From Pseudophaeobacter arcticus DSM 23566 (lineage in GTDB: Bacteria > Pseudomonadota > Alphaproteobacteria > Rhodobacterales > Rhodobacteraceae): a DNA stretch of 64,000 bases. Below the pieces are notes generated by a model. The model was given only the letters and a program-made list of their open reading frames with translations, was not told where the DNA came from and ran no database searches. Shown here one piece after another: positions 1 through 64,000 of this stretch. The number at the start of each line of letters is the position of its first letter. Position 1 is the first letter of the stretch. The position numbers and the translations under genes are program-made. The DNA lies in contig NZ_KI421507.1 in assembly GCF_000473205.1 (NCBI RefSeq), forward strand, positions 175,074 through 239,073. Reading direction: 5' to 3'.

Positions 1-17
1 CCAGGCGGAGTGTTGAT

Positions 18-1871
18 GTGATCAGGAATATCTCAATAAATGTAAGGCTGCTCATTTCCGGCATTACAGCAGTGTCCTCCATCGTATGTCTCGCCAGTCT
101 TGCGATTTATAGTCTTTGGCAGAGTGAGCTGGAATTGGAGCGGCAAATTTCAGTCACTGATGCGGTGCGTCAGGAATTAACTGCGGATCTAAAACACGAA
201 GCGATAGAAGGACTTGTTGTCAACAGTCTGCTTGAGGGGGGGGCGCACTCCAATGCTGATCAGGCGGCGTTGAAAGCGGAGCTTGCAGAGGAGGCAGAGC
301 TGCTTCTGGCCTCACTGGAAAACCTCAAGGCAACAGAACTCCACCCTGACATTATGGCCCTGATCGCGGCAGCTATGCCATTGACAGAGGCCTATATCGC
401 TTCAGCGCAGGATCTTCAGGCCCAGGGTTTCCGTGATAGAGCTGCGGCTCTGGCGGTGCTGCCGTCCTTTTTACAGGAGTTCGCTGCATTGAAGCAGGCG
501 CTCACTCCTCTTGGTCAAAATATCGAAGAGCTTTCCAGTAAAACGGCTGCGGCAGCGCGGGCCCATGATATGGCAATGCTTTATAGCTTGCTGGGGATCT
601 CCGGCCTGACCATCCTGGTGGTCGTGTATAATGCACGGAAAACGACGCTGACCATCACCAGACCCATTGAACGTCTGCGCATGGCTCTCAAAGATGTGGC
701 AAAAGGCGATTTTGAACTCAGAATCTCGGAACGAATGCGCCCGGATGATTTTGGGGAAATTGCCCATGATATTGATTTGATTTCTGAACGTGTCGTTCTA
801 ACGCTCGCTGAACAAGATGCCAGACGTGCCGAAGGCGAGCGTGTCATTGCGCGCCTTGGCAATGGGTTGCAAAACCTGTCGAAAGGGAATTTCAGTGATC
901 GCATTGGCGAAGTTTTTGATGATGACTATGAACCCCTGCGCGTTGACTACAATGAAACGGTAGATAACCTGAACGAATTGATTTCCAGGGTGGTTCTGGC
1001 CAGTAAGGGAATTCAGGGGCGCTCCAGTGAAATCCAGGTTGCCTCCGAAGATCTGTCGACGCGCACGGCCAGCCAGGCCGCAACGCTGGAAGAGACCGCA
1101 GCCGCGCTGGAGCAGATGGCCATGAGCGTCAATACCGCAGCGCAAAACACCAAAGAAGTCGAGCAGGCTGTGGTCACGGCGCGCAGCGATGTCGAACACA
1201 GCGGCCGGGTTGTTGAGGGGGCCATTGCTGCCATGAATGAAATCGAGGCATCTTCCAGCCGTATTTCACAGATCATTGGCGTGATTGACGACATCGCCTT
1301 TCAGACCAATCTCTTGGCGCTCAATGCCGGGGTTGAAGCGGCACGTGCCGGGGAAGTGGGGCGGGGCTTTGCTGTTGTTGCCTCTGAGGTCCGCGGTCTG
1401 GCACAGCGCTCTTCTGAAGCGGCAAAGGAGATCAAAATTCTGATCGGGACCAGCTCGGGTCATGTTCAGGACGGGGTGCAGCAGGTTGACGGAGCCGGCA
1501 AGGCGCTGGAAGCGGTTGTACAGCAGGTCGCCCATATATCAGAGCTGGTATCGGGTATTTCTGCGGTCTCTGCCAATCAGGCTACGGGTATCAACGAAGT
1601 CAATATCGGCATGTCTCAGCTGGACCAGGTGACCCAGCAGAATGCAACCATGGTTGATGAGTCGAGCGCTGCTATCCAGTCTTTGAACGGCGAAGCCCGT
1701 GGTCTAAACGAGCTGGTCGGCCAGTTTGTGTTGCGCGAGGCGCAGGATCAGGCCGGAGAAAAAGGCCAATGGCAGGACAGCGCCTCTGAGGGGGTTTTTG
1801 CAGAGGCAACTGACGATTTTGAACTGGATGAGATGGGCTATGAGGAAGAGCTGCTGTCTCGGTCTGCCTGA
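18..1871 (+). CDS. Methyl-accepting chemotaxis protein
   Basis: A 617-residue transmembrane chemoreceptor that would pass ligand information to CheA/CheW. Membrane segments are visible at about residues 9-33 and 187-204, enclosing a periplasmic sensor of about 150 residues of no recognised type. A HAMP domain follows at about 206-258, then a second HAMP-like module at about 275-320, then the long signalling coiled coil. The conserved hairpin tip at about 425-470 includes [20 protein letters not shown] and [11 protein letters not shown]. No C-terminal CheR/CheB pentapeptide (NWETF type) is seen. Translation starts at a GTG preceded by GGCGGAG seven bases upstream; the left edge is close, so an upstream start cannot be excluded. 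No other chemotaxis gene is nearby, so the ligand is unknown. Confidence 0.93.
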
Positions 1872-1934
1872 GCCATCGACCAGTCAGGACCATCGAAGGC
1901 GATCACAGGTTGGGCGAGATGTCGGATAATAGCC

Positions 1935-1994
1935 GGGAGCGCCCAGTTTGAATTTCAGCCCACAGTTCACGGCTGTTTCAAACGGGGCGCTCCC
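1935..1994. repeat. Long imperfect inverted repeat between convergent genes
   Basis: The left arm (1935-1960) begins GGGAGCGCCC and continues AGTTTGAA. The right arm (1971-1994) is its reverse complement with one mismatch and a small bulge, ending GGGGCGCTCCC. The loop is about ten bases. It sits between the convergent chemoreceptor and DUF1127 genes, so it could end transcription from both sides, but neither side has a T-run. A palindromic repeat element is the alternative. Confidence 0.7.
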
Positions 1995-2013
1995 GCTAAA
2001 TTGTGAAACTGTC

Positions 2014-2241
2014 TTAAAGATAGTAGCTGTCGGAAAAGACGTGGTGCACCAGCTGATCACGTTTGAGGCCGCGTTTTGCGAGTTCTTCGTCGCTCAAAGC
2101 CATCAGTTTGTTCAGGGTCTGGTAGCGGGTGTTGTTTTCGGCAATTGCGACCAAACCTCTGCCCAGGGCTGTGAAGGGCTTCGCAAGAAGGTTCAGAATG
2201 CCCAGGGCGGTTGGGACGGTGTAAAGTGCGGTATGTGCCAT
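2014..2241 (-). CDS. DUF1127 family small protein
   Basis: A 75-residue basic protein. The C-terminal half (LNKLMALSDEELAKRGLKRD) carries the arginine-rich, YjiS-like DUF1127 motif: short helix, loop, 'L..LSD.EL...G..R'. Members are small proteins; some alphaproteobacterial ones bind RNA or affect phosphate and RNA turnover. Whether that applies here is unknown. An AGGAG eight bases upstream supports the start. The gene stands alone and converges on the chemoreceptor gene across a long inverted repeat. Confidence 0.85.
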   Translation of the reverse strand: MAHTALYTVPTALGILNLLAKPFTALGRGLVAIAENNTRYQTLNKLMALSDEELAKRGLKRDQLVHHVFSDSYYL

Positions 2242-2554
2242 TGCAGGTCACTCCTGTTAAAACGTCTCCCATGAGGGGAACATAGGCAGCGGATTTGCGC
2301 GCTGCTAGCTGCCGTGCCGTCATAGCCGTTATGCGCCAAACACGGGCAGCGGATCGGCCTAAATTTCAGGCAGGAAAATTGTCTTTCAGCTAGAATTCTT
2401 GCGCTTTGTGAAGCCTTTACCCCCTGGCGCGGGACGGACCCCTATATTCCGGGATCCGTCGGTCCTGACCCTGGGCTGTTGCAAATTGCAAGCATGAGGG
2501 GAAAATGGTGATTTTTCCCGTTGCGAGCATGACCCTAATCATAACAATTGCGCC
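2242..2554. other. Divergent intergenic region upstream of the DUF1127 and DUF4178 genes
   Basis: 313 bases without a credible gene. It must hold the promoter of the leftward DUF1127 gene and of the rightward DUF4178/DUF350 operon. A CCTATAT element at 2441-2447 could be part of a -10 box, but no convincing -35 partner at normal spacing was found. The only clear structure is the repeat-flanked hairpin at 2486-2532. Confidence 0.5.
2486..2532 (+). promoter_or_regulatory. Hairpin flanked by direct repeats, leader of the DUF4178 operon
   Basis: TTGCAAGCATGA (2486-2497) and TTGCGAGCATGA (2521-2532) are near-identical 12-mers 35 bases apart. Between them GGGAAAA (2499-2505) pairs with TTTTCCC (2513-2519). 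The element ends 22 bases before the first ATG of the operon, so it may be a regulator site or a 5' leader structure. The regulator is unknown. Confidence 0.4.
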
Positions 2555-3166
2555 ATGAGCGAAATGAATTGTCCCAATTGTGGTCATCCGGTCAGCCCGG
2601 CGATCAAAAGCGTCAAGATGATCACCTGCGAGTCCTGTGCGACCACCCTGCTGCTAGAGGATGCAGGGCTGCGTCTGGCGGGCGATCAGGGGGTGCTGCA
2701 TGAGGTGCCGATGATTTGCCAGTTGGGTGATGAGCTCAAGATCGGCAAGGGGCGGTATCAGATTTTGGGTCATGCCCGGTTTTCCTATGGGCGTGGCACC
2801 TGGGATGAATTCTGGGCGATCGACGGGGCCGGTAATCCGGTGTGGATTTCCGTCGATGAGGGCGATTTGATCCTGCAACGTGAGCTGCCTGAAAAAGACT
2901 GGCCAAAATTCCGGGGCAGGCTGCGCCTGGGCCGTACGCTGCGCTACAAGACCGAAGGGTTTCGCGTCGACGAGGAGGGAACCGGAACCTGTGTTGGCCT
3001 CAAGGGCAGCTTTGGGCACCCGCTGACCGTGGGAGAGAGCTATCGTTTTCTCAACCTGCAGGGGGAGGATGGCACTGTGCTCTCGGCAGAAAGTGTCGGC
3101 ACAGATTATGAATGGTTCATTGGCAGCTGGATTGACCCCTTTGAGGTCGAGGTCAAAGCCGCATGA
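2555..3166 (+). CDS. DUF4178 zinc-ribbon protein
   Basis: A 203-residue soluble protein. It opens with a zinc ribbon made of two Cys pairs (C6-x2-C9 and C25-x2-C28) and continues with one DUF4178 beta-rich module (GDELKIGKGRYQILGHARFS... WDEFWAIDGAGNPVWISVDEGD). The biochemical role of DUF4178 is unknown. It is first in a cluster with a second DUF4178 protein, a small membrane peptide, DUF350 and a spermidine-synthase-like enzyme, an association that from memory recurs in other proteobacteria. It overlaps the next gene by 4 nt (ATGA), so the two proteins are probably made together. Confidence 0.8.
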   Translation: MSEMNCPNCGHPVSPAIKSVKMITCESCATTLLLEDAGLRLAGDQGVLHEVPMICQLGDELKIGKGRYQILGHARFSYGRGTWDEFWAIDGAGNPVWISVDEGDLILQRELPEKDWPKFRGRLRLGRTLRYKTEGFRVDEEGTGTCVGLKGSFGHPLTVGESYRFLNLQGEDGTVLSAESVGTDYEWFIGSWIDPFEVEVKAA

Positions 3167-4473
3167 GCCTGAACCCAGAGCTGAAGTCGATCAATTGCAC
3201 CGCCTGCGGGGCCGGGCTCGACATTCTGGGCGGCGGTCGGGTGACCACCCATATCTGTAGCTATTGCGGTACGGCGCTGGACGCGTTGGACAATTATAAG
3301 ACTCTGGCAAAATTCAATATTCTGGAGCGCCCGGAGACGCCGATCAAGATTGGCGCGGCGGGGCAGATTTTTGGGGTGAATTATACCGTCATTGGCATTC
3401 TTGAACACGAAGAGGCCTGGCGCGGGCGCAGTTGGAAATGGGTGGACCATCAGGTATTCTCTCCCACCCATGGCTATGCCTGGATCACCCTTGAGGATGG
3501 CCATCTGACCTTTTCTCGGCGCTACCGCAAACCAGTGGGCTGGCTGTCAGCAGCTGAGGTCAATCGAGCAGACACCCGCCCGAGGGTGCGGGCAGGGGGG
3601 GAGGTGTTCCAATATTATGACACTTCAACCAGCGCTGTGATCTATGCCGAAGGTGAATTCACCTGGGCGCCGCGCAAGGGACAGAAGACCACCACAATTA
3701 CGGCGATGTCCGAAAATGCGATGTTGGGCTTTTCGACCACCAACCGGGAGCGCGAGATCTACCACACGGTCTACCTGCAGCGGGGCGAGCTTTCCGGCTT
3801 TGATCTGCCTTCTGGGGGCAAGCCAAGCGGTGTACATGCGCTTCAGAAAATGAAGGCAGGGGCCAACGCTGGTTTTGTGACCAAGGCCGGACTGGGCTGC
3901 ATGGTGCTGTGCCTGTTTTTGGCGATGATCTTGGCGCTGCAAAACGGGGAGCGGGCCGAGACGCGGCAGCAGTTCCCTGTGGCGGAGCTGCCGGTGACCA
4001 TCCCGTTTGAGGTGACCAAACCAGGGCGGCTGACGCGCATTGATCTGCAGGGCAATGGGCGCAATAGTTGGCATTTCCTGTCGGTCGAGCTGGAAGATCC
4101 CGAGGGCGAGGTGCTGTTTGAATCCGGGCGCACCGTGGAATATTACAATGGCCACGACAATGAGGGCAGCTGGAGCGAGGGCAGCAATGCGGCGAGCCTG
4201 GCCTTTTTCCCGCCGACGGCTGGAATCTATTCGGTGACGCTGAATTTGGAAGAAAGCGGTTTTTGGGCGCCAAGTGTGAATCGCGCCTCTTCGCCGCAGC
4301 GCCAGATGACCGTGGTGAACCTGCAAATTCGCAATGGTGTTTCCAGCAGTTTCTGGCTGGTCTTGCTGGCTCTTGGCTTTGGTTGTATCGGCGGCCTGCC
4401 GATGCTGCGCCGCTATCTGCATAACAGGGCCCGCTGGCGCGACAGCGACTGGGTCGATGAGGACGACGATTGA
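3163..4473 (+). CDS. Membrane-anchored DUF4178 protein with zinc ribbon
   Basis: A 436-residue paralogue of the preceding protein. It has a zinc ribbon (C12-x2-C15, C32-x2-C35), a DUF4178 module at about 60-200, one membrane segment at about 245-262, a beta-rich extracytoplasmic domain at about 270-390 (VPFEVTKP-like opening, then PTAGIYSVTLNLEES, resembling a jelly-roll or pre-peptidase-type fold), a second membrane segment at about 395-415, and an acidic tail (DSDWVDEDDD). The zinc ribbon would face the cytoplasm and the beta domain the periplasm. It overlaps the upstream DUF4178 gene and lies 1 nt before the 52-residue peptide gene. Function unknown. Confidence 0.8.
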   Translation: MSLNPELKSINCTACGAGLDILGGGRVTTHICSYCGTALDALDNYKTLAKFNILERPETPIKIGAAGQIFGVNYTVIGILEHEEAWRGRSWKWVDHQVFSPTHGYAWITLEDGHLTFSRRYRKPVGWLSAAEVNRADTRPRVRAGGEVFQYYDTSTSAVIYAEGEFTWAPRKGQKTTTITAMSENAMLGFSTTNREREIYHTVYLQRGELSGFDLPSGGKPSGVHALQKMKAGANAGFVTKAGLGCMVLCLFLAMILALQNGERAETRQQFPVAELPVTIPFEVTKPGRLTRIDLQGNGRNSWHFLSVELEDPEGEVLFESGRTVEYYNGHDNEGSWSEGSNAASLAFFPPTAGIYSVTLNLEESGFWAPSVNRASSPQRQMTVVNLQIRNGVSSSFWLVLLALGFGCIGGLPMLRRYLHNRARWRDSDWVDEDDD

Positions 4474-4474
4474 G

Positions 4475-4633
4475 ATGATTTTGTTTCGCCTGATCTTTGT
4501 CCTGCTTTCGGGCCTGGCCATCGCTGGAACCACCTATGTCGCCTATATGGGCCATGGCGGCGAAAGCCGTGATCTGGATCGCTCGATCCGCGCCGTGAGC
4601 GCAGGGCGGGGATTGAATGGAAGTATCAAATAG
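4475..4633 (+). CDS. Small single-span membrane protein
   Basis: A 52-residue reading frame starting at the ATG just after the DUF4178 stop codon. It has one hydrophobic segment (LFRLIFVLLSGLAIAGTTYV) and a short polar tail rich in Arg, Asp and Ser. Its position, co-directional and packed between two conserved membrane-cluster genes with 11 nt to the DUF350 gene, argues that it is real. No family was recognised; it may be an accessory subunit of the neighbouring membrane proteins. Confidence 0.6.
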   Translation: MILFRLIFVLLSGLAIAGTTYVAYMGHGGESRDLDRSIRAVSAGRGLNGSIK

Positions 4634-4644
4634 AGAGGGTTCTC

Positions 4645-4869
4645 ATGGAGTATCTTGCTGCAATTCAGCTGACTGAAATGATCAGCACCATTGTCTATAC
4701 CATCCTGGGGGTCGCGCTCATGGGGCTGGTCTGGAAGGTCATTGACTGGATAACGCCTTTTCCCATCATGAAAGAGATCGAGCAGGATCAGAACATGGCG
4801 CTGGCGGTGTTGATCGGACTGGTGTTCGTGTCGATCTCTATTATCATTGCGGCTGTCATTGTCTCCTGA
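4645..4869 (+). CDS. DUF350 small membrane protein
   Basis: A 74-residue protein with two hydrophobic helices (about 13-35 and 52-72) joined by a short loop, IMKEIEQDQNMALAVLIG. The E-x-x-Q-N-x-A-x-A-x-x-x-G pattern opening the second helix is typical of DUF350 (the YjfL family in E. coli). DUF350 proteins often occur beside spermidine-synthase-like and PspA-type envelope genes, but their function is unproven. An AGAGGG motif eight bases upstream supports the start. The downstream aminopropyltransferase-like gene overlaps its 3' end. Confidence 0.85.
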   Translation: MEYLAAIQLTEMISTIVYTILGVALMGLVWKVIDWITPFPIMKEIEQDQNMALAVLIGLVFVSISIIIAAVIVS

Positions 4870-6481
4870 CCCGCATTGCGCAACGGCAGCGGAGGCAGGC
4901 GCATCAGCTGACCCGGTTGCGGCGGCCAAATCCCTGCGCCTGCGGGAAACCTGGCTCTTGGTGGCGACCTTTCTGGTGGCTGTGGCGGGCCTTATCTATG
5001 AGCTGATCGCGGCCACATTGTCGAGCTACCTGCTGGGCGATTCCGTGCGCCAGTTCTCGTATGTGATTGGGGTATTCCTGTCTTCCATGGGGTTGGGGGC
5101 CTGGCTGTCGCGCTATGTCGACCGCGCCATGGCGGGCTTTGTCTGGGCGCAGATCCTGCTGGGGGTCGCGGGTGGGTTCATGGCGCCGGCTGTGTTTCTC
5201 AGCTTTGCCTGGATGGAGAGCGTCAGCCTGCCGCTCTACGGATTGCTGGTCACGGTTGGGCTGTTGTCGGGGATGGAGATCCCGCTGATCGCGCGGGTGC
5301 TCAAAGACATTGGTGCACCGGAGTTTCGCTTTGAGAATGTTCTCAGCGTCGATTACATTGGCGCGCTGGTGGCCTCGCTTGCCTTTCCATTGCTGATCAT
5401 TCCACATCTTGGGCTGATGGCCGGGAGCCTGGCCTTTGGGACCCTGAACCTAGGGGTTGCGGGGCTTTCCTTGTGGGTTTTTCGCCGCGATACCAGTCGG
5501 GCTCAGGTGGGGGTCTGGGCAATTGCCCTGCTGGTGACGCTGCTTGCGCTGTGGCAGGCAGAGCGTTTGGTGTCGGTGACGGAGAGCAATCTGTTTGAGG
5601 ATGATATCATCCTCAGCGAAGCCACGCCCTATCAGCAGATCACCGTCACCCGGTATCGCGACCGCACCCGGCTGTTTCTGGATTACTCGATCCAGTTTGA
5701 TAGCCTGGATGAGTACCGCTACCATGAAAGCCTGGTGCATCCGGCCATGGCTCTGGCACCACGGCGCAAATCCGTTCTGATCCTTGGCGGTGGCGATGGT
5801 ATGGCGCTACGCGAGGTCTTGCGCTGGGCTGAGGTCGATAAGGTCACGCTGGTCGATCTGGATCCGCGTGTCACTGCGCTGTTTCGTGACCACCCGGATC
5901 TGTCACAGCTGAACAGCGGATCTCTGTCTGATCCACGCGTCGAGATCAAAAACGCCGATGCCTGGCGCTTTGTTGACGACAGCAGTGCGGTCTATGACGT
6001 CATCTTCGTAGATCTTCCCGACCCCAAGAACCTGGCCCTGTCCAAGCTCTATAGCCGCCAATTCTATGGTGCTCTGGTCGAGCGGCTGAGCGCGCAGGGG
6101 GTTATGGTGACGCAGGCGGGATCGCCGCTTTTTGCCCGCGAAGCCTTCTGGTCGATCAATGCGACCCTGCAGTCCAGCCGCAACCCCCAGGCCCCGGGCG
6201 CGGGGCTTGCGACACTGCCCTATCATGCCTACCTGCCCAGCTTTGGCGATTGGGGGTTTGTACTGGCCAGTCCACAAAAACTGGCCTCGACGCGGCTTGA
6301 CTTGCCGACAGGCCTGCCGACAGATGTCGCCGCGCAGCTGAAATATATTACGCCGGAAGTCTGGCAGGCGGCGCAGGTGTTTGATCCGCAAAGCGGGCCA
6401 GTGCCGGTCGCGGTCAATACGGTGCAATCACATGCTTTGGTTGGCTACTACCTGGATGGTTGGGCGCGTTGGTTTGAGTAG
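4847..6481 (+). CDS. Membrane-anchored spermidine-synthase-like protein
   Basis: 544 residues. The N-terminal half has about six or seven membrane helices (from WLLVATFLVAVAGLIYELI), the extra membrane domain found on some SpeE homologues. The C-terminal half is a class I methyltransferase-fold aminopropyltransferase domain: SLVHPAMAL, the glycine-rich loop LILGGGDGMALREVL at about 310-324, acidic LVDLDP, and FVDLPDPKN, which supplies the conserved Asp. True spermidine synthases transfer aminopropyl from decarboxylated SAM to putrescine. No SAM decarboxylase gene is in the window, so the substrate is uncertain. The start is awkward: the frame opens at a TTG inside the DUF350 gene with no ribosome-binding site, so translation may depend on reinitiation. 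Confidence 0.82.
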   Translation: MRLSLSPDPHCATAAEAGASADPVAAAKSLRLRETWLLVATFLVAVAGLIYELIAATLSSYLLGDSVRQFSYVIGVFLSSMGLGAWLSRYVDRAMAGFVWAQILLGVAGGFMAPAVFLSFAWMESVSLPLYGLLVTVGLLSGMEIPLIARVLKDIGAPEFRFENVLSVDYIGALVASLAFPLLIIPHLGLMAGSLAFGTLNLGVAGLSLWVFRRDTSRAQVGVWAIALLVTLLALWQAERLVSVTESNLFEDDIILSEATPYQQITVTRYRDRTRLFLDYSIQFDSLDEYRYHESLVHPAMALAPRRKSVLILGGGDGMALREVLRWAEVDKVTLVDLDPRVTALFRDHPDLSQLNSGSLSDPRVEIKNADAWRFVDDSSAVYDVIFVDLPDPKNLALSKLYSRQFYGALVERLSAQGVMVTQAGSPLFAREAFWSINATLQSSRNPQAPGAGLATLPYHAYLPSFGDWGFVLASPQKLASTRLDLPTGLPTDVAAQLKYITPEVWQAAQVFDPQSGPVPVAVNTVQSHALVGYYLDGWARWFE

Positions 6482-6516
6482 AAGGCAGGCGCCATGGCTC
6501 CAAAGGGGGAAGGATG

Positions 6517-6542
6517 CGGGCCCGGTGTAAAACACGGGCCCG
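6517..6542. terminator. Bidirectional hairpin between convergent genes
   Basis: CGGGCCCG (6517-6524) is repeated as an inverted copy at 6535-6542, extended by TGT/ACA with one bulged base. It lies between the convergent spermidine-synthase-like gene and hmuV. There is no T-run, so it may work as a structural or Rho-assisted end. Confidence 0.5.
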
Positions 6543-6619
6543 ATCACCTGATGCTTGCCGCTACGCAGCCCGCCTACACATAGTCGGGCGAGACCGATGC
6601 TTGCCTCGCCGCCAGCCTG

Positions 6620-7450
6620 CTAACGGGCCTGCGCCGGCAACGCCGCGCGCGCCTGTGGCAGCAGAAAGGGTATCTCGATAGGGGGGGTGGTGTTGACCGG
6701 GATCGGGCAGCCATAGGTGCGTGCCAAGGTTGCATCCGTCAGCACCTCAGCCGGAGTGCCGGTTGCAGCCACCTGTCCTGCCTCCATCAGCACCATATGG
6801 TCGGCAAACATGGCGGTAAGGTTGAGGTCATGCATCACCGCAACAACTCCGCCCCCACGCGCGGCATAGCTGCGGGCCAGATCCATCACGGTGAACTGGT
6901 GCCCGATGTCGAGGCTGGCGACGGGCTCATCCAGGATCAGCCAGCGCGGAGCTCCATCCACAACCGGCTCCCATACCTGGGTTATAACCCGCGCCAGTTG
7001 CACGCGCTGTTGTTCCCCACCTGACAGATCCTGATACATGCGCCCGGCAAAACCGGATAGGCCAACGGTTCCTAGCGCCTGCAGGGGAACCGAACTATCG
7101 GCGGCCGACAGGCCAGCGCTGAGACCCAAACGCACAATTTCGAGCACGGTAAAGGGAAAGGCAATGCTGCTGTTTTGCGGCTGCACCGCACGAATGGCTG
7201 CCAACTCCCAGGGCTTCAGGTTGGCCACATCCACCCCGTTGAGGCGCACCTGGCCACCGTGGGGCACTTCGCCGGTCATGGCGCGCAGCAGGGTTGTTTT
7301 GCCAGACCCATTGGGGCCGACAATTGCGGTTACCTTGCCAGAGGTGGCCGTGAAATCAACCGCGTGCAAGACTTGGCTGCGCCCCAGTTTGACGCTGATG
7401 CCCTTGGCCTCCAATTGCGCTGTGGGCCCGATGTGCGTTGTCATGGTCAT
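6620..7450 (-). CDS. hmuV: Hemin ABC transporter ATP-binding protein HmuV
   Basis: A 276-residue ATPase that powers hemin import across the inner membrane with HmuU. Walker A is GPNGSGKTTLL, the signature is [14 protein letters not shown], Walker B is RWLILDEPVASLD, and the switch His is in AVMHDLNLT. The insert between signature and Walker B (TQVWEPVVDGAP) is typical of HmuV/BhuV. The reading frame extends much further upstream, but the chosen ATG (7450) overlaps the hmuU stop as ATGA and gives normal family length. Last gene of the hmuSTUV operon. Confidence 0.95.
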   Translation of the reverse strand: MTMTTHIGPTAQLEAKGISVKLGRSQVLHAVDFTATSGKVTAIVGPNGSGKTTLLRAMTGEVPHGGQVRLNGVDVANLKPWELAAIRAVQPQNSSIAFPFTVLEIVRLGLSAGLSAADSSVPLQALGTVGLSGFAGRMYQDLSGGEQQRVQLARVITQVWEPVVDGAPRWLILDEPVASLDIGHQFTVMDLARSYAARGGGVVAVMHDLNLTAMFADHMVLMEAGQVAATGTPAEVLTDATLARTYGCPIPVNTTPPIEIPFLLPQARAALPAQAR

Positions 7451-8541
7451 ATTCCCAGATCTCCCCGTCGTTTGAGCAGGATCCACAAAAACACCGGCGC
7501 GCCCAGGATGGCGGTGATAATGCCGATGGGCAGCTCTGCCGGCGCAACGATGACCCGGGCTGATATATCCGCCGCCAGCAGCAGCGATGCGCCAAGCAGG
7601 GCGGCATTGGGCAGCAGGCTGTGGTGATCGGGACCCGTTGCAAGGCGCAGCAGATGCGGCACCACAATGCCGATAAAACCAATCCCGCCAGAGACCGCCA
7701 CCGCGGCCCCGGTGGCCCCGGCCACGGCCAGGATCGCGGTGTTTTTCACCCGTTGCACGGCAATGCCCACATGGCCGGCAGCGGCTTCCCCCAAGGCCAT
7801 GCCATTCAGGCCACGCGCCAAAAAGGGGGCTGTGGCCAGCGCAAGACAAATGATCGGTAAAGCCGACAGGACCTTGGCCCAAGTGGCTCCGGCAAGAGAC
7901 CCCAATCCCCAAAAATTCAAGTCCCGCAATTGGGCATCATCGCTGATATAGGTCAGGACGCCAGACGCGGCTCCGGCAAGTGCCCCCATTGCGATCCCTG
8001 CCAGCAACATGGTTGCAACCGAGGTTCTGCCACCCCAGGTCGAGACCCGGTACAGCAGCAGGGTCGACACCCATCCGCCCAAAAAGGCGGCAACAGGGAC
8101 GACCCAATAGCCAAGTATCTGCTGCAGGGGGACTGGAAGCAGGCCGCCCAATACGATCGCGGCAGCAGCGGCCAGCCCGGCGCCAGCATTGACCCCGACG
8201 ATACCAGGGTCGGCCAGCGGGTTGCGAAACAGCCCCTGCATCACCGCGCCAGAAAGTGCCAGCGCGGCGCCAACCAATATGCCCATGCACAGGCGCGGCA
8301 GGCGAATATCCAACAGCACCACACGGTCCATTGTGGACAGTTCCCGCCCCGCAGCCAGATCTTTCAGCGCCGTCCAGAGCGATGCATCTGAGGCACCGGT
8401 GGTGAGGGACAGAACGGAGGTCACGATGAGAAGGAGGGTCAAAATAACGGTCAATTGCCGGGCTCTGACACGGCGATCGGCAAGAGGGGCGGAGCCGGGG
8501 GGCGGGTTTGCCCCCTTGATATCGGTTGACAGCGCGGTCAC
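7447..8541 (-). CDS. hmuU: Hemin ABC transporter permease HmuU (FecCD family)
   Basis: A 364-residue polytopic inner-membrane protein of the BtuC/FecCD family. Recognisable features are RLPRLCMGILVGAALALSGA, QGLFRNPLADPGIVGVNAGA, and the C-terminal SGGIGFIGIVVPHLLRL that contacts the ATPase. About nine or ten helices are predicted. The N-terminus carries a short cytoplasmic tail before the first helix (TVILTLLLIVTSVLSL). It shares 4-nt overlaps with hmuT upstream and hmuV downstream, so the three products are translationally coupled. Confidence 0.95.
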   Translation of the reverse strand: MTALSTDIKGANPPPGSAPLADRRVRARQLTVILTLLLIVTSVLSLTTGASDASLWTALKDLAAGRELSTMDRVVLLDIRLPRLCMGILVGAALALSGAVMQGLFRNPLADPGIVGVNAGAGLAAAAAIVLGGLLPVPLQQILGYWVVPVAAFLGGWVSTLLLYRVSTWGGRTSVATMLLAGIAMGALAGAASGVLTYISDDAQLRDLNFWGLGSLAGATWAKVLSALPIICLALATAPFLARGLNGMALGEAAAGHVGIAVQRVKNTAILAVAGATGAAVAVSGGIGFIGIVVPHLLRLATGPDHHSLLPNAALLGASLLLAADISARVIVAPAELPIGIITAILGAPVFLWILLKRRGDLGI

Positions 8542-9485
8542 TCGGCAGCCCCGTAAATGGCCTGAGACAGATCTTTGACGGTGCGGGCCGCGCGGGGACC
8601 AAACTGCAGGAGCAGCGCACCGTCCATGCGAATGAGCTGACCATTCTGTGCCGCTGGGGTCAGCATCAGCGCAGGCAGGCTGGGCAGCGAGGCCTTGGTG
8701 AGCCCGTGGTCGCCGCCACGATCCATTGCCAGAATGACATCTGGCGCGGCGGCGGCAATGGCTTCGTCGGTCAACTGCTTGTACCCGGCAAAATCGCTGA
8801 TCGCATTGACGGCGCCGGCCATGGTGATGATGCCATCCGCACCGGTTCCCGTGCCGCTGGCGGTGATGCGCCCGGCCTGGGTGGAGAGCACAAAGAGCAC
8901 CCGCTTGGGCCTGTCGCCTGCGGCCTGGAGCGCCAGTTCCTGCGCCGCTGCAAGGTCAGCACTGACCTGCGCCACCAGGGCCGCGCCAGCCTCATGCTGA
9001 TCCAAAGCCTCTGCCACGGTTTCGATTTTGGCAATAACGCCTGTGGCAGAGTAGATTTCCGGCACTTCGACATAGGCCAGCCCGGCCTGCTTTAACACCG
9101 CCAGGGCCTCTGGCGGGCCGGAACCCTCGGAGGCGAGGATCAGATCGGGGTTAACGGACAGAACCCCCTCGGGGGAGAGGGCGCGGGCATAGCCGACATT
9201 TGGCAGCTCTGCAGCCTTGGCAGGGAAGTTGGAGGTGGTGTCGCGGGCCACCAGACGGTTTTCCTGCCCCAGTGCATAGACGATTTCCGTCACCGCGCCA
9301 CCAATTGAGACAATCCGGCTGGGTGCCTCTGCTGCTGGGATGTGGGCCGGTGGGATCTGAGCCTGTGCCTGTGTGACCTGCGCCTGTGTGACCTGCGCCT
9401 GTGTGACCTGGGCTGGAACCAGAGCAAGCAGAGCCAGGCTCAGCCCGGTTTTGACACCAGAAGATATGGACGAAAGCATGCTCAT
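8538..9485 (-). CDS. hmuT: Periplasmic hemin-binding protein HmuT
   Basis: A 315-residue substrate-binding protein of the TroA/BtuF-like class that would deliver heme to HmuUV. An N-terminal signal sequence (TGLSLALLALVPAQ) is followed by three copies of the five-residue unit QVTQA, then the mature domain beginning SRIVSIGGAVTEIVYALG. Typical clamshell motifs follow (NVGYARALSPEGVLSVNPDL; ALMLTPAAQNGQLIRMDGAL). The repeat falls where signal peptidase should cut, which makes the mature N-terminus uncertain. The start overlaps the hmuS stop by 4 nt. Confidence 0.93.
   Translation of the reverse strand: MSMLSSISSGVKTGLSLALLALVPAQVTQAQVTQAQVTQAQAQIPPAHIPAAEAPSRIVSIGGAVTEIVYALGQENRLVARDTTSNFPAKAAELPNVGYARALSPEGVLSVNPDLILASEGSGPPEALAVLKQAGLAYVEVPEIYSATGVIAKIETVAEALDQHEAGAALVAQVSADLAAAQELALQAAGDRPKRVLFVLSTQAGRITASGTGTGADGIITMAGAVNAISDFAGYKQLTDEAIAAAAPDVILAMDRGGDHGLTKASLPSLPALMLTPAAQNGQLIRMDGALLLQFGPRAARTVKDLSQAIYGAAE
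9367..9411. repeat. Three tandem 15-bp units inside hmuT
   Basis: GCCTGTGTGACCTGC occurs three times in a row on the + strand, with the last base changed in the third copy. It keeps frame and encodes repeated QVTQA in the HmuT signal-peptide region. Perfect in-frame units suggest recent slippage expansion. Confidence 0.9.
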
Positions 9486-10570
9486 TGGACTGCCTCCGCA
9501 GCTGGGGTGGCGGCCTGATCCGCTAGTGGTGCGCAGAGTGAGGGCAGAGCCGCAACAATTTCACCCCACTCCGGGCGGTGGTCGCGGTTTTCAACACGGC
9601 GGCCAAAGACCTGTAGGAGTACGCGCCCCTGGCGATCAAAGCCTTCGACCGAGATCGCAGCACCATGCTGGGTTGGCTTGCTCACCGCCCAGACCTCGTG
9701 CAGATGGTCCAGACGCAGGTGCAGGTCAAAGCCCGGATCAAGGATGTTTTGCCAGGGGCCCATGCGGCGCAAGCTGTGCACCGGACCTGCGTGGATCTGG
9801 ATGCAGCCGGGGTTGCCGACAAAGATCATCACTTCGGTGCCCTGATCGCGTAGGGCTTGCAGCATGGTATCCACGGCATCCGCAACAAGTTGCCGCGCCA
9901 ATGGCTCCCCGGCGATCCGGTAAGCCCCCAGACGGTTCATCTTTAGCCTGGAGGTCAGTTGGCGAAACTGATGGGTGTCTGTCATCTTGGCCCATTCACG
10001 GCGCAGCTGCTCCGCCATTTTGGGATCTGCCTTGGCGGGTTCCGGTGGTTGGCGCGGGGTGACCTCTGGCAGGGTCTGCTGGTCAGGCAGCGCCAGATCC
10101 TGGACCAGGGCAGCCCAGGCATCAAGGTTGGAGGCCGGACGCAGGTGGACCTTGTGTACCGCGTCTCCGGCGGCATCAAAGAACTGCAGCGCGCGGCGCA
10201 GGCCTGCGTCCGAGCTGCGTTCAACCGCAAAAGCAAAGGCAAAGTGGCGGGGGAAAAGCCGCAGATCAATCTCGGGGGTGAGCACCATGGAGGCATGTTT
10301 GCCGGGACGGTAGTCGCTATAGGTTCCGACCTTTTCGATCACGCAGGAGTCGTTGCGCGTCAGGGCCATGACCTCTCCCAATGCGGCAAGCCGTGGAAAG
10401 ATCTGGTCGAGCTCAGCATTTATTTGGGTCACGCCCTCACCCAGATAGGCGGCCACCAGCTGGGCTTCGCTGATGTTGAACTGCGCGGCAAAATCGCGAT
10501 CGCGCATCTTGTGGTTTTCTTGACGCATCTGGCGAATGGCCTGCGAGTCCAGCGGCGGAGTAAGGCTCAT
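9482..10570 (-). CDS. hmuS: Hemin-degrading/heme-transfer factor HmuS
   Basis: A 362-residue cytoplasmic protein of the HemS/ChuS/HmuS family, which binds imported heme and degrades or hands it on. The family is built of two similar halves, visible here as paired segments (GEVMALTRNDSCVIEKVGTY and VEVMIFVGNPGCIQIHAGPV, the conserved 'N..C....G.' core). The frame is open well upstream, but the ATG at 10570 begins the usual MSLTPPLDSQAIRQMRQE-type N-terminus and has AAAGGG six bases ahead. First gene of the leftward hmuSTUV operon, divergent from the receptor gene. Confidence 0.93.
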   Translation of the reverse strand: MSLTPPLDSQAIRQMRQENHKMRDRDFAAQFNISEAQLVAAYLGEGVTQINAELDQIFPRLAALGEVMALTRNDSCVIEKVGTYSDYRPGKHASMVLTPEIDLRLFPRHFAFAFAVERSSDAGLRRALQFFDAAGDAVHKVHLRPASNLDAWAALVQDLALPDQQTLPEVTPRQPPEPAKADPKMAEQLRREWAKMTDTHQFRQLTSRLKMNRLGAYRIAGEPLARQLVADAVDTMLQALRDQGTEVMIFVGNPGCIQIHAGPVHSLRRMGPWQNILDPGFDLHLRLDHLHEVWAVSKPTQHGAAISVEGFDRQGRVLLQVFGRRVENRDHRPEWGEIVAALPSLCAPLADQAATPAAEAVQ

Positions 10571-10689
10571 GTCTGGCCCTTTCAAAGTTGCAAGTTGGTG
10601 CGGAAAGGGCTGGCGCCGGCGCGTTGACCCATCGATTTGGGGGGCAGCTTCGGGCTGGCAGCTGCGGTGACGCAGCGGTTTATTTATGT

Positions 10690-10704
10690 TGACTGTTTTT
10701 ATCA
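10690..10704. promoter_or_regulatory. Candidate iron-rhodo box (RirA-type operator)
   Basis: TGACTGTTTTTATCA fits the TGA-N9-TCA palindrome described for RirA-type iron regulation in alphaproteobacteria. It lies between hmuS and the receptor gene, about 120 bases from either start, where one site could repress both directions under iron sufficiency. A GAAACTA direct repeat (10746-10752 and 10755-10761) lies nearer the receptor gene. The motif is short, so chance is possible. Confidence 0.5.
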
Positions 10705-10819
10705 CCTTTACTATCAGCCTCAAGTGGAAATCAATGATTCCACCAGAAACTATAGAAACTACCGCGCCAGCCCCTTCTGCAAGCTTCGGTTCAAAGACCA
10801 AGACGCAAAGGGACATGTG

Positions 10820-12832
10820 ATGGGGAAATTTCGGCTGACGCAGCATTTGCTGGGGACCGTTTCCATATTGGGTTTGACGCTCGGATCGGGGGCATTGGCG
10901 CAGGATCTGCTAGAAGAACTGCCACCCGAGGTTCAGGGTGAAGGGTTCCTGGGCACCATTGAGCTGGGTCAGGGGAAGCGCGAAGTTCAGGTCGGTACCG
11001 CCGAGGCGCTGACAGTGATCAACCAGGAAGAAATTGACGACCGGCAGGCAGGCACGATTGCTGAACTGATCGATTCCGTTCCAGGCGTTGCCCTGGTAAA
11101 CGGGTCGCGTCCCGAAGGCTCGGGGATCAATATCCGAGGCTTTGGCGCCAATGGCACCTATGGCACCGACCAGAAAGTAGCCATTGTCATTGATGGCGCC
11201 ACAACCGGATCAGAAGAGATCTACCGCGTCGGCACGCAGCTGTTTACCGATCCTTCCCTTTACAAAAGCGTCTCAGTAAATCGCGGTACGGTTGGCTCGT
11301 TTGAATTTGGATCGGGCATCATTGGCGGTGTGGTCTCTTTTGAAACCAAAGATGCCTCCGACTTCACCGGTGGTGAAATTGGTTTGCGCTTTCGGCAGAC
11401 GCTTGGCTACTCCAGCAACGGCGCGGGATATCACAGCTCGTCGATCATCGCCTGGCAGCCGATGGAAAACCTTGAGGTTCTGCTGAACTACACCAAGCGG
11501 GATACGGATGCCTACAAGGATGGCGATGGCAATCTGATTCAATATACCGCGACCGAGCCCTATTCCGGGCTTGCAAAGATCAAATACACCTTTGGGGATG
11601 CGGGTGAACACGGGCTGACATTCAGCTATCAGAAGACATCAACCGAGGAATTCGACGCGCCCTATGATGCGTTTAACGTTGTCAACTTTGGCAATGTGAA
11701 CCGCCAGACAGAGTCCGAGATTGCGACTCTGAAATACGAATACAATCCGGTTGGCAACGATCTGATTGATCTGACCGTGCAGTATTCTTATTCCGATATC
11801 TATATCGAAAGTGAGCCAACCAATCCGGGTGGTTTTGCCGATTATTTGTTGGACGGCGATCACGACTACACCATTGATAAGCTGACAGTCAAAAACGCCA
11901 TGTTCTTCCAGACCGGTGCAGCCTCGCATGATTTGCGGTTCGGGGTTGAATGGATCAGCAAGGACCGCCTTGAAAGTCAGGTAGATCCGGTTTCTGGCAA
12001 TGTTTCAGTCCCCGGCGGCAGGGATGAGCGGACCGCCCTGTTTCTTGTTGATGACATCGATCTAGGGGGCCATTGGACAATCAGTCCGGCTTTGCGTTGG
12101 GAAAGTCAAAAGATCACCGGGGCGGGGACCTATGCTGGGGATCGCTATGACAATTCGGCTTTGATGGGTGGCATTTCAGCGCGCTATGAATTTGACTCCG
12201 GGGTCTCTGTATTTGCCAGTGCGGCCTATACCGAAAGCTTGCCGATCCTCGACGATTTGAACAACCCAACCTATATGAACCAACCCGAAAAATCGACAAC
12301 CTATGAGTTCGGCGCTGCCTATGCGTCGAGCGGCGTCTTTGCGGGCGATGACTCGCTCCAGGTCAAGGCAAATGTCTTCTTCACACGTCTGTGGGATGTC
12401 ACTTCCTATTCGGGCATCGGCGCAGTCGAAAGCCATGGTTTGGAGGTTGAAATGACCTATGCCATGGAAAACGGAACCTATTTTGATCTGAACACAGCCT
12501 ATGGCGACTACGATGCGCTGCAATCCTCGGGGCTTTGGGGGCAGTGGGACAATGCGCCAGCCAACTCCGCGCGCCTGACTGTGGGTAAGCGCCTTGGTGA
12601 GGCCTGGGATCTGAGCTGGGAACAGGTGGTGGCCGAGAATGGTTCGCGCAACTACGGTGGCTATGGAGTCAGCAATTTGCGGGCAACCTACCGTCCACAA
12701 TCGGGAGCGCTGCAAGGCGCCGAGATCCGCCTTGGGATCGAGAATGCATTTGATCGCCAGTACAAGCCCAACCTCGCCACCGAATACAAAACAGGGCGTA
12801 ACTTTAAGCTGACTTTGGCAAAATCCTTCTGA
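10820..12832 (+). CDS. hmuR: TonB-dependent heme receptor
   Basis: A 670-residue outer-membrane beta-barrel receptor. A signal peptide (LLGTVSILGLTLGSGALAQ) is followed by a plug domain at about 50-165 (TAEALTVINQEEIDDRQAGT, SGINIRGFGANG) and a 22-strand-type barrel ending in the aromatic C-terminus NFKLTLAKSF. The segment VPGVALVNGSR is the usual plug core. Heme specificity is inferred from its place opposite hmuSTUV and beside exbBD-tonB. The ATG at 10820 is preferred over an upstream open frame because AAAGGGA lies six bases ahead and the signal peptide starts there; an adjacent GTG at 10817 is possible. Confidence 0.92.
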   Translation: MGKFRLTQHLLGTVSILGLTLGSGALAQDLLEELPPEVQGEGFLGTIELGQGKREVQVGTAEALTVINQEEIDDRQAGTIAELIDSVPGVALVNGSRPEGSGINIRGFGANGTYGTDQKVAIVIDGATTGSEEIYRVGTQLFTDPSLYKSVSVNRGTVGSFEFGSGIIGGVVSFETKDASDFTGGEIGLRFRQTLGYSSNGAGYHSSSIIAWQPMENLEVLLNYTKRDTDAYKDGDGNLIQYTATEPYSGLAKIKYTFGDAGEHGLTFSYQKTSTEEFDAPYDAFNVVNFGNVNRQTESEIATLKYEYNPVGNDLIDLTVQYSYSDIYIESEPTNPGGFADYLLDGDHDYTIDKLTVKNAMFFQTGAASHDLRFGVEWISKDRLESQVDPVSGNVSVPGGRDERTALFLVDDIDLGGHWTISPALRWESQKITGAGTYAGDRYDNSALMGGISARYEFDSGVSVFASAAYTESLPILDDLNNPTYMNQPEKSTTYEFGAAYASSGVFAGDDSLQVKANVFFTRLWDVTSYSGIGAVESHGLEVEMTYAMENGTYFDLNTAYGDYDALQSSGLWGQWDNAPANSARLTVGKRLGEAWDLSWEQVVAENGSRNYGGYGVSNLRATYRPQSGALQGAEIRLGIENAFDRQYKPNLATEYKTGRNFKLTLAKSF

Positions 12833-12858
12833 TCCAACCACAACAAATGAGGTCACAG

Positions 12859-13314
12859 ATGGCACAACTGGCTCACTTTACCGCGGCTCTGGCGCTTGGA
12901 TATTGCGGTGTCTTTGGAGGCCATGCAACGGCGCAGGAGGCAATGCCGCCTGTGCCCGGAGCAAGGCCCGAGGCAATCTCGATCGAGCTAAGCGCGGCCG
13001 AGGACATCGGGGCGGCCTGCAAGCTGTCCTTTGTGGTGACCAATAGCCACGGGCAGGACATCGACAAGGCGGTCTACGAGATGGTTTTGTTCGACGCCGC
13101 TGGTCAGGTGTCTCGTCTGACCCTGTTGGATTTTCAAGATCTTCCTGCCGGGCGCCTGCGGGTGCGGCAGTTTCAATTTCCACAGCCCTGCGCTGACATC
13201 AGCCGGGTGCTGATAAACGGAGCCCAGACCTGCACCGCTGCGGGCCTGGACGTGGGGGGGTGTTCGCAGGGGCTGACCCTGACCAGCCGGACCAAGATGG
13301 AGTTGTTGGGATGA
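12859..13314 (+). CDS. Secreted hypothetical protein in the heme/TonB operon
   Basis: A 151-residue protein with a clear signal peptide (FTAALALGYCGVFGGHATAQ) and a beta-rich mature domain with four Cys (in LGAACKLSF-like, PQPCADIS, GAQTCTAAG and GGCSQGLTL contexts) that could form two disulfides in the periplasm. The segment FVVTNSHGQDIDKAVYEMVL resembles Ig-like folds. No family with a proven function was recognised. It sits between the receptor and exbB and overlaps exbB by 4 nt, so it is probably an accessory of TonB-dependent heme uptake. An ATG 12 bases earlier (12847) is an alternative start; GAGG five bases upstream favours 12859. Confidence 0.75.
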   Translation: MAQLAHFTAALALGYCGVFGGHATAQEAMPPVPGARPEAISIELSAAEDIGAACKLSFVVTNSHGQDIDKAVYEMVLFDAAGQVSRLTLLDFQDLPAGRLRVRQFQFPQPCADISRVLINGAQTCTAAGLDVGGCSQGLTLTSRTKMELLG

Positions 13315-14012
13315 CCCTGATCCAAGAGGCCATCACGCGTGTTCTGGATCTTGGGGGGCCCGTTGTTTTGCTGCTTTTGTGTGTTTCGGTGCTGACAGCG
13401 GCGCTGGTGATCTACAAATTGTGGCAATACCAGGCGGCGCGGGTGGGGCGCCACCGGCAGCTGGCAACGGCTGTCGCCGCCTGGGATAATGGCGACAGGG
13501 AGCGGGCGCTCAAGGCGCTGGGCGAAAGCCGATCCTACCTTGGTCCGGTGTTGCGCATGGCCTTGACGTCACCGCAGTCTGCGGAACTGTCAGAGCGGGT
13601 CGACGCCGAGGCAGAAGCCCGGTTTGCGCAGCTGGAGCGCGGGCTGGGGGCGCTGGATATGGTGGCGCAACTGGCGCCTTTGATGGGGCTTTTTGGCACT
13701 GTGATCGGCATGATCGAAGCCTTTCAGAAGCTGCAGTCTGCCGGTTCTTCGGTGGATCCCTCGCTGCTGGCGGGCGGGATCTGGGTGGCGCTGCTGACGA
13801 CGGCTGCGGGGCTGGCGGTGGCGATGCCAACCTCGCTGGTGCTGAGCTGGCTTACGGCGCGGATGCAGCGCGAACGGGTCTTTGCCAATCAGGCTTTGCG
13901 GGTTGTCTTTGCGCCTCAGGTATCGGCGGGGTCTCAGCCCGCTGCGGCGGCTCAGATATCTCCCGAGGCTGGTGTCGCGCCGCCTGTGGGACCCGTGGCA
14001 CATGCCGGTTAA
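13311..14012 (+). CDS. exbB: ExbB/TolQ family proton channel protein
   Basis: A 233-residue inner-membrane protein that with ExbD uses the proton gradient to energise TonB. It has three membrane helices: about 14-36, then DMVAQLAPLMGLFGTVIGMI at about 118-137, then LAGGIWVALLTTAAGLAVAM at about 158-177. These last two are the conserved channel-forming motifs of the MotA/TolQ/ExbB family. The chosen ATG overlaps the preceding gene's stop as ATGA; the open frame extends 51 nt further but inside that gene. The C-terminal tail is Ala/Pro-rich and overlaps the start of exbD. Confidence 0.92.
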   Translation: MTLIQEAITRVLDLGGPVVLLLLCVSVLTAALVIYKLWQYQAARVGRHRQLATAVAAWDNGDRERALKALGESRSYLGPVLRMALTSPQSAELSERVDAEAEARFAQLERGLGALDMVAQLAPLMGLFGTVIGMIEAFQKLQSAGSSVDPSLLAGGIWVALLTTAAGLAVAMPTSLVLSWLTARMQRERVFANQALRVVFAPQVSAGSQPAAAAQISPEAGVAPPVGPVAHAG

Positions 14013-14385
14013 ACTCTCCCCTCCCCAGCGTGGACGCCTGTCGATGACCTCGCTTATTGATGTGATTTTCCTGTTGCTGCTGTTTTTTATGCTGACCTCA
14101 ACCTTCTCGAAATATGGCGAGGTTGAGCTGATGGCGGCTGGCACTGGCAGTACAGCGCCGAGCCGTCAAAAGCTGTTTGTCAGTCTTGGGCCCGACGCTG
14201 TGATGCTGAACGGTCAGAGCGTTGATCTGGACCGGATCGCGGACCTGATCCGCAGCCAGCCGCAGGACAGCCGGGGCCATCTGGTTCTGATCAGCCCCAA
14301 TGCGCAGGCGACTTCGCAGCGTCTGGTCGATCTGCTGGCGGTGCTGCGACAGGTAGAAAACCTGCAAACGGTGGTCCTGGGCTGA
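14002..14385 (+). CDS. exbD: ExbD/TolR family protein (first copy)
   Basis: 127 residues with one N-terminal membrane helix (TSLIDVIFLLLLFFMLTSTF) carrying the conserved Asp (SLIDVIF) that is protonated during proton flow, followed by a periplasmic domain. The start at 14002 lies within the last codons of exbB; the open frame goes further upstream but would overlap exbB by more than 100 nt. It shares 1 nt with the second exbD (TGATG). Two ExbD-like proteins in one operon suggest a mixed ExbD dimer in the TonB motor. Confidence 0.9.
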   Translation: MPVKLSPPQRGRLSMTSLIDVIFLLLLFFMLTSTFSKYGEVELMAAGTGSTAPSRQKLFVSLGPDAVMLNGQSVDLDRIADLIRSQPQDSRGHLVLISPNAQATSQRLVDLLAVLRQVENLQTVVLG

Positions 14386-14771
14386 TGCAGTTGAAAACCC
14401 GTTCTCAGACGCAGAAAGAACCAACAATCGCCCTGATCAACATCGTGTTTCTGATGCTGATCTTTTTTATGATTGCCGGCACTCTGGCGCCGCCCATCGA
14501 CAAGGACCTGACGCTGGTCAAGACCTCGGATCTTGAGGGGCGGGAGCCCCCGGATACCCTGGTGGCGCATGCGGATGGGCGGTTGTCGCTGCGCGGTCAG
14601 CCTGTTGCCGGGGCCAAGAGCTATATGGCCGGGTTGTCACCTGAGGCGCGGCAGGTGGTGCGGATTGTGCCGGATCAGGCCCTGCCAGCCAGGGAGCTGG
14701 TGCGACTTGGCAATGCTCTGCGCGCAGCGGGGGCGCAGCGGGTGGTTCTGATCTCTGAAAGGGCACTGTAG
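14385..14771 (+). CDS. exbD: ExbD/TolR family protein (second copy)
   Basis: 128 residues, a diverged ExbD-like protein. Its membrane helix is ALINIVFLMLIFFMIAGTLA. The residue aligned with the Asp of the first copy (SLIDVIF) is Asn here (ALINIVF), so the proton-binding carboxylate appears to be missing. The rest keeps the ExbD layout, with a periplasmic domain ending RAAGAQRVVLISER. The start overlaps the first exbD stop by 1 nt and tonB follows after 2 nt. Loss of the Asp suggests a structural rather than proton-relaying role. Confidence 0.87.
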   Translation: MQLKTRSQTQKEPTIALINIVFLMLIFFMIAGTLAPPIDKDLTLVKTSDLEGREPPDTLVAHADGRLSLRGQPVAGAKSYMAGLSPEARQVVRIVPDQALPARELVRLGNALRAAGAQRVVLISERAL

Positions 14772-14773
14772 CC

Positions 14774-15928
14774 ATGGCCGGGCAATTAAATGTTGGGCAA
14801 TTAAATGCTGTGCTCCGACAGGTGCCGCAATCGCAAATGGCGGCATTTCTTTCCCTGCTCCTGGCCTTGGGACTGCATGCTGTCCCTGTCTTGCAGAGTA
14901 AGACAAACCCGGTGCAGCAGGCGGGAGGCAGGACTGCTTTGGCGGCGCAGGGCAACAGTTTTACCAATCTGGCGGTTGGGGTCGAAACCCCAAAAGAGGC
15001 CGTGGCGCCGCAGCCTGTCCCTCAGGCCGCACCAGCACCACCGGTTCAGCCGCAGCCTGCTGCCCCTGCCAGCTCGCCCTTGATGAAACGGCTTGTGGCC
15101 GAGGGTCCGGCCCCCGTTGCGCAGATCAAAACCGTTCAAGGTGGCGTACCCTTGGTTCCTCTCAGGGGAGAACCGCCAGTGGAGCCACCTGTCGAACCAC
15201 CTGTCGAACCAGCTGCGCTGAACCCGGGGCTTGAACTTGCCCAACCGCCACTTGCTGAGCCCGCCACAAATGCGGTGCTGGATGTGGCGGAACCGGTATC
15301 TCAGATCGAGCAGGCCAGCCCAGTGGTGCAAACCACAGCGCAAACTATGGTGCAAACCCCGGCTGAGGCAACAGCTGTACCACCTGTTGAGCCCAATGAG
15401 GCGCAACCGCCAGAGCCGCAAAGCCCGGTGGTTACCCATTCCCTGCGCCCCCCTGAGCGTCCAGTTGAACATCCGGCTGAACCGCCGGTCTCGCCAGAAC
15501 CGGCCCCCGCTCCACGCAGGGCAGAAAATGCAGCTGTCACACCCGTGGCGACGGCAAAGCCGCGCGGCAATGCAGCGGCCAGCGCAACCCGCGGCACCCA
15601 GCATTCGACCCGCAGCACAGCGGGGGGGCTGGCCGCAAGCGCGGCGGGCACGGCACAGACGCAGGGCAATGCAGCGGCCAGCAATTACTCTGGTTTGGTG
15701 ATGCGCCGCATTCAACGAGCCAAACGGCGGGCAGATGTCCGGGGGGTCGCGCTGGTGCGCTTTCGCATAACGGCTGGTGGCGGCCTGGCCGGGGTGAGCA
15801 TTGCGCGCAGCTCGGGGTCGGGCAAACTGGATGGAATTGCGCTGGCACAGATCCGCCGCGCCGCGCCCTTTCCGCCGCCACCCAATGGCGCGCGCACCAG
15901 CTTTACCGTCCGGATCAAGGGGCAGTGA
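14774..15928 (+). CDS. tonB: TonB family energy-transducing protein
   Basis: 384 residues: a cytoplasmic N-terminus, one membrane helix (AAFLSLLLALGLHAVPVL, about 23-40), a long Pro/Glu/Ala-rich spacer across the periplasm (about 60-280, with PPVEPPVEPPVEP), and a TonB C-terminal domain (about 295-384: YSGLVMRRIQRAKRRADVRG, VRFRITAGGGLAGVSIARSS, RRAAPFPPPP, FTVRIKGQ). It couples the ExbB-ExbD motor to the receptor. The 5' end contains a direct duplication of GGGCAATTAAATG, giving GQLNVGQLN. It is the last gene of the rightward heme operon and is probably dedicated to this receptor. Confidence 0.92.
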   Translation: MAGQLNVGQLNAVLRQVPQSQMAAFLSLLLALGLHAVPVLQSKTNPVQQAGGRTALAAQGNSFTNLAVGVETPKEAVAPQPVPQAAPAPPVQPQPAAPASSPLMKRLVAEGPAPVAQIKTVQGGVPLVPLRGEPPVEPPVEPPVEPAALNPGLELAQPPLAEPATNAVLDVAEPVSQIEQASPVVQTTAQTMVQTPAEATAVPPVEPNEAQPPEPQSPVVTHSLRPPERPVEHPAEPPVSPEPAPAPRRAENAAVTPVATAKPRGNAAASATRGTQHSTRSTAGGLAASAAGTAQTQGNAAASNYSGLVMRRIQRAKRRADVRGVALVRFRITAGGGLAGVSIARSSGSGKLDGIALAQIRRAAPFPPPPNGARTSFTVRIKGQ

Positions 15929-16045
15929 GCCGCAAGAGTGCAGAGCAACAGATTTTGATCAAATGATTGCAGGGGAATTACGGGATGGGGTAGACAGCGG
16001 TCAGGATTGATCACAAGGGGCAAGACCCCGAATAAGGATAAGCCC

Positions 16046-17158
16046 ATGACCCCGCTTTCTGGCCTCAAAGTTGTTGAATTGGCGCGCATTCTGGCAGGCC
16101 CCTGGATCGGCCAGTCGCTGGCGGATTTGGGCGCCAAAGTGACCAAAGTTGAAAGCCCGGACGGGGATGATACCCGCAGCTGGGGGCCTCCGTTTATTGA
16201 GCGCGACGGCGATAAAACAGCAGCCTATTATTATGCCGCCAATCGTGGCAAAGACTGTGTTGTGGCGGATTTTCGCAGCGAAGCAGGGCGCGCAGAGGTG
16301 CTGGAGCTGATCCGGGATGCGGATATTCTGATCGAGAATTTTAAGGTCGGTGGGTTGGCGAAATATGGTCTCGATTATGAGAGCCTGGCCAAGGTGAACC
16401 CGCGACTGATCTATTGCTCGGTCACCGGGTTTGGTCAGGACGGACCCTACGCCAAACGCGCAGGTTATGACTTTTTGCTGCAGGGCATGTCGGGGCTGAT
16501 GTCGATCACCGGCGAGCCCACTGGCCAGCCGCAAAAGGTTGGAGTGGCGATCACCGATGTGGTCACCGGGCTCTATGGGACCATTGGTATTCTGGCGGCG
16601 GTTGAACAGCGCCATACCACAGGCCGGGGTCAGCACATCGACATGTCCCTGCTGGACTGCGCTACGGCGGTTCTGGCCAATCAGGCGATGAACTACCTTG
16701 CAACCGGCGACAGCCCGACACGGCTGGGCAATGCGCATCCCAATATCGCGCCCTACCAGGTCATGGCGGTACAGGATGGGCATATCATTCTGGCCGTGGG
16801 CAATGATGGGCAGTTCCAGCGCTTGTGCGATGTGCTGGGGCTGGCCGGGATCAAGGCGGATGCGCGGTTCAGCTCGAACCAGCTGCGGGTGGCCAATCGC
16901 GATGCCTTGACCACTTTGCTGGAAACCGTGCTGGCAGGCTGGACCCGGGGAGAGCTGCTGGCGGCACTGGAGGCGGCGACGGTTCCGGCCGGTCCGATCA
17001 ATACTGTGGGGCAGGCCTTTGACGATCCGCAGCTTCAGCATCGCGGAATGCAGATTTCCCCAGAAGGCATCCCTGGCGTCCGTGGTCCCTGGAAATTCTC
17101 TGATGCTGAGCTGGCGCTGGAGAAATCGGCACCAAAACTGCCCAAGCTGGCCAAATAG
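16046..17158 (+). CDS. CaiB/BaiF family CoA-transferase
   Basis: A 370-residue family III CoA-transferase, which moves CoA between carboxylic acids. The fold is in normal order: N-terminal LSGLKVVELARILAGPWIGQ, then VTKVESPDGDDTRSWGPPF, ILIENFKVGGLAKYGLDYE, SVTGFGQDGPYAKRAGYDF, and the catalytic Asp expected in IDMSLLDCATAVLANQ. The C-terminal closing segment is TVPAGPINTVGQAFDDPQLQ. The start at 16046 has AAGGATAA eight bases upstream and gives the usual N-terminus. The substrate cannot be read from the sequence; the gene stands alone between tonB and a convergent regulator. Confidence 0.9.
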   Translation: MTPLSGLKVVELARILAGPWIGQSLADLGAKVTKVESPDGDDTRSWGPPFIERDGDKTAAYYYAANRGKDCVVADFRSEAGRAEVLELIRDADILIENFKVGGLAKYGLDYESLAKVNPRLIYCSVTGFGQDGPYAKRAGYDFLLQGMSGLMSITGEPTGQPQKVGVAITDVVTGLYGTIGILAAVEQRHTTGRGQHIDMSLLDCATAVLANQAMNYLATGDSPTRLGNAHPNIAPYQVMAVQDGHIILAVGNDGQFQRLCDVLGLAGIKADARFSSNQLRVANRDALTTLLETVLAGWTRGELLAALEAATVPAGPINTVGQAFDDPQLQHRGMQISPEGIPGVRGPWKFSDAELALEKSAPKLPKLAK

Positions 17159-17174
17159 TCCGACCGCTTTTGGC

Positions 17175-17975
17175 TTACCCCGTCTGGGGAGTGATGCTGA
17201 GGGGGGGCTGATCCCCCAGCAGGCGCCGTACCTTTGGATCCAGCCTGACGCTGGTGCTGGGGTAGGCTCCGGTCAGTGCCAGCGCTTCGCGGGCGCTGGT
17301 GCGCTCAGTGATGCGCACCCATACGGTACGGGTGGCAAAGGGCTGCTGATCCGGGCGGGCAGAGACCCCAAGGGTCAGCCCCTGCAGGTAACTTGTCTGT
17401 TGCGGGTGTTCCGGCATCAGAACCGTCTCAGACAAAAAGCCGCCTTCACGTCGGGATGTCTCATACATGCAAAGCCGGTTTCCCTGAAAACTGGCCAGCC
17501 CGTGATACCGCCCGCGTTGGCGAATGCTGCCGTCCTGGGAACTGGCCCGCTCATAGGTATGGGTGACAACCAGACCGTCCTGGGCGCGCAGCTGGATCAG
17601 ACTGCGCAGGATCTGCCCCGGCCAGGTCGGGGTGCAGTAATAGGCGTGATAGATCCCTAAAAACCGCCGCAGCGGGCGGGCCTGGTTTTGAAACAATCGA
17701 TTGAACGGAAGCAGGGAAGGATTTGCGGCCAGCGCTGCCTTATCCAGCCGCGCGCCCTGTGTGGCGCAGAATTCCGCATGGGGCGCCAGCAGCTCTGCCT
17801 CTGTCAGGGCAAAATACTTACTGATGCGCCGCAGGTTATGCGCCGAGGGGGCGCCGCCGCCGCTGAGATAGCGGTTGAACTGCTGACGGTTGATGCCGAT
17901 GCCACGGCAGGTCTGGGCAATCGGCCCCGCCTCGGCACAGAGCCAGCGCAGGTTTTGGGAAAAGGAGGACTGCAT
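17175..17975 (-). CDS. Helix-turn-helix (XRE-like) transcriptional regulator
   Basis: 266 residues. The N-terminal 60 residues hold a Cro/C1-type helix-turn-helix (TCRGIGINRQQFNRYLSGG, then SAHNLRRISKYFALTEAELL). The rest, about 80-266, is an uncharacterised domain with several aromatic and Arg-rich strands (FLGIYHAYYCTPTWPGQILR; GRYHGLASFQGNRLCMYETS) that could bind a small ligand. It is divergent from the CocE/NonD hydrolase with 132 bp between starts, so it may control that gene, itself, or both. Its 3' end faces the CoA-transferase. Confidence 0.8.
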   Translation of the reverse strand: MQSSFSQNLRWLCAEAGPIAQTCRGIGINRQQFNRYLSGGGAPSAHNLRRISKYFALTEAELLAPHAEFCATQGARLDKAALAANPSLLPFNRLFQNQARPLRRFLGIYHAYYCTPTWPGQILRSLIQLRAQDGLVVTHTYERASSQDGSIRQRGRYHGLASFQGNRLCMYETSRREGGFLSETVLMPEHPQQTSYLQGLTLGVSARPDQQPFATRTVWVRITERTSAREALALTGAYPSTSVRLDPKVRRLLGDQPPLSITPQTG

Positions 17976-18025
17976 CTGGCTCTCGCTTTTTGAGGTCTCG
18001 ATAAAATGCTTACATTAGCGTCACT

Positions 18026-18035
18026 TTGTGCACAA
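18026..18035. promoter_or_regulatory. Small palindrome in the regulator/hydrolase divergent region
   Basis: TTGTGCACAA is a perfect 10-bp palindrome midway between the divergent HTH regulator and the CocE/NonD hydrolase. It could be an operator for the regulator, but a site this short may be chance. Confidence 0.25.
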
Positions 18036-18107
18036 TCGCGCAGTATGTGAATTCAATGACCTGGGCGAGATTGCAGCAAGATTTTTAGCCAGAAAAGAGA
18101 GCCTCGG

Positions 18108-20093
18108 ATGCCCAACGCCTATGACCTGATCGAGTCCACCTGGATCACCCTGCCCGACGGGCGCCGCCTGGCCGCGCGGATGTGGTTGCCACGGGTGCAG
18201 ACTCCGGTTCCAGCCATTCTGGAATATCTGCCCTATCGCCAGGGCGATGGCACCGCGCCGCGCGATGAAACCACCCATACGGTTTTTGCCAGCGAAGGCT
18301 ATGCCTGTATCCGCGTTGACATCGCCGGAACGGGGGACAGCGAAGGCGTCTTTGATGACGAATATTCGGAGCAGGAGCTGAGCGATGGCGAAGCGGTTCT
18401 GGCCTGGATTGCGGCGCAGGACTGGTGCGACGGAAACATCGGTATGATCGGCATTTCCTGGGGTGGTTTCAATGGGTTGCAACTGGCCTTCCGCCGTCCC
18501 GAGGCGCTCAAGGCGGTGGTCTCGGTGGCCTCGACTGCGGATCGCTACGCCGATGATATCCACTATATGGGCGGCTGCCTGCTCAGCGATAATGCCAATT
18601 GGGGTAGCCAGATGTTTGCCTATCAATCGCGCCCGGCAAACCCCAAGAACCGCGCCGACTGGCGGGCGGACTGGATCAAACGGATTGCGGAGATGCCCTT
18701 TATGGCCGCTGACTGGCTGCGCCATCCAACCCGCGATGAGCAATGGAAACACGGCTCTGTCTGCGAGGATTGGTCGGCCATCACCGCCCCGGTGCTGGCG
18801 ATCACCGGCTGGGCGGATGCCTATGTGAATACACCATCCGCCCTGGCGGCAAATCTCACCGCGCCCGCCAAGGCGCTGGTTGGCCCCTGGGAGCATCGCT
18901 ACGCCCATATCGCCAAACTGGATCCGGCGGATTTCCATGGCGAAGTGCTGGCCTGGTTTGATCACTACCTGCGCGCTAAGGACAGCGGCGCACAGGATCT
19001 GCCAGACTACCGGACCTATATGCAGGAGCATTTCAACCCGACCATGCAGAACAAGCCCCGCCAGGGCCGCTGGGTGGCCGAGGCGCAGTGGCCATCGCCC
19101 AATGTGCGGGACCGGGTGATGTATCTGGGCGCAGAGGCACTGTCGGAAGAGGTCGCTACAGGACAGCGGGTTGTGCGCAACCCCGCCACGCTGGGGCAGG
19201 CAGCGGGCTATTTTTGCGCCGGCATGCGGTTTGAAAATGAACTCCCCGGGGATCAGGCAGCGGACGATGCCTTGTCCACCTACTTTGACACCACACCGCT
19301 GACGGAGCCGCTGGAGATTTTAGGGCGGCCGCGCCTGCGGGTCTCGTTCAGCGTTGACCGTCCGGTGGCGCAGCTGGTGGCACGGCTGTGTGATGTCTCT
19401 CCCGAAGGGATCTCGCAGCGGATCACCTATCGCACCCTGAACCTGACCCATCGCGACAGCCATGAAACCCCAGAGCTGCTGGTGCCGGGGCAGCGCTATG
19501 AGGCCGAGATCGCACTGAATGAATGTGCCCATCACCTGCGCGCCGGGCATCAGCTGCGGCTGGCGCTTTCGACCTCTTACTGGCCCATCGTCTGGCCCGC
19601 ACCGCAGGCGGCCGAAGTGACGCTGCATCTGGAGAGCTCTAGACTCACCCTGCCGGAGCGGCGCGTTGCAACAGAGATCGCACCGCAAAACCCCGGTGCG
19701 CCGCGCGATTACCCAACCCTGCAATCGCAGGTGCTGCGGCCCGCCAGCGGCACCTCACAGACCACAACCCGCGAAGATGGCACAGTGGTGCTGGATACCT
19801 TTGATGATTACGGCAAGGCGGTGGATCCTTACCACGGGCTGACGGTGGGCAGTCATGTTTCGATGCACTATGCAATCCACCCTGACGACCCGGCAACCGC
19901 TGTGTTTGCCAGTGACTGGGAATTCACCTTTGAGCAAGAGGGCTGGCAGGTCTCGATTGATACTGAGAACAAGATGAGTTGCGACGTGGAGAATTTCTAT
20001 CTCTGGCGCAAAGTGACGGCCCGTGAGGGGGCTGAGGGGGCTGAGGTTCTGGTCAAGGAATGGCAGGAGACCATCCCGCGCGGCTTTCAGTGA
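18108..20093 (+). CDS. CocE/NonD family hydrolase (X-Pro dipeptidyl-peptidase S15 type)
   Basis: A 661-residue alpha/beta hydrolase. The N-terminal domain carries the nucleophile Ser in MIGISWGGFNG (GxSxGG), a likely acid Asp in ITGWADAYVNTP and the His in GPWEHRYAH. The C-terminal jelly-roll domain (about 380-570: LEILGRPRLRVSFSVDRPVA, LTHRDSHETPELLVPGQRY, HHLRAGHQLRLALSTSYWPI) is typical of CocE/X-Pro peptidases. The substrate may be an ester or an acyl-Pro peptide. No signal peptide is seen. It is monocistronic and divergent from the HTH regulator. Confidence 0.9.
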   Translation: MPNAYDLIESTWITLPDGRRLAARMWLPRVQTPVPAILEYLPYRQGDGTAPRDETTHTVFASEGYACIRVDIAGTGDSEGVFDDEYSEQELSDGEAVLAWIAAQDWCDGNIGMIGISWGGFNGLQLAFRRPEALKAVVSVASTADRYADDIHYMGGCLLSDNANWGSQMFAYQSRPANPKNRADWRADWIKRIAEMPFMAADWLRHPTRDEQWKHGSVCEDWSAITAPVLAITGWADAYVNTPSALAANLTAPAKALVGPWEHRYAHIAKLDPADFHGEVLAWFDHYLRAKDSGAQDLPDYRTYMQEHFNPTMQNKPRQGRWVAEAQWPSPNVRDRVMYLGAEALSEEVATGQRVVRNPATLGQAAGYFCAGMRFENELPGDQAADDALSTYFDTTPLTEPLEILGRPRLRVSFSVDRPVAQLVARLCDVSPEGISQRITYRTLNLTHRDSHETPELLVPGQRYEAEIALNECAHHLRAGHQLRLALSTSYWPIVWPAPQAAEVTLHLESSRLTLPERRVATEIAPQNPGAPRDYPTLQSQVLRPASGTSQTTTREDGTVVLDTFDDYGKAVDPYHGLTVGSHVSMHYAIHPDDPATAVFASDWEFTFEQEGWQVSIDTENKMSCDVENFYLWRKVTAREGAEGAEVLVKEWQETIPRGFQ

Positions 20094-20114
20094 CGGGCTT
20101 TAGGTCAAATCCAA

Positions 20115-20137
20115 GGTCAGGCGTCTTTCGCCTGACC
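20115..20137. terminator. Hairpin between convergent hydrolase gene and nadC
   Basis: GGTCAGGCG (20115-20123) pairs with CGCCTGACC (20129-20137) around a TCTTT loop. It lies between the convergent hydrolase gene and nadC and could end transcription from either side, although the T-rich tract is not immediately adjacent. Confidence 0.6.
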
Positions 20138-20154
20138 ATCGTTGCGGTTTTGTC

Positions 20155-21006
20155 TTAAAAATCCAGGCCCAGATCCAGGGTGCTTGCCGAATGGGTCAGT
20201 GCACCAGACGAGATGAAATCGACACCCGTCGCGGCGACTTCGGCAATGCGCTCCAGCTTCATGTTGCCAGAGGCCTCTGTCACCAGATGGCCACGGGTCA
20301 TCTCGACGGCGCGGATGAGGTCCGGGGTGCTCATATTGTCCAGTAGCACCACATCGGCGCCACCGGTTTCCAGTACCTGGCTCAGCTGATCCAGGGTGTC
20401 GACCTCGATTTCGACCTTCATCATATGGCTCACACTGGCCTTGGCTGCGTTCAACACCTGCGGGATGCCGCCAGCGGCGGCGATATGGTTGTCCTTGATC
20501 AGGATCGCGTCTGACAGACCAAAGCGGTGGTTCGAGCCACCGCCGTGGATCACCGCTTGTTTCTCCACCATCCGCAGCCCCGGCGTGGTCTTGCGGGTGC
20601 AGGTGATGCGGGTCTGGGTGCCCTTGGTTTCAGCGACAAACCCGGCGGTCAGGCTGGCAATCCCGGACAGACGCCCGGCAAAGTTCAGCGCCACGCGTTC
20701 GCCGGACAAGATCGCGGCGGCTGAGCCCTTGATGGTCATCAAGGTATCGCCGGGGACACAGGGGGAGCCATCCGCGACCAGGGTTTCAACCTGCAGGGCG
20801 GGATCCACCAGATGAAAGGCAATGCGGGCGATCTGCATGCCAGAAATAACACCGGCCTCGCGGGCATTCAGCCGCGCTGTATAGCGGGTTTCAGCAGGGA
20901 TCACCGTGCGGGTGGTGATATCGCCGTTCTGACCCAGATCTTCATGCAGGGCGGCGCGCACCAACGGTTCCAGCAGCAGATCGGGCAGGGCAGCTTGGCG
21001 GATCAT
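20155..21006 (-). CDS. nadC: Nicotinate-nucleotide pyrophosphorylase NadC (quinolinate phosphoribosyltransferase)
   Basis: A 283-residue enzyme converting quinolinate and PRPP to nicotinate mononucleotide, third step of de novo NAD synthesis. Family motifs are ALHEDLGQNGDITT near the N-terminus, RTQITCTRKTTPGLR-type substrate loop, KQAVIHGGGSNHRFGLSDAI (phosphate binding), IEIEVDTLDQL and ADVVLLDNM, and the C-terminal SGNMKLERIAEVAATGVDFI. The chosen ATG (21006) starts at MIRQAALPDLLLEPLV; the open frame beyond it lies inside nadB. Third gene of nadABC, 11 nt after nadB. Confidence 0.96.
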   Translation of the reverse strand: MIRQAALPDLLLEPLVRAALHEDLGQNGDITTRTVIPAETRYTARLNAREAGVISGMQIARIAFHLVDPALQVETLVADGSPCVPGDTLMTIKGSAAAILSGERVALNFAGRLSGIASLTAGFVAETKGTQTRITCTRKTTPGLRMVEKQAVIHGGGSNHRFGLSDAILIKDNHIAAAGGIPQVLNAAKASVSHMMKVEIEVDTLDQLSQVLETGGADVVLLDNMSTPDLIRAVEMTRGHLVTEASGNMKLERIAEVAATGVDFISSGALTHSASTLDLGLDF

Positions 21007-21017
21007 GGGATGTCCTT

Positions 21018-22601
21018 TCAAAGGCTTTGGATTACCTTGTTGCGCAGGGCATGGGCCGCGCTGAGGGTGGTTTGGCTGCGCTTGGCGAGGGCAGGGTCTG
21101 CCTGCGGAAAATCGGTGCGGAAATGCCCGCCCCGGCTTTCGCGTCGCTCCAGGGCGCAGGCGGCGATCAGTGTGGCGGTGGCGCACATGTTGAGAAAGGC
21201 CTCGCCCTGAGACTGGGCTGCTTCCAGCGCCTGCAGGGTGGCAAGTGCTTGCCGCAGCCCTTCGGCGTTGCGGCGCATGCCAACATGGGCCGTCATGGTC
21301 TGGCGCAGCTGTTGCACCGCACCCGCATCCATGCTCGACGTTGCTGCCTGGAACACAGGGTGTAGCTCTGCCACCGGCGCTTTTGGCTTTGTGATGGTGT
21401 CTGCGATGTCCCGGGCGGCACGGCGGGCATAGACCAGGGCTTCGAGCAACCCGTTCGAGGCCAGCCGATTGGCGCCATGCAACCCGGTTGAGGCAGCCTC
21501 GCCGCTGACCCAGAGGCGCTCCAGCGAGGCACGCCCGTGCATATCTGTCTCGATCCCGCCCATGTGATAATGCGCGGCGACAGCCACCGGAATGGGATCT
21601 TTTACCGGGTCAATCCCGGCGCGGGCGCAGGTTTCGGCCAGGGCCGGAAAGCGGGTCAGCACCTCGGCGCCAAGGGCGGCACGGGTGTCCAGCATGGGGC
21701 GGCGCCCGGCCTGGGTTTCGGCAAAGATGCCCCGTGCAACCACATCACGCGGGGCGAGCTCTGCATCCGGGTGCTGATCCAGCATAAACCGATGGCCCTC
21801 TGAATTGATCAGGGTGGCCCCTTCACCGCGCAGGGCTTCTGTCGCCAGAGGGGCGGGGTCTTCGCCGCAGTCAACCGCAGTGGGGTGGAACTGGACAAAT
21901 TCCGCATCTGCAATGCGGGCACCGGCCCGGGCGGCCAGCCCGATAACCTGGCCCCGAATGCGCGGAGGATTGGTGGTATGGGCAAACAGGCCGCCAGAGC
22001 CCCCCCCGGCGAGCAAGACACCGGGGCAGGAGATCAGTACCGGGGCGGAAGGCTGGTCAGAGCGCCGTATCCAGACGCCTGTCACGGTCTCCGCGCGGGT
22101 TTCCAGCCGCAGGGCCTCGGTGCCCTCGATAACCTGGATCGAGGGCGTGGCGCGGACCTCTGCGATCAGGGTTTCCATGATTTGCTGGCCGGCCTGATCG
22201 CCCTTGACCCGGACAACGCGGGCGGCGGAATGGGCGGCTTCGCGGCTCATCACGTAGTTGCCCTCAGCATCGCGATCAAACGGCGCGCCAAGTTCCGTGA
22301 GGTCAAGAATATGATCGCGGGCCATGCGGGTGACCATATCGGCAACCTCGGCATCGACAGTGCCGTCGCCTGCCTTGCGGGTGTCGCGGGCATGGGATTC
22401 AGCGCTGTCGCTTTTGGCCATGGCAGCTGCAACGCCTCCCTGGGCCCAGGCGGAACTGGCCCCCAGGCCCAGGGGCTCGGGCGAGATCATCAGCACTGGA
22501 CGTGGTGCCAGCTCCAGCGCCGCATAAAGCGCCGCAAGACCGGCGCCAACAATGACGATACGGTCGGTTTTCAGCGGTGTGGTCCCAACTGGGGTGTTCA
22601 T
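21018..22601 (-). CDS. nadB: L-aspartate oxidase NadB
   Basis: A 527-residue FAD enzyme oxidising L-aspartate to iminoaspartate, the substrate of NadA. The N-terminal dinucleotide fold is RIVIVGAGLAALYAALELA. Further landmarks are GASSAWAQGGVAAAM, LLAGGGSGGLFAHTTNPP, ADAEFVQFHPTAVD, GEGATLINSEGHRFM and the active-site region YHMGGIETDMHGRASLERLW, then GEAASTGLHGANRLASNGLL. The start is placed at the ATG at 22601 with GGGAG nine bases upstream; the TTG five codons earlier is less likely. It lies 47 nt after nadA. Confidence 0.96.
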   Translation of the reverse strand: MNTPVGTTPLKTDRIVIVGAGLAALYAALELAPRPVLMISPEPLGLGASSAWAQGGVAAAMAKSDSAESHARDTRKAGDGTVDAEVADMVTRMARDHILDLTELGAPFDRDAEGNYVMSREAAHSAARVVRVKGDQAGQQIMETLIAEVRATPSIQVIEGTEALRLETRAETVTGVWIRRSDQPSAPVLISCPGVLLAGGGSGGLFAHTTNPPRIRGQVIGLAARAGARIADAEFVQFHPTAVDCGEDPAPLATEALRGEGATLINSEGHRFMLDQHPDAELAPRDVVARGIFAETQAGRRPMLDTRAALGAEVLTRFPALAETCARAGIDPVKDPIPVAVAAHYHMGGIETDMHGRASLERLWVSGEAASTGLHGANRLASNGLLEALVYARRAARDIADTITKPKAPVAELHPVFQAATSSMDAGAVQQLRQTMTAHVGMRRNAEGLRQALATLQALEAAQSQGEAFLNMCATATLIAACALERRESRGGHFRTDFPQADPALAKRSQTTLSAAHALRNKVIQSL

Positions 22602-22648
22602 GCGCCTGGCTCCCAAAGCTGCACTGTTGCTGGAGGGGGCGGCACCTC

Positions 22649-23701
22649 TCAGAGGCCCAGCTTTTGCGACAGATCGATCATTTTCTGCACTGCCTTGCGG
22701 GCGCCTTCGGCCACTTTGGGATCAACCTCGATTGGCTCGGACATGGTGTGCAGGGACCAGAGGATTTTCTCCAGCGTGATCTTTTTCATGTAGGGGCACA
22801 TGTTGCAGGGGCCGACAAAATCCACCTCTGGCAGGCTGTCTGCGATATTGGAGGCCATGGAACATTCGGTGATCAGCAGGGCCTTTTCCGGTTTTTCGTC
22901 GGTGACATATTTGATGATGCCGCTGGTGGAGCCAGAGAAATCGGCCTCTGCCACCACATCGGGAGGGCATTCGGGGTGGGCAATCAATCGGGTGCCGGGG
23001 TTCCATTCGCGGAATTCACGCAGATCCTTGGCGCTGTATTGCTCGTGCACAATGCAGGAGCCTTCCCACCAGACGACGTTTTTATGCGGCACATCCTGGG
23101 CCACATTCTGCGCCAGATACTGGTCGGGGGTCATGATGACCGTGTCGGACTCCATGGCGCCGACAATCTGCGCGGCATTGGAGGAGGTGCAGCAAATGTC
23201 CGAGGCGGCTTTGACCTCGGCGGTGGTGTTCACATAGGTGACTACGGGCGCGCCGGGGTAGCGTTTGCGCATCTCGGCGACACCTTCAGCGGTGATCGAT
23301 TCCGCCAGCGAACAGCCTGCTTCCATGTCCGGCATCAGCACGATCTTGTCCGGGCTGAGGATCTTGGAGGTCTCGGCCATGAAGTGCACACCGCATTGCA
23401 CGATGACGTCGGCCTCGACCCGCGTGGCCTCGATCGCCAGTTGCAGACTGTCGCCCACCACATCTGCAACCCCGTGGTAGATTTCGGGCGTCATGTAGTT
23501 ATGCGCCAAGATGACCGCGTTGCGCTCTTTTTTCAGGGCGTTGATGGCAGCCACATAGGGGGCATGGAGAGCCCAGTCCATTGGCGTAACCACGCGCTTC
23601 ATGCGGGCATATTCTTCGGACATCTCCTGCGCCAGGGCAGGGTTTGGCGCCAGATCGTAGTGAGCGGCGAGCTGATCGCGCATGGTTTGCAGATCAAACA
23701 T
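22649..23701 (-). CDS. nadA: Quinolinate synthase NadA
   Basis: A 350-residue [4Fe-4S] enzyme condensing iminoaspartate and dihydroxyacetone phosphate to quinolinate. Recognisable segments are AVILAHNYMTPEIYHGVADV, VIVQCGVHFMAETSKILSP, MEAGCSLAESI, YVNTTAEVKAASDICCTSSN, IAHPECPPDVVAEADFSGST and the C-terminal GPCNMCPYMKKITLEKI. The three Cys expected to hold the cluster are in QCGVHFM, SDICCTSSN and GPCNMCPY contexts. It is the first gene of the leftward nadABC operon. Confidence 0.97.
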   Translation of the reverse strand: MFDLQTMRDQLAAHYDLAPNPALAQEMSEEYARMKRVVTPMDWALHAPYVAAINALKKERNAVILAHNYMTPEIYHGVADVVGDSLQLAIEATRVEADVIVQCGVHFMAETSKILSPDKIVLMPDMEAGCSLAESITAEGVAEMRKRYPGAPVVTYVNTTAEVKAASDICCTSSNAAQIVGAMESDTVIMTPDQYLAQNVAQDVPHKNVVWWEGSCIVHEQYSAKDLREFREWNPGTRLIAHPECPPDVVAEADFSGSTSGIIKYVTDEKPEKALLITECSMASNIADSLPEVDFVGPCNMCPYMKKITLEKILWSLHTMSEPIEVDPKVAEGARKAVQKMIDLSQKLGL

Positions 23702-24140
23702 GGCTAATCCTTAAGGTGGTGTTCAGGCAGAAACATTGGGTGAGGTTTCTTTCACGTTCAAATTCCGCACGCAAGGGAGGCACCGGGAATACCGGTGCCT
23801 GTGCGGTAATATAGCGCGAGGGAAGCCCGATGTTGAGGTCTATTGGCGCATTGCGGCGGCAAAAGGAAACTACAAATGCACCGGCAGCGTCGCATTTTCA
23901 GAGATTTCGGTCTGAATTGGCTGCGGAAACCGGCCAGGTTACGGTAGAAAAAGGAGGCGAATTTGACCCCAGAGCGGAGGCAGTAGAAGGCGGGAATGGA
24001 CAAATTGTCCATTTTTTGGTTCTGGGCAAAATTCCCCTGTTTTTGAAGGAATAGCTGTGATTTTGACCCAGATGAAGTTCCGATGATGACAAGGCAGGAG
24101 GCGGCTATCCTCCCACCCAGCGAGGGGAAAAACAGGCGCA
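23702..24140. other. Divergent intergenic region between nadA and the tungstate transporter
   Basis: 439 bases without a credible gene; the open frames here show no family resemblance. It must carry the leftward nadA promoter and the rightward tup promoter. The clearest structure is the palindrome at 23995-24013. A smaller GGAGG/CCTCC hairpin lies just upstream of tupB. No recognised riboswitch could be drawn by eye. Confidence 0.5.
23995..24013. promoter_or_regulatory. Perfect 19-bp palindrome upstream of tupB
   Basis: AATGGACAA and TTGTCCATT flank a single A, giving a perfect dyad, followed at once by a T-run (TTTTTT). It lies about 128 bp before tupB. As DNA it looks like a repressor operator; as RNA it could fold as a short attenuator-like hairpin with a U tract. 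Control by tungstate or molybdate is a guess from position. Confidence 0.45.
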
Positions 24141-24845
24141 ATGGCTGATTTGTTGGATGGTGTGCTACGGGCCTTCTGGCTTTTGGTGACCCTGGATTCT
24201 GACTTGGTAGAAATTACTTTGCGCTCGCTGCGGGTCACTTTGACCGCGCTGGTGGTTGCCTCGGTGATTGCCCTGCCGTTTGCAGCGCTGCTGGCAGTGC
24301 GCCGGTTTCGGATGCGGCGGACCACCATTGCCGTGCTGAACGCGCTGATGGGGCTGCCGCCTGTGGTGGTGGGATTGATTGTCTATGTATTCTTGTCACG
24401 CTCTGGGCCGCTGGGCGTGTTTGGGCTCTTGTTTACGCCAACTGCGATGATCATTGCGCAGGTCATTATCATCGTGCCGCTCATTGCCTCGATTGCGCAC
24501 CAATCCCTGCGCGAACTGTGGAGCGATTACCACGATCTGCTGATTTCGATGAATGCTACTCAGCGGCAGCGGATCAAGGCCTTGCTCTGGGACGGGCGCC
24601 GGGCCCTGCTGACGGCGGCACTGGCGGGATTTGGCCGTGCCATCGGAGAGGTCGGCGCCATCATGGTTGTTGGCGGCAATATCGACCATGCGACGCGGGT
24701 GTTGACCACGGCGATTGCATTGGAGACCGGCAAAGGTGACTTTGCCTTGGCGCTGGGCCTCGGGTTTGTGCTGATCGCCATGGCGATCACTGTCAACCTG
24801 GTAATCCACTGGCTGGGTCATACGGAAAGTGAGGGGCGTTGGTGA
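24141..24845 (+). CDS. tupB: Tungstate ABC transporter permease TupB
   Basis: A 234-residue inner-membrane permease with about five or six helices. Landmarks are EITLRSLRVTLTALVVASVI, the NALMGLPPVVVGLIVYVFLS segment typical of TupB/ModB-like permeases, and the EAA-type cytoplasmic loop AALAGFGRAIGEVGAIMVVG that docks on the ATPase. The order permease, ATPase, binding protein and the TupA match identify the transporter as tungstate-specific rather than molybdate. The stop overlaps the tupC start (TGATG). Confidence 0.92.
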   Translation: MADLLDGVLRAFWLLVTLDSDLVEITLRSLRVTLTALVVASVIALPFAALLAVRRFRMRRTTIAVLNALMGLPPVVVGLIVYVFLSRSGPLGVFGLLFTPTAMIIAQVIIIVPLIASIAHQSLRELWSDYHDLLISMNATQRQRIKALLWDGRRALLTAALAGFGRAIGEVGAIMVVGGNIDHATRVLTTAIALETGKGDFALALGLGFVLIAMAITVNLVIHWLGHTESEGRW

Positions 24846-25561
24846 TGAAGACCTCCTTGTTTCCTCTGGCCGCCAAACAGGCCACGGTCCGCCGCCGTGG
24901 CAAGGTGTTGGTTGGCCCCATCGACCTGACCCTCCAAGGTCAGGGCACGACCATTGTGATCGGTCCAAATGGCGCCGGCAAGACAACCCTGCTGAAAATG
25001 CTGCACGGGATCGAGCGGATGAACGGTGGGACACTGGATTGGGCCTGTGCCAAGGAAGAGGCGCAGCAGCGACAGGCCTTTGTGTTTCAGACCCCGATTA
25101 TGATGCGCCGCTCTGTGGTGGATAATATCGCCTATCCCTTGCAACTGACCGGTGTCGCCCGCACGGAGGCGCGCGCGCGTGCGGCGCTGTGGGCTGAGCA
25201 GATCAATCTGGGCGATGCGCTGGACCGTCAGGCCACGCTGCTGTCCGGAGGCGAGCGGCAAAAGCTGGCGCTGGCCCGCGCTTTGATCCGCGAGCCGGAT
25301 CTGTTGTTTCTGGACGAACCCTGCGCCTCTCTGGATGGCCGCGCCACCCGCGAGATCGAAGAGATCTTGTTGCGGGCCGCAGCCTCGGGAACACGGCTCA
25401 TCATGTCGACCCATAACATGGGGCAGGCTCAGCGCCTGGCGGATGAGATTTTGTTTGTTTTACAGGGGTGTATTCACGAGTTTTCTTTGGCCCGGGAGTT
25501 CTTTGAGGGGCCAAAAACCACGCAAGCGCATGCTTTTCTAAGAGGAGATATTGTAGAATGA
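24845..25561 (+). CDS. tupC: Tungstate ABC transporter ATP-binding protein TupC
   Basis: A 238-residue ATPase. Walker A is GPNGAGKTTLLKM, the signature LSGGERQKLALARAL, Walker B LLFLDEPCASLD, and the switch His is in STHNMGQAQRLA. It lacks the long C-terminal molybdate-binding extension of ModC, as expected for TupC. The ATG at 24845 shares its first base with the tupB stop; a GTG one codon earlier is possible. The 3' end overlaps tupA by 4 nt. Confidence 0.93.
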   Translation: MKTSLFPLAAKQATVRRRGKVLVGPIDLTLQGQGTTIVIGPNGAGKTTLLKMLHGIERMNGGTLDWACAKEEAQQRQAFVFQTPIMMRRSVVDNIAYPLQLTGVARTEARARAALWAEQINLGDALDRQATLLSGGERQKLALARALIREPDLLFLDEPCASLDGRATREIEEILLRAAASGTRLIMSTHNMGQAQRLADEILFVLQGCIHEFSLAREFFEGPKTTQAHAFLRGDIVE

Positions 25562-26361
25562 AGCAGCTACTATTGGGCACTGTAACAGGCCTGCTACTGA
25601 CTGGTGCGGCTTGGGCCGATGAGATGAAACTGGCGGTTACCACCTCCTTTCACAACTCAGGCCTGGCGGAAATTTTGCTTCCGGAAATCAAGGCGGACCT
25701 GGATCTGGATGTTCAGCTTTTGGTGGTTGGCACAGGTCAGGCCATTCGTCTGGGCGAAGCCGGGGATGTGGATGCCATTCTCGTGCATTCACAAAAGGCA
25801 GAGGAGAAATTCCTTGCTGGTGGCAACGGCACCCATCGCCGCGAGATCATGTATAATGATTTTGTCTTTATCGGTCCCAAAACCGATACCGCAGGGGTTG
25901 CCGCTGCCAAGGATGCAGCATCGGCATTGCAGTTGATTGCTGAGGCTGCGGCCCCCTTTGTCAGCCGTGGCGACGACAGCGGCACCCACAAAAAAGAGCT
26001 GAGCCTTTGGGCGGCGGCGGGTCTTGACGCTGCAGGGTTTGACAGCTGGTACCGCGCGGTTGGTGCCGGTATGGGAGCCGCGCTGAACACGGCCTCAGGT
26101 ATGGAAGCCTATATCATGGCGGACCGTGCCAGCTGGCTGAACTTTGCCAACAAGGGCAATCTGGAGCTGCTGTTTGCAGGCGATCCGGTCTTGTTTAACC
26201 AATATGCCTATCTGCCGGTGAACCCAGAAAAGCACCCCCATGCCAAAAATGATCTGGCGATGAAGCTGGAAGCCTGGCTGACGTCGGACCGGGCCAAGGA
26301 GTTGATCAACACCTATAAGATCAACGGCGAAACCCTGTTTGTATTTAACGCCAAACAGTAA
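25558..26361 (+). CDS. tupA: Tungstate-binding periplasmic protein TupA
   Basis: A 267-residue periplasmic binding protein with a signal peptide (LLLGTVTGLLLTGAAWA). TupA family motifs are clear: KLAVTTSFHNSGLAEILLPE near the mature N-terminus, VVGTGQAIRLGEAGDVDAIL, RREIMYNDFVFIGPKTDTAG and FVSRGDDSGTHKKELSLW. The usual TTST.nSGL pocket start reads TTSFHNSG here, a small variation. It would capture tungstate for cofactors of tungsten or molybdopterin enzymes. Last gene of tupBCA; a strong terminator follows within 26 bases. Confidence 0.94.
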   Translation: MKQLLLGTVTGLLLTGAAWADEMKLAVTTSFHNSGLAEILLPEIKADLDLDVQLLVVGTGQAIRLGEAGDVDAILVHSQKAEEKFLAGGNGTHRREIMYNDFVFIGPKTDTAGVAAAKDAASALQLIAEAAAPFVSRGDDSGTHKKELSLWAAAGLDAAGFDSWYRAVGAGMGAALNTASGMEAYIMADRASWLNFANKGNLELLFAGDPVLFNQYAYLPVNPEKHPHAKNDLAMKLEAWLTSDRAKELINTYKINGETLFVFNAKQ

Positions 26362-26386
26362 CTGCGCTGGTCTTTTTTGATGAATG

Positions 26387-26415
26387 GGCCCCCGTCTGGT
26401 GACGGGGGCCTTTTT
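26387..26415 (+). terminator. Rho-independent terminator after tupA
   Basis: GGCCCCCGTC pairs perfectly with GACGGGGGCC around a TGGT loop, followed by TTTTT. A classic intrinsic terminator 25 bases after the tupA stop. It also faces the end of phnF on the other strand. Confidence 0.95.
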
Positions 26416-26446
26416 CGTTTAGGCCGTTCGTTTGGCGGCGTGGAGC

Positions 26447-27196
26447 CTATGGCTCTTGTCCGTCAATGGTGAGCGTCACCCGATCTCCGGCAAACCAGGT
26501 GCGGCCAAATTCAACCGGGCGACCATTTGGGTCGATGTTGACACCCGTGGTGCGCAGAATTGGAGCGCCTTCCGCAATTTGCAGGTGCAGGGCCTGGGTC
26601 GCGGTTGCCAGTTTGGCGGTAATGCGGGTTTCCAGCCGGGTGTAATCGGCAATGCCACAGGCCTTGAGCGCCGCCGTGACCGATTGCAGGTCTTCCAGGG
26701 AGGTCAGCAGGTCGGGCAGAATTTGCGCGGGAAAGACGCTTTGAAACAGGGCAATGGGTTGCTCATTTGCCAGCGAGAGCCCGTCATAGACATGCACCAG
26801 ATCCCCGGCCTGCAAATCCAGAGCTGCGGCCTCTGTCTTGTCGGCGGCGCGGGTCTCAAGTGCCAGAATGCGTTTGGCGGGGATCTGGCCGCCGCGGGTG
26901 ATATTCTGGTGAAACCGCACCCGCTTGCCGATGGGATAATCGGTGGGCGCAGCGGCAACAAAGACGCCAGAGCCGCGCCGGGCATGCACCAGCCCCTGCT
27001 CGGCCATTGCCGCCAAGGCGCGCCTGACCGTGTGGCGATTCACCCCAAAACGCGCCGCCAACTGGGCCTCTGAGGGCAGTTTGTCGCCGCTGCCATAACG
27101 TCCCTGTCCGATGTCATCCGTGAGCGAAATTGTGATGGATTTCCAAACGGCTGTGCGGTTTCCGGGGAGGGGCGTCTTGGGGCCGCTTTGGGGCAT
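26447..27196 (-). CDS. phnF: Phosphonate operon regulator PhnF (GntR/HutC family)
   Basis: A 249-residue regulator. The N-terminal winged helix-turn-helix (KLPSEAQLAARFGVNRHTVR, then RALAAMAEQGLVHARRGSGV) is GntR type, and the C-terminal UTRA ligand-binding domain (from RVRFHQNITRGGQIPAKRIL to GRPVEFGRTWFAGDRVTLTI) marks the HutC subfamily. The PhnF assignment rests on divergence from phnG, 107 bp away. It most likely represses the C-P lyase genes and releases them when phosphonate or a metabolite binds. An inverted repeat at 27253-27281 is a plausible operator. Confidence 0.92.
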   Translation of the reverse strand: MPQSGPKTPLPGNRTAVWKSITISLTDDIGQGRYGSGDKLPSEAQLAARFGVNRHTVRRALAAMAEQGLVHARRGSGVFVAAAPTDYPIGKRVRFHQNITRGGQIPAKRILALETRAADKTEAAALDLQAGDLVHVYDGLSLANEQPIALFQSVFPAQILPDLLTSLEDLQSVTAALKACGIADYTRLETRITAKLATATQALHLQIAEGAPILRTTGVNIDPNGRPVEFGRTWFAGDRVTLTIDGQEP

Positions 27197-27252
27197 GTCA
27201 CTAAACTTTCACAAGGTTTCGATTGCGCTTTGGGGCAGGGCTTCGCTATGAT

Positions 27253-27281
27253 TTGTCTAGTTGTATAGAACATGTAGACAA
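27253..27281. promoter_or_regulatory. Candidate PhnF operator
   Basis: TTGTCTA (27253-27259) is inverted as TAGACAA (27275-27281), and the centre contains TTGTATAGAACA, which fits the GT-n-TA-n-AC style of HutC-subfamily operators. It lies between the divergent phnF and phnG starts, 23 bp from phnG, a position suited to blocking the promoter. Confidence 0.6.
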
Positions 27282-27303
27282 GCTGGCCAAGAGGCTCTGA
27301 CAG

Positions 27304-27756
27304 ATGAAGACAGACATTTCCCTTCCTGCACGCAAGACCTGGATGAGCCTGCTGGCCCAGGCCGACGAGGGTGAGCTTAGCCAGTTGTGGCAGGCTTTTG
27401 GCAGCGAGCCCGAGTTTGATTGGCTCCGCACGCCCGAGGCTGGCGGTGTCATGGTGCGGGGCCGTATGGGCGGCAGCGGCGCGCCTTTTAACCTGGGCGA
27501 GATGACGGTGACGCGCTGTGCGCTGACGCTGGCGGATGGCACTGTGGGCCATGCCTATGTTCAGGGGCGCTCGAAACCCAAGGCCGAGATTGCCGCCAAG
27601 GTGGATGCCTTGATGCAGACCAAAGCGGCAGAGGATCTGCGCCAGGCCGTGTTGGAGCCGCTCCAGCAGGCGCAACGCTGCCGCAAGGAGGCGCGGGCGG
27701 CCAAGGCTGCGGCCACCAAGGTTGAATTTTTCACAATGGTTCGGGGAGAGGATTGA
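27304..27756 (+). CDS. phnG: C-P lyase subunit PhnG
   Basis: A 150-residue subunit of the PhnGHIJ core complex, which with PhnI and ATP couples phosphonate to ribose and prepares it for C-P cleavage. Family landmarks are RKTWMSLLAQADEGELSQLW, the PEAGGVMVRGRMGGSGAPFN segment and LGEMTVTRCALTLADGTVGH-like YVQGR. Length is normal. An AGAGG nine bases upstream supports the start, and the stop overlaps phnH by 1 nt (TGATG). Confidence 0.95.
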   Translation: MKTDISLPARKTWMSLLAQADEGELSQLWQAFGSEPEFDWLRTPEAGGVMVRGRMGGSGAPFNLGEMTVTRCALTLADGTVGHAYVQGRSKPKAEIAAKVDALMQTKAAEDLRQAVLEPLQQAQRCRKEARAAKAAATKVEFFTMVRGED

Positions 27757-28340
27757 TGTCCCTAGATATCAAAACCAACAGCTATGGCGGTGGCTTTGCG
27801 ACGCCGCCCGTGGATGCTGCAAATGCCTTTCGCGCGGCGATGAACGCCATGGCGCGGCCAGGCACTGTTCAGGACATCACCGGGGCAGAGCCACCTGCCG
27901 GGATTTCCGCGGCTGCGGGCTGCCTGTTGCTGACGTTGTGTGACCCGGAAACCAGTGTCTATCTGGCGCCGGATGTCGACAGCCCGGCGCTGCGCTCCTG
28001 GCTGGCCTTTCACACCGGCGCGCCACTTGTTGCCGCTGACAGGGCGGATTTTGCCCTGGGCAGCTGGCAGGCCTTGATGCCGCTGTCCCAATACCGGATC
28101 GGCACGCCGGAATACCCGGACCGCTCCGCCACTCTGATTGTCGAGCTGGAGGATTTTGCCGTCCCGAATGCCAGCCTGTCCGGTCCGGGCATCAAGGAGC
28201 GCAGCCTCTTTGCGCTGCCGGATGTCGCGAGGTGTCAGGGCAATGCCCTGCAGTTTCCCTTGGGCGTGGATTTTTTCTTCACCTGCGCGGCGCAACTGGC
28301 CGCCTTGCCGCGTTCAACCACCATTCTGGCAAAGGACTGA
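27756..28340 (+). CDS. phnH: C-P lyase subunit PhnH
   Basis: A 194-residue core-complex subunit, structurally a degenerate PLP-transferase fold in the known E. coli protein. Landmarks are DAANAFRAAMNAMARPGTVQ, AAGCLLLTLCDPETSVYLAP, the SLSGPGIKERSLFALPD-like motif LSGPGIKE, and FPLGVDFFFTCAAQLAALPR at the C-terminus. The ATG at 27756 overlaps the phnG stop and phnI follows after 4 nt. Confidence 0.95.
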   Translation: MSLDIKTNSYGGGFATPPVDAANAFRAAMNAMARPGTVQDITGAEPPAGISAAAGCLLLTLCDPETSVYLAPDVDSPALRSWLAFHTGAPLVAADRADFALGSWQALMPLSQYRIGTPEYPDRSATLIVELEDFAVPNASLSGPGIKERSLFALPDVARCQGNALQFPLGVDFFFTCAAQLAALPRSTTILAKD

Positions 28341-28344
28341 TTGC

Positions 28345-29445
28345 ATGTATGTAGCCGTAAAGGGTGGCGAACGTGCCATCGACAATGCCCATGCCTGGCT
28401 CGCCGAAGAGCGTCGTGGTGATACCGGCGTTGCGGAGCTCAGCCTGGCGCAGATCCGCGAACAGATGAGCCTCGCTGTCAATCGTGTCATGTCTGAGGGC
28501 TCGCTTTATGATCCTGACCTGGCAGCCCTGGCGATCAAGCAGTCGCGTGGTGATCTGATCGAGGCGATCTTTCTGATCCGCGCCTATCGCACCACCCTGC
28601 CGCGCTTTGGGTATAGCGAAGCGGTAGATACTGGCGCCATGGCCTGTGATCGCCGGGTTTCCGCCACCTTCAAGGATGCCCCTGGTGGGCAGGTGCTGGG
28701 GCCAACCTTTGACTACACCCATCGCTTGCTGGATTTCAAACTGGCCGCAGATGGTGAGCAGCCTGAGGCCCCGACTGCGCCACCGCGTATGGAAACAACC
28801 CCGCATATCACCGAGTTTTTGCAGGGCGAGGACATCATTGAGCGCGAGCCAGGCTCAGAAGCCGTGCCCGGTGATCTGACCCGCGAACCGATGAGCTTCC
28901 CTGCCGGGCGCGCCGTGCGGCTGCAGTCGCTGGCGCGGGGGGATGAGGGGTTTATCCTTGGCATGGCCTATTCCACCCAGCGCGGCTATGCGCGCAACCA
29001 TGCCTTTGTCGGCGAGCTGCGCATTGGCAAGGTGCCGGTTGAGATGGAGATCCCCGAACTGGGCTTTGCCATCGAGATTGGTGAGGTGGAGCTGACCGAA
29101 TGTGAGACGGTGAACCAGTTCAAAGGCTCCAAAACCGTGCCGCCGCAGTTCACCCGTGGCTATGGTCTGGTCTTTGGCCAGTCAGAGCGCAAGAGCATCG
29201 CCATGGCGTTGGTCGACCGGGCGCTGCGCTGGGAAGATCTGGGCGAGGACAACCTAGGTGCCGCAGCACAGGACGAAGAATTTGTCCTCAGCCACTGCGA
29301 CAATATCCAGGCGACGGGTTTCCTGGAGCACATCAAGCTGCCGCATTACGTGGATTTTCAATCCGAGCTGGAACTGGTGCGCAAACTGCGCCGCGAAGCG
29401 CAGGAGCTGGCGGATCAGATGGCCGCACAGGAGGCGGCGGAATGA
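28345..29445 (+). CDS. phnI: C-P lyase subunit PhnI
   Basis: A 366-residue subunit with the nucleosidase/transferase activity that links phosphonate to ribose triphosphate. The N-terminus MYVAVKGGERAIDNAHAWLA and segments LAVNRVMSEGSLYDPDLAAL, IFLIRAYRTTLPRFGYSE and AYSTQRGYARNHAFVGELRI are typical. The ATG at 28345 is chosen because it gives the conserved N-terminus; the longer open frame lies inside phnH. It is followed by an unusual 141-bp gap with two hairpins before phnJ. Confidence 0.95.
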   Translation: MYVAVKGGERAIDNAHAWLAEERRGDTGVAELSLAQIREQMSLAVNRVMSEGSLYDPDLAALAIKQSRGDLIEAIFLIRAYRTTLPRFGYSEAVDTGAMACDRRVSATFKDAPGGQVLGPTFDYTHRLLDFKLAADGEQPEAPTAPPRMETTPHITEFLQGEDIIEREPGSEAVPGDLTREPMSFPAGRAVRLQSLARGDEGFILGMAYSTQRGYARNHAFVGELRIGKVPVEMEIPELGFAIEIGEVELTECETVNQFKGSKTVPPQFTRGYGLVFGQSERKSIAMALVDRALRWEDLGEDNLGAAAQDEEFVLSHCDNIQATGFLEHIKLPHYVDFQSELELVRKLRREAQELADQMAAQEAAE

Positions 29446-29477
29446 AACACTTGGAACATAGGGCAGTGCCCGACCTC

Positions 29478-29500
29478 GGGTGGGTGCAAAGCACCCTCCC
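29478..29500 (+). promoter_or_regulatory. Hairpin with T-rich tail between phnI and phnJ
   Basis: GGGTGC (29482-29487) pairs with GCACCC (29491-29496) around AAA, and the stem extends outward through GGG/CCC after one T-T mismatch. ATTTTG follows. It could act as a partial terminator or RNA-processing site inside the phn operon. Confidence 0.45.
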
Positions 29501-29545
29501 ATTTTGCAGGACGCAAGTCTCCGATTTGACGGGGAGGGCGGGCGC

Positions 29546-29564
29546 GGCCCGGCGATGCCGGGCC
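29546..29564. repeat. Strong GC palindrome just before phnJ
   Basis: GGCCCGGC, loop GAT, GCCGGGCC: a perfect 8-bp stem ending 22 bases before the phnJ ATG. The same 8-bp arms, in swapped order, occur at 44557-44575, which suggests a recurring palindromic element. It might stabilise an upstream mRNA end. Confidence 0.6.
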
Positions 29565-29586
29565 AAAGGTAAGAAGGAAGCCCAAC

Positions 29587-30453
29587 ATGTCTGACTATAA
29601 CTTTGCATACCTAGACGAACAAACCAAGCGGATGATCCGCCGGGCGATCCTGAAAGGTCTGGCGGTGCCTGGCTATCAGGTGCCCTTTGCCAGCCGTGAA
29701 ATGCCGATGCCCTATGGCTGGGGCACGGGCGGCGTGCAGGTCTCAGCCGCAGTGCTGACGCCAGAGGATAGGCTCAAGGTGATTGACCAGGGCGCCGACG
29801 ACACCACCAATGCGGTGTCGATCCGCAAGTTCTTTGAACGCACCGCCGGGGTTGCCACCACCGAGGAAACCACCAAGGCCAGCGTTATCCAGACCCGCCA
29901 CCGGATCCCAGAGGCCGAGCTCACCGAGGATCAGATCCTGGTCTATCAGGTGCCAATCCCGGAACCGCTGCGCTTTCTGGAGCCGCGCGAGACGGAAACG
30001 CGCAAGATGCACAGTCTGGAAGAATACGGGTTGATGCATGTGAAACTATACGAGGATATCAGCCAGCACGGCGATATCGCCACCTCCTATGCCTATCCGG
30101 TCAAGGTGGAGGATCGCTATGTGATGGATCCCTCGCCTATTCCAAAGTTCGATAACCCAAAGCTGGAGATGGCAGCGATCCAGTTGTTTGGCGCGGGGCG
30201 CGAACAGCGCATCTATGCAGTGCCGCCCTACACAAAGGTGGTGAGCCTGGATTTTGAGGACTACCCCTTTGAAGCCACCAAAGCCGACCATGCTTGCGAT
30301 CTCTGTGCGGCTGAGGACAGCTATCTGGACGAGGTCATTCTGGATGATGCGGGCAGTCGAATGTTTGTCTGCTCGGACACCGATTATTGCCGCACAAGAC
30401 GTGCCGAAGGCCATGTGGGCCGTCTGGGTGAAAACGAAGGGGAGGCCGCGTGA
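29587..30453 (+). CDS. phnJ: C-P lyase catalytic subunit PhnJ (radical SAM)
   Basis: A 288-residue radical-SAM enzyme that breaks the carbon-phosphorus bond and leaves 5-phosphoribosyl 1,2-cyclic phosphate. The C-terminal Cys pattern C-x2-C-x21-C-x5-C (CDLC ... FVCSDTDYC) matches the unusual cluster-binding motif of PhnJ. Other landmarks are YNFAYLDEQTKRMIRRAILK, FASREMPMPYGWGTGGVQVS and TRHRIPEAELTEDQILVYQV. AAGGAAG lies about eight bases upstream of the start. The stop overlaps phnK by 1 nt. Confidence 0.97.
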   Translation: MSDYNFAYLDEQTKRMIRRAILKGLAVPGYQVPFASREMPMPYGWGTGGVQVSAAVLTPEDRLKVIDQGADDTTNAVSIRKFFERTAGVATTEETTKASVIQTRHRIPEAELTEDQILVYQVPIPEPLRFLEPRETETRKMHSLEEYGLMHVKLYEDISQHGDIATSYAYPVKVEDRYVMDPSPIPKFDNPKLEMAAIQLFGAGREQRIYAVPPYTKVVSLDFEDYPFEATKADHACDLCAAEDSYLDEVILDDAGSRMFVCSDTDYCRTRRAEGHVGRLGENEGEAA

Positions 30454-31250
30454 TGAGCTCTCAAATTGGAGACCAGGACATGACACCGCTGTTGCAGGTG
30501 AATTCCCTGACAAAGATGTACGGGCCCCGAATTGGCTGCAAGGACGTGAGCTTTGATCTCTACCCCGGAGAGGTCATGGGGATCGTTGGCGAAAGCGGGT
30601 CTGGCAAATCGACGCTTTTGAATGCCATGGCAGGTCATCATCCGCCGGATCGCGGCGCGGTGGTGTTTGACACCCGCGCCGATGGTCCAGTGGATACACT
30701 AAAGATGTCAGAGCCAGAACGCCGCATGCTGGGGCGCACTGACTGGGCCTTTGTGCATCAGCACGCCCGTGACGGGCTGCGCATGTCGGTTTCGGCTGGC
30801 GGCAATATCGGCGAGCGGCTGATGGCCGTGGGCGGGCGTCACTACGGCGAGATCCGCACCCAGGCTGCCGATTGGCTGGGACGGGTGGAAATCAGCGACA
30901 GCCGCATTGATGATCGCCCCTCGGCCTTTTCTGGCGGTATGCAGCAGCGGTTGCAGATTGCCCGCAATCTGGTCACAGGCCCGCGTCTGGTGTTTATGGA
31001 TGAACCCACTGGCGGGCTGGATGTCTCGGTGCAGGCGCGGCTGCTGGATCTGCTGCGCAGCCTGGTGCGGGAAATGGGGCTGAGCGCCATTATCGTCACC
31101 CATGATCTGGCCGTTGTGCGGCTGTTGGCAGATCGGCTGATGGTGATGAAAGACGGCCATGTGGTCGAAAGTGGCCTCACCGATCAGGTGCTGGATGACC
31201 CGCAACATGCCTATACCCAGCTCCTGGTTTCCTCGGTGCTGCAGGTCTGA
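30453..31250 (+). CDS. phnK: Phosphonate C-P lyase system protein PhnK (ABC-type ATPase)
   Basis: A 265-residue ABC ATPase with Walker A GESGSGKSTLLNAM, signature FSGGMQQRLQIARNL and Walker B LVFMDEPTGGLD. PhnK has no membrane partner; in the known complex it docks on PhnGHIJ and regulates or drives catalysis. The ATG at 30453 overlaps the phnJ stop and has AAGGGGAGG about seven bases ahead; an internal ATG at 30480 is weaker. Confidence 0.94.
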   Translation: MSSQIGDQDMTPLLQVNSLTKMYGPRIGCKDVSFDLYPGEVMGIVGESGSGKSTLLNAMAGHHPPDRGAVVFDTRADGPVDTLKMSEPERRMLGRTDWAFVHQHARDGLRMSVSAGGNIGERLMAVGGRHYGEIRTQAADWLGRVEISDSRIDDRPSAFSGGMQQRLQIARNLVTGPRLVFMDEPTGGLDVSVQARLLDLLRSLVREMGLSAIIVTHDLAVVRLLADRLMVMKDGHVVESGLTDQVLDDPQHAYTQLLVSSVLQV

Positions 31251-31253
31251 AGG

Positions 31254-31946
31254 ATGAAGACGATGATTGAACTCGAAAATGTGAGCAAGAGCTTTACCCT
31301 GCACAACCAGGGCAGCGCGGTGATCCCGGTGATGGAGCGGGTCAACCTGCAGGTCGCTGCAGGGGAATGTGTCGGTCTGATTGGCGCTTCGGGGGCCGGG
31401 AAATCCACCCTGATGCGACTGATTTATGGCAACTACCTGGCGGCCTCGGGACGGGTCATGGTGGGAGATCTGGATGTGGCGCAGGCCGAGCCCCGCCAGA
31501 TCATCGCCCTGCGCCGCGACACCCTGGGCTATGTCAGCCAGTTTCTGCGGGTGGTGCCACGGGTGGCGGCGCTGGACGTGGTGGCAGAGCCACTGCTGGC
31601 TGTTGGCACCCCGATTGAGGCCGCGCGGGACAGGGCCGCCAGTCTGTTGGCGGAGCTGAATATTCCAGAGCGGCTCTGGTCGTTGAGCCCGACAACATTT
31701 TCCGGTGGCGAGCAGCAGCGGGTGAATATCGCCCGTGGCTTTGCCTATGACTATCCGGCGCTTTTGCTGGATGAGCCCACCGCCAGTCTGGATGCCAAGA
31801 ACCGCGCCACGGTGCTGCGCCTGATCGAAGGCGCCAAATCACGGGGGGCGGCCATTATCGGCATTTTCCATGATGAGGCCGCCCGCGATCAGGTCTGCGA
31901 CAGCTTTGTCGATGTCTCGGTGTTTTCTCCGCAGGTGGCAGCATGA
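31254..31946 (+). CDS. phnL: Phosphonate C-P lyase system protein PhnL (ABC-type ATPase)
   Basis: A 230-residue ABC ATPase with Walker [13 protein letters not shown], signature [15 protein letters not shown] and Walker [12 protein letters not shown]. The N-terminus [20 protein letters not shown] follows a possible second start four codons in. Like PhnK it lacks a permease and is believed to associate with the lyase core. It starts 3 nt after phnK and overlaps phnN by 4 nt. Confidence 0.94.
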
Positions 31947-32515
31947 CAGAGACCTCCGCAAAGGGACCGGTGATTGCTGTCGTTGGGCCTTCGGGCGTGG
32001 GCAAGGACAGTCTGATGGAGGCCCTGGCTGCTGGGGACCAAAACCTTTGCCTGATGCGCCGGGTGGTGACCCGCGCGCCAGAGGCCGGCGGCGAGGACTA
32101 CGATGCGGTGAGCGAAGGTGCGTTCAGCAAGCTGGTGGAGGAGGGGCATTTTGCCCTGCACTGGTCTGCACATGGGTTGCACTATGGCATCCCACATCAG
32201 ATCAACGCGCTGCGGGCTGAGGGCAGGGGCGTTCTGGTCAATCTCTCGCGCGCTGTGTTGCTTCAGGCGCAAGAGATCTTTGGCGATGTCATCGTGCTCT
32301 CTGTGACGGCCCGCCCGGAGGTTCTGGCCGAGCGGTTGACACAGCGCGGGCGCGAGGACAGCGCCGAGGTTCAACGTCGCCTTGCCCGCGCCCGCCAGCC
32401 GCTGCCTGCGGGGCTACGGCGGCTGCACCAGATCGACAACAGTGGAGATCTGCAACAGGCCGTGGCAGCAGCTCGTGCGGCGATCTACGCGACCGCTGCG
32501 CCAGAGAGGGGATAG
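31943..32515 (+). CDS. phnN: Ribose 1,5-bisphosphate phosphokinase PhnN
   Basis: A 190-residue P-loop kinase turning ribose 1,5-bisphosphate into PRPP, which recycles the sugar after C-P cleavage. The P-loop is [16 protein letters not shown], followed by [19 protein letters not shown] and [16 protein letters not shown], as in guanylate-kinase-like PhnN. It overlaps phnL by 4 nt at its start. Its last 31 bases overlap, tail to tail, the 3' end of the reverse-strand DUF1045 gene. Confidence 0.93.
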
Positions 32516-33180
32516 CGGTGGATCAGATGAAACCGTCCCTCGGCGTCTTCGCCCATAAGGGCAATATCCCGGATCGTCAGTGGGCGGGGCAACAGGGGCA
32601 TCAAATGCGCCTCAAGGGCCGCCTCGACGGCTGGGAGCTCCATCTTGGGCAGCTTCCCGGTGAGAGTGACGTGAAAACGGAACTGATCCAGCACATAGGG
32701 GTAGCCCCAGGCGATCAGATTGACCTCCTGCGCCGGGGTAAGGCCCGCCGCGCGGCGCTTCTCCAATTCGGCATCCGGGGCAGGCGCGCGAAACCCGTCC
32801 AGATCCCGGACGCAGGCCGCCGCGAGCCTGCCAAGGGCGGTTTCATCGCCAACGACGCGCAGGGCCAGAAAACGCCCCAGGCGGGCCAGATGCAGCCCCT
32901 CCAGCACGACCGGGGCCTGGCTGGCCGCCAGGGCAGCGCAGGCCTGTTGCAGGTCGGCCAGGGCATAGCCCTCGGCCAGTCGCATCGGCGGCTTCAGCGT
33001 TGCATGCAGCCCGTATTTACGGGGCACTGCGGTGATGCGCGCCAGATCGAGGCCGGAAATCTCCGGTTGGGCAATGACCCGCCCAGCCGCCATGTCCCAG
33101 CCCAGCCACTGGGTTGCAAAGACGCTCCAATCGGCCATGGCCGGAGGGGCATAATAGATCGCATATCGCGTGAATGTCAC
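32485..33180 (-). CDS. DUF1045 phosphonate-associated protein, 2H phosphoesterase type
   Basis: A 231-residue protein of the DUF1045 family found in phn clusters. Two His-x-Thr motifs, GLHATLKPP at about 59-67 and RFHVTLTGKL at about 165-174, are the signature of 2H phosphoesterases, which open cyclic phosphates. Between them lie LARLGRFLALRVVGDE and GWDMAAGRVIAQPE. The start is a GTG with a perfect AGGAGG five bases upstream. It runs against phnGHIJKLN and is divergent from phnM. Because no phnP is present, it may hydrolyse 5-phosphoribosyl 1,2-cyclic phosphate; this is inference. Confidence 0.87.
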   Translation of the reverse strand: MTFTRYAIYYAPPAMADWSVFATQWLGWDMAAGRVIAQPEISGLDLARITAVPRKYGLHATLKPPMRLAEGYALADLQQACAALAASQAPVVLEGLHLARLGRFLALRVVGDETALGRLAAACVRDLDGFRAPAPDAELEKRRAAGLTPAQEVNLIAWGYPYVLDQFRFHVTLTGKLPKMELPAVEAALEAHLMPLLPRPLTIRDIALMGEDAEGRFHLIHRYPLSGAAVA

Positions 33181-33232
33181 ATTGGCCTCCTATACGTGGC
33201 CATTCCTATAGCTCGAAAGATGTGAAGCCCAG

Positions 33233-34375
33233 ATGACAGATGAACTGATCCTTGCCAATGCCACCCTTGTTCTGCCCAGTGAGACGCTGCGCGGACAAGT
33301 TAAACTCCTGGGCGGAGAAATTGCGGATATCTCTGGGGGCACAGCTGTTCCCCAGGGCGCGCTGGACTGTGAGGGCGACTACCTATGCCCCGGTCTGGTT
33401 GAATTGCACACGGATAATCTGGAGCGTCATATCCAGCCGCGCCCTTCCGTCGACTGGCCCCATGCCGCCGCCATCATGGCCCATGATGCGGAACTGGCAG
33501 GCACCGGGATCACCACCGTTTTTGACGCCATGCGGGTTGGGTCGGTCAGCCGCAAAGAAAGCCGCTATGGCTCTTATGCGCGGGGGCTGGCGACGGAGCT
33601 TCTGGAGCTGCGGGCAGCAGATGCGCTGAAGATCTCACATTTCCTGCACCTGCGGGCAGAGGTCTGTTCGGATACATTGGTCGAAGAATTGGCAGAGTTT
33701 GGCGAAGCTGATCGTGTGGGTCTGGTCTCTTTGATGGATCACACGCCAGGGCAACGCCAGTTCCGTGATATTTCCAAACTGGAGGCCTATGTCAAAGGCA
33801 AGCACGGGTTTAACGACGCAGAGTTTGCGGCGCATGTCGCCCATCTGAAAACCCTGCGTGACACCCACGGGGATCTGCATGAGGTTGAGGCGGTCAAGGC
33901 AGCCCGCCGGTTTGGCGCAGTGCTGGCCAGTCATGACGACACCACGGCAGAGCAGGTGGCCACCTCCGCCAATCATGGTATCCATCTGGCCGAATTCCCA
34001 ACCACGGTCGAGGCGGCGCGGGCCTGCCACGCCCATGGGATCAAGGTGATGATGGGGGCTCCGAACCTGATCCGCGGCGGCTCTCACTCGGGCAATGTGG
34101 CGGCACGGGAACTGGCTGAGCTGGAACTGCTGGATATCATCTCGTCAGACTACGTGCCGGCCGCGCTGCTGATGTCGGCGGTCAAGCTGGGCGAGATCTG
34201 GGGCGATATGGCGCGGGGCCTGTCGACCGTCACCCAGGCACCGGCGGATGCGGTTGAACTGGCTGACCGGGGCCGGATCGAGCTGGGCAAACGGGCGGAT
34301 CTGATCCGGTTCCGGCTGATCGACAACACGCCCGCGCTGCGCGGCACCTGGGCACGCGGGCAGCGGGTGGCCTAG
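33233..34375 (+). CDS. phnM: RPP triphosphate diphosphatase PhnM
   Basis: A 380-residue amidohydrolase-fold enzyme that removes pyrophosphate from the alpha-D-ribose 1-methylphosphonate 5-triphosphate intermediate. Landmarks are YLCPGLVELHTDNLERHIQP (metal-binding His), ELAGTGITTVFDAMRVGS, SLMDHTPGQRQFRD, AVLASHDDTTAEQVATSAN and MMGAPNLIRGGSHSGNVAAR, closing with GRIELGKRADLIRFRL. It lies 52 bp from the divergent DUF1045 gene, so it has its own promoter, separate from the phnG operon. Confidence 0.95.
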   Translation: MTDELILANATLVLPSETLRGQVKLLGGEIADISGGTAVPQGALDCEGDYLCPGLVELHTDNLERHIQPRPSVDWPHAAAIMAHDAELAGTGITTVFDAMRVGSVSRKESRYGSYARGLATELLELRAADALKISHFLHLRAEVCSDTLVEELAEFGEADRVGLVSLMDHTPGQRQFRDISKLEAYVKGKHGFNDAEFAAHVAHLKTLRDTHGDLHEVEAVKAARRFGAVLASHDDTTAEQVATSANHGIHLAEFPTTVEAARACHAHGIKVMMGAPNLIRGGSHSGNVAARELAELELLDIISSDYVPAALLMSAVKLGEIWGDMARGLSTVTQAPADAVELADRGRIELGKRADLIRFRLIDNTPALRGTWARGQRVA

Positions 34376-34412
34376 ATTGGGACCGCTAGGTCAGTCTTTG
34401 GGAGCGGAAAAC

Positions 34413-35207
34413 ATGGAAAAGATCATCTGGTTGTCCGATCTTCACTATGTCGAAGACGGAGAGGTTCTGGGGCACGATCCACGAGCGCGGCTGGATGCCG
34501 CGATTGCCTATATCAATGCCCATCACAGGGATGCGGCCTACTGTGTTCTTTCAGGTGACCTGGTGGATCGGGGAACCCTGGATGACTATGCTGGGCTGCA
34601 CAGCCGGTTGCAGCAGTTGGACATTCCCTATCTGCCCCTGGTCGGAAATCACGACGATCGTGGACTGCTGCGCCGCACCCTGCCGCTGCCTGATGGCTGC
34701 ATGGAGACCTTTGTGCAATATGTAATGCCGACAGAGGCCGCAGTGATTGTTGCTCTGGACACTCAGAAAACCGGGAGTGACGCGGGTGAGTTCTGTTGCG
34801 AGCGTCGCAGCTGGCTAATGCAGGTTCTCAAAAACGCAGCGGACCTGCCGGTTCTTTTGTTCATGCATCATCCGCCGTTCGATTTGGGTTTGCCGATGCA
34901 GGACCAGAGTAACATGGAGGAGGGAGATGCTTTTCTGGACGTGCTAAACAATAGCGTCAGGAAAGTAAGCCAGCTTTGCATCGGGCATGTTCACCGCAGG
35001 GTTTGTGGTGCAGTGCAGGGACTGCCGTTCACGACGCTGGGGTCGGTACTTTACCAAGCCCCACCGCCAGCACCTGCCTGGGATTGGGATAGCTTTGCTC
35101 CGGCGCAAGAGGATCCGTGTCTGGGTGTTATCCTGATCGACGGCACCAAGGTCAGCATCCAGAACGAGATCTTCTGTGCCTATGAGGTCGGGACCGGAGC
35201 GTACTGA
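34413..35207 (+). CDS. Calcineurin-like metallophosphoesterase downstream of phnM
   Basis: A 264-residue metallophosphatase with all the family metal motifs: WLSDLHY (DxH), SGDLVDRG (GDxxDR), GNHDDR (GNHD), MHHPP and GHVHR. It resembles the GpdQ/CpdA group that cleaves glycerophosphodiesters or cyclic nucleotides. No signal peptide, so it is cytoplasmic. It follows phnM by 37 nt in the same direction, which suggests a role in handling a phosphodiester made during phosphonate use, possibly glycerophosphonate or cyclic-ribose intermediates. The ATG at 34413 is chosen over an earlier in-frame start for its conserved N-terminus. Confidence 0.88.
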   Translation: MEKIIWLSDLHYVEDGEVLGHDPRARLDAAIAYINAHHRDAAYCVLSGDLVDRGTLDDYAGLHSRLQQLDIPYLPLVGNHDDRGLLRRTLPLPDGCMETFVQYVMPTEAAVIVALDTQKTGSDAGEFCCERRSWLMQVLKNAADLPVLLFMHHPPFDLGLPMQDQSNMEEGDAFLDVLNNSVRKVSQLCIGHVHRRVCGAVQGLPFTTLGSVLYQAPPPAPAWDWDSFAPAQEDPCLGVILIDGTKVSIQNEIFCAYEVGTGAY

Positions 35208-35227
35208 TTTGCTGGTTTGGTGACGGA

Positions 35228-35704
35228 TCAGGCGCGGTAGAACAGATAGCGGCCCTCGGGGATCCCTGCGGGGCCTTTGAGTTCTTCAAACCCCACCAGC
35301 GGCTGGCCGGATACCACGATGCCACCCCTGGCCATGACAGATGCGATCACCGGCGACATGGCGGCGGCCTCGGCCACATCCTGTTCCTTGACGCCAAAGC
35401 CAAAGTCATAGTGGGCCAGGACAATTTTGTGGCCCTCGGATTTGAGGTGCTCCAGCATCGGAACCGCCTCGCCCTGCAGAAAATCCTCTTTGGGGGGGAC
35501 GCAGGAAGGATGGCACTGCAGGACCCGGTCGATAACCCAGACACGGCGGTCGGGCAGGGTCTCGCGCAGGTGGTCATAGGTGCGGCCATTGCCCAGCCCC
35601 ATGTCCAGCACATCGCCCGCAACTCCGGCGATTTCTGCGGCGGCCCAGTTCAGCCCGTCGCGCTGGGCGGTAAAACGGCGCAGCATAGAATCCAGTCGGC
35701 TCAT
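35228..35704 (-). CDS. Small class I SAM-dependent methyltransferase-like protein
   Basis: A 158-residue protein with a Rossmann-type SAM loop VLDMGLGNGRTYDHL at about 31-45, an acidic strand end WVIDRVL, and the closing GGIVVSGQPLVGFEEL. It is close to the family I recall as Methyltransf_17. A clear paralogue (GLGNGRTYHHM) is at 52225-52719. Last gene of the seven-gene glycan operon, overlapping the deacetylase-like gene by 4 nt. Its substrate is unknown; glycan O-methylation would fit the context. Confidence 0.78.
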   Translation of the reverse strand: MSRLDSMLRRFTAQRDGLNWAAAEIAGVAGDVLDMGLGNGRTYDHLRETLPDRRVWVIDRVLQCHPSCVPPKEDFLQGEAVPMLEHLKSEGHKIVLAHYDFGFGVKEQDVAEAAAMSPVIASVMARGGIVVSGQPLVGFEELKGPAGIPEGRYLFYRA

Positions 35705-36489
35705 CTCAGATCGTCCTTGTTGTCAAATTTCCAGACCTGTCCCGGCCCCTGCATCAGGCGCGCTATCAGCGCCTCGGTGAACTCCCAGATGGCCGCATCA
35801 TGCACCAGATGGTGGGTGAGGATACCATAGGGCTCGCGGTTGTCTGCCATGCCTTTGCGGCGCGCGCGCAGCTGGTCGCAGACCTGCGCGATCAATCGCT
35901 GCGGCGCAACCAGCGATCGGCTGCCTTTCCAGTCGATCGGGTCGAGATGGGTATTGATCTGCGCCAGCCCCGGCGCCGCCAGGGGGCTTTGGCGGGGGGT
36001 AAAGGTCGACAGGGCGGCAAAGCCCAGGTCCGCGAGGGCGGGCACCAGATCTGGCGCAATCCGGTTCCAGGGCGGCACAAATATCGGCAGCAGGGGGGCG
36101 TCAAAAAGCCCCTGCAAGCGGGCCAGCCCCTGCTGTATCTCGCCAAGTGCCACCTGCGCCGGGCGCTGGTTGGGGAATTCACATTTCTTTTGACCACTGG
36201 CTGCCTGGTTCTGGTGCGCCCAGCCATGCACAACGGGAATAAGCTGAGGATGCAGAGCCACATAAGCCGCCAGCTGCGGATTGGCCGCCGCGGGGATGAC
36301 CGCCAGATGGACCGGCAGACCCAGTTTCTGCGACAAGGTGCTGAGCTGGTGTAGCTGCGCGGTTGGCTCTATGGCGTCGTCGTCCCGCCACCACAGGGGC
36401 AGCTGTTGCGCCTCGGCCTGCCATTTGGCGAGCTCTGCCTCAAGCGGCGCCCAATCGGGGGGGGTATCTGTGCTCATACCTGTACTCAT
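35701..36489 (-). CDS. Polysaccharide deacetylase-like protein
   Basis: A 262-residue protein with NodB-type deacetylase traits: LPLWWRDDDAIEP (double/triple Asp of motif 1), VVHGWAHQN (HxxxH metal motif 2) and FVPPWNRIAPDL (motif 3). No signal peptide is visible, so the substrate would be cytoplasmic, for example an N-acetylated sugar intermediate. Two in-frame ATGs four codons apart open the gene; the first overlaps the upstream glycosyltransferase stop as ATGA. Confidence 0.82.
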   Translation of the reverse strand: MSTGMSTDTPPDWAPLEAELAKWQAEAQQLPLWWRDDDAIEPTAQLHQLSTLSQKLGLPVHLAVIPAAANPQLAAYVALHPQLIPVVHGWAHQNQAASGQKKCEFPNQRPAQVALGEIQQGLARLQGLFDAPLLPIFVPPWNRIAPDLVPALADLGFAALSTFTPRQSPLAAPGLAQINTHLDPIDWKGSRSLVAPQRLIAQVCDQLRARRKGMADNREPYGILTHHLVHDAAIWEFTEALIARLMQGPGQVWKFDNKDDLR

Positions 36490-37622
36490 ACCTGTGTTTC
36501 GGCCAGATCACGGGCAATCTCTACCGCCCGTCGGGCGCCGTCAAACTGAAACTGATCGGCTGAGCGGCGCGGCGCGCAACGCACCTTTTTGACTGCCGCA
36601 ATCAGGCGCTCGGGGGTGAGCTCGGCAGTGCGCAGGGCCTCGATACCTGCCAACGGTGTCAGGCTTTGGGCGCGCAGGCTTTGTTCTACTTCTTTTCCGG
36701 CATCAAAGGGAATGAGCACAGCGGGTGTTTCGGCCTGCAACAGATCCAGCGCGGTGTTGTAGCCGCACATGCTGACCGAGGCCGCCACATGGGTGAGCAT
36801 CTGGCGAAAGTCCGGGCGAGCCGGTTCCATTATTGCCGGCGAAGGGATCTTGGACAGCTGTTCAATCCGGGCGTTTGCATCGCTGCCACCCACCAGCAGA
36901 CGCCAAGGGGTGTCTGGCATCAACCGCGCCGCCTGCAGCGCTGTCTGGTAGATTTCATCCCCGACACTGCCACCGCCGGCGCTGACCAGGATCTCGCCGC
37001 TGCCTTCGGCCTCAGGATGTGGCCCGGCTGCGGCCGGGGCGACAAACCCTGTGTAATGCACCTTGGCGGCCAGCCTGTCAGAGACCGGCCAGCTCAGCTC
37101 CAGCCGGGTGGCCTGGGGGTCGGAATGCACCAGAACCGCGTCATAGAACTCTGCGATCACCGCATCCGCCTTGACGGCTTTTTCGGGTTTTGAGGGCGGT
37201 GCCAGAATATCGCGGATCGAGGCGAGGATCTTTGGTGGCTTGGGAAGCGCCTTGGAGGCCTGCAGCAGGGCACGAAACTCATGGCGCAGCGAACGTCGGC
37301 CAAAGGGATATAGCTCGGTGATCAGCACATCGGGCTGCAGTTCTTGCACCGCCTGACAAAGCGTCAGCTGGCGCTCCTGATAAAACCGGTCATCGGCCAG
37401 CGCCCCGCTGGGGGTCAAAAGCTGGGTGAAATTCACCCCGTCCGAGCGCAACGGCGGCAGTTGCAGCATGTCTATGTCGCCCATGTCGAGCTGCGGTGCG
37501 GGAAAGCCGCCCGAGACGATCTGCACCTCATCGCCGGCAGCTCGAAAGGCGCGCCCCAGGGTCAGCGCCCGCGACAGATGCCCGGTGCCAAGCAAATGGG
37601 TGACGACAATCATGACCTTCAT
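36486..37622 (-). CDS. GT-B fold glycosyltransferase (MurG-like/COG4671 type)
   Basis: A 378-residue transferase. The N-terminus MKVMIVVTHLLGTGHLSRAL carries the glycine loop with His found in MurG-like enzymes. The C-terminal nucleotide-sugar half has LVSAGGGSVGDEIYQTAL, MLTHVAASVSMCGYNTALDL and ETPAVLIPFDAGKEVEQSLR. It resembles the first gene of the operon (41755-40529) in the CGYNT/GGYNT region, so the two are probably paralogues. Sugar donor and acceptor are unknown. It overlaps its neighbours by 4 nt on both sides. Confidence 0.85.
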   Translation of the reverse strand: MKVMIVVTHLLGTGHLSRALTLGRAFRAAGDEVQIVSGGFPAPQLDMGDIDMLQLPPLRSDGVNFTQLLTPSGALADDRFYQERQLTLCQAVQELQPDVLITELYPFGRRSLRHEFRALLQASKALPKPPKILASIRDILAPPSKPEKAVKADAVIAEFYDAVLVHSDPQATRLELSWPVSDRLAAKVHYTGFVAPAAAGPHPEAEGSGEILVSAGGGSVGDEIYQTALQAARLMPDTPWRLLVGGSDANARIEQLSKIPSPAIMEPARPDFRQMLTHVAASVSMCGYNTALDLLQAETPAVLIPFDAGKEVEQSLRAQSLTPLAGIEALRTAELTPERLIAAVKKVRCAPRRSADQFQFDGARRAVEIARDLAETQV

Positions 37623-38206
37623 GGTGCGGATCGTTTCAGCAGTCGTACAGGTTCGGCCCAGGGGGACAGGTCTTCACCGTTCAGTTCAATAACAAAAAGC
37701 CGGTTGCGTTTGATGCGAAAGGGCGCGGGTCCGTCGAAATTCCACTGATAGGCCCGCGCCAGGATCATCCGCATGATGCCGATATGGCAGACCGCAACTG
37801 TGTCGCGCTCCAGGCTGGCCAGCCAGGGTTTGATCCGCATCCAGACCTCGGCCGGGCTTTCTCCGCCGGGCGGGCGATAGTCCCAGCCCCAGTGTTCTAT
37901 GTCGCGAAAGCCACTGTTTGGCTCCGCCTTCAGCTCCAGGCCCTTCTTGCCTTCCCAGTCTCCCCAAAACATCTCTGTCAGGTTGGGGGCGGTCCGTGGG
38001 GTTTTACCTGCGACCAACTGGGCTGTTTCCACCGCCCGCGCCAGCGGGCTGGACCAGAGCTCGGCCTGATCCCAGGGGCTGGGCAGGACAAATTCGCCCA
38101 GCTCTGCACGGGCCTGGGCGTCCAGTGGGATATCGCTGCGCCCCTGGATCTGACCAGCGCGGTTCCAGGCAGTATGGCCATGGCGCAAAAGAGCAAGGCG
38201 GATCAT
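37619..38206 (-). CDS. Histidine phosphatase family protein
   Basis: A 195-residue phosphoglycerate-mutase-like phosphatase. The catalytic motif is ALLRHGHTAWNRAGQIQGRS near the N-terminus, and the second His is in AVCHIGIMRMIL. Others are LWSSPLARAVETAQLV and PPGGESPAEVWMRI. Such enzymes remove phosphate from small molecules such as sugar phosphates. Sitting between glycosyltransferase genes with 4-nt overlaps on each side, it may dephosphorylate a sugar-phosphate or glycosyl intermediate. Confidence 0.9.
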   Translation of the reverse strand: MIRLALLRHGHTAWNRAGQIQGRSDIPLDAQARAELGEFVLPSPWDQAELWSSPLARAVETAQLVAGKTPRTAPNLTEMFWGDWEGKKGLELKAEPNSGFRDIEHWGWDYRPPGGESPAEVWMRIKPWLASLERDTVAVCHIGIMRMILARAYQWNFDGPAPFRIKRNRLFVIELNGEDLSPWAEPVRLLKRSAP

Positions 38207-39291
38207 GGGCTCTCCTCAAGCAAGGGGGTGACGGCGCTCCAGAACCGGGCGCTGGCCGCTGGGGCCAGATGGTTGGCCGCGATCATCTCGCGGGCCTGTG
38301 CGCCTAGGTCTTGCCGCAGGCCAGGGTTGGACAACAGCTGTTGCAGCCTGGCGGTCAGCGCCGCGTCGCCAAGGGCCACCTCAGGATAGTCTCCCGGAGC
38401 CAGAATGTCCCGCATGCCTGGCCGGTCCTGCGCCACCACCGGAACTCCATGGCTTTGGGCTTCGAGATAGACCATGCCAATGGCCTCGTTGACACCGGGC
38501 CAAAAGAACAGGCTGGCCCGTTCATAGGCCTTGGCCAGTTCGGAGCGGGAGAGTTGGCCCAGAAAGGTGATGCGGCCAGCAAAGGGCGCCATCAGGGCCT
38601 CAACCTCGGGCCGGGCGGGGCCGTCCCCGGCGATCTGCAACTGCCAGTCGCCCTGTAGCGCCCGCAGGCTGTCTGCAATGATCTGGTAGGAGGCGAGCTT
38701 GTCTCCTTTGCGCATCATGCCAACGCTCAGCATTGGGCCGTCCAGAGTGCTGGCGGGCGGCAGGGTGGCAATGGGCAGAAACGGGGCCAGGCTTTGCAGG
38801 GATTGATCGGGGTGTTTGTCACGTTCCAGCGTGATCAGATCATTGGCGGTGAAGTAGAAAATCACTGCGGCGGCATCAGCGGCCTCATGGGCGGATTGGG
38901 CAAACCCGGCCCAGGGGCCGGTCAGCCTCCGGGAGGCACGGGTGCTTTCTATCTGCACATAGGGAATACCCCGCGCCTGTGCGACCTGGGGGCCAATAAG
39001 ATCCGGCGCCTTGTAGTAGTTGTGATAGGTGACCCAAAGATCCACGGCGGGCATCTCGGCACAGAGACGGCGGACCTCCTGGGCGGCCTTGTCCCGCAGC
39101 AGTGCCTGAAGCGCTGCATCGCCGGTTTTGTCAAAAATCTTCAGCTCGGTCACCAGATCAACCTCGGCACCGCCTGCGGCAATGATGGCGCTCAGGTTGC
39201 GTGCCATTTCCCGATCACCCGAAGGCACCGGGTGGCGCGGCGATTTCATCGGCGCATAAAATGCGATCCGCCTGGTGGTTTTGGGTGTCAT
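38203..39291 (-). CDS. Glycosyltransferase family 4 protein
   Basis: A 362-residue GT-B glycosyltransferase. The nucleotide-sugar-binding C-terminal half includes WQLQIAGDGPARPEVEALMA, GRITFLGQLSRSELAKAYER and the E-x7-E motif NEAIGMVYLEAQSHGVPVVA. The N-terminal half has DLWVTYHNYYKAPDLIGPQV in the acceptor region. It is cytoplasmic. Its start overlaps the preceding glycosyltransferase stop (ATGA) and its end overlaps the histidine phosphatase gene. Confidence 0.88.
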   Translation of the reverse strand: MTPKTTRRIAFYAPMKSPRHPVPSGDREMARNLSAIIAAGGAEVDLVTELKIFDKTGDAALQALLRDKAAQEVRRLCAEMPAVDLWVTYHNYYKAPDLIGPQVAQARGIPYVQIESTRASRRLTGPWAGFAQSAHEAADAAAVIFYFTANDLITLERDKHPDQSLQSLAPFLPIATLPPASTLDGPMLSVGMMRKGDKLASYQIIADSLRALQGDWQLQIAGDGPARPEVEALMAPFAGRITFLGQLSRSELAKAYERASLFFWPGVNEAIGMVYLEAQSHGVPVVAQDRPGMRDILAPGDYPEVALGDAALTARLQQLLSNPGLRQDLGAQAREMIAANHLAPAASARFWSAVTPLLEESP

Positions 39292-40532
39292 GAGCCCTGC
39301 AGCATGGTGTCCAGGCGGGTGACCAGCTGGGCAATGCCAGGCTCCATGCCAAAGTCACGCCGCAACCGCAGCAGCGCTGCCTCGGCCATGTCTTGCGCCA
39401 TCTGTGGCTTGCGGGCCAGCAACAGGATGGCCTCGGCCAGGGCCTCTGGATCATCTTTGCTGAGCAGCCCATGGGTGCCACTGTCGATGAATTCGGGAAT
39501 GGCAGAAACCGGCGTTGACAGGATTGGCAGCAATTGCGAGGCCGCCTCCATCAGCACATTGGGCAGCCCATCGCGATCCCCGTCCGCCGCGACCCGGCTG
39601 GGCAACACAAACAGATCGGAGGCCCGCATCGCCGCGATGACTTCGGGCTGATCACAGGCGCCCCGCCAGGTAATTCGCTGCGCGATACCGGCGTCCTGAG
39701 CCATGTCCTGCAACAGATCATTGAGGCCACCGCCACCAATATGGGTCCAGTGCCAGTCCAGATCCGGCGGCAGCAAGGCCAAAGCGGCAATCAGCCGATC
39801 AAAGCCCTTTTTCTCCACCAAGCGGCCTACCGACATCAGTTTCAGGGGCGCGTCAGCCCTGCGCCAGCTCCGGGTGGGGGGAGTGGGGAAACGTCCAAGA
39901 TCCAACCCGTGATAGATCAGATCAATGCGGCTTGGGTCGTCTGACATCTGCTGCAGGTGGCGGGCGCCAAAGCCGGTGCAGGTGGCGCCAAAGGAGGCGC
40001 CGTGATGCTGGCTTGATAGTTTTTCGGTTATTTCCCAGTCCGGTGAAGTCCAGATGTCCTTGGCATGTGCCGAGAAGCTCCAGGGCAATCCCCGCATGAT
40101 TGCGGCGTAGCGTGCCACAGAGGCGGGGGTATGCAGGAAATGCGCATAGAGCCCCAGCACCGCGGCGGGGGCTTCGGCGGCCAGAACACAGGCCTGGCCA
40201 AAACGGCGGATGCGGTTGCGGCTGGGATCGCGGGCCAGATCTGCACGCCATACGCGGTAAGCCTCAGTGTAGCCCGGCAAGGCCTGCACCTTTGCGCGGG
40301 CGGACCAGACGCGGTCAGGCTCCTGATACAGATACTCGGGCAGATAGCGCACCTTTGCCTTTAGTCGGTCATGTAGCGGGTGGCGCTTTACATCGGTTGG
40401 GTGGCGCAGGGACCAGATTTCAAAGGTCAGGCCAGCCTCTTCCAGCGCGACCAGTTCCTGGGCGATAAAGGTTTCCGACAGCCGTGGCCAGCCTTTGACC
40501 AGAACCGCCAGCGAGGGATGATATTGGCTCAT
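39288..40532 (-). CDS. Glycosyltransferase family 4 protein (colanic-acid type)
   Basis: A 414-residue GT4 enzyme. Landmarks are LAVLVKGWPRLSETFIAQEL at the N-terminus (the colanic-acid-type opening), LPWSFSAHAKDIWTSPDWEI, LKLMSVGRLVEKKGFDRLIA, RITWRGACDQPEVIAAMRAS, and the E-x7-E region DGLPNVLMEAASQLLPILST. It probably adds a hexose from a nucleotide sugar to a lipid-linked or small acceptor. Overlaps of 4 nt on both sides tie it into the operon. Confidence 0.9.
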   Translation of the reverse strand: MSQYHPSLAVLVKGWPRLSETFIAQELVALEEAGLTFEIWSLRHPTDVKRHPLHDRLKAKVRYLPEYLYQEPDRVWSARAKVQALPGYTEAYRVWRADLARDPSRNRIRRFGQACVLAAEAPAAVLGLYAHFLHTPASVARYAAIMRGLPWSFSAHAKDIWTSPDWEITEKLSSQHHGASFGATCTGFGARHLQQMSDDPSRIDLIYHGLDLGRFPTPPTRSWRRADAPLKLMSVGRLVEKKGFDRLIAALALLPPDLDWHWTHIGGGGLNDLLQDMAQDAGIAQRITWRGACDQPEVIAAMRASDLFVLPSRVAADGDRDGLPNVLMEAASQLLPILSTPVSAIPEFIDSGTHGLLSKDDPEALAEAILLLARKPQMAQDMAEAALLRLRRDFGMEPGIAQLVTRLDTMLQGS

Positions 40533-41755
40533 TCGGCGGCCTTTCGCGGCAGGTCTCGCAAGAGGGAGGCCACCCGCCGGGTCACGCAGTCCAGCCCATC
40601 CAGGAACCCATCTGAAAAGGCGGCTGAGGGTGGGCTTTGCTCTGCCAAGGCGCGGATCGCCTTGTTCATGGCCTTCGGCGTCCAGCCATCTCGTTGCTCA
40701 TCCAGCATGGAAACCAGGCCCAGCTCTTCGGCCCGGCTGGCGCGGATCCATTGTTCCAACCGTGGCGTGGTGCGGGGCACTATGACAGCAGGCTTGTCAA
40801 ACGAGAGCACCTCGCAGAAGGTGTTGTAGCCCCCCATGCAGACAACGCCCTGGGCGCCGGAAAACAGGGTCTCGATACGCGATTCAAAACCAACAGAGGT
40901 GACGCGCCCCGCAAGAGCGGCAACGCGGGTCTCAAAGGCCTCGCGGGTTTCACCAGAGAGGAAAGGTCCGTAGACAAGCACGGCGCGTGGTGACAGCGCG
41001 GGGTCTTGTTCATAGGCTGACAGCACCAGATCCACCATCATGGCGCCATCGCCGCCGCCGCCGGGAGTGATCAGCACATAGGGTTGCGCAGGCGGGTCAT
41101 CCCAGGCGCCGAGATCGCGCCGCAGGTAGCCGGTCCAGTGCATCCTTGCCCGTGTTGCGGCGCTGAGGCCCAGCCCCTGGGTTGGATCGTAGATGCTGGA
41201 CAAACCATAAACCCAAATTTCGTCGTAGTAATTTTCGGTGGTCTCGACGGCTTCTTTGCGGGCCCATTCCGCCGCCAGAACCTCAGGCTCGTCCAGCACA
41301 TCACGCAGACCCAGGACCAGTTTGGTGCGCTGTTGCTCTGCGAGCAGTTTCAGGGTTGGCATCAGCTCACCGCGAAAGCCAGTGGGCTCTTTGTCGACGA
41401 TCAAGACATCAGGGTCATATTGCTCGGCCATGGAGCGGATCAAGCCGCTGCGCAGTTCCGTTGTTTCTTCGATACTCATACCCATGGTGCGCGAGGCATA
41501 GCTGCCGTCAGCGCGCTTGATCACCCCAGGCAGGCGCATATGGTCAACACGGTTTGGAAAGGCAAAGCGACCTGCCACCGGAGACCCGGTCAAAATCAAA
41601 GCTGAAGCAGTGGGATCGGCTGCGGTAATCGCCCCCGCCAGCGCGCGGGACCGGCGCAGATGACCCAGTCCGAATGTATCATGACTGTACAGCATTACCC
41701 GGGGGCCGCGTTGAAGGTGGTTTCGCTCGCGAGAAAATTCTTTGGTCGAAGTCAT
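40529..41755 (-). CDS. GT-B glycosyltransferase (COG4671 type), first gene of glycan operon
   Basis: A 408-residue predicted glycosyltransferase. The N-terminus has VMLYSHDTFGLGHLRRSRAL with the conserved Gly-His loop; then LIVDKEPTGFRGELMPTLKL; the C-terminal half has LITPGGGGDGAMMVDLVLSA, GVVCMGGYNTFCEVLSFDKP and VIVPRTTPRLEQWIRASRAE. It is the promoter-proximal gene of the seven-gene leftward operon and a probable paralogue of the gene at 36486-37622. The upstream region is shared with the divergent MscS-type channel gene. Confidence 0.86.
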   Translation of the reverse strand: MTSTKEFSRERNHLQRGPRVMLYSHDTFGLGHLRRSRALAGAITAADPTASALILTGSPVAGRFAFPNRVDHMRLPGVIKRADGSYASRTMGMSIEETTELRSGLIRSMAEQYDPDVLIVDKEPTGFRGELMPTLKLLAEQQRTKLVLGLRDVLDEPEVLAAEWARKEAVETTENYYDEIWVYGLSSIYDPTQGLGLSAATRARMHWTGYLRRDLGAWDDPPAQPYVLITPGGGGDGAMMVDLVLSAYEQDPALSPRAVLVYGPFLSGETREAFETRVAALAGRVTSVGFESRIETLFSGAQGVVCMGGYNTFCEVLSFDKPAVIVPRTTPRLEQWIRASRAEELGLVSMLDEQRDGWTPKAMNKAIRALAEQSPPSAAFSDGFLDGLDCVTRRVASLLRDLPRKAAE

Positions 41756-42100
41756 GGGCTAGCCTGCAGCTGTACTACAGTGTGGGTGGTGCAATAGGAA
41801 AGTGCCGAAATCAAGGGGGGTAACCTTTCAAACACCCGAAATTGAGGGAATTGGCAGGGAGAAGACAGCTCTTTGCCCTCAGTGGGCCTTTGTCTTGGCG
41901 AAAGAGGACACAGCGCAGGCCCGGGTCTATGGCGCTGTGTTTGACGAGGCGGGCAGCACCAGAACCGGTTTGCGGCACTGCGAGGGGGCCGTTTCTGCAA
42001 TAGTTGCAAATACTCCTGCCATGAAACCGGATGCTTGCAATTGTGAATTGAGGGGCTTGCCGTTACCGTGAAAAAACCCTTTGAGCGGAGCCCGTCAGTT
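41756..42100. other. Divergent intergenic region between glycan operon and mscS-type gene
   Basis: 345 bases that must contain the leftward glycan-operon promoter and the rightward channel promoter. An 89-codon open frame here shows no family signal and is probably not a gene. Two TTGCAA hexamers (around 42004 and 42034) were noticed, but no convincing operator or terminator. Confidence 0.45.
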
Positions 42101-44458
42101 ATGATCCACCGATTTTCCCAGTTTCTCTGTTTGAGCCTCTTGCTGCTTTTCATCGCGATAGCAGGTCCCGGCGCGGGCTTTGCACAAGATGCAGCGGATG
42201 TGACCCCTGATCCGGTCGCCCGGGCGGTGGAGCTGGCGGCGGAAAGTGGCCTTGGGGTGATTATTGTAGATGGCAGTGGGTCTGTCACCTCGGCCACTCC
42301 GGGGGCAGCCAAAGCCGAACCCTCGCCGATGGAAGGGCATTCATCGCTGATGAAGGCGCAGTCAGAGTTTCAGGCGTTTCGCCAGGAGCTGAACAGCCGC
42401 CTGGAGGCTCTGCCCTATTCTATCTTTGAGATGAAATACATCCTGCGCCAAACCAGCCCGGAGGGGCGTATCCGCACCTATGCCGAGGTCCTGGGGTGGA
42501 GCCTGTTGTTTCTGCTGATTGGGCGCTGGCTGTCGGTTGAGATCTACGGCAAGCGGTTTGCTAAAGGCTATGTGGTGGCTCGGATCAAGGCAGATCCGGA
42601 AGGCTATTACGAGAAAATGCCCTTTCTGGTCTATCGCTTCTTTATGGGGGTTTTGGGAACCATCGTTGCGATGGTTTTTGCCTTGTTGGCCTCGTTTATA
42701 ATTTTTGGCGCATCGGGCGACAGTTCCATCGAATTCACGGTGACCGCGATTTATACCGCGTTTTTTATTGCCAGCGTTGTGTCTGACCTGTGGCGAATGG
42801 TGCTGTCGCCCTATCTCAGCCAATATCGGATGCCGGTGTTTTCCGATCGCGACGCCAAGCGGCTGTATATCTCGGCGTCTCTGCTGGCGACCTATGATGT
42901 CTTTTCGCTGATTTTTGCTACCTGGGTTCACGATTTTGGGCTGAACTACAATGTCTACGCCTTGGTCTATGGGTTCCTGGCTTTGCTGGGGGCATTGGGC
43001 GGCCTGGCCCTGATCGGCTTCAACGCCAGGGCCATTTCAAACGCAATCCGGGCCGGGCACAGCAAGGAAGACTGTTCCTGGCTGCTGCGCGTTCTGTCGA
43101 TCGCCTGGGCCCCCGTCATGGTCGTCTATATCGTCTTTGGCTGGCTGAACCTGGCGTTTGATCTGGTGTTGGAGCGGGAGATGTCGGTGCCCTTGATGGC
43201 AGGGACCTATATGGTTTTGACCTCCATTCTGGTGGTCTACGGTGTCATCAACTACGGCATTGAGGCCTTTAGCTATCGTCGGCGCCCGCCGGAGGGGATT
43301 GACCCTGCATCTGGCGCAGCCTCCGAAGAAATGGGCGAGGACGGCAGGCTGTCTGAGATCTCTGAAGAGGAGATCAAGTCGATGTCCCATAGGCAGGGAT
43401 ACAGGCTCTCGACCTTTCAGGACCTGGCCCGCCGGGTTGCCGGGATCCTTGCCTTCTTGGTTGGTGCCTATTCGCTTGTCCTGGTTTGGGCCCCCGAAGC
43501 CAGCTGGATGAAAACCACAGCCGCCGAGCGGGCATTTGATGTCATTGTCATCCTGTTTCTGGGCTATATCGTCTATCATACCGCGCGGATCTGGATCGAC
43601 AGCAAGATTGATGATGAGGTCGGCGATGTGCCGGAGGCAGAGCTGGGGGATGAAGGCGGCCATGGTGGCGCCAGTCGTCTGGCCACGCTTTTGCCGCTGT
43701 TTCGCGGTGTTATTCTGGCCGTGGTGGTCGTGTCGATCGTTCTGATTGTGCTGTTGGAGCTGGGGGTGAATGTCAGCCCGCTGTTTGCCGGCGCTGGGGT
43801 GGTGGGTCTGGCCGTTGGCTTTGGGTCGCAGACCCTGGTGCGGGATATCTTTTCGGGCGCATTTTTCCTGCTAGATGATGCCTTTCGTAAGGGCGAGTAT
43901 ATCGACATTGGCGAAGTCAAAGGCACGGTGGAGAAAATATCGGTGCGGTCTTTCCAGCTGCGACATCACCTTGGGGCGCTGCACACTATTCCTTTTGGTG
44001 AGATCAAGGTCCTGACCAATTACTCGCGTGATTGGGTCATGATGAAACTGCCGCTGCGGGTGACCTACGACACGGATGTGGAGAAGGTCCGCAAGCTGAT
44101 CAAGAAACTGGGGCAGGAGTTGCTGACTGACCCGGTCATCGGTGACAGTTTCATGCAACCCCTGAAATCGCAGGGGGTCATTGAGATGCAGGACTCGGCG
44201 ATGATCATCCGGGTCAAGTTTATGACCAAACCGGGCGACCAGTGGCTGGTGCGCAAACGGGTGTATCAGGACATCCGCGAGCTGTTTGCCCGCGAAGGCA
44301 TCAAGTTTGCCCATCGTGAGGTCACCGTGCGGCTGGCCGAGGAGCAGGTAGAGGATATGCCGCAGCATAAGAAAGAGGCGGTGGCAGGGGCGGTACAGGC
44401 AGCAATCGATGAAGATCTGCTCGACGTCAATGAAGGCGATGGTGGTGATGACCGCTAG
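42101..44458 (+). CDS. Large MscS-type mechanosensitive ion channel
   Basis: 785 residues from the chosen ATG. A signal peptide (LCLSLLLLFIAIAGPGAGFA) precedes a periplasmic segment, then about ten or eleven membrane helices, then the MscS pore helix and beta domain: FAGAGVVGLAVGFGSQTLVR, DIFSGAFFLLDDAFRKGEYI, and the cytoplasmic vestibule to the acidic C-terminus. The extra helices place it with the large MscK/YbdG-like channels that relieve osmotic downshock. A GTG at 42068, 11 codons earlier, is an alternative start; neither has an ideal ribosome-binding site. Confidence 0.9.
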   Translation: MIHRFSQFLCLSLLLLFIAIAGPGAGFAQDAADVTPDPVARAVELAAESGLGVIIVDGSGSVTSATPGAAKAEPSPMEGHSSLMKAQSEFQAFRQELNSRLEALPYSIFEMKYILRQTSPEGRIRTYAEVLGWSLLFLLIGRWLSVEIYGKRFAKGYVVARIKADPEGYYEKMPFLVYRFFMGVLGTIVAMVFALLASFIIFGASGDSSIEFTVTAIYTAFFIASVVSDLWRMVLSPYLSQYRMPVFSDRDAKRLYISASLLATYDVFSLIFATWVHDFGLNYNVYALVYGFLALLGALGGLALIGFNARAISNAIRAGHSKEDCSWLLRVLSIAWAPVMVVYIVFGWLNLAFDLVLEREMSVPLMAGTYMVLTSILVVYGVINYGIEAFSYRRRPPEGIDPASGAASEEMGEDGRLSEISEEEIKSMSHRQGYRLSTFQDLARRVAGILAFLVGAYSLVLVWAPEASWMKTTAAERAFDVIVILFLGYIVYHTARIWIDSKIDDEVGDVPEAELGDEGGHGGASRLATLLPLFRGVILAVVVVSIVLIVLLELGVNVSPLFAGAGVVGLAVGFGSQTLVRDIFSGAFFLLDDAFRKGEYIDIGEVKGTVEKISVRSFQLRHHLGALHTIPFGEIKVLTNYSRDWVMMKLPLRVTYDTDVEKVRKLIKKLGQELLTDPVIGDSFMQPLKSQGVIEMQDSAMIIRVKFMTKPGDQWLVRKRVYQDIRELFAREGIKFAHREVTVRLAEEQVEDMPQHKKEAVAGAVQAAIDEDLLDVNEGDGGDDR

Positions 44459-44556
44459 CTTGCCGGAATGTATTTTGTGGGCTCTGGGAAGAAAGGGGGG
44501 GAGCTCCCGCCCCCAATTCAATCCGCTGACGCGCCTTGTTTGGCGTTGGGCCGGGC

Positions 44557-44575
44557 GCCGGGCCTGCGGCCCGGC
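44557..44575. repeat. GC palindrome downstream of the channel gene
   Basis: GCCGGGCC, loop TGC, GGCCCGGC: a perfect 8-bp stem. Its arms are the same as those of the phnI-phnJ palindrome (29546-29564) in swapped order. It lies 99 bp after the channel gene, between convergent genes, and could be a transcription end or a REP-like element. A second G/C-rich dyad around GGGGGAGCTCCCGCCCCC lies near 44495-44515. Confidence 0.6.
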
Positions 44576-44634
44576 GGGGGCAGATTGCCAGAGGGTGGGT
44601 ATAGCTGAGAGCGCCGGTTTGGCAGGCAGGCGCC

Positions 44635-44686
44635 TGGCTTAGGCATATGGTTTAGGCGCCTGGTTTAGGCGTCTGGTTTAGGCGTC
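44635..44686. repeat. Four tandem 13-bp units across a stop codon
   Basis: TGGTTTAGGCGTC-type units: 44635-44647 (diverged), 44648-44660, 44661-44673 and 44674-44686, the last two identical. The last units include the stop codon and final codons of the CoA-transferase gene on the minus strand. Each unit carries TTA, so every copy offers an in-line TAA. Confidence 0.85.
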
Positions 44687-46048
44687 TGGCCAGCGGGCGG
44701 GCGCGCTGCCGCAGGCCCGCGCTGGGCGCTCCCATTGCATCTGGGTGGCTCCGATCTGCACGGCCGGGCGCAGACGCAAAGCGGGACCCCAGCTGCTGTC
44801 TTCGATCTGGGGCGCGTAGTCTTCTGGCAGCGCGCGCTCAATCCTGGGACCGGTGAGCTGCTGTGGCATCTGTGCCAGCTGCTCCGCCATGCGGGCGAGG
44901 GACAGCCGGGCACTGGCGGCGGTTTGCACTGTCGCCGCTGTTGTCAGAGCGTTCAGCACGGCGGCCGCCATCATGTAACCGGTGGCGTGATCCAGCGCCT
45001 GCACAGGCAGCGGCCTTGGGGTATCGACCCCGGCCCATTTGGCACCTGTGTCCGCGATCCCTGCGCTCATCTGTACCAGACTGTCAAAGCCGCGCCGTTT
45101 GGACCAGGGACCGCTCCAGCCATAGGCATTAAGGCAGACCTCGATGCGGTTGGGGGCAATCTTGGTACGCGTCGGGCGACTTAATCCAAGCCCGTCGAGC
45201 GCGCCTGGGCGATAGCCATGCACCAGAACATCCGCCTGGGCCAGGAGGTCTTTGAACTGCTGTAACCCGGTGCTGTCCCGCAGATCGAGGCTGGCCATGG
45301 ATTTTCCCAGCGATATGTCTTGGATCACGCCGGGCTCATCCCAGCCGGGGGGATCGATGCGCAAAACCTCGGCCCCAAAGCCCGCGAGGGTGCGTGTTGC
45401 AATTGGGCCGGCCAGAACCCGTGTCAGATCCAGCACCCGCAGCCCTGCGAGGGGGCGCGCCGCTGTTGCCTCGGAGCGGTCACGCAGCGATACAGGGCGG
45501 GGGGCAATCCAATCAATCAGCGGCTCTGCGGCCAGGGCCTGCCCCTGTGGATGCGCGCGCCACTGCGCCCGGCTGCGCATGAAGGCGGCAACGCCGCCCT
45601 GGGCAACAATCTTGGTCTCCAGCGGTTCACCCTCCCATGTGGCAACCGCCGCGCGCACCGCCTCGGGGTCTTTGGCGCAGCCCAACACGGAAAGAGCCGC
45701 GGCGCGATGGTGGGGCAGGTTGGTGTGCAGCCGGATCCAGCCATCCCTGCATCTGTAGTTGCCGGCAATCGGATCCCACAGGCTGGGCAGTTCCCAGCCC
45801 TGCGCCGCAAAGCTGTAGCCAAACCAGAGCGAGGCAAGGTGCTGATCTACTGTCACCGGCAAGGTTTGGGTGCTGAGACCTGTGGCCTGCATCAACAGGG
45901 CCATTTGCTGACCAACAGCGGCAAAGCTGGCATTGGCCAGCTCACTTACGGCAAAGGCGCTGTCATAGTGTCCGGTGCCGGTACTCTGGTAGCTTTCCGG
46001 GGCGGGAAACTCTCGCAAAAGGCTCTTTGATGAAAGCATGGAAGTCAC
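44678..46048 (-). CDS. CoA-transferase family III protein, apparently circularly permuted
   Basis: 456 residues. The usual N-terminal motif of CaiB/BaiF enzymes (PLAGLRVLDLTRVLAGPIAT, FGAEVLRIDPPGWDEPG, LVHGYRPGALDGLGLSR) begins only near residue 203. The first about 190 residues look like the family's C-terminal part: NYRCRDGWIRLHTNLPHHRA, then VAAFMRSRAQWRAHPQGQAL. So the two halves are in reversed order. The protein ends with a fold portion around VQALDHATGYMMAAAVLNAL. It is the last gene of the yejFABE operon (4-nt overlap with yejE), suggesting work on a peptide- or amino-acid-derived acyl group. Confidence 0.82.
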   Translation of the reverse strand: MTSMLSSKSLLREFPAPESYQSTGTGHYDSAFAVSELANASFAAVGQQMALLMQATGLSTQTLPVTVDQHLASLWFGYSFAAQGWELPSLWDPIAGNYRCRDGWIRLHTNLPHHRAAALSVLGCAKDPEAVRAAVATWEGEPLETKIVAQGGVAAFMRSRAQWRAHPQGQALAAEPLIDWIAPRPVSLRDRSEATAARPLAGLRVLDLTRVLAGPIATRTLAGFGAEVLRIDPPGWDEPGVIQDISLGKSMASLDLRDSTGLQQFKDLLAQADVLVHGYRPGALDGLGLSRPTRTKIAPNRIEVCLNAYGWSGPWSKRRGFDSLVQMSAGIADTGAKWAGVDTPRPLPVQALDHATGYMMAAAVLNALTTAATVQTAASARLSLARMAEQLAQMPQQLTGPRIERALPEDYAPQIEDSSWGPALRLRPAVQIGATQMQWERPARACGSAPARWPDA

Positions 46049-47199
46049 TGCTGATAGGGGTCCAGGCTGTCGCGCAGCCCATCGCCAAAGAAATTGAAGG
46101 CCAGAACGATGATGATAATCGGCAGCATCGGAATGGCGGTCCAGGGGTAGATCTCGATTGAGGCGAGGTTTTGCGCATCATTGAGCATCACCCCCCAGCT
46201 GACCGCCGGTGCCCGCAGCCCGAGGCCAAGGAAAGACAGTGCCGTCTCGCCAAGGATCATCGCCGGGATCGACAGCGTGGCCGAGGCAATCAGATGCGAC
46301 ATGAAATTGGGGATCAGATGCTTGCGGATGACCCGGCCAGAGGAGGCCCCCATCATTTCCGCAGCGCGGACGTATTCCTCTTCGCGTAGCGACAGGAACT
46401 TGGCCCGCACAGATCGCGCAAGGCCCGGCCAATCCAGAATGCCAAGGATGACAGAAATGATAAAAAACACCGCCACCGGTGACCAGTTTGACGGCACTGC
46501 TGCCGACAGCGCCAGCCACAGCGGCAGCTCTGGCAGCGAGCGCAGAACTTCGATCACCCGGTTGATCACCCAGTCGATCTTACCGCCGAAATAGCCCGCA
46601 ACCGAGCCAAAGAAGATGCCCAGCACAAAGGAAACCGAGATCCCGATGAGGCCAACCGTAAGCGACAATTGCGCCCCGTAAAGAATGCGGCTGAAAATAT
46701 CACGCCCCAAGCGGTCAGAGCCCCAAAGAAACAGTGTCGCTCCTTCGGGGGCACAGAACAGATGGGTGTTTGACGGGATCAGCCCGGCAATATTGTAGCG
46801 CTGTGCCTGGCAAAAGAAGTCGAGTTTGAGCGGTTTGTCGAGGTCCGGTTTGAACACCCATTGGAAGGTCTCCAGATCGGCTTCGGAGGTCATGGGATAG
46901 ATGAAGGGGCCGATAAACGCACCCTCGTGGAACAGATGGATCGACTGTGGCGGCGAATAGAGGTTTTCGCTCATCCGCTGGTTGGGGCCATAGGGGGCGA
47001 TAAAGCCGATGACAGGCAGCAACAGATAGCAGATCAGCAGGAAGGCGCCGGAAATCAGCCCCAGCTTATGAGTCTTGAACTTACGCCAGATCAGCACCCA
47101 GTTGGGGGCATCCAGATCCTTGCGCTCCAGCTCCAGCAAGGAGGCCTGGGGATCATAAGGCGCATCGTCAACAAAGCGTCCGTCAGGGAGTTGGGTCAT
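46045..47199 (-). CDS. yejE: Oligopeptide/microcin C ABC transporter permease YejE
   Basis: A 384-residue inner-membrane permease. YejE is recognised by its long N-terminal part: WVLIWRKFKTHKLGLISGAF, LPVIGFIAPYGPNQRMSENL, then the periplasmic insert HLFCAPEGATLFLWGSDRLG. The ATPase-docking EAA loop is RAAEMMGASSGRVIRKHLIP, and AMILGETALSFLGLGLRAPA closes the core. About six helices. It pairs with YejB. The start overlaps the yejB stop and the end overlaps the CoA-transferase start, both by 4 nt. Confidence 0.93.
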   Translation of the reverse strand: MTQLPDGRFVDDAPYDPQASLLELERKDLDAPNWVLIWRKFKTHKLGLISGAFLLICYLLLPVIGFIAPYGPNQRMSENLYSPPQSIHLFHEGAFIGPFIYPMTSEADLETFQWVFKPDLDKPLKLDFFCQAQRYNIAGLIPSNTHLFCAPEGATLFLWGSDRLGRDIFSRILYGAQLSLTVGLIGISVSFVLGIFFGSVAGYFGGKIDWVINRVIEVLRSLPELPLWLALSAAVPSNWSPVAVFFIISVILGILDWPGLARSVRAKFLSLREEEYVRAAEMMGASSGRVIRKHLIPNFMSHLIASATLSIPAMILGETALSFLGLGLRAPAVSWGVMLNDAQNLASIEIYPWTAIPMLPIIIIVLAFNFFGDGLRDSLDPYQQ

Positions 47200-48224
47200 G
47201 CGTTACGCCCCTCGTAGCGAATGCGGGGATCCAGCAGGACCAGCAGCACGTCTGAAATCATCGTTCCAATCAGCGTGAGCAGGGCGACAAACATCAGCAC
47301 AAAGCCGGAGAGGAACATGTCTTGGGTCTTGAGCGCGGTCAGCAGCGTTGGGCCGATGGTCTGTAACCCCAGCACAACGGAGACCAGAACCGAGCCGGAA
47401 ATCATCGCCGGCAGCAGGTTGCCAATATCGGCAACAAAGGGATTGAAGGCCACCCGCAGAGGGTATTTCGCCAGCATCCGGGCTGGTCCCATGCCCTTGG
47501 CCACGGCGGTTTCCACATAGGGTTTGCCCAGTTCGTCCAGCATATTGGCGCGCAACCGCTGCATCATCGCCGAGGCCCCGGAGGTGCCGATGACAAAGGT
47601 CGGTACAATCAGGTGAATGAGAATGGACTTTACCTTTTCCCAGCCCATTGGATCGCCCTCAAAGGCGGGATCCATCAAGCCCCCAATGGGCAGGTTGAAC
47701 CAGCGGTGCCCGTAATAGAACAGGATCAGTGCGAGCAGGAAATTTGGTGTGGCAAGGCCAAGATAGCCGATAAAAGCAGAGGTATAGTCTACCCAGCTGC
47801 GCGCCCGCGCCGCGGCCAGAACCCCCAGCGGCAGTGCAACGACATAGACAAAAACCACCGCTGCAAGGTTGACCAGAACGGTCAGCCAGAGACTGTCTCC
47901 GACGATTTCCGCCACGGGTTGGTCAAATTCAAAGGACCAGCCAAAATTTCCCTGCACCAGGCCGGAAAACCCATGTGGGCCGGGCATAAAGCCAACCCAG
48001 ATAAAGTACTGCTGCCACAGGGGTTTATCCAAGGCGTATTCGCTGCGCAGGAATTCCGCCTTGGCAACCCCGGCGGACTGGCCGCTGGCGCGCAGCTCTG
48101 CGATCTGGTTGGAGAGATAATCGCCGGGGGGCAGGTTGATGATGACAAAGACCAGGATGGAGACCACCCAGAGCGTCAGCAACATGGTGCCAAACCGGTA
48201 AAAGGCGTAGCGTAGAATTTCCAT
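47196..48224 (-). CDS. yejB: Oligopeptide/microcin C ABC transporter permease YejB
   Basis: A 342-residue permease of the DppB/OppB class. It begins YAFYRFGTMLLTLWVVSILV, followed by NLPPGDYLSNQIAELRASGQ with the periplasmic insert typical of YejB. Then come LGLATPNFLLALILFYYGHR, the EAA-type loop YVETAVAKGMGPARMLAKYP and the C-terminal LTLIGTMISDVLLVLLDPRI. It has about six helices. The start codon shares its last base with the yejA stop codon. Confidence 0.93.
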   Translation of the reverse strand: MEILRYAFYRFGTMLLTLWVVSILVFVIINLPPGDYLSNQIAELRASGQSAGVAKAEFLRSEYALDKPLWQQYFIWVGFMPGPHGFSGLVQGNFGWSFEFDQPVAEIVGDSLWLTVLVNLAAVVFVYVVALPLGVLAAARARSWVDYTSAFIGYLGLATPNFLLALILFYYGHRWFNLPIGGLMDPAFEGDPMGWEKVKSILIHLIVPTFVIGTSGASAMMQRLRANMLDELGKPYVETAVAKGMGPARMLAKYPLRVAFNPFVADIGNLLPAMISGSVLVSVVLGLQTIGPTLLTALKTQDMFLSGFVLMFVALLTLIGTMISDVLLVLLDPRIRYEGRNA

Positions 48225-50158
48225 CAGCCCTCACCGTCCTGAAAATAGAATTCATCTGGGCGATAGATGCCAAAATGGGCACCGGGATCCCAGGCCCAGA
48301 TGGCATGTTCGGGGACATTGCGCAGTCGGTTTGAAACCACCACCGGCTGCGGAGCTGCCGCAACAATGCCGATGCCATAGACTTGATCCGCGTGTATCGA
48401 AAGCATTTCATGCCAGATTTCGGCACGTTCAGCGTCGTCTTGCGCCAGCTCCCATTCGTGCAGCAACTCCATCAGGCGCAGGGCGGGCTCCATGTCGGGG
48501 GCTTCCCCTGCGGAGCCTCCTGTCTGGTAATACTGACCCCATTTGGGCCAGGCCAGAAAGACCTGATCGGTTGGTGCGAGAAAAGCGGGAGAGGTATGCT
48601 TTTGCGGCAGGCCGTTGTCCCAGCCGTACCAGACCGAGGCCATGGTGGTGCCAGAAAATACCCGGTTGCGCAGAATATCGCGATCCAGCGGGCGCATGAT
48701 CAGTTTGACGCCAATGTCATTCCAGTCGTCGGTGATGATCTGCAGCGCATTCTCCACCTCCTGGCGTTCGCCTGCGGTCTCAATCACCAGCTCCATCCGG
48801 CGCCCGTCGGGCAGATAGCGAATGCCATAGCCGTCCTTTTCGGCGAGCCCTGCCTGATCCAGCAGCTCATTAGCCTGAGCCGGGTCAAAAGAGGCCCAGG
48901 CCTCGCGGAATTCCGGCCTGAAGAAAGGGCTTTGTTCCAGCACCGACATTGCCCCCGGTTTGGCCAGTTTGAAATAGAGCGCCCGGTTGATGGCAGCCCG
49001 GTTGATCGCCAGCGACAGCGCCCGGCGCACCCGCACATCGCGCAGGGTGTTGCGCCAGACCGGGTCGGCGGTATTCAGGTTTGGATAGATGGCAATCTGC
49101 GAGGCGGCTCCGGTTCCCCAAAGATAGGTCTTGTAGGTGCCGCCGTCGTTTTCGCCTTTGCGCAGGATGGGGATGTCACGAAAGCCCAGGCCGCGTGCCT
49201 GCAAATCTGCCTGGCCGGCGTTGGACTTGGCCGCGACCAAACCGCCCGCCACAATCTCCATCTCGACGGTGTCGATATAGGGCAGCTGTACACCCCGGCT
49301 GTCGACGCGGTGATAAAAGGGGTTGCGGACAAACTGATGGCGGATGCGTTTGCCGGCAGTGGCATTCATCCAGGGTTGCAGGGTTGGCAGCTCGTGATTG
49401 TCGAACTTGTACATGTTGTCGTATTTGTTGTGCAGCGCGGCCCAGCTTTTGACCCGGGCATAGTCCACTTCTTCGGCCAGGGTTTCGGCATCGGCATAAT
49501 CGACGTGGAATTGTTTGAGATAGGCCGAGGGGCGGTAGATAAAGGGTGGGCGCGCCTGTGCCAGGTTTTGCAGGAACTGCGGATGAGGCGTCTGCCACTC
49601 AAAGATAACGGTGGTCTCATCCGGAAAACTGACCTGTGGCAACTCTCCCTCTGAATACATAAAATCGGGTGGCCCGGCGGGGCTCAGCGATGGATTATTG
49701 GCGATGTCTTTCCACCAATATTCAAAATCGGCTGAGGTAAAGGGATCCCCATTGGACCAGCGATGGCCCGGGCGCAGCTTCAAGGTGTAACGCTTGTTCC
49801 CCTCGTTTTCATAGCCCAACAAAATATCGGGCTGCAATTGGTAGTCTTCGGTGTATCCGACCAGCCGGGCATAGCCATATACCACCATCTGCCGAATGTC
49901 TTTGGAGCGGGTCACCATGGTGTTGAGCGTGCCGCCTTGCACGCCAAACTGACGCCCCTTGGCTGCCAGATCCACAACCAGGGGAACAAGCGGCAAGCGC
50001 TCGGCGATGGGGGGGAGATTACCGGCTTCGACCTCTGGCTGCCAAAAGCCGCTTTCGACAAAACTGGGTCCGGCCCGCCCCGGCAGCGGCAGCAGCAAGA
50101 GGCTGGTGGCAAGCACCGCAGAGGTTCGGGTCAGGATGGTTTTTGTGGCTTTAAACAT
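48224..50158 (-). CDS. yejA: Periplasmic oligopeptide-binding protein YejA
   Basis: A 644-residue extracellular solute-binding protein (family 5). The signal peptide is TSAVLATSLLLLPLPGRA. The mature protein has MVTRSKDIRQMVVYGYARLV and YTLKLRPGHRWSNGDPFTSA, the core family 5 motif, and later VRRALSLAINRAAINRALYF and YGWDNGLPQKHTSPAFLAPT. It supplies peptides to the YejBE/F transporter; in E. coli this system also imports microcin C. The ATG at 50158 starts the signal peptide; an earlier in-frame region lies inside yejF. It overlaps yejF by 8 nt. Confidence 0.93.
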   Translation of the reverse strand: MFKATKTILTRTSAVLATSLLLLPLPGRAGPSFVESGFWQPEVEAGNLPPIAERLPLVPLVVDLAAKGRQFGVQGGTLNTMVTRSKDIRQMVVYGYARLVGYTEDYQLQPDILLGYENEGNKRYTLKLRPGHRWSNGDPFTSADFEYWWKDIANNPSLSPAGPPDFMYSEGELPQVSFPDETTVIFEWQTPHPQFLQNLAQARPPFIYRPSAYLKQFHVDYADAETLAEEVDYARVKSWAALHNKYDNMYKFDNHELPTLQPWMNATAGKRIRHQFVRNPFYHRVDSRGVQLPYIDTVEMEIVAGGLVAAKSNAGQADLQARGLGFRDIPILRKGENDGGTYKTYLWGTGAASQIAIYPNLNTADPVWRNTLRDVRVRRALSLAINRAAINRALYFKLAKPGAMSVLEQSPFFRPEFREAWASFDPAQANELLDQAGLAEKDGYGIRYLPDGRRMELVIETAGERQEVENALQIITDDWNDIGVKLIMRPLDRDILRNRVFSGTTMASVWYGWDNGLPQKHTSPAFLAPTDQVFLAWPKWGQYYQTGGSAGEAPDMEPALRLMELLHEWELAQDDAERAEIWHEMLSIHADQVYGIGIVAAAPQPVVVSNRLRNVPEHAIWAWDPGAHFGIYRPDEFYFQDGEG

Positions 50159-51923
50159 GGCAGCGTACCTTGTGTCCGGGCTCGAGCGGCACAAGCGGCG
50201 GCGCGTCAGAGCCAGAGAATCTATAGTGCTCGGGCCAGTCCTCGGGGCGACCGGCACCCTGCGCCACCAATTTCAGATTGATCGGGCGGTGAATGTCCGG
50301 CTCTGGTTGGGCAGCGATCAGGGCCTTGGTGTAGGGATGTTGGGGATTGTGAAACAGGGTTTCGGGGGTCGCTTGCTCAACCACCAATCCGCGCCGCATC
50401 ACGGCGACCTCGTCGGCGATCCGCGCCACCACGGCCAGATCGTGACTTATGAACAGATAGGAGAGCTGCTTTTGATCCCTGATCTGCTCCAGCAGGCACA
50501 GAATTTGCTCCTGCACCGACACATCCAGCGCCGAGGTGGGCTCGTCGCAGACCAGCAGGGAAGGGTTCAACATGAGCGCACGGGCAATCGACAGGCGCTG
50601 GCGTTGCCCCCCCGAGAAGGCATGCGGATAGCGTTGCAGCATATCCTGGCTCAACCCGACCATTTGCAGCATGTCGCCGGCCTTTTCACGCCGTTCAGCC
50701 CGGGTGCCGATGCCGTGGATCTCCAGGGGTTCAACCATGGTGTCCAGAATGCGCATCCTCGGGCTCAGCGAAGAGTAGGGATCCTGAAACACCATCTGGG
50801 CTTCGCGCTGAAAGGCGGTGCGGGCGGTGCGATCCATTTTGTGCACTGCGATAGGATCGGCCCCGGCTTTGGCGCGAAACAGCACTTCGCCACCTTCGTC
50901 CGGGGGTTCGGCCCCCAGGGCAATCCGGGCGGCGGTGGTCTTCCCCGAGCCGCTTTCACCGACGATGGCCAGGGTTTTGCCGCGTGGCAGCTGCAGATCA
51001 ATGCCGCGACAGGCATAGATCAGACTGGGGGCTTTCCAGCCCTTGCCGGCGCGCATGCTATAGGTTTTGGAGACCGCGTTCAGTTCGAGGATCAGGTCAT
51101 CTTGCGCTGGCATCACCTTGGGGGCTGCGGCTGCGGGGATCTTTGGCGCGGCCTTGATCAGCGCCTGTGTATAGGGATGCGCCGGGCTGGACAGCAGCGG
51201 TTCGGCTGCCCCTGACTCCATCACCCGCCCCTTGTGCATGACCACGACCTGTTCGGCCATATTGGCCACCACGCCCAGATCATGGGTGACCAGGATCATC
51301 GCCATGCCAGTGTCGCGCTGCAGCTCTTTCATCAGCCCCAGCACCTGCGCCTGGGTGGTCACGTCCAATGCGGTTGTTGGTTCATCTGCGATCAACAGCT
51401 TGGGCTTGGCTACCATGGCCATGGCAATCATGGCGCGCTGCCGCATGCCGCCAGAGAGCTCAAACGGATAGGAGCTATAGGTGCGTTCGGGATCGGGGAA
51501 ACCGACCCGTTCAAAACAGGCAAGCACCTCTTTTTTGGCTTCGGCCTCGCTTTTGCGCCCATGCAGCCAAAGCACTTCGGCCACCTGATTGCCGATGCGG
51601 TGCAGCGGTGACAGGGATCGCATGGGTTCCTGAAAGATCATGGCGATCTGGTTGCCGCGCAGATCTCGCATTGCGGCCTCGGGGAGATGGACCAGTTCTT
51701 TGGACGTTGCGCCATCCTGGAACTGGATGCTGCCAGTTCGGATTTGCGCCGCCTTTGGCAAAATGCGCAGAACCGCGCGACAGGTCACGGTCTTGCCGGA
51801 TCCGCTTTCACCAACCAGGGCCAGGGTTTCTCCGGCGGCCACATCAAAACTGACATCGCGTACAACAGAGTCATCCTTGCCAAAGCCGATGCTGAGGTTT
51901 TTTACCGAGAGCAGAGGCGCCAT
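50151..51923 (-). CDS. yejF: Oligopeptide ABC transporter, fused double ATPase YejF
   Basis: A 590-residue protein with two ABC ATPase domains. First: Walker A GESGSGKTVTCRAVL, signature LSGGMRQRAMIAMAM, Walker B LLIADEPTTALD. Second: GESGSGKTTAARIAL, FSGGQRQRLSIARAL, LLVCDEPTSALD. Each is followed by an oligopeptide C-terminal segment (HPYTQALIKAAPKI; HPYTKALIAAQPEP). It energises YejBE. Here yejF leads the operon, unlike the E. coli order yejABEF. Confidence 0.95.
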   Translation of the reverse strand: MAPLLSVKNLSIGFGKDDSVVRDVSFDVAAGETLALVGESGSGKTVTCRAVLRILPKAAQIRTGSIQFQDGATSKELVHLPEAAMRDLRGNQIAMIFQEPMRSLSPLHRIGNQVAEVLWLHGRKSEAEAKKEVLACFERVGFPDPERTYSSYPFELSGGMRQRAMIAMAMVAKPKLLIADEPTTALDVTTQAQVLGLMKELQRDTGMAMILVTHDLGVVANMAEQVVVMHKGRVMESGAAEPLLSSPAHPYTQALIKAAPKIPAAAAPKVMPAQDDLILELNAVSKTYSMRAGKGWKAPSLIYACRGIDLQLPRGKTLAIVGESGSGKTTAARIALGAEPPDEGGEVLFRAKAGADPIAVHKMDRTARTAFQREAQMVFQDPYSSLSPRMRILDTMVEPLEIHGIGTRAERREKAGDMLQMVGLSQDMLQRYPHAFSGGQRQRLSIARALMLNPSLLVCDEPTSALDVSVQEQILCLLEQIRDQKQLSYLFISHDLAVVARIADEVAVMRRGLVVEQATPETLFHNPQHPYTKALIAAQPEPDIHRPINLKLVAQGAGRPEDWPEHYRFSGSDAPPLVPLEPGHKVRCHV

Positions 51924-52224
51924 TCAGCGCGGCCCTTGGTGAAGTCGTGGTCCGGTCATAATGTCCCGTCTTTCCCTGATCTTTTTTTGTCCTCACCATC
52001 GCGCGGGGGCCGTGGTCTAGTCAAACCCCATTTGTCCAGGCGGGGCTTTGCCGATAGAAAATTGGTCAAGCGGCACCTCTGCGCCACAATTTGGCTATCG
52101 AGGCTGGGGATGGGCAGGTAATCGGCGGCGGGTGCTACACATTTGTGTCAGGATCTGACACATCACAGTGAAGCAAACCTCCCGGCGATTGCTTCTTTCG
52201 CGGGCTGGCCATAGGAGACTTGGC
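51924..52224. other. Divergent intergenic region upstream of yejF and a methyltransferase gene
   Basis: 301 bases carrying the leftward yej promoter and the rightward methyltransferase promoter. A run of T (around 51982) and the perfect palindrome at 52144-52162 are the only clear features. No credible gene. Confidence 0.5.
52144..52162. promoter_or_regulatory. Perfect palindrome TGTGTCAG-GAT-CTGACACA
   Basis: Eight-base arms invert perfectly around GAT. It ends 62 bp before the methyltransferase-like gene and has the look of a regulator operator; as RNA it would be a short hairpin without a T tract. The regulator is not identified; the TetR-family gene nearby (53575) is one candidate. Confidence 0.5.
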
Positions 52225-52719
52225 ATGATCACTCGACTGGACCTTTTTATTGATCGCATGGTGTCGCAGCGCGCCTGTCTGGATTTTGGCATCAGCCAGA
52301 CCGCGCATCTGCCCGGCCCGGTGTTTGAGCTGGGGCTTGGCAATGGCCGCACCTATCATCACATGAAGCATAACATCAAAGATCGCGATCTTTATGTGTT
52401 TGAACGCGCCGTGGCCTCGCATCCCGACAGCACCCCACCAGAGGAGCTGACCATCCTGGGCGATGTGCGTGAAACCCTGCCGGCGGCCTTGACCCGCTTT
52501 GGCGCCACCGCAAGCCTGATTCATGCGGATCTTGGCGGCCATAACCGGGCCAAGAATGACAATTTTGCGCGCCTGATCTCGCCGCTGGTTGAACCATTGC
52601 TGGCCATTGGCGGGATGATGGTCTCCTCTGACCGGATGTATTTTGAGGGGCTTACCGAAATGCCGCTGCCGCCCGAGGCCGTTGACGGGCGCTGCTTTAT
52701 CTATCGCCGCGACAGCTAG
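52225..52719 (+). CDS. Small class I SAM-dependent methyltransferase-like protein (paralogue)
   Basis: A 164-residue protein with the SAM loop VFELGLGNGRTYHHM, then LYVFERAVASHPDSTPPEEL, SLIHADLGGHNRAKNDNFAR and LISPLVEPLLAIGGMMVSSD, ending DGRCFIYRRDS. The same landmarks, GLGNGRTY, HP..x.PP.E, H.D.G, SP, GG..VS and GR...YR, line up with the last gene of the glycan operon (35228-35704). The ATG at 52225 has AGGAGA seven bases upstream. It stands alone before a glutathione transferase gene; the substrate is unknown. Confidence 0.8.
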   Translation: MITRLDLFIDRMVSQRACLDFGISQTAHLPGPVFELGLGNGRTYHHMKHNIKDRDLYVFERAVASHPDSTPPEELTILGDVRETLPAALTRFGATASLIHADLGGHNRAKNDNFARLISPLVEPLLAIGGMMVSSDRMYFEGLTEMPLPPEAVDGRCFIYRRDS

Positions 52720-52819
52720 GGGCGGAAAATGTGGCGGGACGTTGGGTCACTCTGGCCCTCGCCCGCCAGTGACCCCTAGGTTGGCGCCTGACCAAACCGA
52801 TGACCCAGGAGGCCAACCG

Positions 52820-53449
52820 ATGATTTTCTATGATTGTTCCACCGCACCCAATCCGCGACGGGCGCGGATGTTTCTGGCGGAAAAGGGCCTCGCGCCGGAA
52901 AGCCATGATATCTCGATTGCCAAGGGAGAGCAGCTGAAACCGGAGTTTCTCGCCGTGAACCCACGGGCGACCATCCCGGTTCTGGTGACGGATGCAGGCA
53001 GCGTTTTGACGGAAAACCTGGGCATTGCGGCCTATCTCGAAGCCCACACGCCGGAACCCGCCCTGATGGGACGCACGGCGGATGAAAAGGGCCTGGTGCT
53101 GATGTGGAATGCCATTGTTGAACAACAAGGTGGCATGCCCATCGCCGAGGCCCTGCGCAATACCCATCCGGCCTTTAGTGATCGCGCCATTCCTGGCCCT
53201 GACAATTACGCCCAGCTGCCGGAACTGGCAGAGCGTGGCCTGGCGCGCACCCAGACCTTTTTTGCCTTGCTGGAAGAGCGTCTGAGCGAGAGCCCCTATC
53301 TGGCCGGAGATGAATTCACCCTGGCGGATATCTCTGCCTTTGTCTTTGTTGAGTTTGCCCGCGTCATCAAACAACATATTCCCGAAGAAAACGTCGCGAG
53401 CCTGACCTGGTACAAGGCAATCAAGGCACGCCCCAGCGCGCAACTCTGA
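52820..53449 (+). CDS. Glutathione S-transferase family protein
   Basis: A 209-residue protein. The N-terminal thioredoxin fold begins MIFYDCSTAPNPRRARMFLA, with the glutathione-binding NPRATIPVLVTDAGSVLTEN (cis-Pro and the E/S pair), and the C-terminal helical domain has LAGDEFTLADISAFVFVEFA. The Ser in DCSTAPN is the probable catalytic residue. It may detoxify electrophiles. The ATG at 52820 has a strong AGGAGG upstream and is preferred to a longer open frame. A large hairpin follows 25 bp after the stop, before the TetR gene. Confidence 0.9.
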   Translation: MIFYDCSTAPNPRRARMFLAEKGLAPESHDISIAKGEQLKPEFLAVNPRATIPVLVTDAGSVLTENLGIAAYLEAHTPEPALMGRTADEKGLVLMWNAIVEQQGGMPIAEALRNTHPAFSDRAIPGPDNYAQLPELAERGLARTQTFFALLEERLSESPYLAGDEFTLADISAFVFVEFARVIKQHIPEENVASLTWYKAIKARPSAQL

Positions 53450-53474
53450 TCATTCCGGGCAGGGTGGCCTGATG

Positions 53475-53528
53475 ACAGGTCTGGACAACATCCAGCGCGC
53501 ACCGCAGGATGTTGCTGTCCAGACCTGT
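53475..53528. repeat. Large bulged hairpin between GST and TetR genes
   Basis: The left arm (53475-53493: ACAGGTCTGGACAACATCC) inverts as the right arm (53507-53528), except for an extra GCT after GGATGTT. Loop about 13 bases. No T-run follows. It ends 46 bp before the TetR-family start, so it may terminate the GST transcript or act as an operator. Confidence 0.6.
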
Positions 53529-53574
53529 GCTTGACCAATGCCGGGGGACCCACTCCTGAATAAGATGAGATCTC

Positions 53575-54240
53575 ATGCCGCCAAAGCCTCTTTTGCACCG
53601 TGACGACCCCAGCGCCGAACCTCTGGTCGGCAATGTCAAAGTCACCCGGGACGACTGGCTCAATGTGGCGATGGATGTGCTGATCAGCGATGGGGTCGAG
53701 CAGGTCAAGGTGCTGGCCTTGGCTGAGCGGATGCAGGTGTCACGCTCGTCCTTTTATTGGTATTTCAAATCGCGCCAGGATCTGTTGGATGCCCTGCTGA
53801 AAACCTGGGAGCAGACCAATACCGCTGCCATGCTGGCCCGGGCCGAGGCTCCGGCTGAGGCGATCACCGGGGCGGTTTTGAATGTGTTTCATTGCATTGC
53901 GAACCCTGCCTTGTTCAACACGGCGCTGGATTTTGCGGTACGGGACTGGGCCCGGCGATCCGGCAAGGTGCGCAGTCTGTTGGACCGCTCGGATGCGCGC
54001 CGGGTTGAGGCCTTGACGCAGATGTTTATCCGCTATGGCTACCCCGATCTGGAGGCGATGACCCGCGCCAAGGTATTGTATTATATGCAGCTTGGCTATG
54101 ACATGGCAGAACCAAACGAGAGCTACGCCCATAGGTTGGAAATGACGCCGCAATATCTGAAAGTCTTTACCGGCCGCGAGCCCAGTGCGGCAGAACTGGA
54201 AGAGTTTGCTATCTTTACCCGCAAACACTGGGACCTATAG
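53575..54240 (+). CDS. TetR family transcriptional regulator
   Basis: A 221-residue regulator. The N-terminal helix-turn-helix is clear (LNVAMDVLISDGVEQVKVLA, then LAERMQVSRSSFYWYFKSRQ). The C-terminal ligand domain runs from about 80 to 221, with FALRDWARR-like FAVRDWARRSGKVRSLLDRS. Target genes are not identified; candidates are the upstream GST, the methyltransferase-like gene, or the convergent indolepyruvate oxidoreductase gene. Tandem repeats lie immediately after the stop. Confidence 0.9.
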   Translation: MPPKPLLHRDDPSAEPLVGNVKVTRDDWLNVAMDVLISDGVEQVKVLALAERMQVSRSSFYWYFKSRQDLLDALLKTWEQTNTAAMLARAEAPAEAITGAVLNVFHCIANPALFNTALDFAVRDWARRSGKVRSLLDRSDARRVEALTQMFIRYGYPDLEAMTRAKVLYYMQLGYDMAEPNESYAHRLEMTPQYLKVFTGREPSAAELEEFAIFTRKHWDL

Positions 54241-54269
54241 CTGCGATTTATCGAACGCGATTTGTAGGC

Positions 54270-54331
54270 CCCGGATTTACTGGGTCCCGGATCTACTAGG
54301 GTGAAATCTACTGGGCCGGGATCTACTGGGG
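54270..54331. repeat. Four imperfect tandem 15-16-bp repeats
   Basis: ATTTACTGGG, ATCTACTAGG, ATCTACTGGG and ATCTACTGGG begin at 54275, 54291, 54306 and 54321, with CCGG-type linkers between. They fill the gap between the TetR gene and the convergent indolepyruvate oxidoreductase gene. Confidence 0.75.
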
Positions 54332-54358
54332 CGCAGTCTTGCTGAATAGCAAAGGCAA

Positions 54359-54378
54359 ATGGCCCCGCTTGGGGCCAT
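54359..54378 (-). terminator. Terminator-like hairpin after the indolepyruvate oxidoreductase gene
   Basis: On the minus strand ATGGCCCC pairs with GGGGCCAT around AAGC, followed by TTTGCC. The hairpin lies 22 bp after the stop codon of the gene at 54400-57822. The T-run is short. Confidence 0.65.
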
Positions 54379-54399
54379 CTGCGATCCAGCGGTAAGGGC

Positions 54400-57300
54400 T
54401 TACAGTGTTTCGAGCAGACGCTCGGCACTGGCGCGATGTTTGTGTGCGGCCTCCAGGCGGACAGGGCCATAGCCGCGAATTTCCATTGGCGCGGTCAGGA
54501 TCGCAAGGCAGTCGCTGTGCTTTTCACGGCTGTAATTGGCGGCGACCGTGCTTAGGGCTGCCTCGTACCAGACCAGCAGGCTGCGATGCAGGCGGGCTTC
54601 TTCGTGATAGCCAAAGGGGTTGAATGAGGTGCCGCGCAGGCGTTTGGCCCGCGTCAGCAGGGACAGGACAGGGCGCAGCCAGGGGCCAAAGCTCTTTTTG
54701 ACCGGGCGACCGCGGGCGTCCTTTTTGCGGCTCAGCAGCGGCGGCGCCAGGTGGTAGTTGACGCTGTAGTCGCCCTCAAACTCCTGGGCGATCTGATCAT
54801 TGAAGACATCGCCGGTCATCAGGCGCGCGACTTCGAATTCATCCTTATAGGCCATAAGTTTGAACAAAGAGCGCGCGGCGGCCTCGGTGAACTCATCCTT
54901 GGCATCCTCGGGCAGCAGACTACGGAAGCTGTCCAAGGTGTTGACAAAACGCTGGGCATAGGCGGCATCCTGATAGCCGGTGAGGAAAACCGAGCGGCGC
55001 TCGATGATCTGGTCCAGCGTTTCCTCACCTTCTGGGATTTCGGCGTAGAACTGTGACACCAGTTCGGGATCGGTGGCCATGGCACGACCAATGGTAAAGG
55101 CGAGGCGGTTCTTTTCAATCGCCACGTCGTTCAGTTCAATTGCCTGATCCAGAGCCGCACCGCTGACCGGCACCAGCCCCTTTTGCCAGGCAAAGCCCAG
55201 CATCATCACATTGGCCAGAACCGCGTCGCCCAACAGGGCCTCAGCGGCCTCGTTGGCGTTAAAGCCGCTCAGGTTTTCGGGGCCTACCGCGGCGGCGATC
55301 TGTTGTTCACGCACACCGGCCATCAGATCGGCGTCACGGCGCAGCACCAGGTCACCCGTGGGCATCTCGGCGCGGTTCAGCACAATGCGGGTGCCGGCGC
55401 GATAATGGGCCGAGGCCTTGGGCGCCGAGCTGACCACGATGTCGCAGCCAATCACCGCATCCGCTGCAGCCTGATCAATGCGCACCTGGTTCAGGCTGTC
55501 TGGGCTGGACGAGAGGCGGATATAGCTGAGCACGGTGCCGAACTTTTGCGCAAACCCGGTAAAGTCCAGCACGCTGGAGCCTTTGCCCTCAAGATGGGCT
55601 GCCATGGTGATCAGCGCGCCGACAGTGACGACGCCGGTGCCACCCACCCCGGTGACCAACAGGTCAAAGGGTTTGTTCAGCGCGGGCAATTCGGGGGCGG
55701 GCAGTTTTGCGGCCAGGGCGTCGCGATCCAGACCTGCGGGCAGTTTTTTGCGCCGGCTGCCACCCTCAACAGTGACAAAGCTGGGGCAGAACCCGTTCAG
55801 GCAAGAGAAATCCTTATTGCAGCTGGACAGGTTGATTTTGCGCTTGCGACCAAAGGCGGTTTCTTTTGGCTCAACGCTTAAGCAGTTGCTTTCAATCGAG
55901 CAATCGCCGCAACCTTCGCAAACCAGATCGTTGATAAAGGCAAATTTCTTGGGATCTTCCAATGTGCCACGTTTGCGGCGGCGGCGTTTCTCGGTGGCGC
56001 AGGTCTGCTCGTAAATCAGGGTTGAGACACCTTTGATTTCGCGCAGCTCACGCTGGACCAAATCCATGTCGGCGCGGTCATGGAAGGTGGTGCCGCTGGG
56101 GAAATCGCTGCGGTTGAATTTGTCGATATCATCGGAGACCAGGGCGATGCGCTGCACCCCTTCGGCGCGGCAGGTCTGGGCGATGCCGAGGACAGAGACG
56201 GGCCCATCAACAGGCTGGCCACCAGTCATGGCAACGGCGTCATTGTAAAGGATCTTATAGGTGATATTGGTGCCTGCTGCGACCGCCTGGCGGATGGCGA
56301 GCGAGCCAGAGTGATACCAGGTGCCTTCGCCAAGGTTCTGGAAGATATGTTTGCCGCCATTGAACTGCGAGGCGGCGGTCCAGGTGACGCCTTCGCCACC
56401 CATCTGCGCATAGCCCGAGGTTTCGCGGTCCATCCAGCTGGCCATCACATGGCAGCCGATGCCGGATTTGGCCTCGCTGCCCTCGGGCAGTTTGGTTGAG
56501 GTGTTGTGGGGGCAGCCCGAGCAGAAATAGGGGGTGCGGTTGGCGCCGGGTACATTGATCAGCTTGGGTGGTTCGGCCAGCAGGGCTGCGGCCTTGGCAG
56601 GCAGAGCCTCGCCTGGGAAAAAGCGGTCCAGTCGTGCGGCCACGATGGGGGCCAGCATCAAGGGGCTCAGCTCGCCGGTCCAGGGGATCAGGGGCTCACC
56701 GGCGCTGTCGTATTTGCCAACCATCTTATTGGGTTTGTCACCGGGCCAGTCGTAGAAATATTCTTTGAATTGGCTCTCAATGATGCCGCGTTTTTCCTCC
56801 ACCACCAGCACTTCGTCCTTGCCGCGCATGAACCGCAGGGCTTCGGGACGGGCCAGGGGCCAGACCATGCCGACTTTGTAGATGTCGATGCCGAGACGGC
56901 GACAGGCGGCCTCGTCCAGGCCAAGCAGGCGCAGGGCCTCCATCAGGTCCAGGTGACCCTTGCCGGTGGTGACAAAGCCAAATTTGGCTGTCTCGACATC
57001 ATAGATGCGGCGGTCAATTGGGTTTGCTTCGGCAAAGGTGCGCACCGCTTTGATCTTGGCGCGGATGCGGGTCTCAATCTCGGGCGAGGGCAGGTCGGCG
57101 CGACGAATATGCAGCCCGCCGGGGTAGTCGGGCAGCTCGGGATAGGTGAAGCGCCGGTCCGCTTGCAGCTCAATCGAGCGGGCGCTTTCAACGGTTTCGG
57201 AAACCGCTTTGAAGCCCACCCAAGTGCCGGAGTAGCGCGACAGTGCAAAGCCATATTCGCCATAGGTCAGGAACTCGGACACATCTGCCGGGTTCAGCAC

Positions 57301-57822
57301 CGGCATGAACCAGGACATAAAGGCGACGTCGGATTGATGCGGCATGGAGGAGCTAACGCAGCCATGATCGTCGCCGGCCACCACCAGCACGCCGCCCTTG
57401 GCAGAGGAGCCATAGGCGTTGCCGTGTTTCAGCGCATCACCCGAGCGGTCAACGCCGGGGCCCTTGCCGTACCACATGGAAAACACGCCCTCGACTTTGC
57501 AATGGGGATCCAAAATGGCCTGCTGCGCGCCGAGTACGGCTGTGGCGCCAAGGTCTTCGTTGACGGCAGGCATAAAGGTGACGCGGTTTTCTTCCATCCG
57601 CTGACGGGAGCGCCAGAATTCCAAATCCACAGCGCCCAGCGGCGAACCACGATAACCTGACACAAACCCGGCTGTGTTCATTCCGGCGGTGCGATCTCGC
57701 CGCGCCTGATCCAGCATCACCCGCGCCAGAGCCTGGGTGCCGGTGAGAAACACACGGCCCTCGGTCCGTTCGTAGCGGTCCTCTAGTTTGTAGCTGCGAA
57801 AATCGTGGCTCAGCTCGGTCAT
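54400..57822 (-). CDS. Indolepyruvate ferredoxin oxidoreductase family protein (fused)
   Basis: An 1,140-residue 2-oxoacid:ferredoxin oxidoreductase that decarboxylates aryl pyruvates to acyl-CoA using thiamine diphosphate. The N-terminal half has the pyrimidine-binding part (LTGTQALARVMLDQARRDRT) and GLHIRRADLPSPEIETRIRA; the TPP part has TPYFCSGCPHNTSTKLPEGS and NDAVAMTGGQPVDGPVSVLG. A Cys-rich [4Fe-4S] region (VCEGCGDCSIESNCLSVEP) is near residue 640, and the gamma domain (LLVTGVGGTGVVTVGALITM) near 720. AAGGA lies eight bases upstream of the start. It is divergent from an Lrp/AsnC regulator, so aromatic amino-acid catabolism is likely. Confidence 0.93.
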   Translation of the reverse strand: MTELSHDFRSYKLEDRYERTEGRVFLTGTQALARVMLDQARRDRTAGMNTAGFVSGYRGSPLGAVDLEFWRSRQRMEENRVTFMPAVNEDLGATAVLGAQQAILDPHCKVEGVFSMWYGKGPGVDRSGDALKHGNAYGSSAKGGVLVVAGDDHGCVSSSMPHQSDVAFMSWFMPVLNPADVSEFLTYGEYGFALSRYSGTWVGFKAVSETVESARSIELQADRRFTYPELPDYPGGLHIRRADLPSPEIETRIRAKIKAVRTFAEANPIDRRIYDVETAKFGFVTTGKGHLDLMEALRLLGLDEAACRRLGIDIYKVGMVWPLARPEALRFMRGKDEVLVVEEKRGIIESQFKEYFYDWPGDKPNKMVGKYDSAGEPLIPWTGELSPLMLAPIVAARLDRFFPGEALPAKAAALLAEPPKLINVPGANRTPYFCSGCPHNTSTKLPEGSEAKSGIGCHVMASWMDRETSGYAQMGGEGVTWTAASQFNGGKHIFQNLGEGTWYHSGSLAIRQAVAAGTNITYKILYNDAVAMTGGQPVDGPVSVLGIAQTCRAEGVQRIALVSDDIDKFNRSDFPSGTTFHDRADMDLVQRELREIKGVSTLIYEQTCATEKRRRRKRGTLEDPKKFAFINDLVCEGCGDCSIESNCLSVEPKETAFGRKRKINLSSCNKDFSCLNGFCPSFVTVEGGSRRKKLPAGLDRDALAAKLPAPELPALNKPFDLLVTGVGGTGVVTVGALITMAAHLEGKGSSVLDFTGFAQKFGTVLSYIRLSSSPDSLNQVRIDQAAADAVIGCDIVVSSAPKASAHYRAGTRIVLNRAEMPTGDLVLRRDADLMAGVREQQIAAAVGPENLSGFNANEAAEALLGDAVLANVMMLGFAWQKGLVPVSGAALDQAIELNDVAIEKNRLAFTIGRAMATDPELVSQFYAEIPEGEETLDQIIERRSVFLTGYQDAAYAQRFVNTLDSFRSLLPEDAKDEFTEAAARSLFKLMAYKDEFEVARLMTGDVFNDQIAQEFEGDYSVNYHLAPPLLSRKKDARGRPVKKSFGPWLRPVLSLLTRAKRLRGTSFNPFGYHEEARLHRSLLVWYEAALSTVAANYSREKHSDCLAILTAPMEIRGYGPVRLEAAHKHRASAERLLETL

Positions 57823-57986
57823 TTTGGTGGTCCTTGCGGGCAGTATAGCTGGGATCAGCGGGAATTGTGCTCTTTTTTGCAGGATACTGCGCCTGCGATG
57901 AAAAGATCTGTCTGAATTGCTGGTTTTTCAAAGTGTTTTGGTTATATTTACCAGAAATACGCATATCACAGGATAAATTCTTACAA

Positions 57987-58454
57987 ATGCAGCTTTTAGA
58001 CGACCGTGACCGACACATTTTACGGCTCTTGCAGGAAGATTCTCGTATTTCCAATGCGGAGCTCTCCGAAAAGGTGGGGATGTCGGCCTCAGCCCTGTGG
58101 CGAAGGGTGCGCGCGCTCGAGGACACAGGTGTGATAGAGCGATATGGCGCCGTGGTGAATGCGCCCGCCATGGGGTTGGAGTTTCATGCAATTGTGCATG
58201 TTCAGCTCACCCGGCACGATCCGGAAAAGCTGGCTGAGTTCATTCGCGCGGTTGAATTGAGCCCGCTGGTGCAGGAGTGTTATGCCACCACCGGGCAATC
58301 GGATTATCAAATGCGAATCCTGGCGCCGGATTTGGAGGCCTACAATCGGTTTCTTGAGGGGTTCTTGTTTCGCCTGCCTGCGGTTGCCAGCGCCCAGACC
58401 AATGTGGTGCTGCGGACCATCAAACGCGATCAGCCAGTGGTTTCACAGGTCTAG
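57987..58454 (+). CDS. Lrp/AsnC family transcriptional regulator
   Basis: A 155-residue regulator. The N-terminal winged helix-turn-helix (LDDRDRHILRLLQEDSRISN, AELSEKVGMSASALWRRVRA) is followed by the RAM ligand domain (FHAIVHVQLTRHDPEKLAEF, ECYATTGQSDYQMRILAPDL). The ATG at 57987 gives the normal length; the open frame further upstream is hydrophobic and not family-like. It is divergent from the indolepyruvate oxidoreductase gene, 164 bp away, and probably controls it in response to an amino acid. Confidence 0.93.
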   Translation: MQLLDDRDRHILRLLQEDSRISNAELSEKVGMSASALWRRVRALEDTGVIERYGAVVNAPAMGLEFHAIVHVQLTRHDPEKLAEFIRAVELSPLVQECYATTGQSDYQMRILAPDLEAYNRFLEGFLFRLPAVASAQTNVVLRTIKRDQPVVSQV

Positions 58455-58515
58455 CCAAGTCAACAGATCACGCCGGGACAGCTGGAAGCCAGGAGTTTAC
58501 AGTTGAAGGGAAGTC

Positions 58516-58941
58516 CTAGAAGGCGAAGCATTTCACCCAGGCTGCAGTCATGGCGATATAGGTCAGCTGATGCAGGCATTGATCCGTGCCCATGGCACGC
58601 CAAAAAGAGGCCTGCTGCGGGTTGAGATCTTTCTTTTCAGAGTAATGTGCCTTGCCGTAGTCGATGTGGAAATGGATCACCCATTCAATCAAGCAGATCA
58701 GCAGGATAAATCCGACCGATGCGCCCATGAGCACAAAGACAACAATCGACAGCAGCGCATGAACCCCGGCGTGTTGGGCGCGTCCTGCATGCAGGTATTC
58801 GTCCCGGCCGGATAGCATTTTGGGTGTTTGCAAAAAGAAGTCGGCAAACAGATGTTTGATCTGCAACAGGCAGAGCAAAATCAATACGGATCCGACAAGT
58901 CCTGGCAAGGCATTCCCCTGTGCAAAATACTCTGAAACCAT
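58516..58941 (-). CDS. DUF3307 membrane protein
   Basis: A 141-residue protein with three or four hydrophobic segments (about 13-31, 66-95 and at the C-terminus), containing LQIKHLFADFFLQTPKMLSG and the HAGVHALLSIVVFVLMGASV region, then WVIHFHIDYGKAHYSEKKDL. The spaced H and D residues (KHLFADF, HFHIDYGK) are DUF3307 landmarks. Function is unknown. Longer starts are possible upstream, but this ATG is before the conserved part. It is divergent from the ABC/cNMP gene, with about 121 bp between starts. Confidence 0.82.
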   Translation of the reverse strand: MVSEYFAQGNALPGLVGSVLILLCLLQIKHLFADFFLQTPKMLSGRDEYLHAGRAQHAGVHALLSIVVFVLMGASVGFILLICLIEWVIHFHIDYGKAHYSEKKDLNPQQASFWRAMGTDQCLHQLTYIAMTAAWVKCFAF

Positions 58942-59062
58942 ACGGGTTTTTTGCCATCTGGCAAATACTGTGTAGCAGGGATGCCGTAACGGGACAGTGA
59001 CCTTCATCACAGGAGCAACATTTGCTCTGCCCATTGCCTGTCAGGTGCAAACCGCGCTAGGC

Positions 59063-62000
59063 ATGGGGAACTCTTTTTGCTGCAGCCAAAGTTGGAGCTC
59101 TCCCATAGAACCGTCTCTGTTTCGTTTTATCTGGAAATATTCCAAACGCGACCAAGTGATCCTGCTGATGGTCACCGCCTGTCTGTTCCCGCTGTTATAT
59201 CTCACGCTGGAACTGCCTAAACGGATCATCAATGACGCCATCGGGGCGCAGAGTGACCGTATCGAGCTGCTTGGCTACTCGATTGAAAAACTCGATTACC
59301 TGTGGATACTCTGTGCCGGCTTCCTGATTGCCGTGCTGCTGCACGGGTTGCTGAAAATGCGCATCAATACCATGAAGGGCGTGTTGGCTGAGCGCATGTT
59401 GCGGCGTTTCCGCTACAAGCTGATCGCCCGGGTTCTGCGCTTTCCGCAGCCCTATTTTGAACGGGTAAGCCAGGGTGAGCTGGTGTCGATGATTACCTCT
59501 GAAAGCGAGCCAATGGGGGGCTTGATGGGGGATGCGGTCAGCCAGCCTGTGTTGCAGGCCGGGCAGATGATGACCATCCTGTTCTTCCTTTTCACCCAGA
59601 GCCCCTGGTTTGGGTTGGCTGCGGTGGCACTGATTCCTTTGCAGGGCTGGCTGATCCCGATGCTGCAACGCCAGATCAACCTGCTGAACAAGACCCGTAT
59701 CCATCAGGTGCGGGCGCTTGCCTCTGAGATCGGCGAAAGTGCTGCGGGCGCTGCGACCCTGCGCCTCAATGGTGGCTGGCGCTACCGGATGGCGGCGATC
59801 ACCGATCGGCTGGGGCGCCTGTATGACATTCGCTTTCTGATCTATCAGAAAAAATTCTTCATGAAGTTCCTCAACAACTTCATCACCAATTTGACGCCTT
59901 TCTTTTTTTATTCGGTGGGCGGGTATCTGGTGCTGCAGGGCGAGGTCTCTCTTGGGGCGCTGGTGGCCGCGCTGGCGGCCTACAAAGATCTTGCCTCACC
60001 CTGGAAAGAGCTGTTGGCCTATTACAACCAGACACAGGACATGGGCCTGCGCTGGGATGTGATCCTGGAACGGTTTGCACCTGCGGGTATGGTACGCGAA
60101 GAGCTGATGTCCGGCGAGCCGGAGGAGCTTGTACATCTCAATGGCGATGTCACGCTCAATGGGGTCAATGTGCGGGATGCGGATGGTAATCTGGTGCTGG
60201 AAGACCTGAACGCAACCCTGCCTGCAGGGCGGGTCATTGGTATTGCGGCCCCCTCGGAAGAGGACAGGCGGGCGATGGCCGAGGTGCTGACCCGCGAAGT
60301 TTTACCCGCTGCCGGGCAGGTGATGATCGCAGGTCGAGATCTGCGTGATCTGCATCAGGCGGTGCTGGCGTTGCGCATCGGTCATGTGACGTCGCGGCCG
60401 GTGCTGTTTCAGGGCTCATTTGGCGATAATGTGATGATGCCGATCCGCCAGCGCCCCAAGGGGAGCACACAGGATCCCGAACGGTTTCGCGCCGCACAGC
60501 TTGCGGGCAATAGTGCGGATCCCTTTGATGCTCCCTGGCTGGACCCGGAGTTGGTTGGCTTTGCAACCGAGCATGATCTGCGCGACTGGTGGGTTCAGCT
60601 TCTGGCGGGGATTGGCACGGACAGCGCGCTGTTTCGCCGGGGGATGGAGCAGCGTTTTGACTCCAAGCAACACCCGCGTCTGGCGCAAATGCTGGTTGAT
60701 CTGCGTCCCAAGGTGCGTGCGGCTGTTGCCAAATCGGAGCTGGGCGGACAGGTGCATGGTTTGGCCCCGGATGCCTATAATCCGGCGCTGCCCGTGGTTG
60801 AAAACCTGCTCTACGCGACGCTGAGCGAGCCTATCTCCGAGGCAGTGCTGAGCCAGCACGTAGATTTCCTCCATCGGTTGCGGGAATTGAAACTGGTCGA
60901 TGATCTGGTAGCCCTGACACAGGATGTCGTGGACATCCTGCGGCAGATTTTTGGCATGGATGGCACGGATCACCCATTGTTTCGCAAGTTGGGACTTGAT
61001 CCCAAAGCCTATGAACGGGCCTCGGCCCTGGTTGACAAAACCCGCAGCAAAGGCCCCGAGGCACTGGAGCACGACGAGCTGGCGCAATTGATGATCGTGC
61101 CCTTCAGTATTTCGGCGGAACAGATCGGCCCGGCCTTCACGGATGAAATGAAGGCGCGGATTCTTGCCTTTCGCAAAAGCCACGCGGATGAGCTGTTGGG
61201 AACCCTGTCTGATGTCTTTGTGCGGCTGGACGAGACGAGCTTTGCCCCTGGGCTGACGGTGCTTGAAAACGCGCTATTTGGCAAGATTTCCGACAGCTCC
61301 GGGGCCCGTGGGGATGAGTTGCGGCGGCTGGTCTCGCAGGTTCTGGTCGAAAACGGCGCCCGTGATATGGTGGTCGAGCTGATCTTTGACCTGCCCATTG
61401 CACTGGGCGGGCAGGGGCTGCCGTCCAGCTATGCAGAGCCCCTGGCCTTTGCCAGGGCCACGATCAAGCGACCGGATATCCTGCTTCTGGATGGGGCTTT
61501 CTCAAGCTACGATCTGGACACCCGGATTGCGGTTCATAAGAACCTGCGCCGCCTCTTGCCCAATACCACGCTTGTTTATCTTGAGGCGGCGTTTGAACGG
61601 GCGGATGTGTTTGATGTCTTTTATGAACTGCGCCAGGGCAGATTGGTCAGTGATGACTCACAACAGCAAGTGGTCGAAGATAGCGCTGCCAGTCAGGATC
61701 TGGCGCGCAAGCTGCGGGCATTGGAAGAGACCGAACTGTTTTCGGGATTAAATCGGCGGCAGCTGCGGTTGCTGGCCTTTGGGGCGCGCTGGTATTCAGC
61801 CGAGGCCGGAGATGCGGTTTTCCTGAAGGATGATGTTGCCAGCGATGGTGTCTATATGATTACCGAGGGCAAGGCCGGACTGTTCCTGCCACAAGAGGGG
61901 CAGGCGGATCGCAAGATCACCACGGTTGGGCCAGGCAAGCTGGTGGGGGAGCTGGGTCTCATCCGCAAAGAACCCCGGGCGCTGAGCATGATTGCTGAGA

Positions 62001-62113
62001 CCGAACTAACCTGTTTGCGGATTGGTGAAGAAGAATTCCTGGCCGTGGTCGAAAACGATGCCAATACCGCCTTTAAGCTGTTGCAGGTGGTCTCCGGCTA
62101 CGTTGGAAATTGA
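59063..62113 (+). CDS. ABC-exporter-like protein with degenerate ATPase and C-terminal cyclic-nucleotide-binding domain
   Basis: 1,016 residues from the chosen ATG (a GTG 22 codons earlier is possible). An exporter-type membrane domain (about 30-330: RFIWKYSKRDQVILLMVTAC, QGELVSMITSESEPMGGLMG) leads into an unusually long nucleotide-binding region (about 355-880). The P-loop reads GIAAPSEEDRRAM with no Lys, the signature is LGGQGLPSSYAEPLAFARA, Walker B is ILLLDGAFSSYD (Gly for Glu), and the switch-His position reads VYLEAAFERAD. Two more ABC-like segments, LPVVENLLYATL and LTVLENALFGKI, lie inside a large insertion. The final about 120 residues form a cNMP-binding domain (SDGVYMITEGKAGLFLP, GPGKLVGELGLIRKEPRALS). 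Confidence 0.85.
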   Translation: MGNSFCCSQSWSSPIEPSLFRFIWKYSKRDQVILLMVTACLFPLLYLTLELPKRIINDAIGAQSDRIELLGYSIEKLDYLWILCAGFLIAVLLHGLLKMRINTMKGVLAERMLRRFRYKLIARVLRFPQPYFERVSQGELVSMITSESEPMGGLMGDAVSQPVLQAGQMMTILFFLFTQSPWFGLAAVALIPLQGWLIPMLQRQINLLNKTRIHQVRALASEIGESAAGAATLRLNGGWRYRMAAITDRLGRLYDIRFLIYQKKFFMKFLNNFITNLTPFFFYSVGGYLVLQGEVSLGALVAALAAYKDLASPWKELLAYYNQTQDMGLRWDVILERFAPAGMVREELMSGEPEELVHLNGDVTLNGVNVRDADGNLVLEDLNATLPAGRVIGIAAPSEEDRRAMAEVLTREVLPAAGQVMIAGRDLRDLHQAVLALRIGHVTSRPVLFQGSFGDNVMMPIRQRPKGSTQDPERFRAAQLAGNSADPFDAPWLDPELVGFATEHDLRDWWVQLLAGIGTDSALFRRGMEQRFDSKQHPRLAQMLVDLRPKVRAAVAKSELGGQVHGLAPDAYNPALPVVENLLYATLSEPISEAVLSQHVDFLHRLRELKLVDDLVALTQDVVDILRQIFGMDGTDHPLFRKLGLDPKAYERASALVDKTRSKGPEALEHDELAQLMIVPFSISAEQIGPAFTDEMKARILAFRKSHADELLGTLSDVFVRLDETSFAPGLTVLENALFGKISDSSGARGDELRRLVSQVLVENGARDMVVELIFDLPIALGGQGLPSSYAEPLAFARATIKRPDILLLDGAFSSYDLDTRIAVHKNLRRLLPNTTLVYLEAAFERADVFDVFYELRQGRLVSDDSQQQVVEDSAASQDLARKLRALEETELFSGLNRRQLRLLAFGARWYSAEAGDAVFLKDDVASDGVYMITEGKAGLFLPQEGQADRKITTVGPGKLVGELGLIRKEPRALSMIAETELTCLRIGEEEFLAVVENDANTAFKLLQVVSGYVGN

Positions 62114-62246
62114 GCAGCCGGGGCGCCTCACCGCGCCCCGATAGCGCCATAGAACTGGCGGCGCACACGAGACGTCAGGAAACCGCGATTAGCCAAGGGA
62201 TCAGGGCGGTCTTCTGGGCGGTCTGTGGCAACAAAACGCCCACAGT

Positions 62247-62288
62247 CAATGGAGATCGGACAGTGGAGATTGGACAGTGGAGATCTGG
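62247..62288. repeat. Three tandem 14-bp units at a convergent 3' end
   Basis: CAATGGAGATCGGA, CAGTGGAGATTGGA and CAGTGGAGATCTGG follow each other without gaps between the convergent ABC/cNMP gene and the ArsR-type gene. Confidence 0.8.
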
Positions 62289-62309
62289 CAGGGGTCCGCT
62301 GGGGCGGGG

Positions 62310-62735
62310 TTAGCTGGGGCTGCAGAACTGACGGTAGAGCAGGGCAATGATCTCTTCGGTATTTCGGTTCTTGAGCGAGTAGTAAATGGTTTTCCCCTCG
62401 CGGCGGGTTTGCACCAGCCCCTCGTCGCGTAGCCGCGCCAGCATCTGGCTGACAGCGGCCTGACGCATATCCAGCAGGGCCTCCAGCGCGCCGACGGATT
62501 TTTCTCCGGTACCGAGATGACAGAGAATCATCAGCCGCCCCTCATGGGCCAGCGTCTTGAGAAAACCTGCCGCTTCGGCGGCGCGCTCTGCCATATCAAT
62601 GGGTGTTTCCGGATGTATCCCTGTCTCTACCGCCTCTGTTGAGGGGGCTATTTCAAGAGTAGGCTCTGGGGTCTGAAGGGTCACGTATCCAACATCCTGC
62701 GGTGATTGATGATCGTATATTGCCCTATTTTCCAT
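62310..62735 (-). CDS. ArsR-type winged-helix regulator
   Basis: A 141-residue regulator. The DNA-binding part (about 55-141) has FLKTLAHEGRLMILCHLGTG, ALEALLDMRQAAVSQMLARL and RDEGLVQTRREGKTIYYSL, the SmtB/ArsR winged helix. A Cys in MILCHL is the position used by some ArsR members; no classic CxC metal motif is present, so it may sense redox, sulfide or another signal. The first about 50 residues (acidic and Thr/Pro-rich) are atypical. The ATG at 62735 is chosen; the frame beyond it overlaps the dehydratase gene. Confidence 0.87.
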   Translation of the reverse strand: MENRAIYDHQSPQDVGYVTLQTPEPTLEIAPSTEAVETGIHPETPIDMAERAAEAAGFLKTLAHEGRLMILCHLGTGEKSVGALEALLDMRQAAVSQMLARLRDEGLVQTRREGKTIYYSLKNRNTEEIIALLYRQFCSPS

Positions 62736-62772
62736 GGGGAAGTCACCCCCTGCAATGACACCTGTCCTGCCC

Positions 62773-64000
62773 TCAGGTTTCAAGCGGGGGAGCACCGCCG
62801 GCAAAACTGTTGCCATGCTGATAATCGCAGGGCTCCTCGCGCATGTTGAGATGCAGATCAGAGCCCACAAAGGGGTGCGCACGGGCGAGGACCTCATCGA
62901 CCTGAATGCCAAGCCCCGGTGTTTCCGGCACGGTGATGAACCCGTCCTCGACCCGGATAGAACCCCGGATCAGCGCGTCATGAAACGGCGTTTCAATGCA
63001 TTCTGCCATCAGGATATTCGGGATTGAGGCGGCGAGTTGGATATTGGCGGCCCATTCTACCGGTCCAGCATAGAGATGTGGCGCCATCTGCGCGTTAAAC
63101 ACCTCGGCCAGGGCCGCAACCTTTTTCATCTCCCAGATACCGCCAGCCCGGCCCAGGGCTGGTTGCAGAATTTCGGCAGCCCCCGCGCGCAAGACGGCGG
63201 CAAATTCGGATTTGGTGGTCAATCGCTCCCCGGTGGCAACAGGAATTCGCACAGTGCGGGCAACGCGGGCCATGTCTTCGATATTATCGGGTGGGGTTGG
63301 CTCTTCGAACCAGAGCGGCGCATAGGGCTCTAGCGCCTGGCCCAGGCGGATTGCGCCGCCGGTGCTGAACTGCCCATGGGTGCCAAACAGCAAATCCGCC
63401 TTGTCGCCCACCGCGCCACGGATGGCCTTGCAGAAGGCCACGGACAGCGCAATATCCTGCATGGCAGGCATATGCCCGCCGCGCATGGTATAGGGGCCTG
63501 CCGGGTCGAACTTGATGGCGGTATAGCCCTGGCGCACCATCTCGGCAGCGGATTCGGCGGCCAGGTCGGGGGAGGTCCAGAATTCGGTGATGTCGTGATG
63601 CGCCAGAGGATAGAGATAGGTATAGGCGCGGATGCGATCATTCATCCGCCCACCGATGAGCGCATGCACGGGCCGGTCACGGTCTTTGCCCAGGATATCC
63701 CAACAGGCGATCTCCAGCCCCGAAAAGGCGCCCATCACCGTCAGATCGGGGCGCTGGGTAAAGCCCGAAGAATAGACCCGGCGGAACATCAGCTCAATGT
63801 TTTCCGGGTTTTCCCCTGCCATATGGCGCTGAAACACATCTTGGATCACCGGCTTCATGGCCTCGGGACCAATGGATGATGCGTAACATTCGCCCCATCC
63901 GGTGACGCCGGTATCGGTGGTCACCTTGACCAAAATCCAATACCGCCCGCCCCAGCCAGGAGCAGGCGGGGCGGTGACGATGATCTCAAGATCTTGCAGT
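62773..64000 (-). CDS. Mandelate racemase/muconate lactonizing enzyme family dehydratase (5'-truncated by window edge)
   Basis: A protein of the enolase superfamily; about 409 residues are in the window and the frame stays open through its right edge (reading DLEIIVTAPPAPGWGGRYWI before GVTGWGECYASS). So the true start is a few codons outside. The internal reading frame start at a TTG (63933) is not used. Landmarks are AIKFDPAGPYTMRGG (Lys of the KxD type), LLFGTHGQFSTGGAIRLGQA, LWFEEPTPPDNIEDMARVAR and PVATGERLTTKSEF, followed by QPALGRAGGIWEMKKVAAL and the C-terminal His region MAPHLYAG. It resembles sugar-acid dehydratases such as D-galactonate dehydratase; the sugar is not certain. Confidence 0.9.
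   Translation of the reverse strand, partial: LQDLEIIVTAPPAPGWGGRYWILVKVTTDTGVTGWGECYASSIGPEAMKPVIQDVFQRHMAGENPENIELMFRRVYSSGFTQRPDLTVMGAFSGLEIACWDILGKDRDRPVHALIGGRMNDRIRAYTYLYPLAHHDITEFWTSPDLAAESAAEMVRQGYTAIKFDPAGPYTMRGGHMPAMQDIALSVAFCKAIRGAVGDKADLLFGTHGQFSTGGAIRLGQALEPYAPLWFEEPTPPDNIEDMARVARTVRIPVATGERLTTKSEFAAVLRAGAAEILQPALGRAGGIWEMKKVAALAEVFNAQMAPHLYAGPVEWAANIQLAASIPNILMAECIETPFHDALIRGSIRVEDGFITVPETPGLGIQVDEVLARAHPFVGSDLHLNMREEPCDYQHGNSFAGGAPPLET

Follow-up and report, generated by a model that had tools for sequence, protein, structure and literature searches.

A gene of Pseudophaeobacter arcticus DSM 23566, located in the 64,000-nucleotide stretch of DNA analysed here (the window), encodes a protein whose novelty, as judged from its sequence, is that an ABC-exporter fold has lost its energy source and has a nucleotide sensor attached to it. 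Along the chain, an ABC-exporter membrane domain (TMD) is followed by an ABC fold that an insert of about 270 residues interrupts, and then by a cyclic nucleotide-binding (CNB) domain. We consider the chances about even that this is a pseudo-ABC exporter whose membrane domain would work without hydrolysing ATP: a nucleotide at the CNB domain would exert control, and the dead ABC fold would pass the signal on. The protein seems to be one branch of a large, widespread and apparently undescribed alphaproteobacterial family; keyword searches of open-licence PMC papers, covering titles and the starts of abstracts, returned no paper describing it among the matches listed.

Architecture, insert and loss of the ATPase motifs

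The earlier note had described an exporter membrane domain, a nucleotide-binding region of double length that lacks the Walker A Lys, the catalytic Glu and the switch His, and a CNB domain, and this description was confirmed by Pfam matches and by alignment (Table 1). Both the six-helix ABC membrane domain and the ABC nucleotide-binding fold were present, and the CNB domain matched PF00027 with an E value of 2.3e-14.

Table 1. Coordinates of the features in the window
Feature	Position	Strand	Remarks
DUF3307 gene, divergent from the family gene	58516..59034	-	Pfam on window copy only
GGAG, Shine-Dalgarno-like	59094..59097	+	7 nt ahead of the start codon
ATA, probable start codon	59105..59107	+	ATA 22, ATC 18, ATG 3 of 43 loci
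Whole coding sequence	59105..62113	+	from likely non-canonical start; 1002 codons + stop
ABC-exporter-type transmembrane domain, residues 15-345	59105..60097	+	Pfam PF00664; model
Degenerate nucleotide-binding domain (NBD), first half, residues 346-460	60098..60442	+	
Degenerate Walker A, residues 396-403	60248..60271	+	Lys replaced by Arg402
Helical-subdomain insert, residues about 461-732	60443..61258	+	
Internal repeat copy R2, residues 568-720	60764..61222	+	first 55 residues resemble R3
Internal repeat copy R3, residues 721-804	61223..61474	+	continues through signature region
Degenerate NBD, second half, residues 733-865	61259..61657	+	
Degenerate signature motif LPSSY, residues 786-790	61418..61432	+	
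Walker B Asp810-Gly811	61490..61495	+	catalytic Glu lost
Ala842 where the switch His is expected	61586..61588	+	
CNB domain and lead-in, residues 885-1016	61715..62110	+	Pfam match 913-999; model
Phosphate-binding cassette GELGLIRKEPRAL, residues 962-974	61946..61984	+	Glu 141/141, Arg 141/141 in clade 1

The insert gave no Pfam match, and no clearly related solved sequence was found for it. In part it is a duplicate of the ABC helical subdomain, the start of copy R2 resembling copy R3, so the internal duplication suspected from the single sequence was borne out. A third copy, R1, is not claimed: in the parent group defined below its resemblance to R2 and R3 was weak (E 2.3e-4 and 4.9e-5, vs. 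0.056 and 0.11 for the best of 20 shuffles), and neither clade 1 nor clade 2 gave matches better than shuffles (E 0.053 and 0.0019 vs. 0.024 and 0.00063).

Motif residues were counted in an alignment of 519 sequences, with clade 1 (the window protein and its relatives, n = 141), clade 2 (a paralog clade, n = 141) and a parent group (n = 232, made up of 120 listed proteins together with 112 loci); the counts are not independent events, because many of the sequences are close kin. In the window protein, Arg402 and Arg403 stand in place of the Walker A Lys and Ser/Thr. Across clade 1 the Lys was replaced by Arg in 141/141 sequences and the following residue was Arg in 133/141, the catalytic Glu was missing from 139/141 (kept in P0094 and P0095), the switch His was found in 0/141, and the signature Gln had become Phe or Tyr in 134/141; the Walker B Asp was retained in 124/141. 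The loss of Walker A Lys, catalytic Glu and switch His noticed earlier in one protein is thus clade-wide. Clade 2 also had Arg for the Walker A Lys in 141/141 sequences, with the Glu and the His in none. Some clade-2 proteins still bear a precomputed ABC_tran match, and several sources label family proteins as ABC transporter ATPase or permease subunits. From the motif residues, the ATP site of the window clade is predicted to be dead, and long since so, and we infer that the clade cannot be an ordinary ABC transporter.

Selection on the gene was assessed by comparing it with seven relatives, and dN/dS was well below 1 in every one of five regions, with ranges of 0.05-0.12 (membrane domain), 0.07-0.26 (the two NBD halves), 0.10-0.33 (insert) and 0.065-0.126 (CNB domain). 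The 31/35 finite values spanned about 0.05-0.33 and were as a rule lowest in the membrane and CNB domains; the figures are rough because dS was near saturation and 4/35 values were non-finite (three for the CNB domain, one for the insert). By amino-acid identity, the membrane domain was the most conserved part in all seven comparisons.

The parent family and its neighbouring genes

The earlier note had called for a survey of the family's distribution. With the insert alone as query, matches were found in 131/385 alphaproteobacterial genomes at E ≤ 0.001 (118/315 of the good genomes). The distribution within Rhodobacteraceae was patchy, any member, TMD-only proteins counted, being found in 56/246 genomes at E ≤ 1e-40. 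A parent query of a phylum sample matched 28/398 genomes at E ≤ 1e-60, 27 of those within Alphaproteobacteria. At loci outside the Rhodobacteraceae group (L014-L038), 22/25 genes encode 876-927 residues and stop at about residue 880, short of the CNB domain. The genome of the window itself holds a clade-2 paralog (C6:4061966) that is full-length, motif-less and 49% identical. A locus recorded as Anaerolineae (L041) carries a family gene near-identical in the tree to that of the alphaproteobacterial L024, probably through a binning error.

Parents retained the Walker A Lys in 158/232 sequences (Arg in 60/232), the catalytic Glu in 176/232 and the switch His in 120/232; because so many motif residues survive, some parents might still bind or split ATP or another nucleotide. 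The Walker A Mg2+-binding Ser/Thr had become Asp or Glu in 203/232. The Walker B Asp itself was found in 16/232; its position was taken by Asn in 151/232, by Ser in 41/232 and by Ala in 18/232, so that Asn or Ser replaced the Asp in 192/232 (for example in L043:10001-12649). Both Mg2+ ligands were absent from 208/232 parents, and Lys, Ser/Thr, Asp and Glu occurred together only in 2/232 (L014 and L016). Moreover, the Walker B Asp was kept by 8/16 parents with a Walker A Ser/Thr vs. 7/203 with Asp or Glu (Fisher p = 5.6e-7, uncorrected for kinship). An acid gained in Walker A thus goes with an acid lost in Walker B, suggesting that the parents may have shifted a Mg ligand between the two motifs.

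The motif GELGLIRKEPRAL in the CNB domain of the window protein is its phosphate-binding cassette, and with its Glu and Arg each present in 141/141 clade-1 sequences and the PF00027 match, the postulated CNB domain holds. In clade 2 the cassette Glu was replaced by Asp in 141/141, which may weaken binding. In the parent group, the gene that follows on the same strand encoded a CNB protein in 97/112 loci, as found with a profile made from fused CNB domains only; the median distance between the stop of the family gene and the first CNB-domain residue was 76 bp, and the cassettes of these neighbours had the Glu in 93/97 and the Arg in 97/97. When a first profile was applied to these 112 loci, the CNB domain was adjacent in 96, fused in 3 (L016, L033 and L113) and neither in 12, with one further locus lying at a contig edge. 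The CNB domain was fused to the family protein in 20/20 clade-1 and 21/21 clade-2 loci. In the membrane-domain tree the fused rows L013, L016 and L033 fell outside clades 1 and 2, so CNB fusion may have occurred more than once. Because the pairing spans many genera and is joined by fusion, with counts made at family loci only, there is good evidence that the pseudo-ABC protein and the CNB protein would act as one unit. The earlier interpretation, a possible cyclic nucleotide-gated membrane regulator or transporter unable to hydrolyse ATP in the usual way, was right about the motif loss, the CNB domain with its Glu and Arg and the internal duplication; it overlooked that the protein is one branch of a large family of Alphaproteobacteria whose CNB domain is usually encoded by a separate adjoining gene.

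Other neighbours varied with the group. A divergent gene of the DUF3307 cluster adjoined the family gene in 20/21 clade-1 loci. In 21/21 clade-2 loci, an Rce1-like protease gene overlapped the family gene or sat within 17 bp of it; PF02517 was assigned by Pfam to the own-genome copy only, and the motif-residue pattern was found in 18/21. In the own-genome paralog (L002:1378-4713), the stop overlaps the start of the Rce1-like protease gene (L002:4710-5600). Near the parent genes (L039-L118), glycosyltransferase genes formed two single-linkage clusters found at 72/80 and 74/80 loci (Pfam on the Azospirillum copies), and a Methyltransf_17-type gene lay downstream in 52/80. Histidine-phosphatase-like and deacetylase-like genes, both named by eye, were also seen near these parent genes.

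A TMD-only group of 11 loci, encoding 352-471 residues, formed one side of a branch with SH-aLRT 100 in a quick tree. Most of these loci sit in copper-related clusters: relatives of cupredoxin, CusF-type and multicopper-oxidase proteins lay within about 10 kb in 9/11 of them and a cytochrome c relative in 8/11; none of the four was found within about 10 kb of L165 or L166. The window's genome has such a stand-alone TMD (L003:1273-2577; C2:143850-145151), lacking an NBD in the same polypeptide; it is located on a 229 kb contig, flanked by cupredoxin/CusF and cytochrome c genes. TMD residues conserved specifically in the family include K98, E110, E147, E149, P150, K264, K268 and D326. All 11 TMD-only proteins keep K98, N102, E110, R114, R117, E147, E149, Q179, Q194, K264, K268 and D326, and five ordinary exporters of the same genome mostly differ at those positions, E149 being Glu in two of the five. 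As sequence positions, E110, E147 and E149 were conserved in 111/111 sampled family rows and in 11/11 TMD-only rows. Since the TMD-only group keeps most of the conserved polar residues, the membrane domain of the family appears to have a task for which no ABC domain is required on the same chain.

Proposed mechanism and its alternatives

We propose that the window protein arose from an alphaproteobacterial ABC-like family working with a separate adjoining CNB protein, here fused to the C terminus. A nucleotide, with cAMP as the first candidate, would bind the CNB domain, as suggested by the intact cassette; the dead ABC fold, whose helical subdomain is enlarged, would relay the change to the membrane domain, as its place and conservation suggest; and the membrane domain would then open, shut or exchange substrate without ATP hydrolysis, consistent with the dead sites and the TMD-only kin. 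Less surely, the membrane domain may be a gated or ion-coupled transporter acting through its conserved charged residues, as SbmA works without ATP. Neither an SbmA family nor an ion-channel family was among the Pfam matches of the window protein at E ≤ 1. Seven PF00211 cyclase-domain matches in the window genome indicate that cAMP or cGMP is likely present in this bacterium. By the precedent of HetC, discussed below, the CNB ligand may instead be non-cyclic.

The type IV ABC exporters (MsbA, PCAT1, TAP and TM287/288) share the membrane domain and ABC fold with the window protein, which differs from them in having no working Walker A, Walker B Glu, signature or switch His and in carrying the extra insert of about 270 residues and the CNB domain. 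Structures of SUR2A/B were among its structural matches. In the sulphonylurea receptors the ABC fold serves regulation, as proposed here, and these receptors keep nucleotide binding at their NBDs and are not known to have a CNB domain, unlike the window protein. Among studied ABC exporters with a CNB domain, the nearest that we found is HetC of Nostoc, which likewise combines the two on one chain; it differs in that its CNB domain is N-terminal, that it has a C39 peptidase and that its ATPase needs the catalytic Glu (PMC10986499). The N-terminal part of HetC bound ppGpp, and cAMP gave no thermal protection in the authors' assay (PMC10986499). The window protein had no C39 peptidase Pfam match at E ≤ 1 and has Gly811 at the position of the catalytic Glu. 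SbmA has the ABC membrane fold, works without ATP and is proposed to use a proton-driven glutamate ladder (PMC13316013). The SbmA/BacA peptide transporters (SLiPTs) thus share the ABC membrane fold, with ATP-free transport known for SbmA and supposed here; their descent from full ABC transporters by NBD loss is proposed in the same paper, and they have no NBD and extra TM0 helices, whereas the window protein keeps a dead NBD (PMC13316013). The absence of an NBD was found in the TMD-only group alone, and the window protein is neither of the HetC type nor a member of the SbmA/BacA SLiPTs.

Several other readings were weighed against this ATP-free mechanism. The pseudo-ABC domain might still bind a nucleotide, whether ATP or another, that it does not split, and this binding, together with the CNB domain, might set the state of the membrane domain. 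This is unlikely, as every or nearly every clade-1 sequence has changes at the two counted Gly positions, the Lys and the Ser/Thr of Walker A, and the signature Gln is absent from that clade. It is also unlikely that the protein is a membrane receptor with no cargo, relaying the level of a nucleotide or the state of the membrane to a partner such as the DUF3307 protein or, for the paralog, the Rce1-like protease: the near-constant presence of these neighbours in their respective clades fits such a role, yet the neighbours differ by clade, whereas it is the membrane domain that is best conserved in every identity comparison.

That the protein is half of a heterodimer, with an intact ABC half-transporter encoded elsewhere supplying the ATPase activity, is quite doubtful. 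Degenerate sites are known in heterodimeric exporters (PMC7756269), and the same genome has further ABC-exporter-like matches. However, no ABC gene adjoins the family gene in the window, and both full-length family copies in the genome lack the motifs. Furthermore, loss of the Walker and signature motifs together would spoil both sites of an ABC dimer. As for a decaying relic without function, the lost hydrolysis motifs would agree with it, but dN/dS well below 1 in five regions, residues invariant over 141 sequences and an internal stop in a single row only (G939, 1 TGA) among full-length rows at ≥54% identity make this hardly credible and indicate a gene that is not decaying.

We hold more tentatively, and at below even chances, a wider form of the ATP-free mechanism, in which the family would be a class of ABC-fold proteins that dropped ATP for a cyclic-nucleotide switch, with an old alphaproteobacterial two-gene module fused in Rhodobacteraceae, graded stages of site loss alive today and expression lowered by an AUA/AUC start. 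The living stages would be a near-intact ATP site, swapped Mg ligands, a dead site and complete NBD loss. If true, the family shows the steps that turn an ATP-driven pump ATP-free, the passage proposed for SbmA, and adds a case in which a nucleotide controls a membrane protein of the ABC fold, in bacteria that carry several cyclase domains as this one does.

A probable non-canonical start codon

The earlier note had placed the start of the gene at the ATG at 59063, 14 codons upstream of the ATA at 59105; a same-genus genome (L179) has no canonical start there. The conserved N terminus, the Shine-Dalgarno place and the drop in residue entropy favour the ATA instead, and translation most likely begins at this codon. 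The N terminus I/M-E-x-T/S-L-F-x-F-I-W was compared across 43 clade-1 loci (the window, L119-L138 and L179-L200, with L199 and L200 counted without an identity check against the window). Its first codon was ATT in none of them and non-ATG, that is ATA or ATC, in 40/43, and the apparent start in clade 2 was ATG in 21/21. In 23/40 non-ATG loci there was no in-frame ATG, GTG or TTG between the preceding stop and the start codon; the other 17/40, the window included, have one upstream. Residue entropy was 2.45-4.01 bits upstream, 0.37 at the codon and below 1 at 17/24 following positions, and G was found at -10 in 41/43 loci and at -11 in 34/43, in the Shine-Dalgarno place. ATA accounted for only 53/1842 other Ile codons in the same stretches, so that 22/40 at the start is far from chance (p = 8.6e-24, which overstates the case because the loci are related). 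The nearest downstream canonical start was at least 17 codons away in 38/43 loci and 4 codons away in 5/43, and those five could start there.

AUA or AUU starts lower the expression of infC, ccpN and cvfC1 in Staphylococcus aureus (PMC13009471). These genes resemble the family gene in combining an AUA or AUU start with a Shine-Dalgarno sequence, and they differ in encoding S. aureus IF3, a repressor and a small protein (PMC13009471), where the present case is a Rhodobacteraceae membrane protein with AUA or AUC. Because an ATA start is weak, the window protein is probably made in small amounts, and the conserved AUA/AUC start would be a second layer of control. The conserved AUA/AUC start may also explain why recorded N termini vary, giving lengths of 973-1073 residues among the 120 relatives listed.
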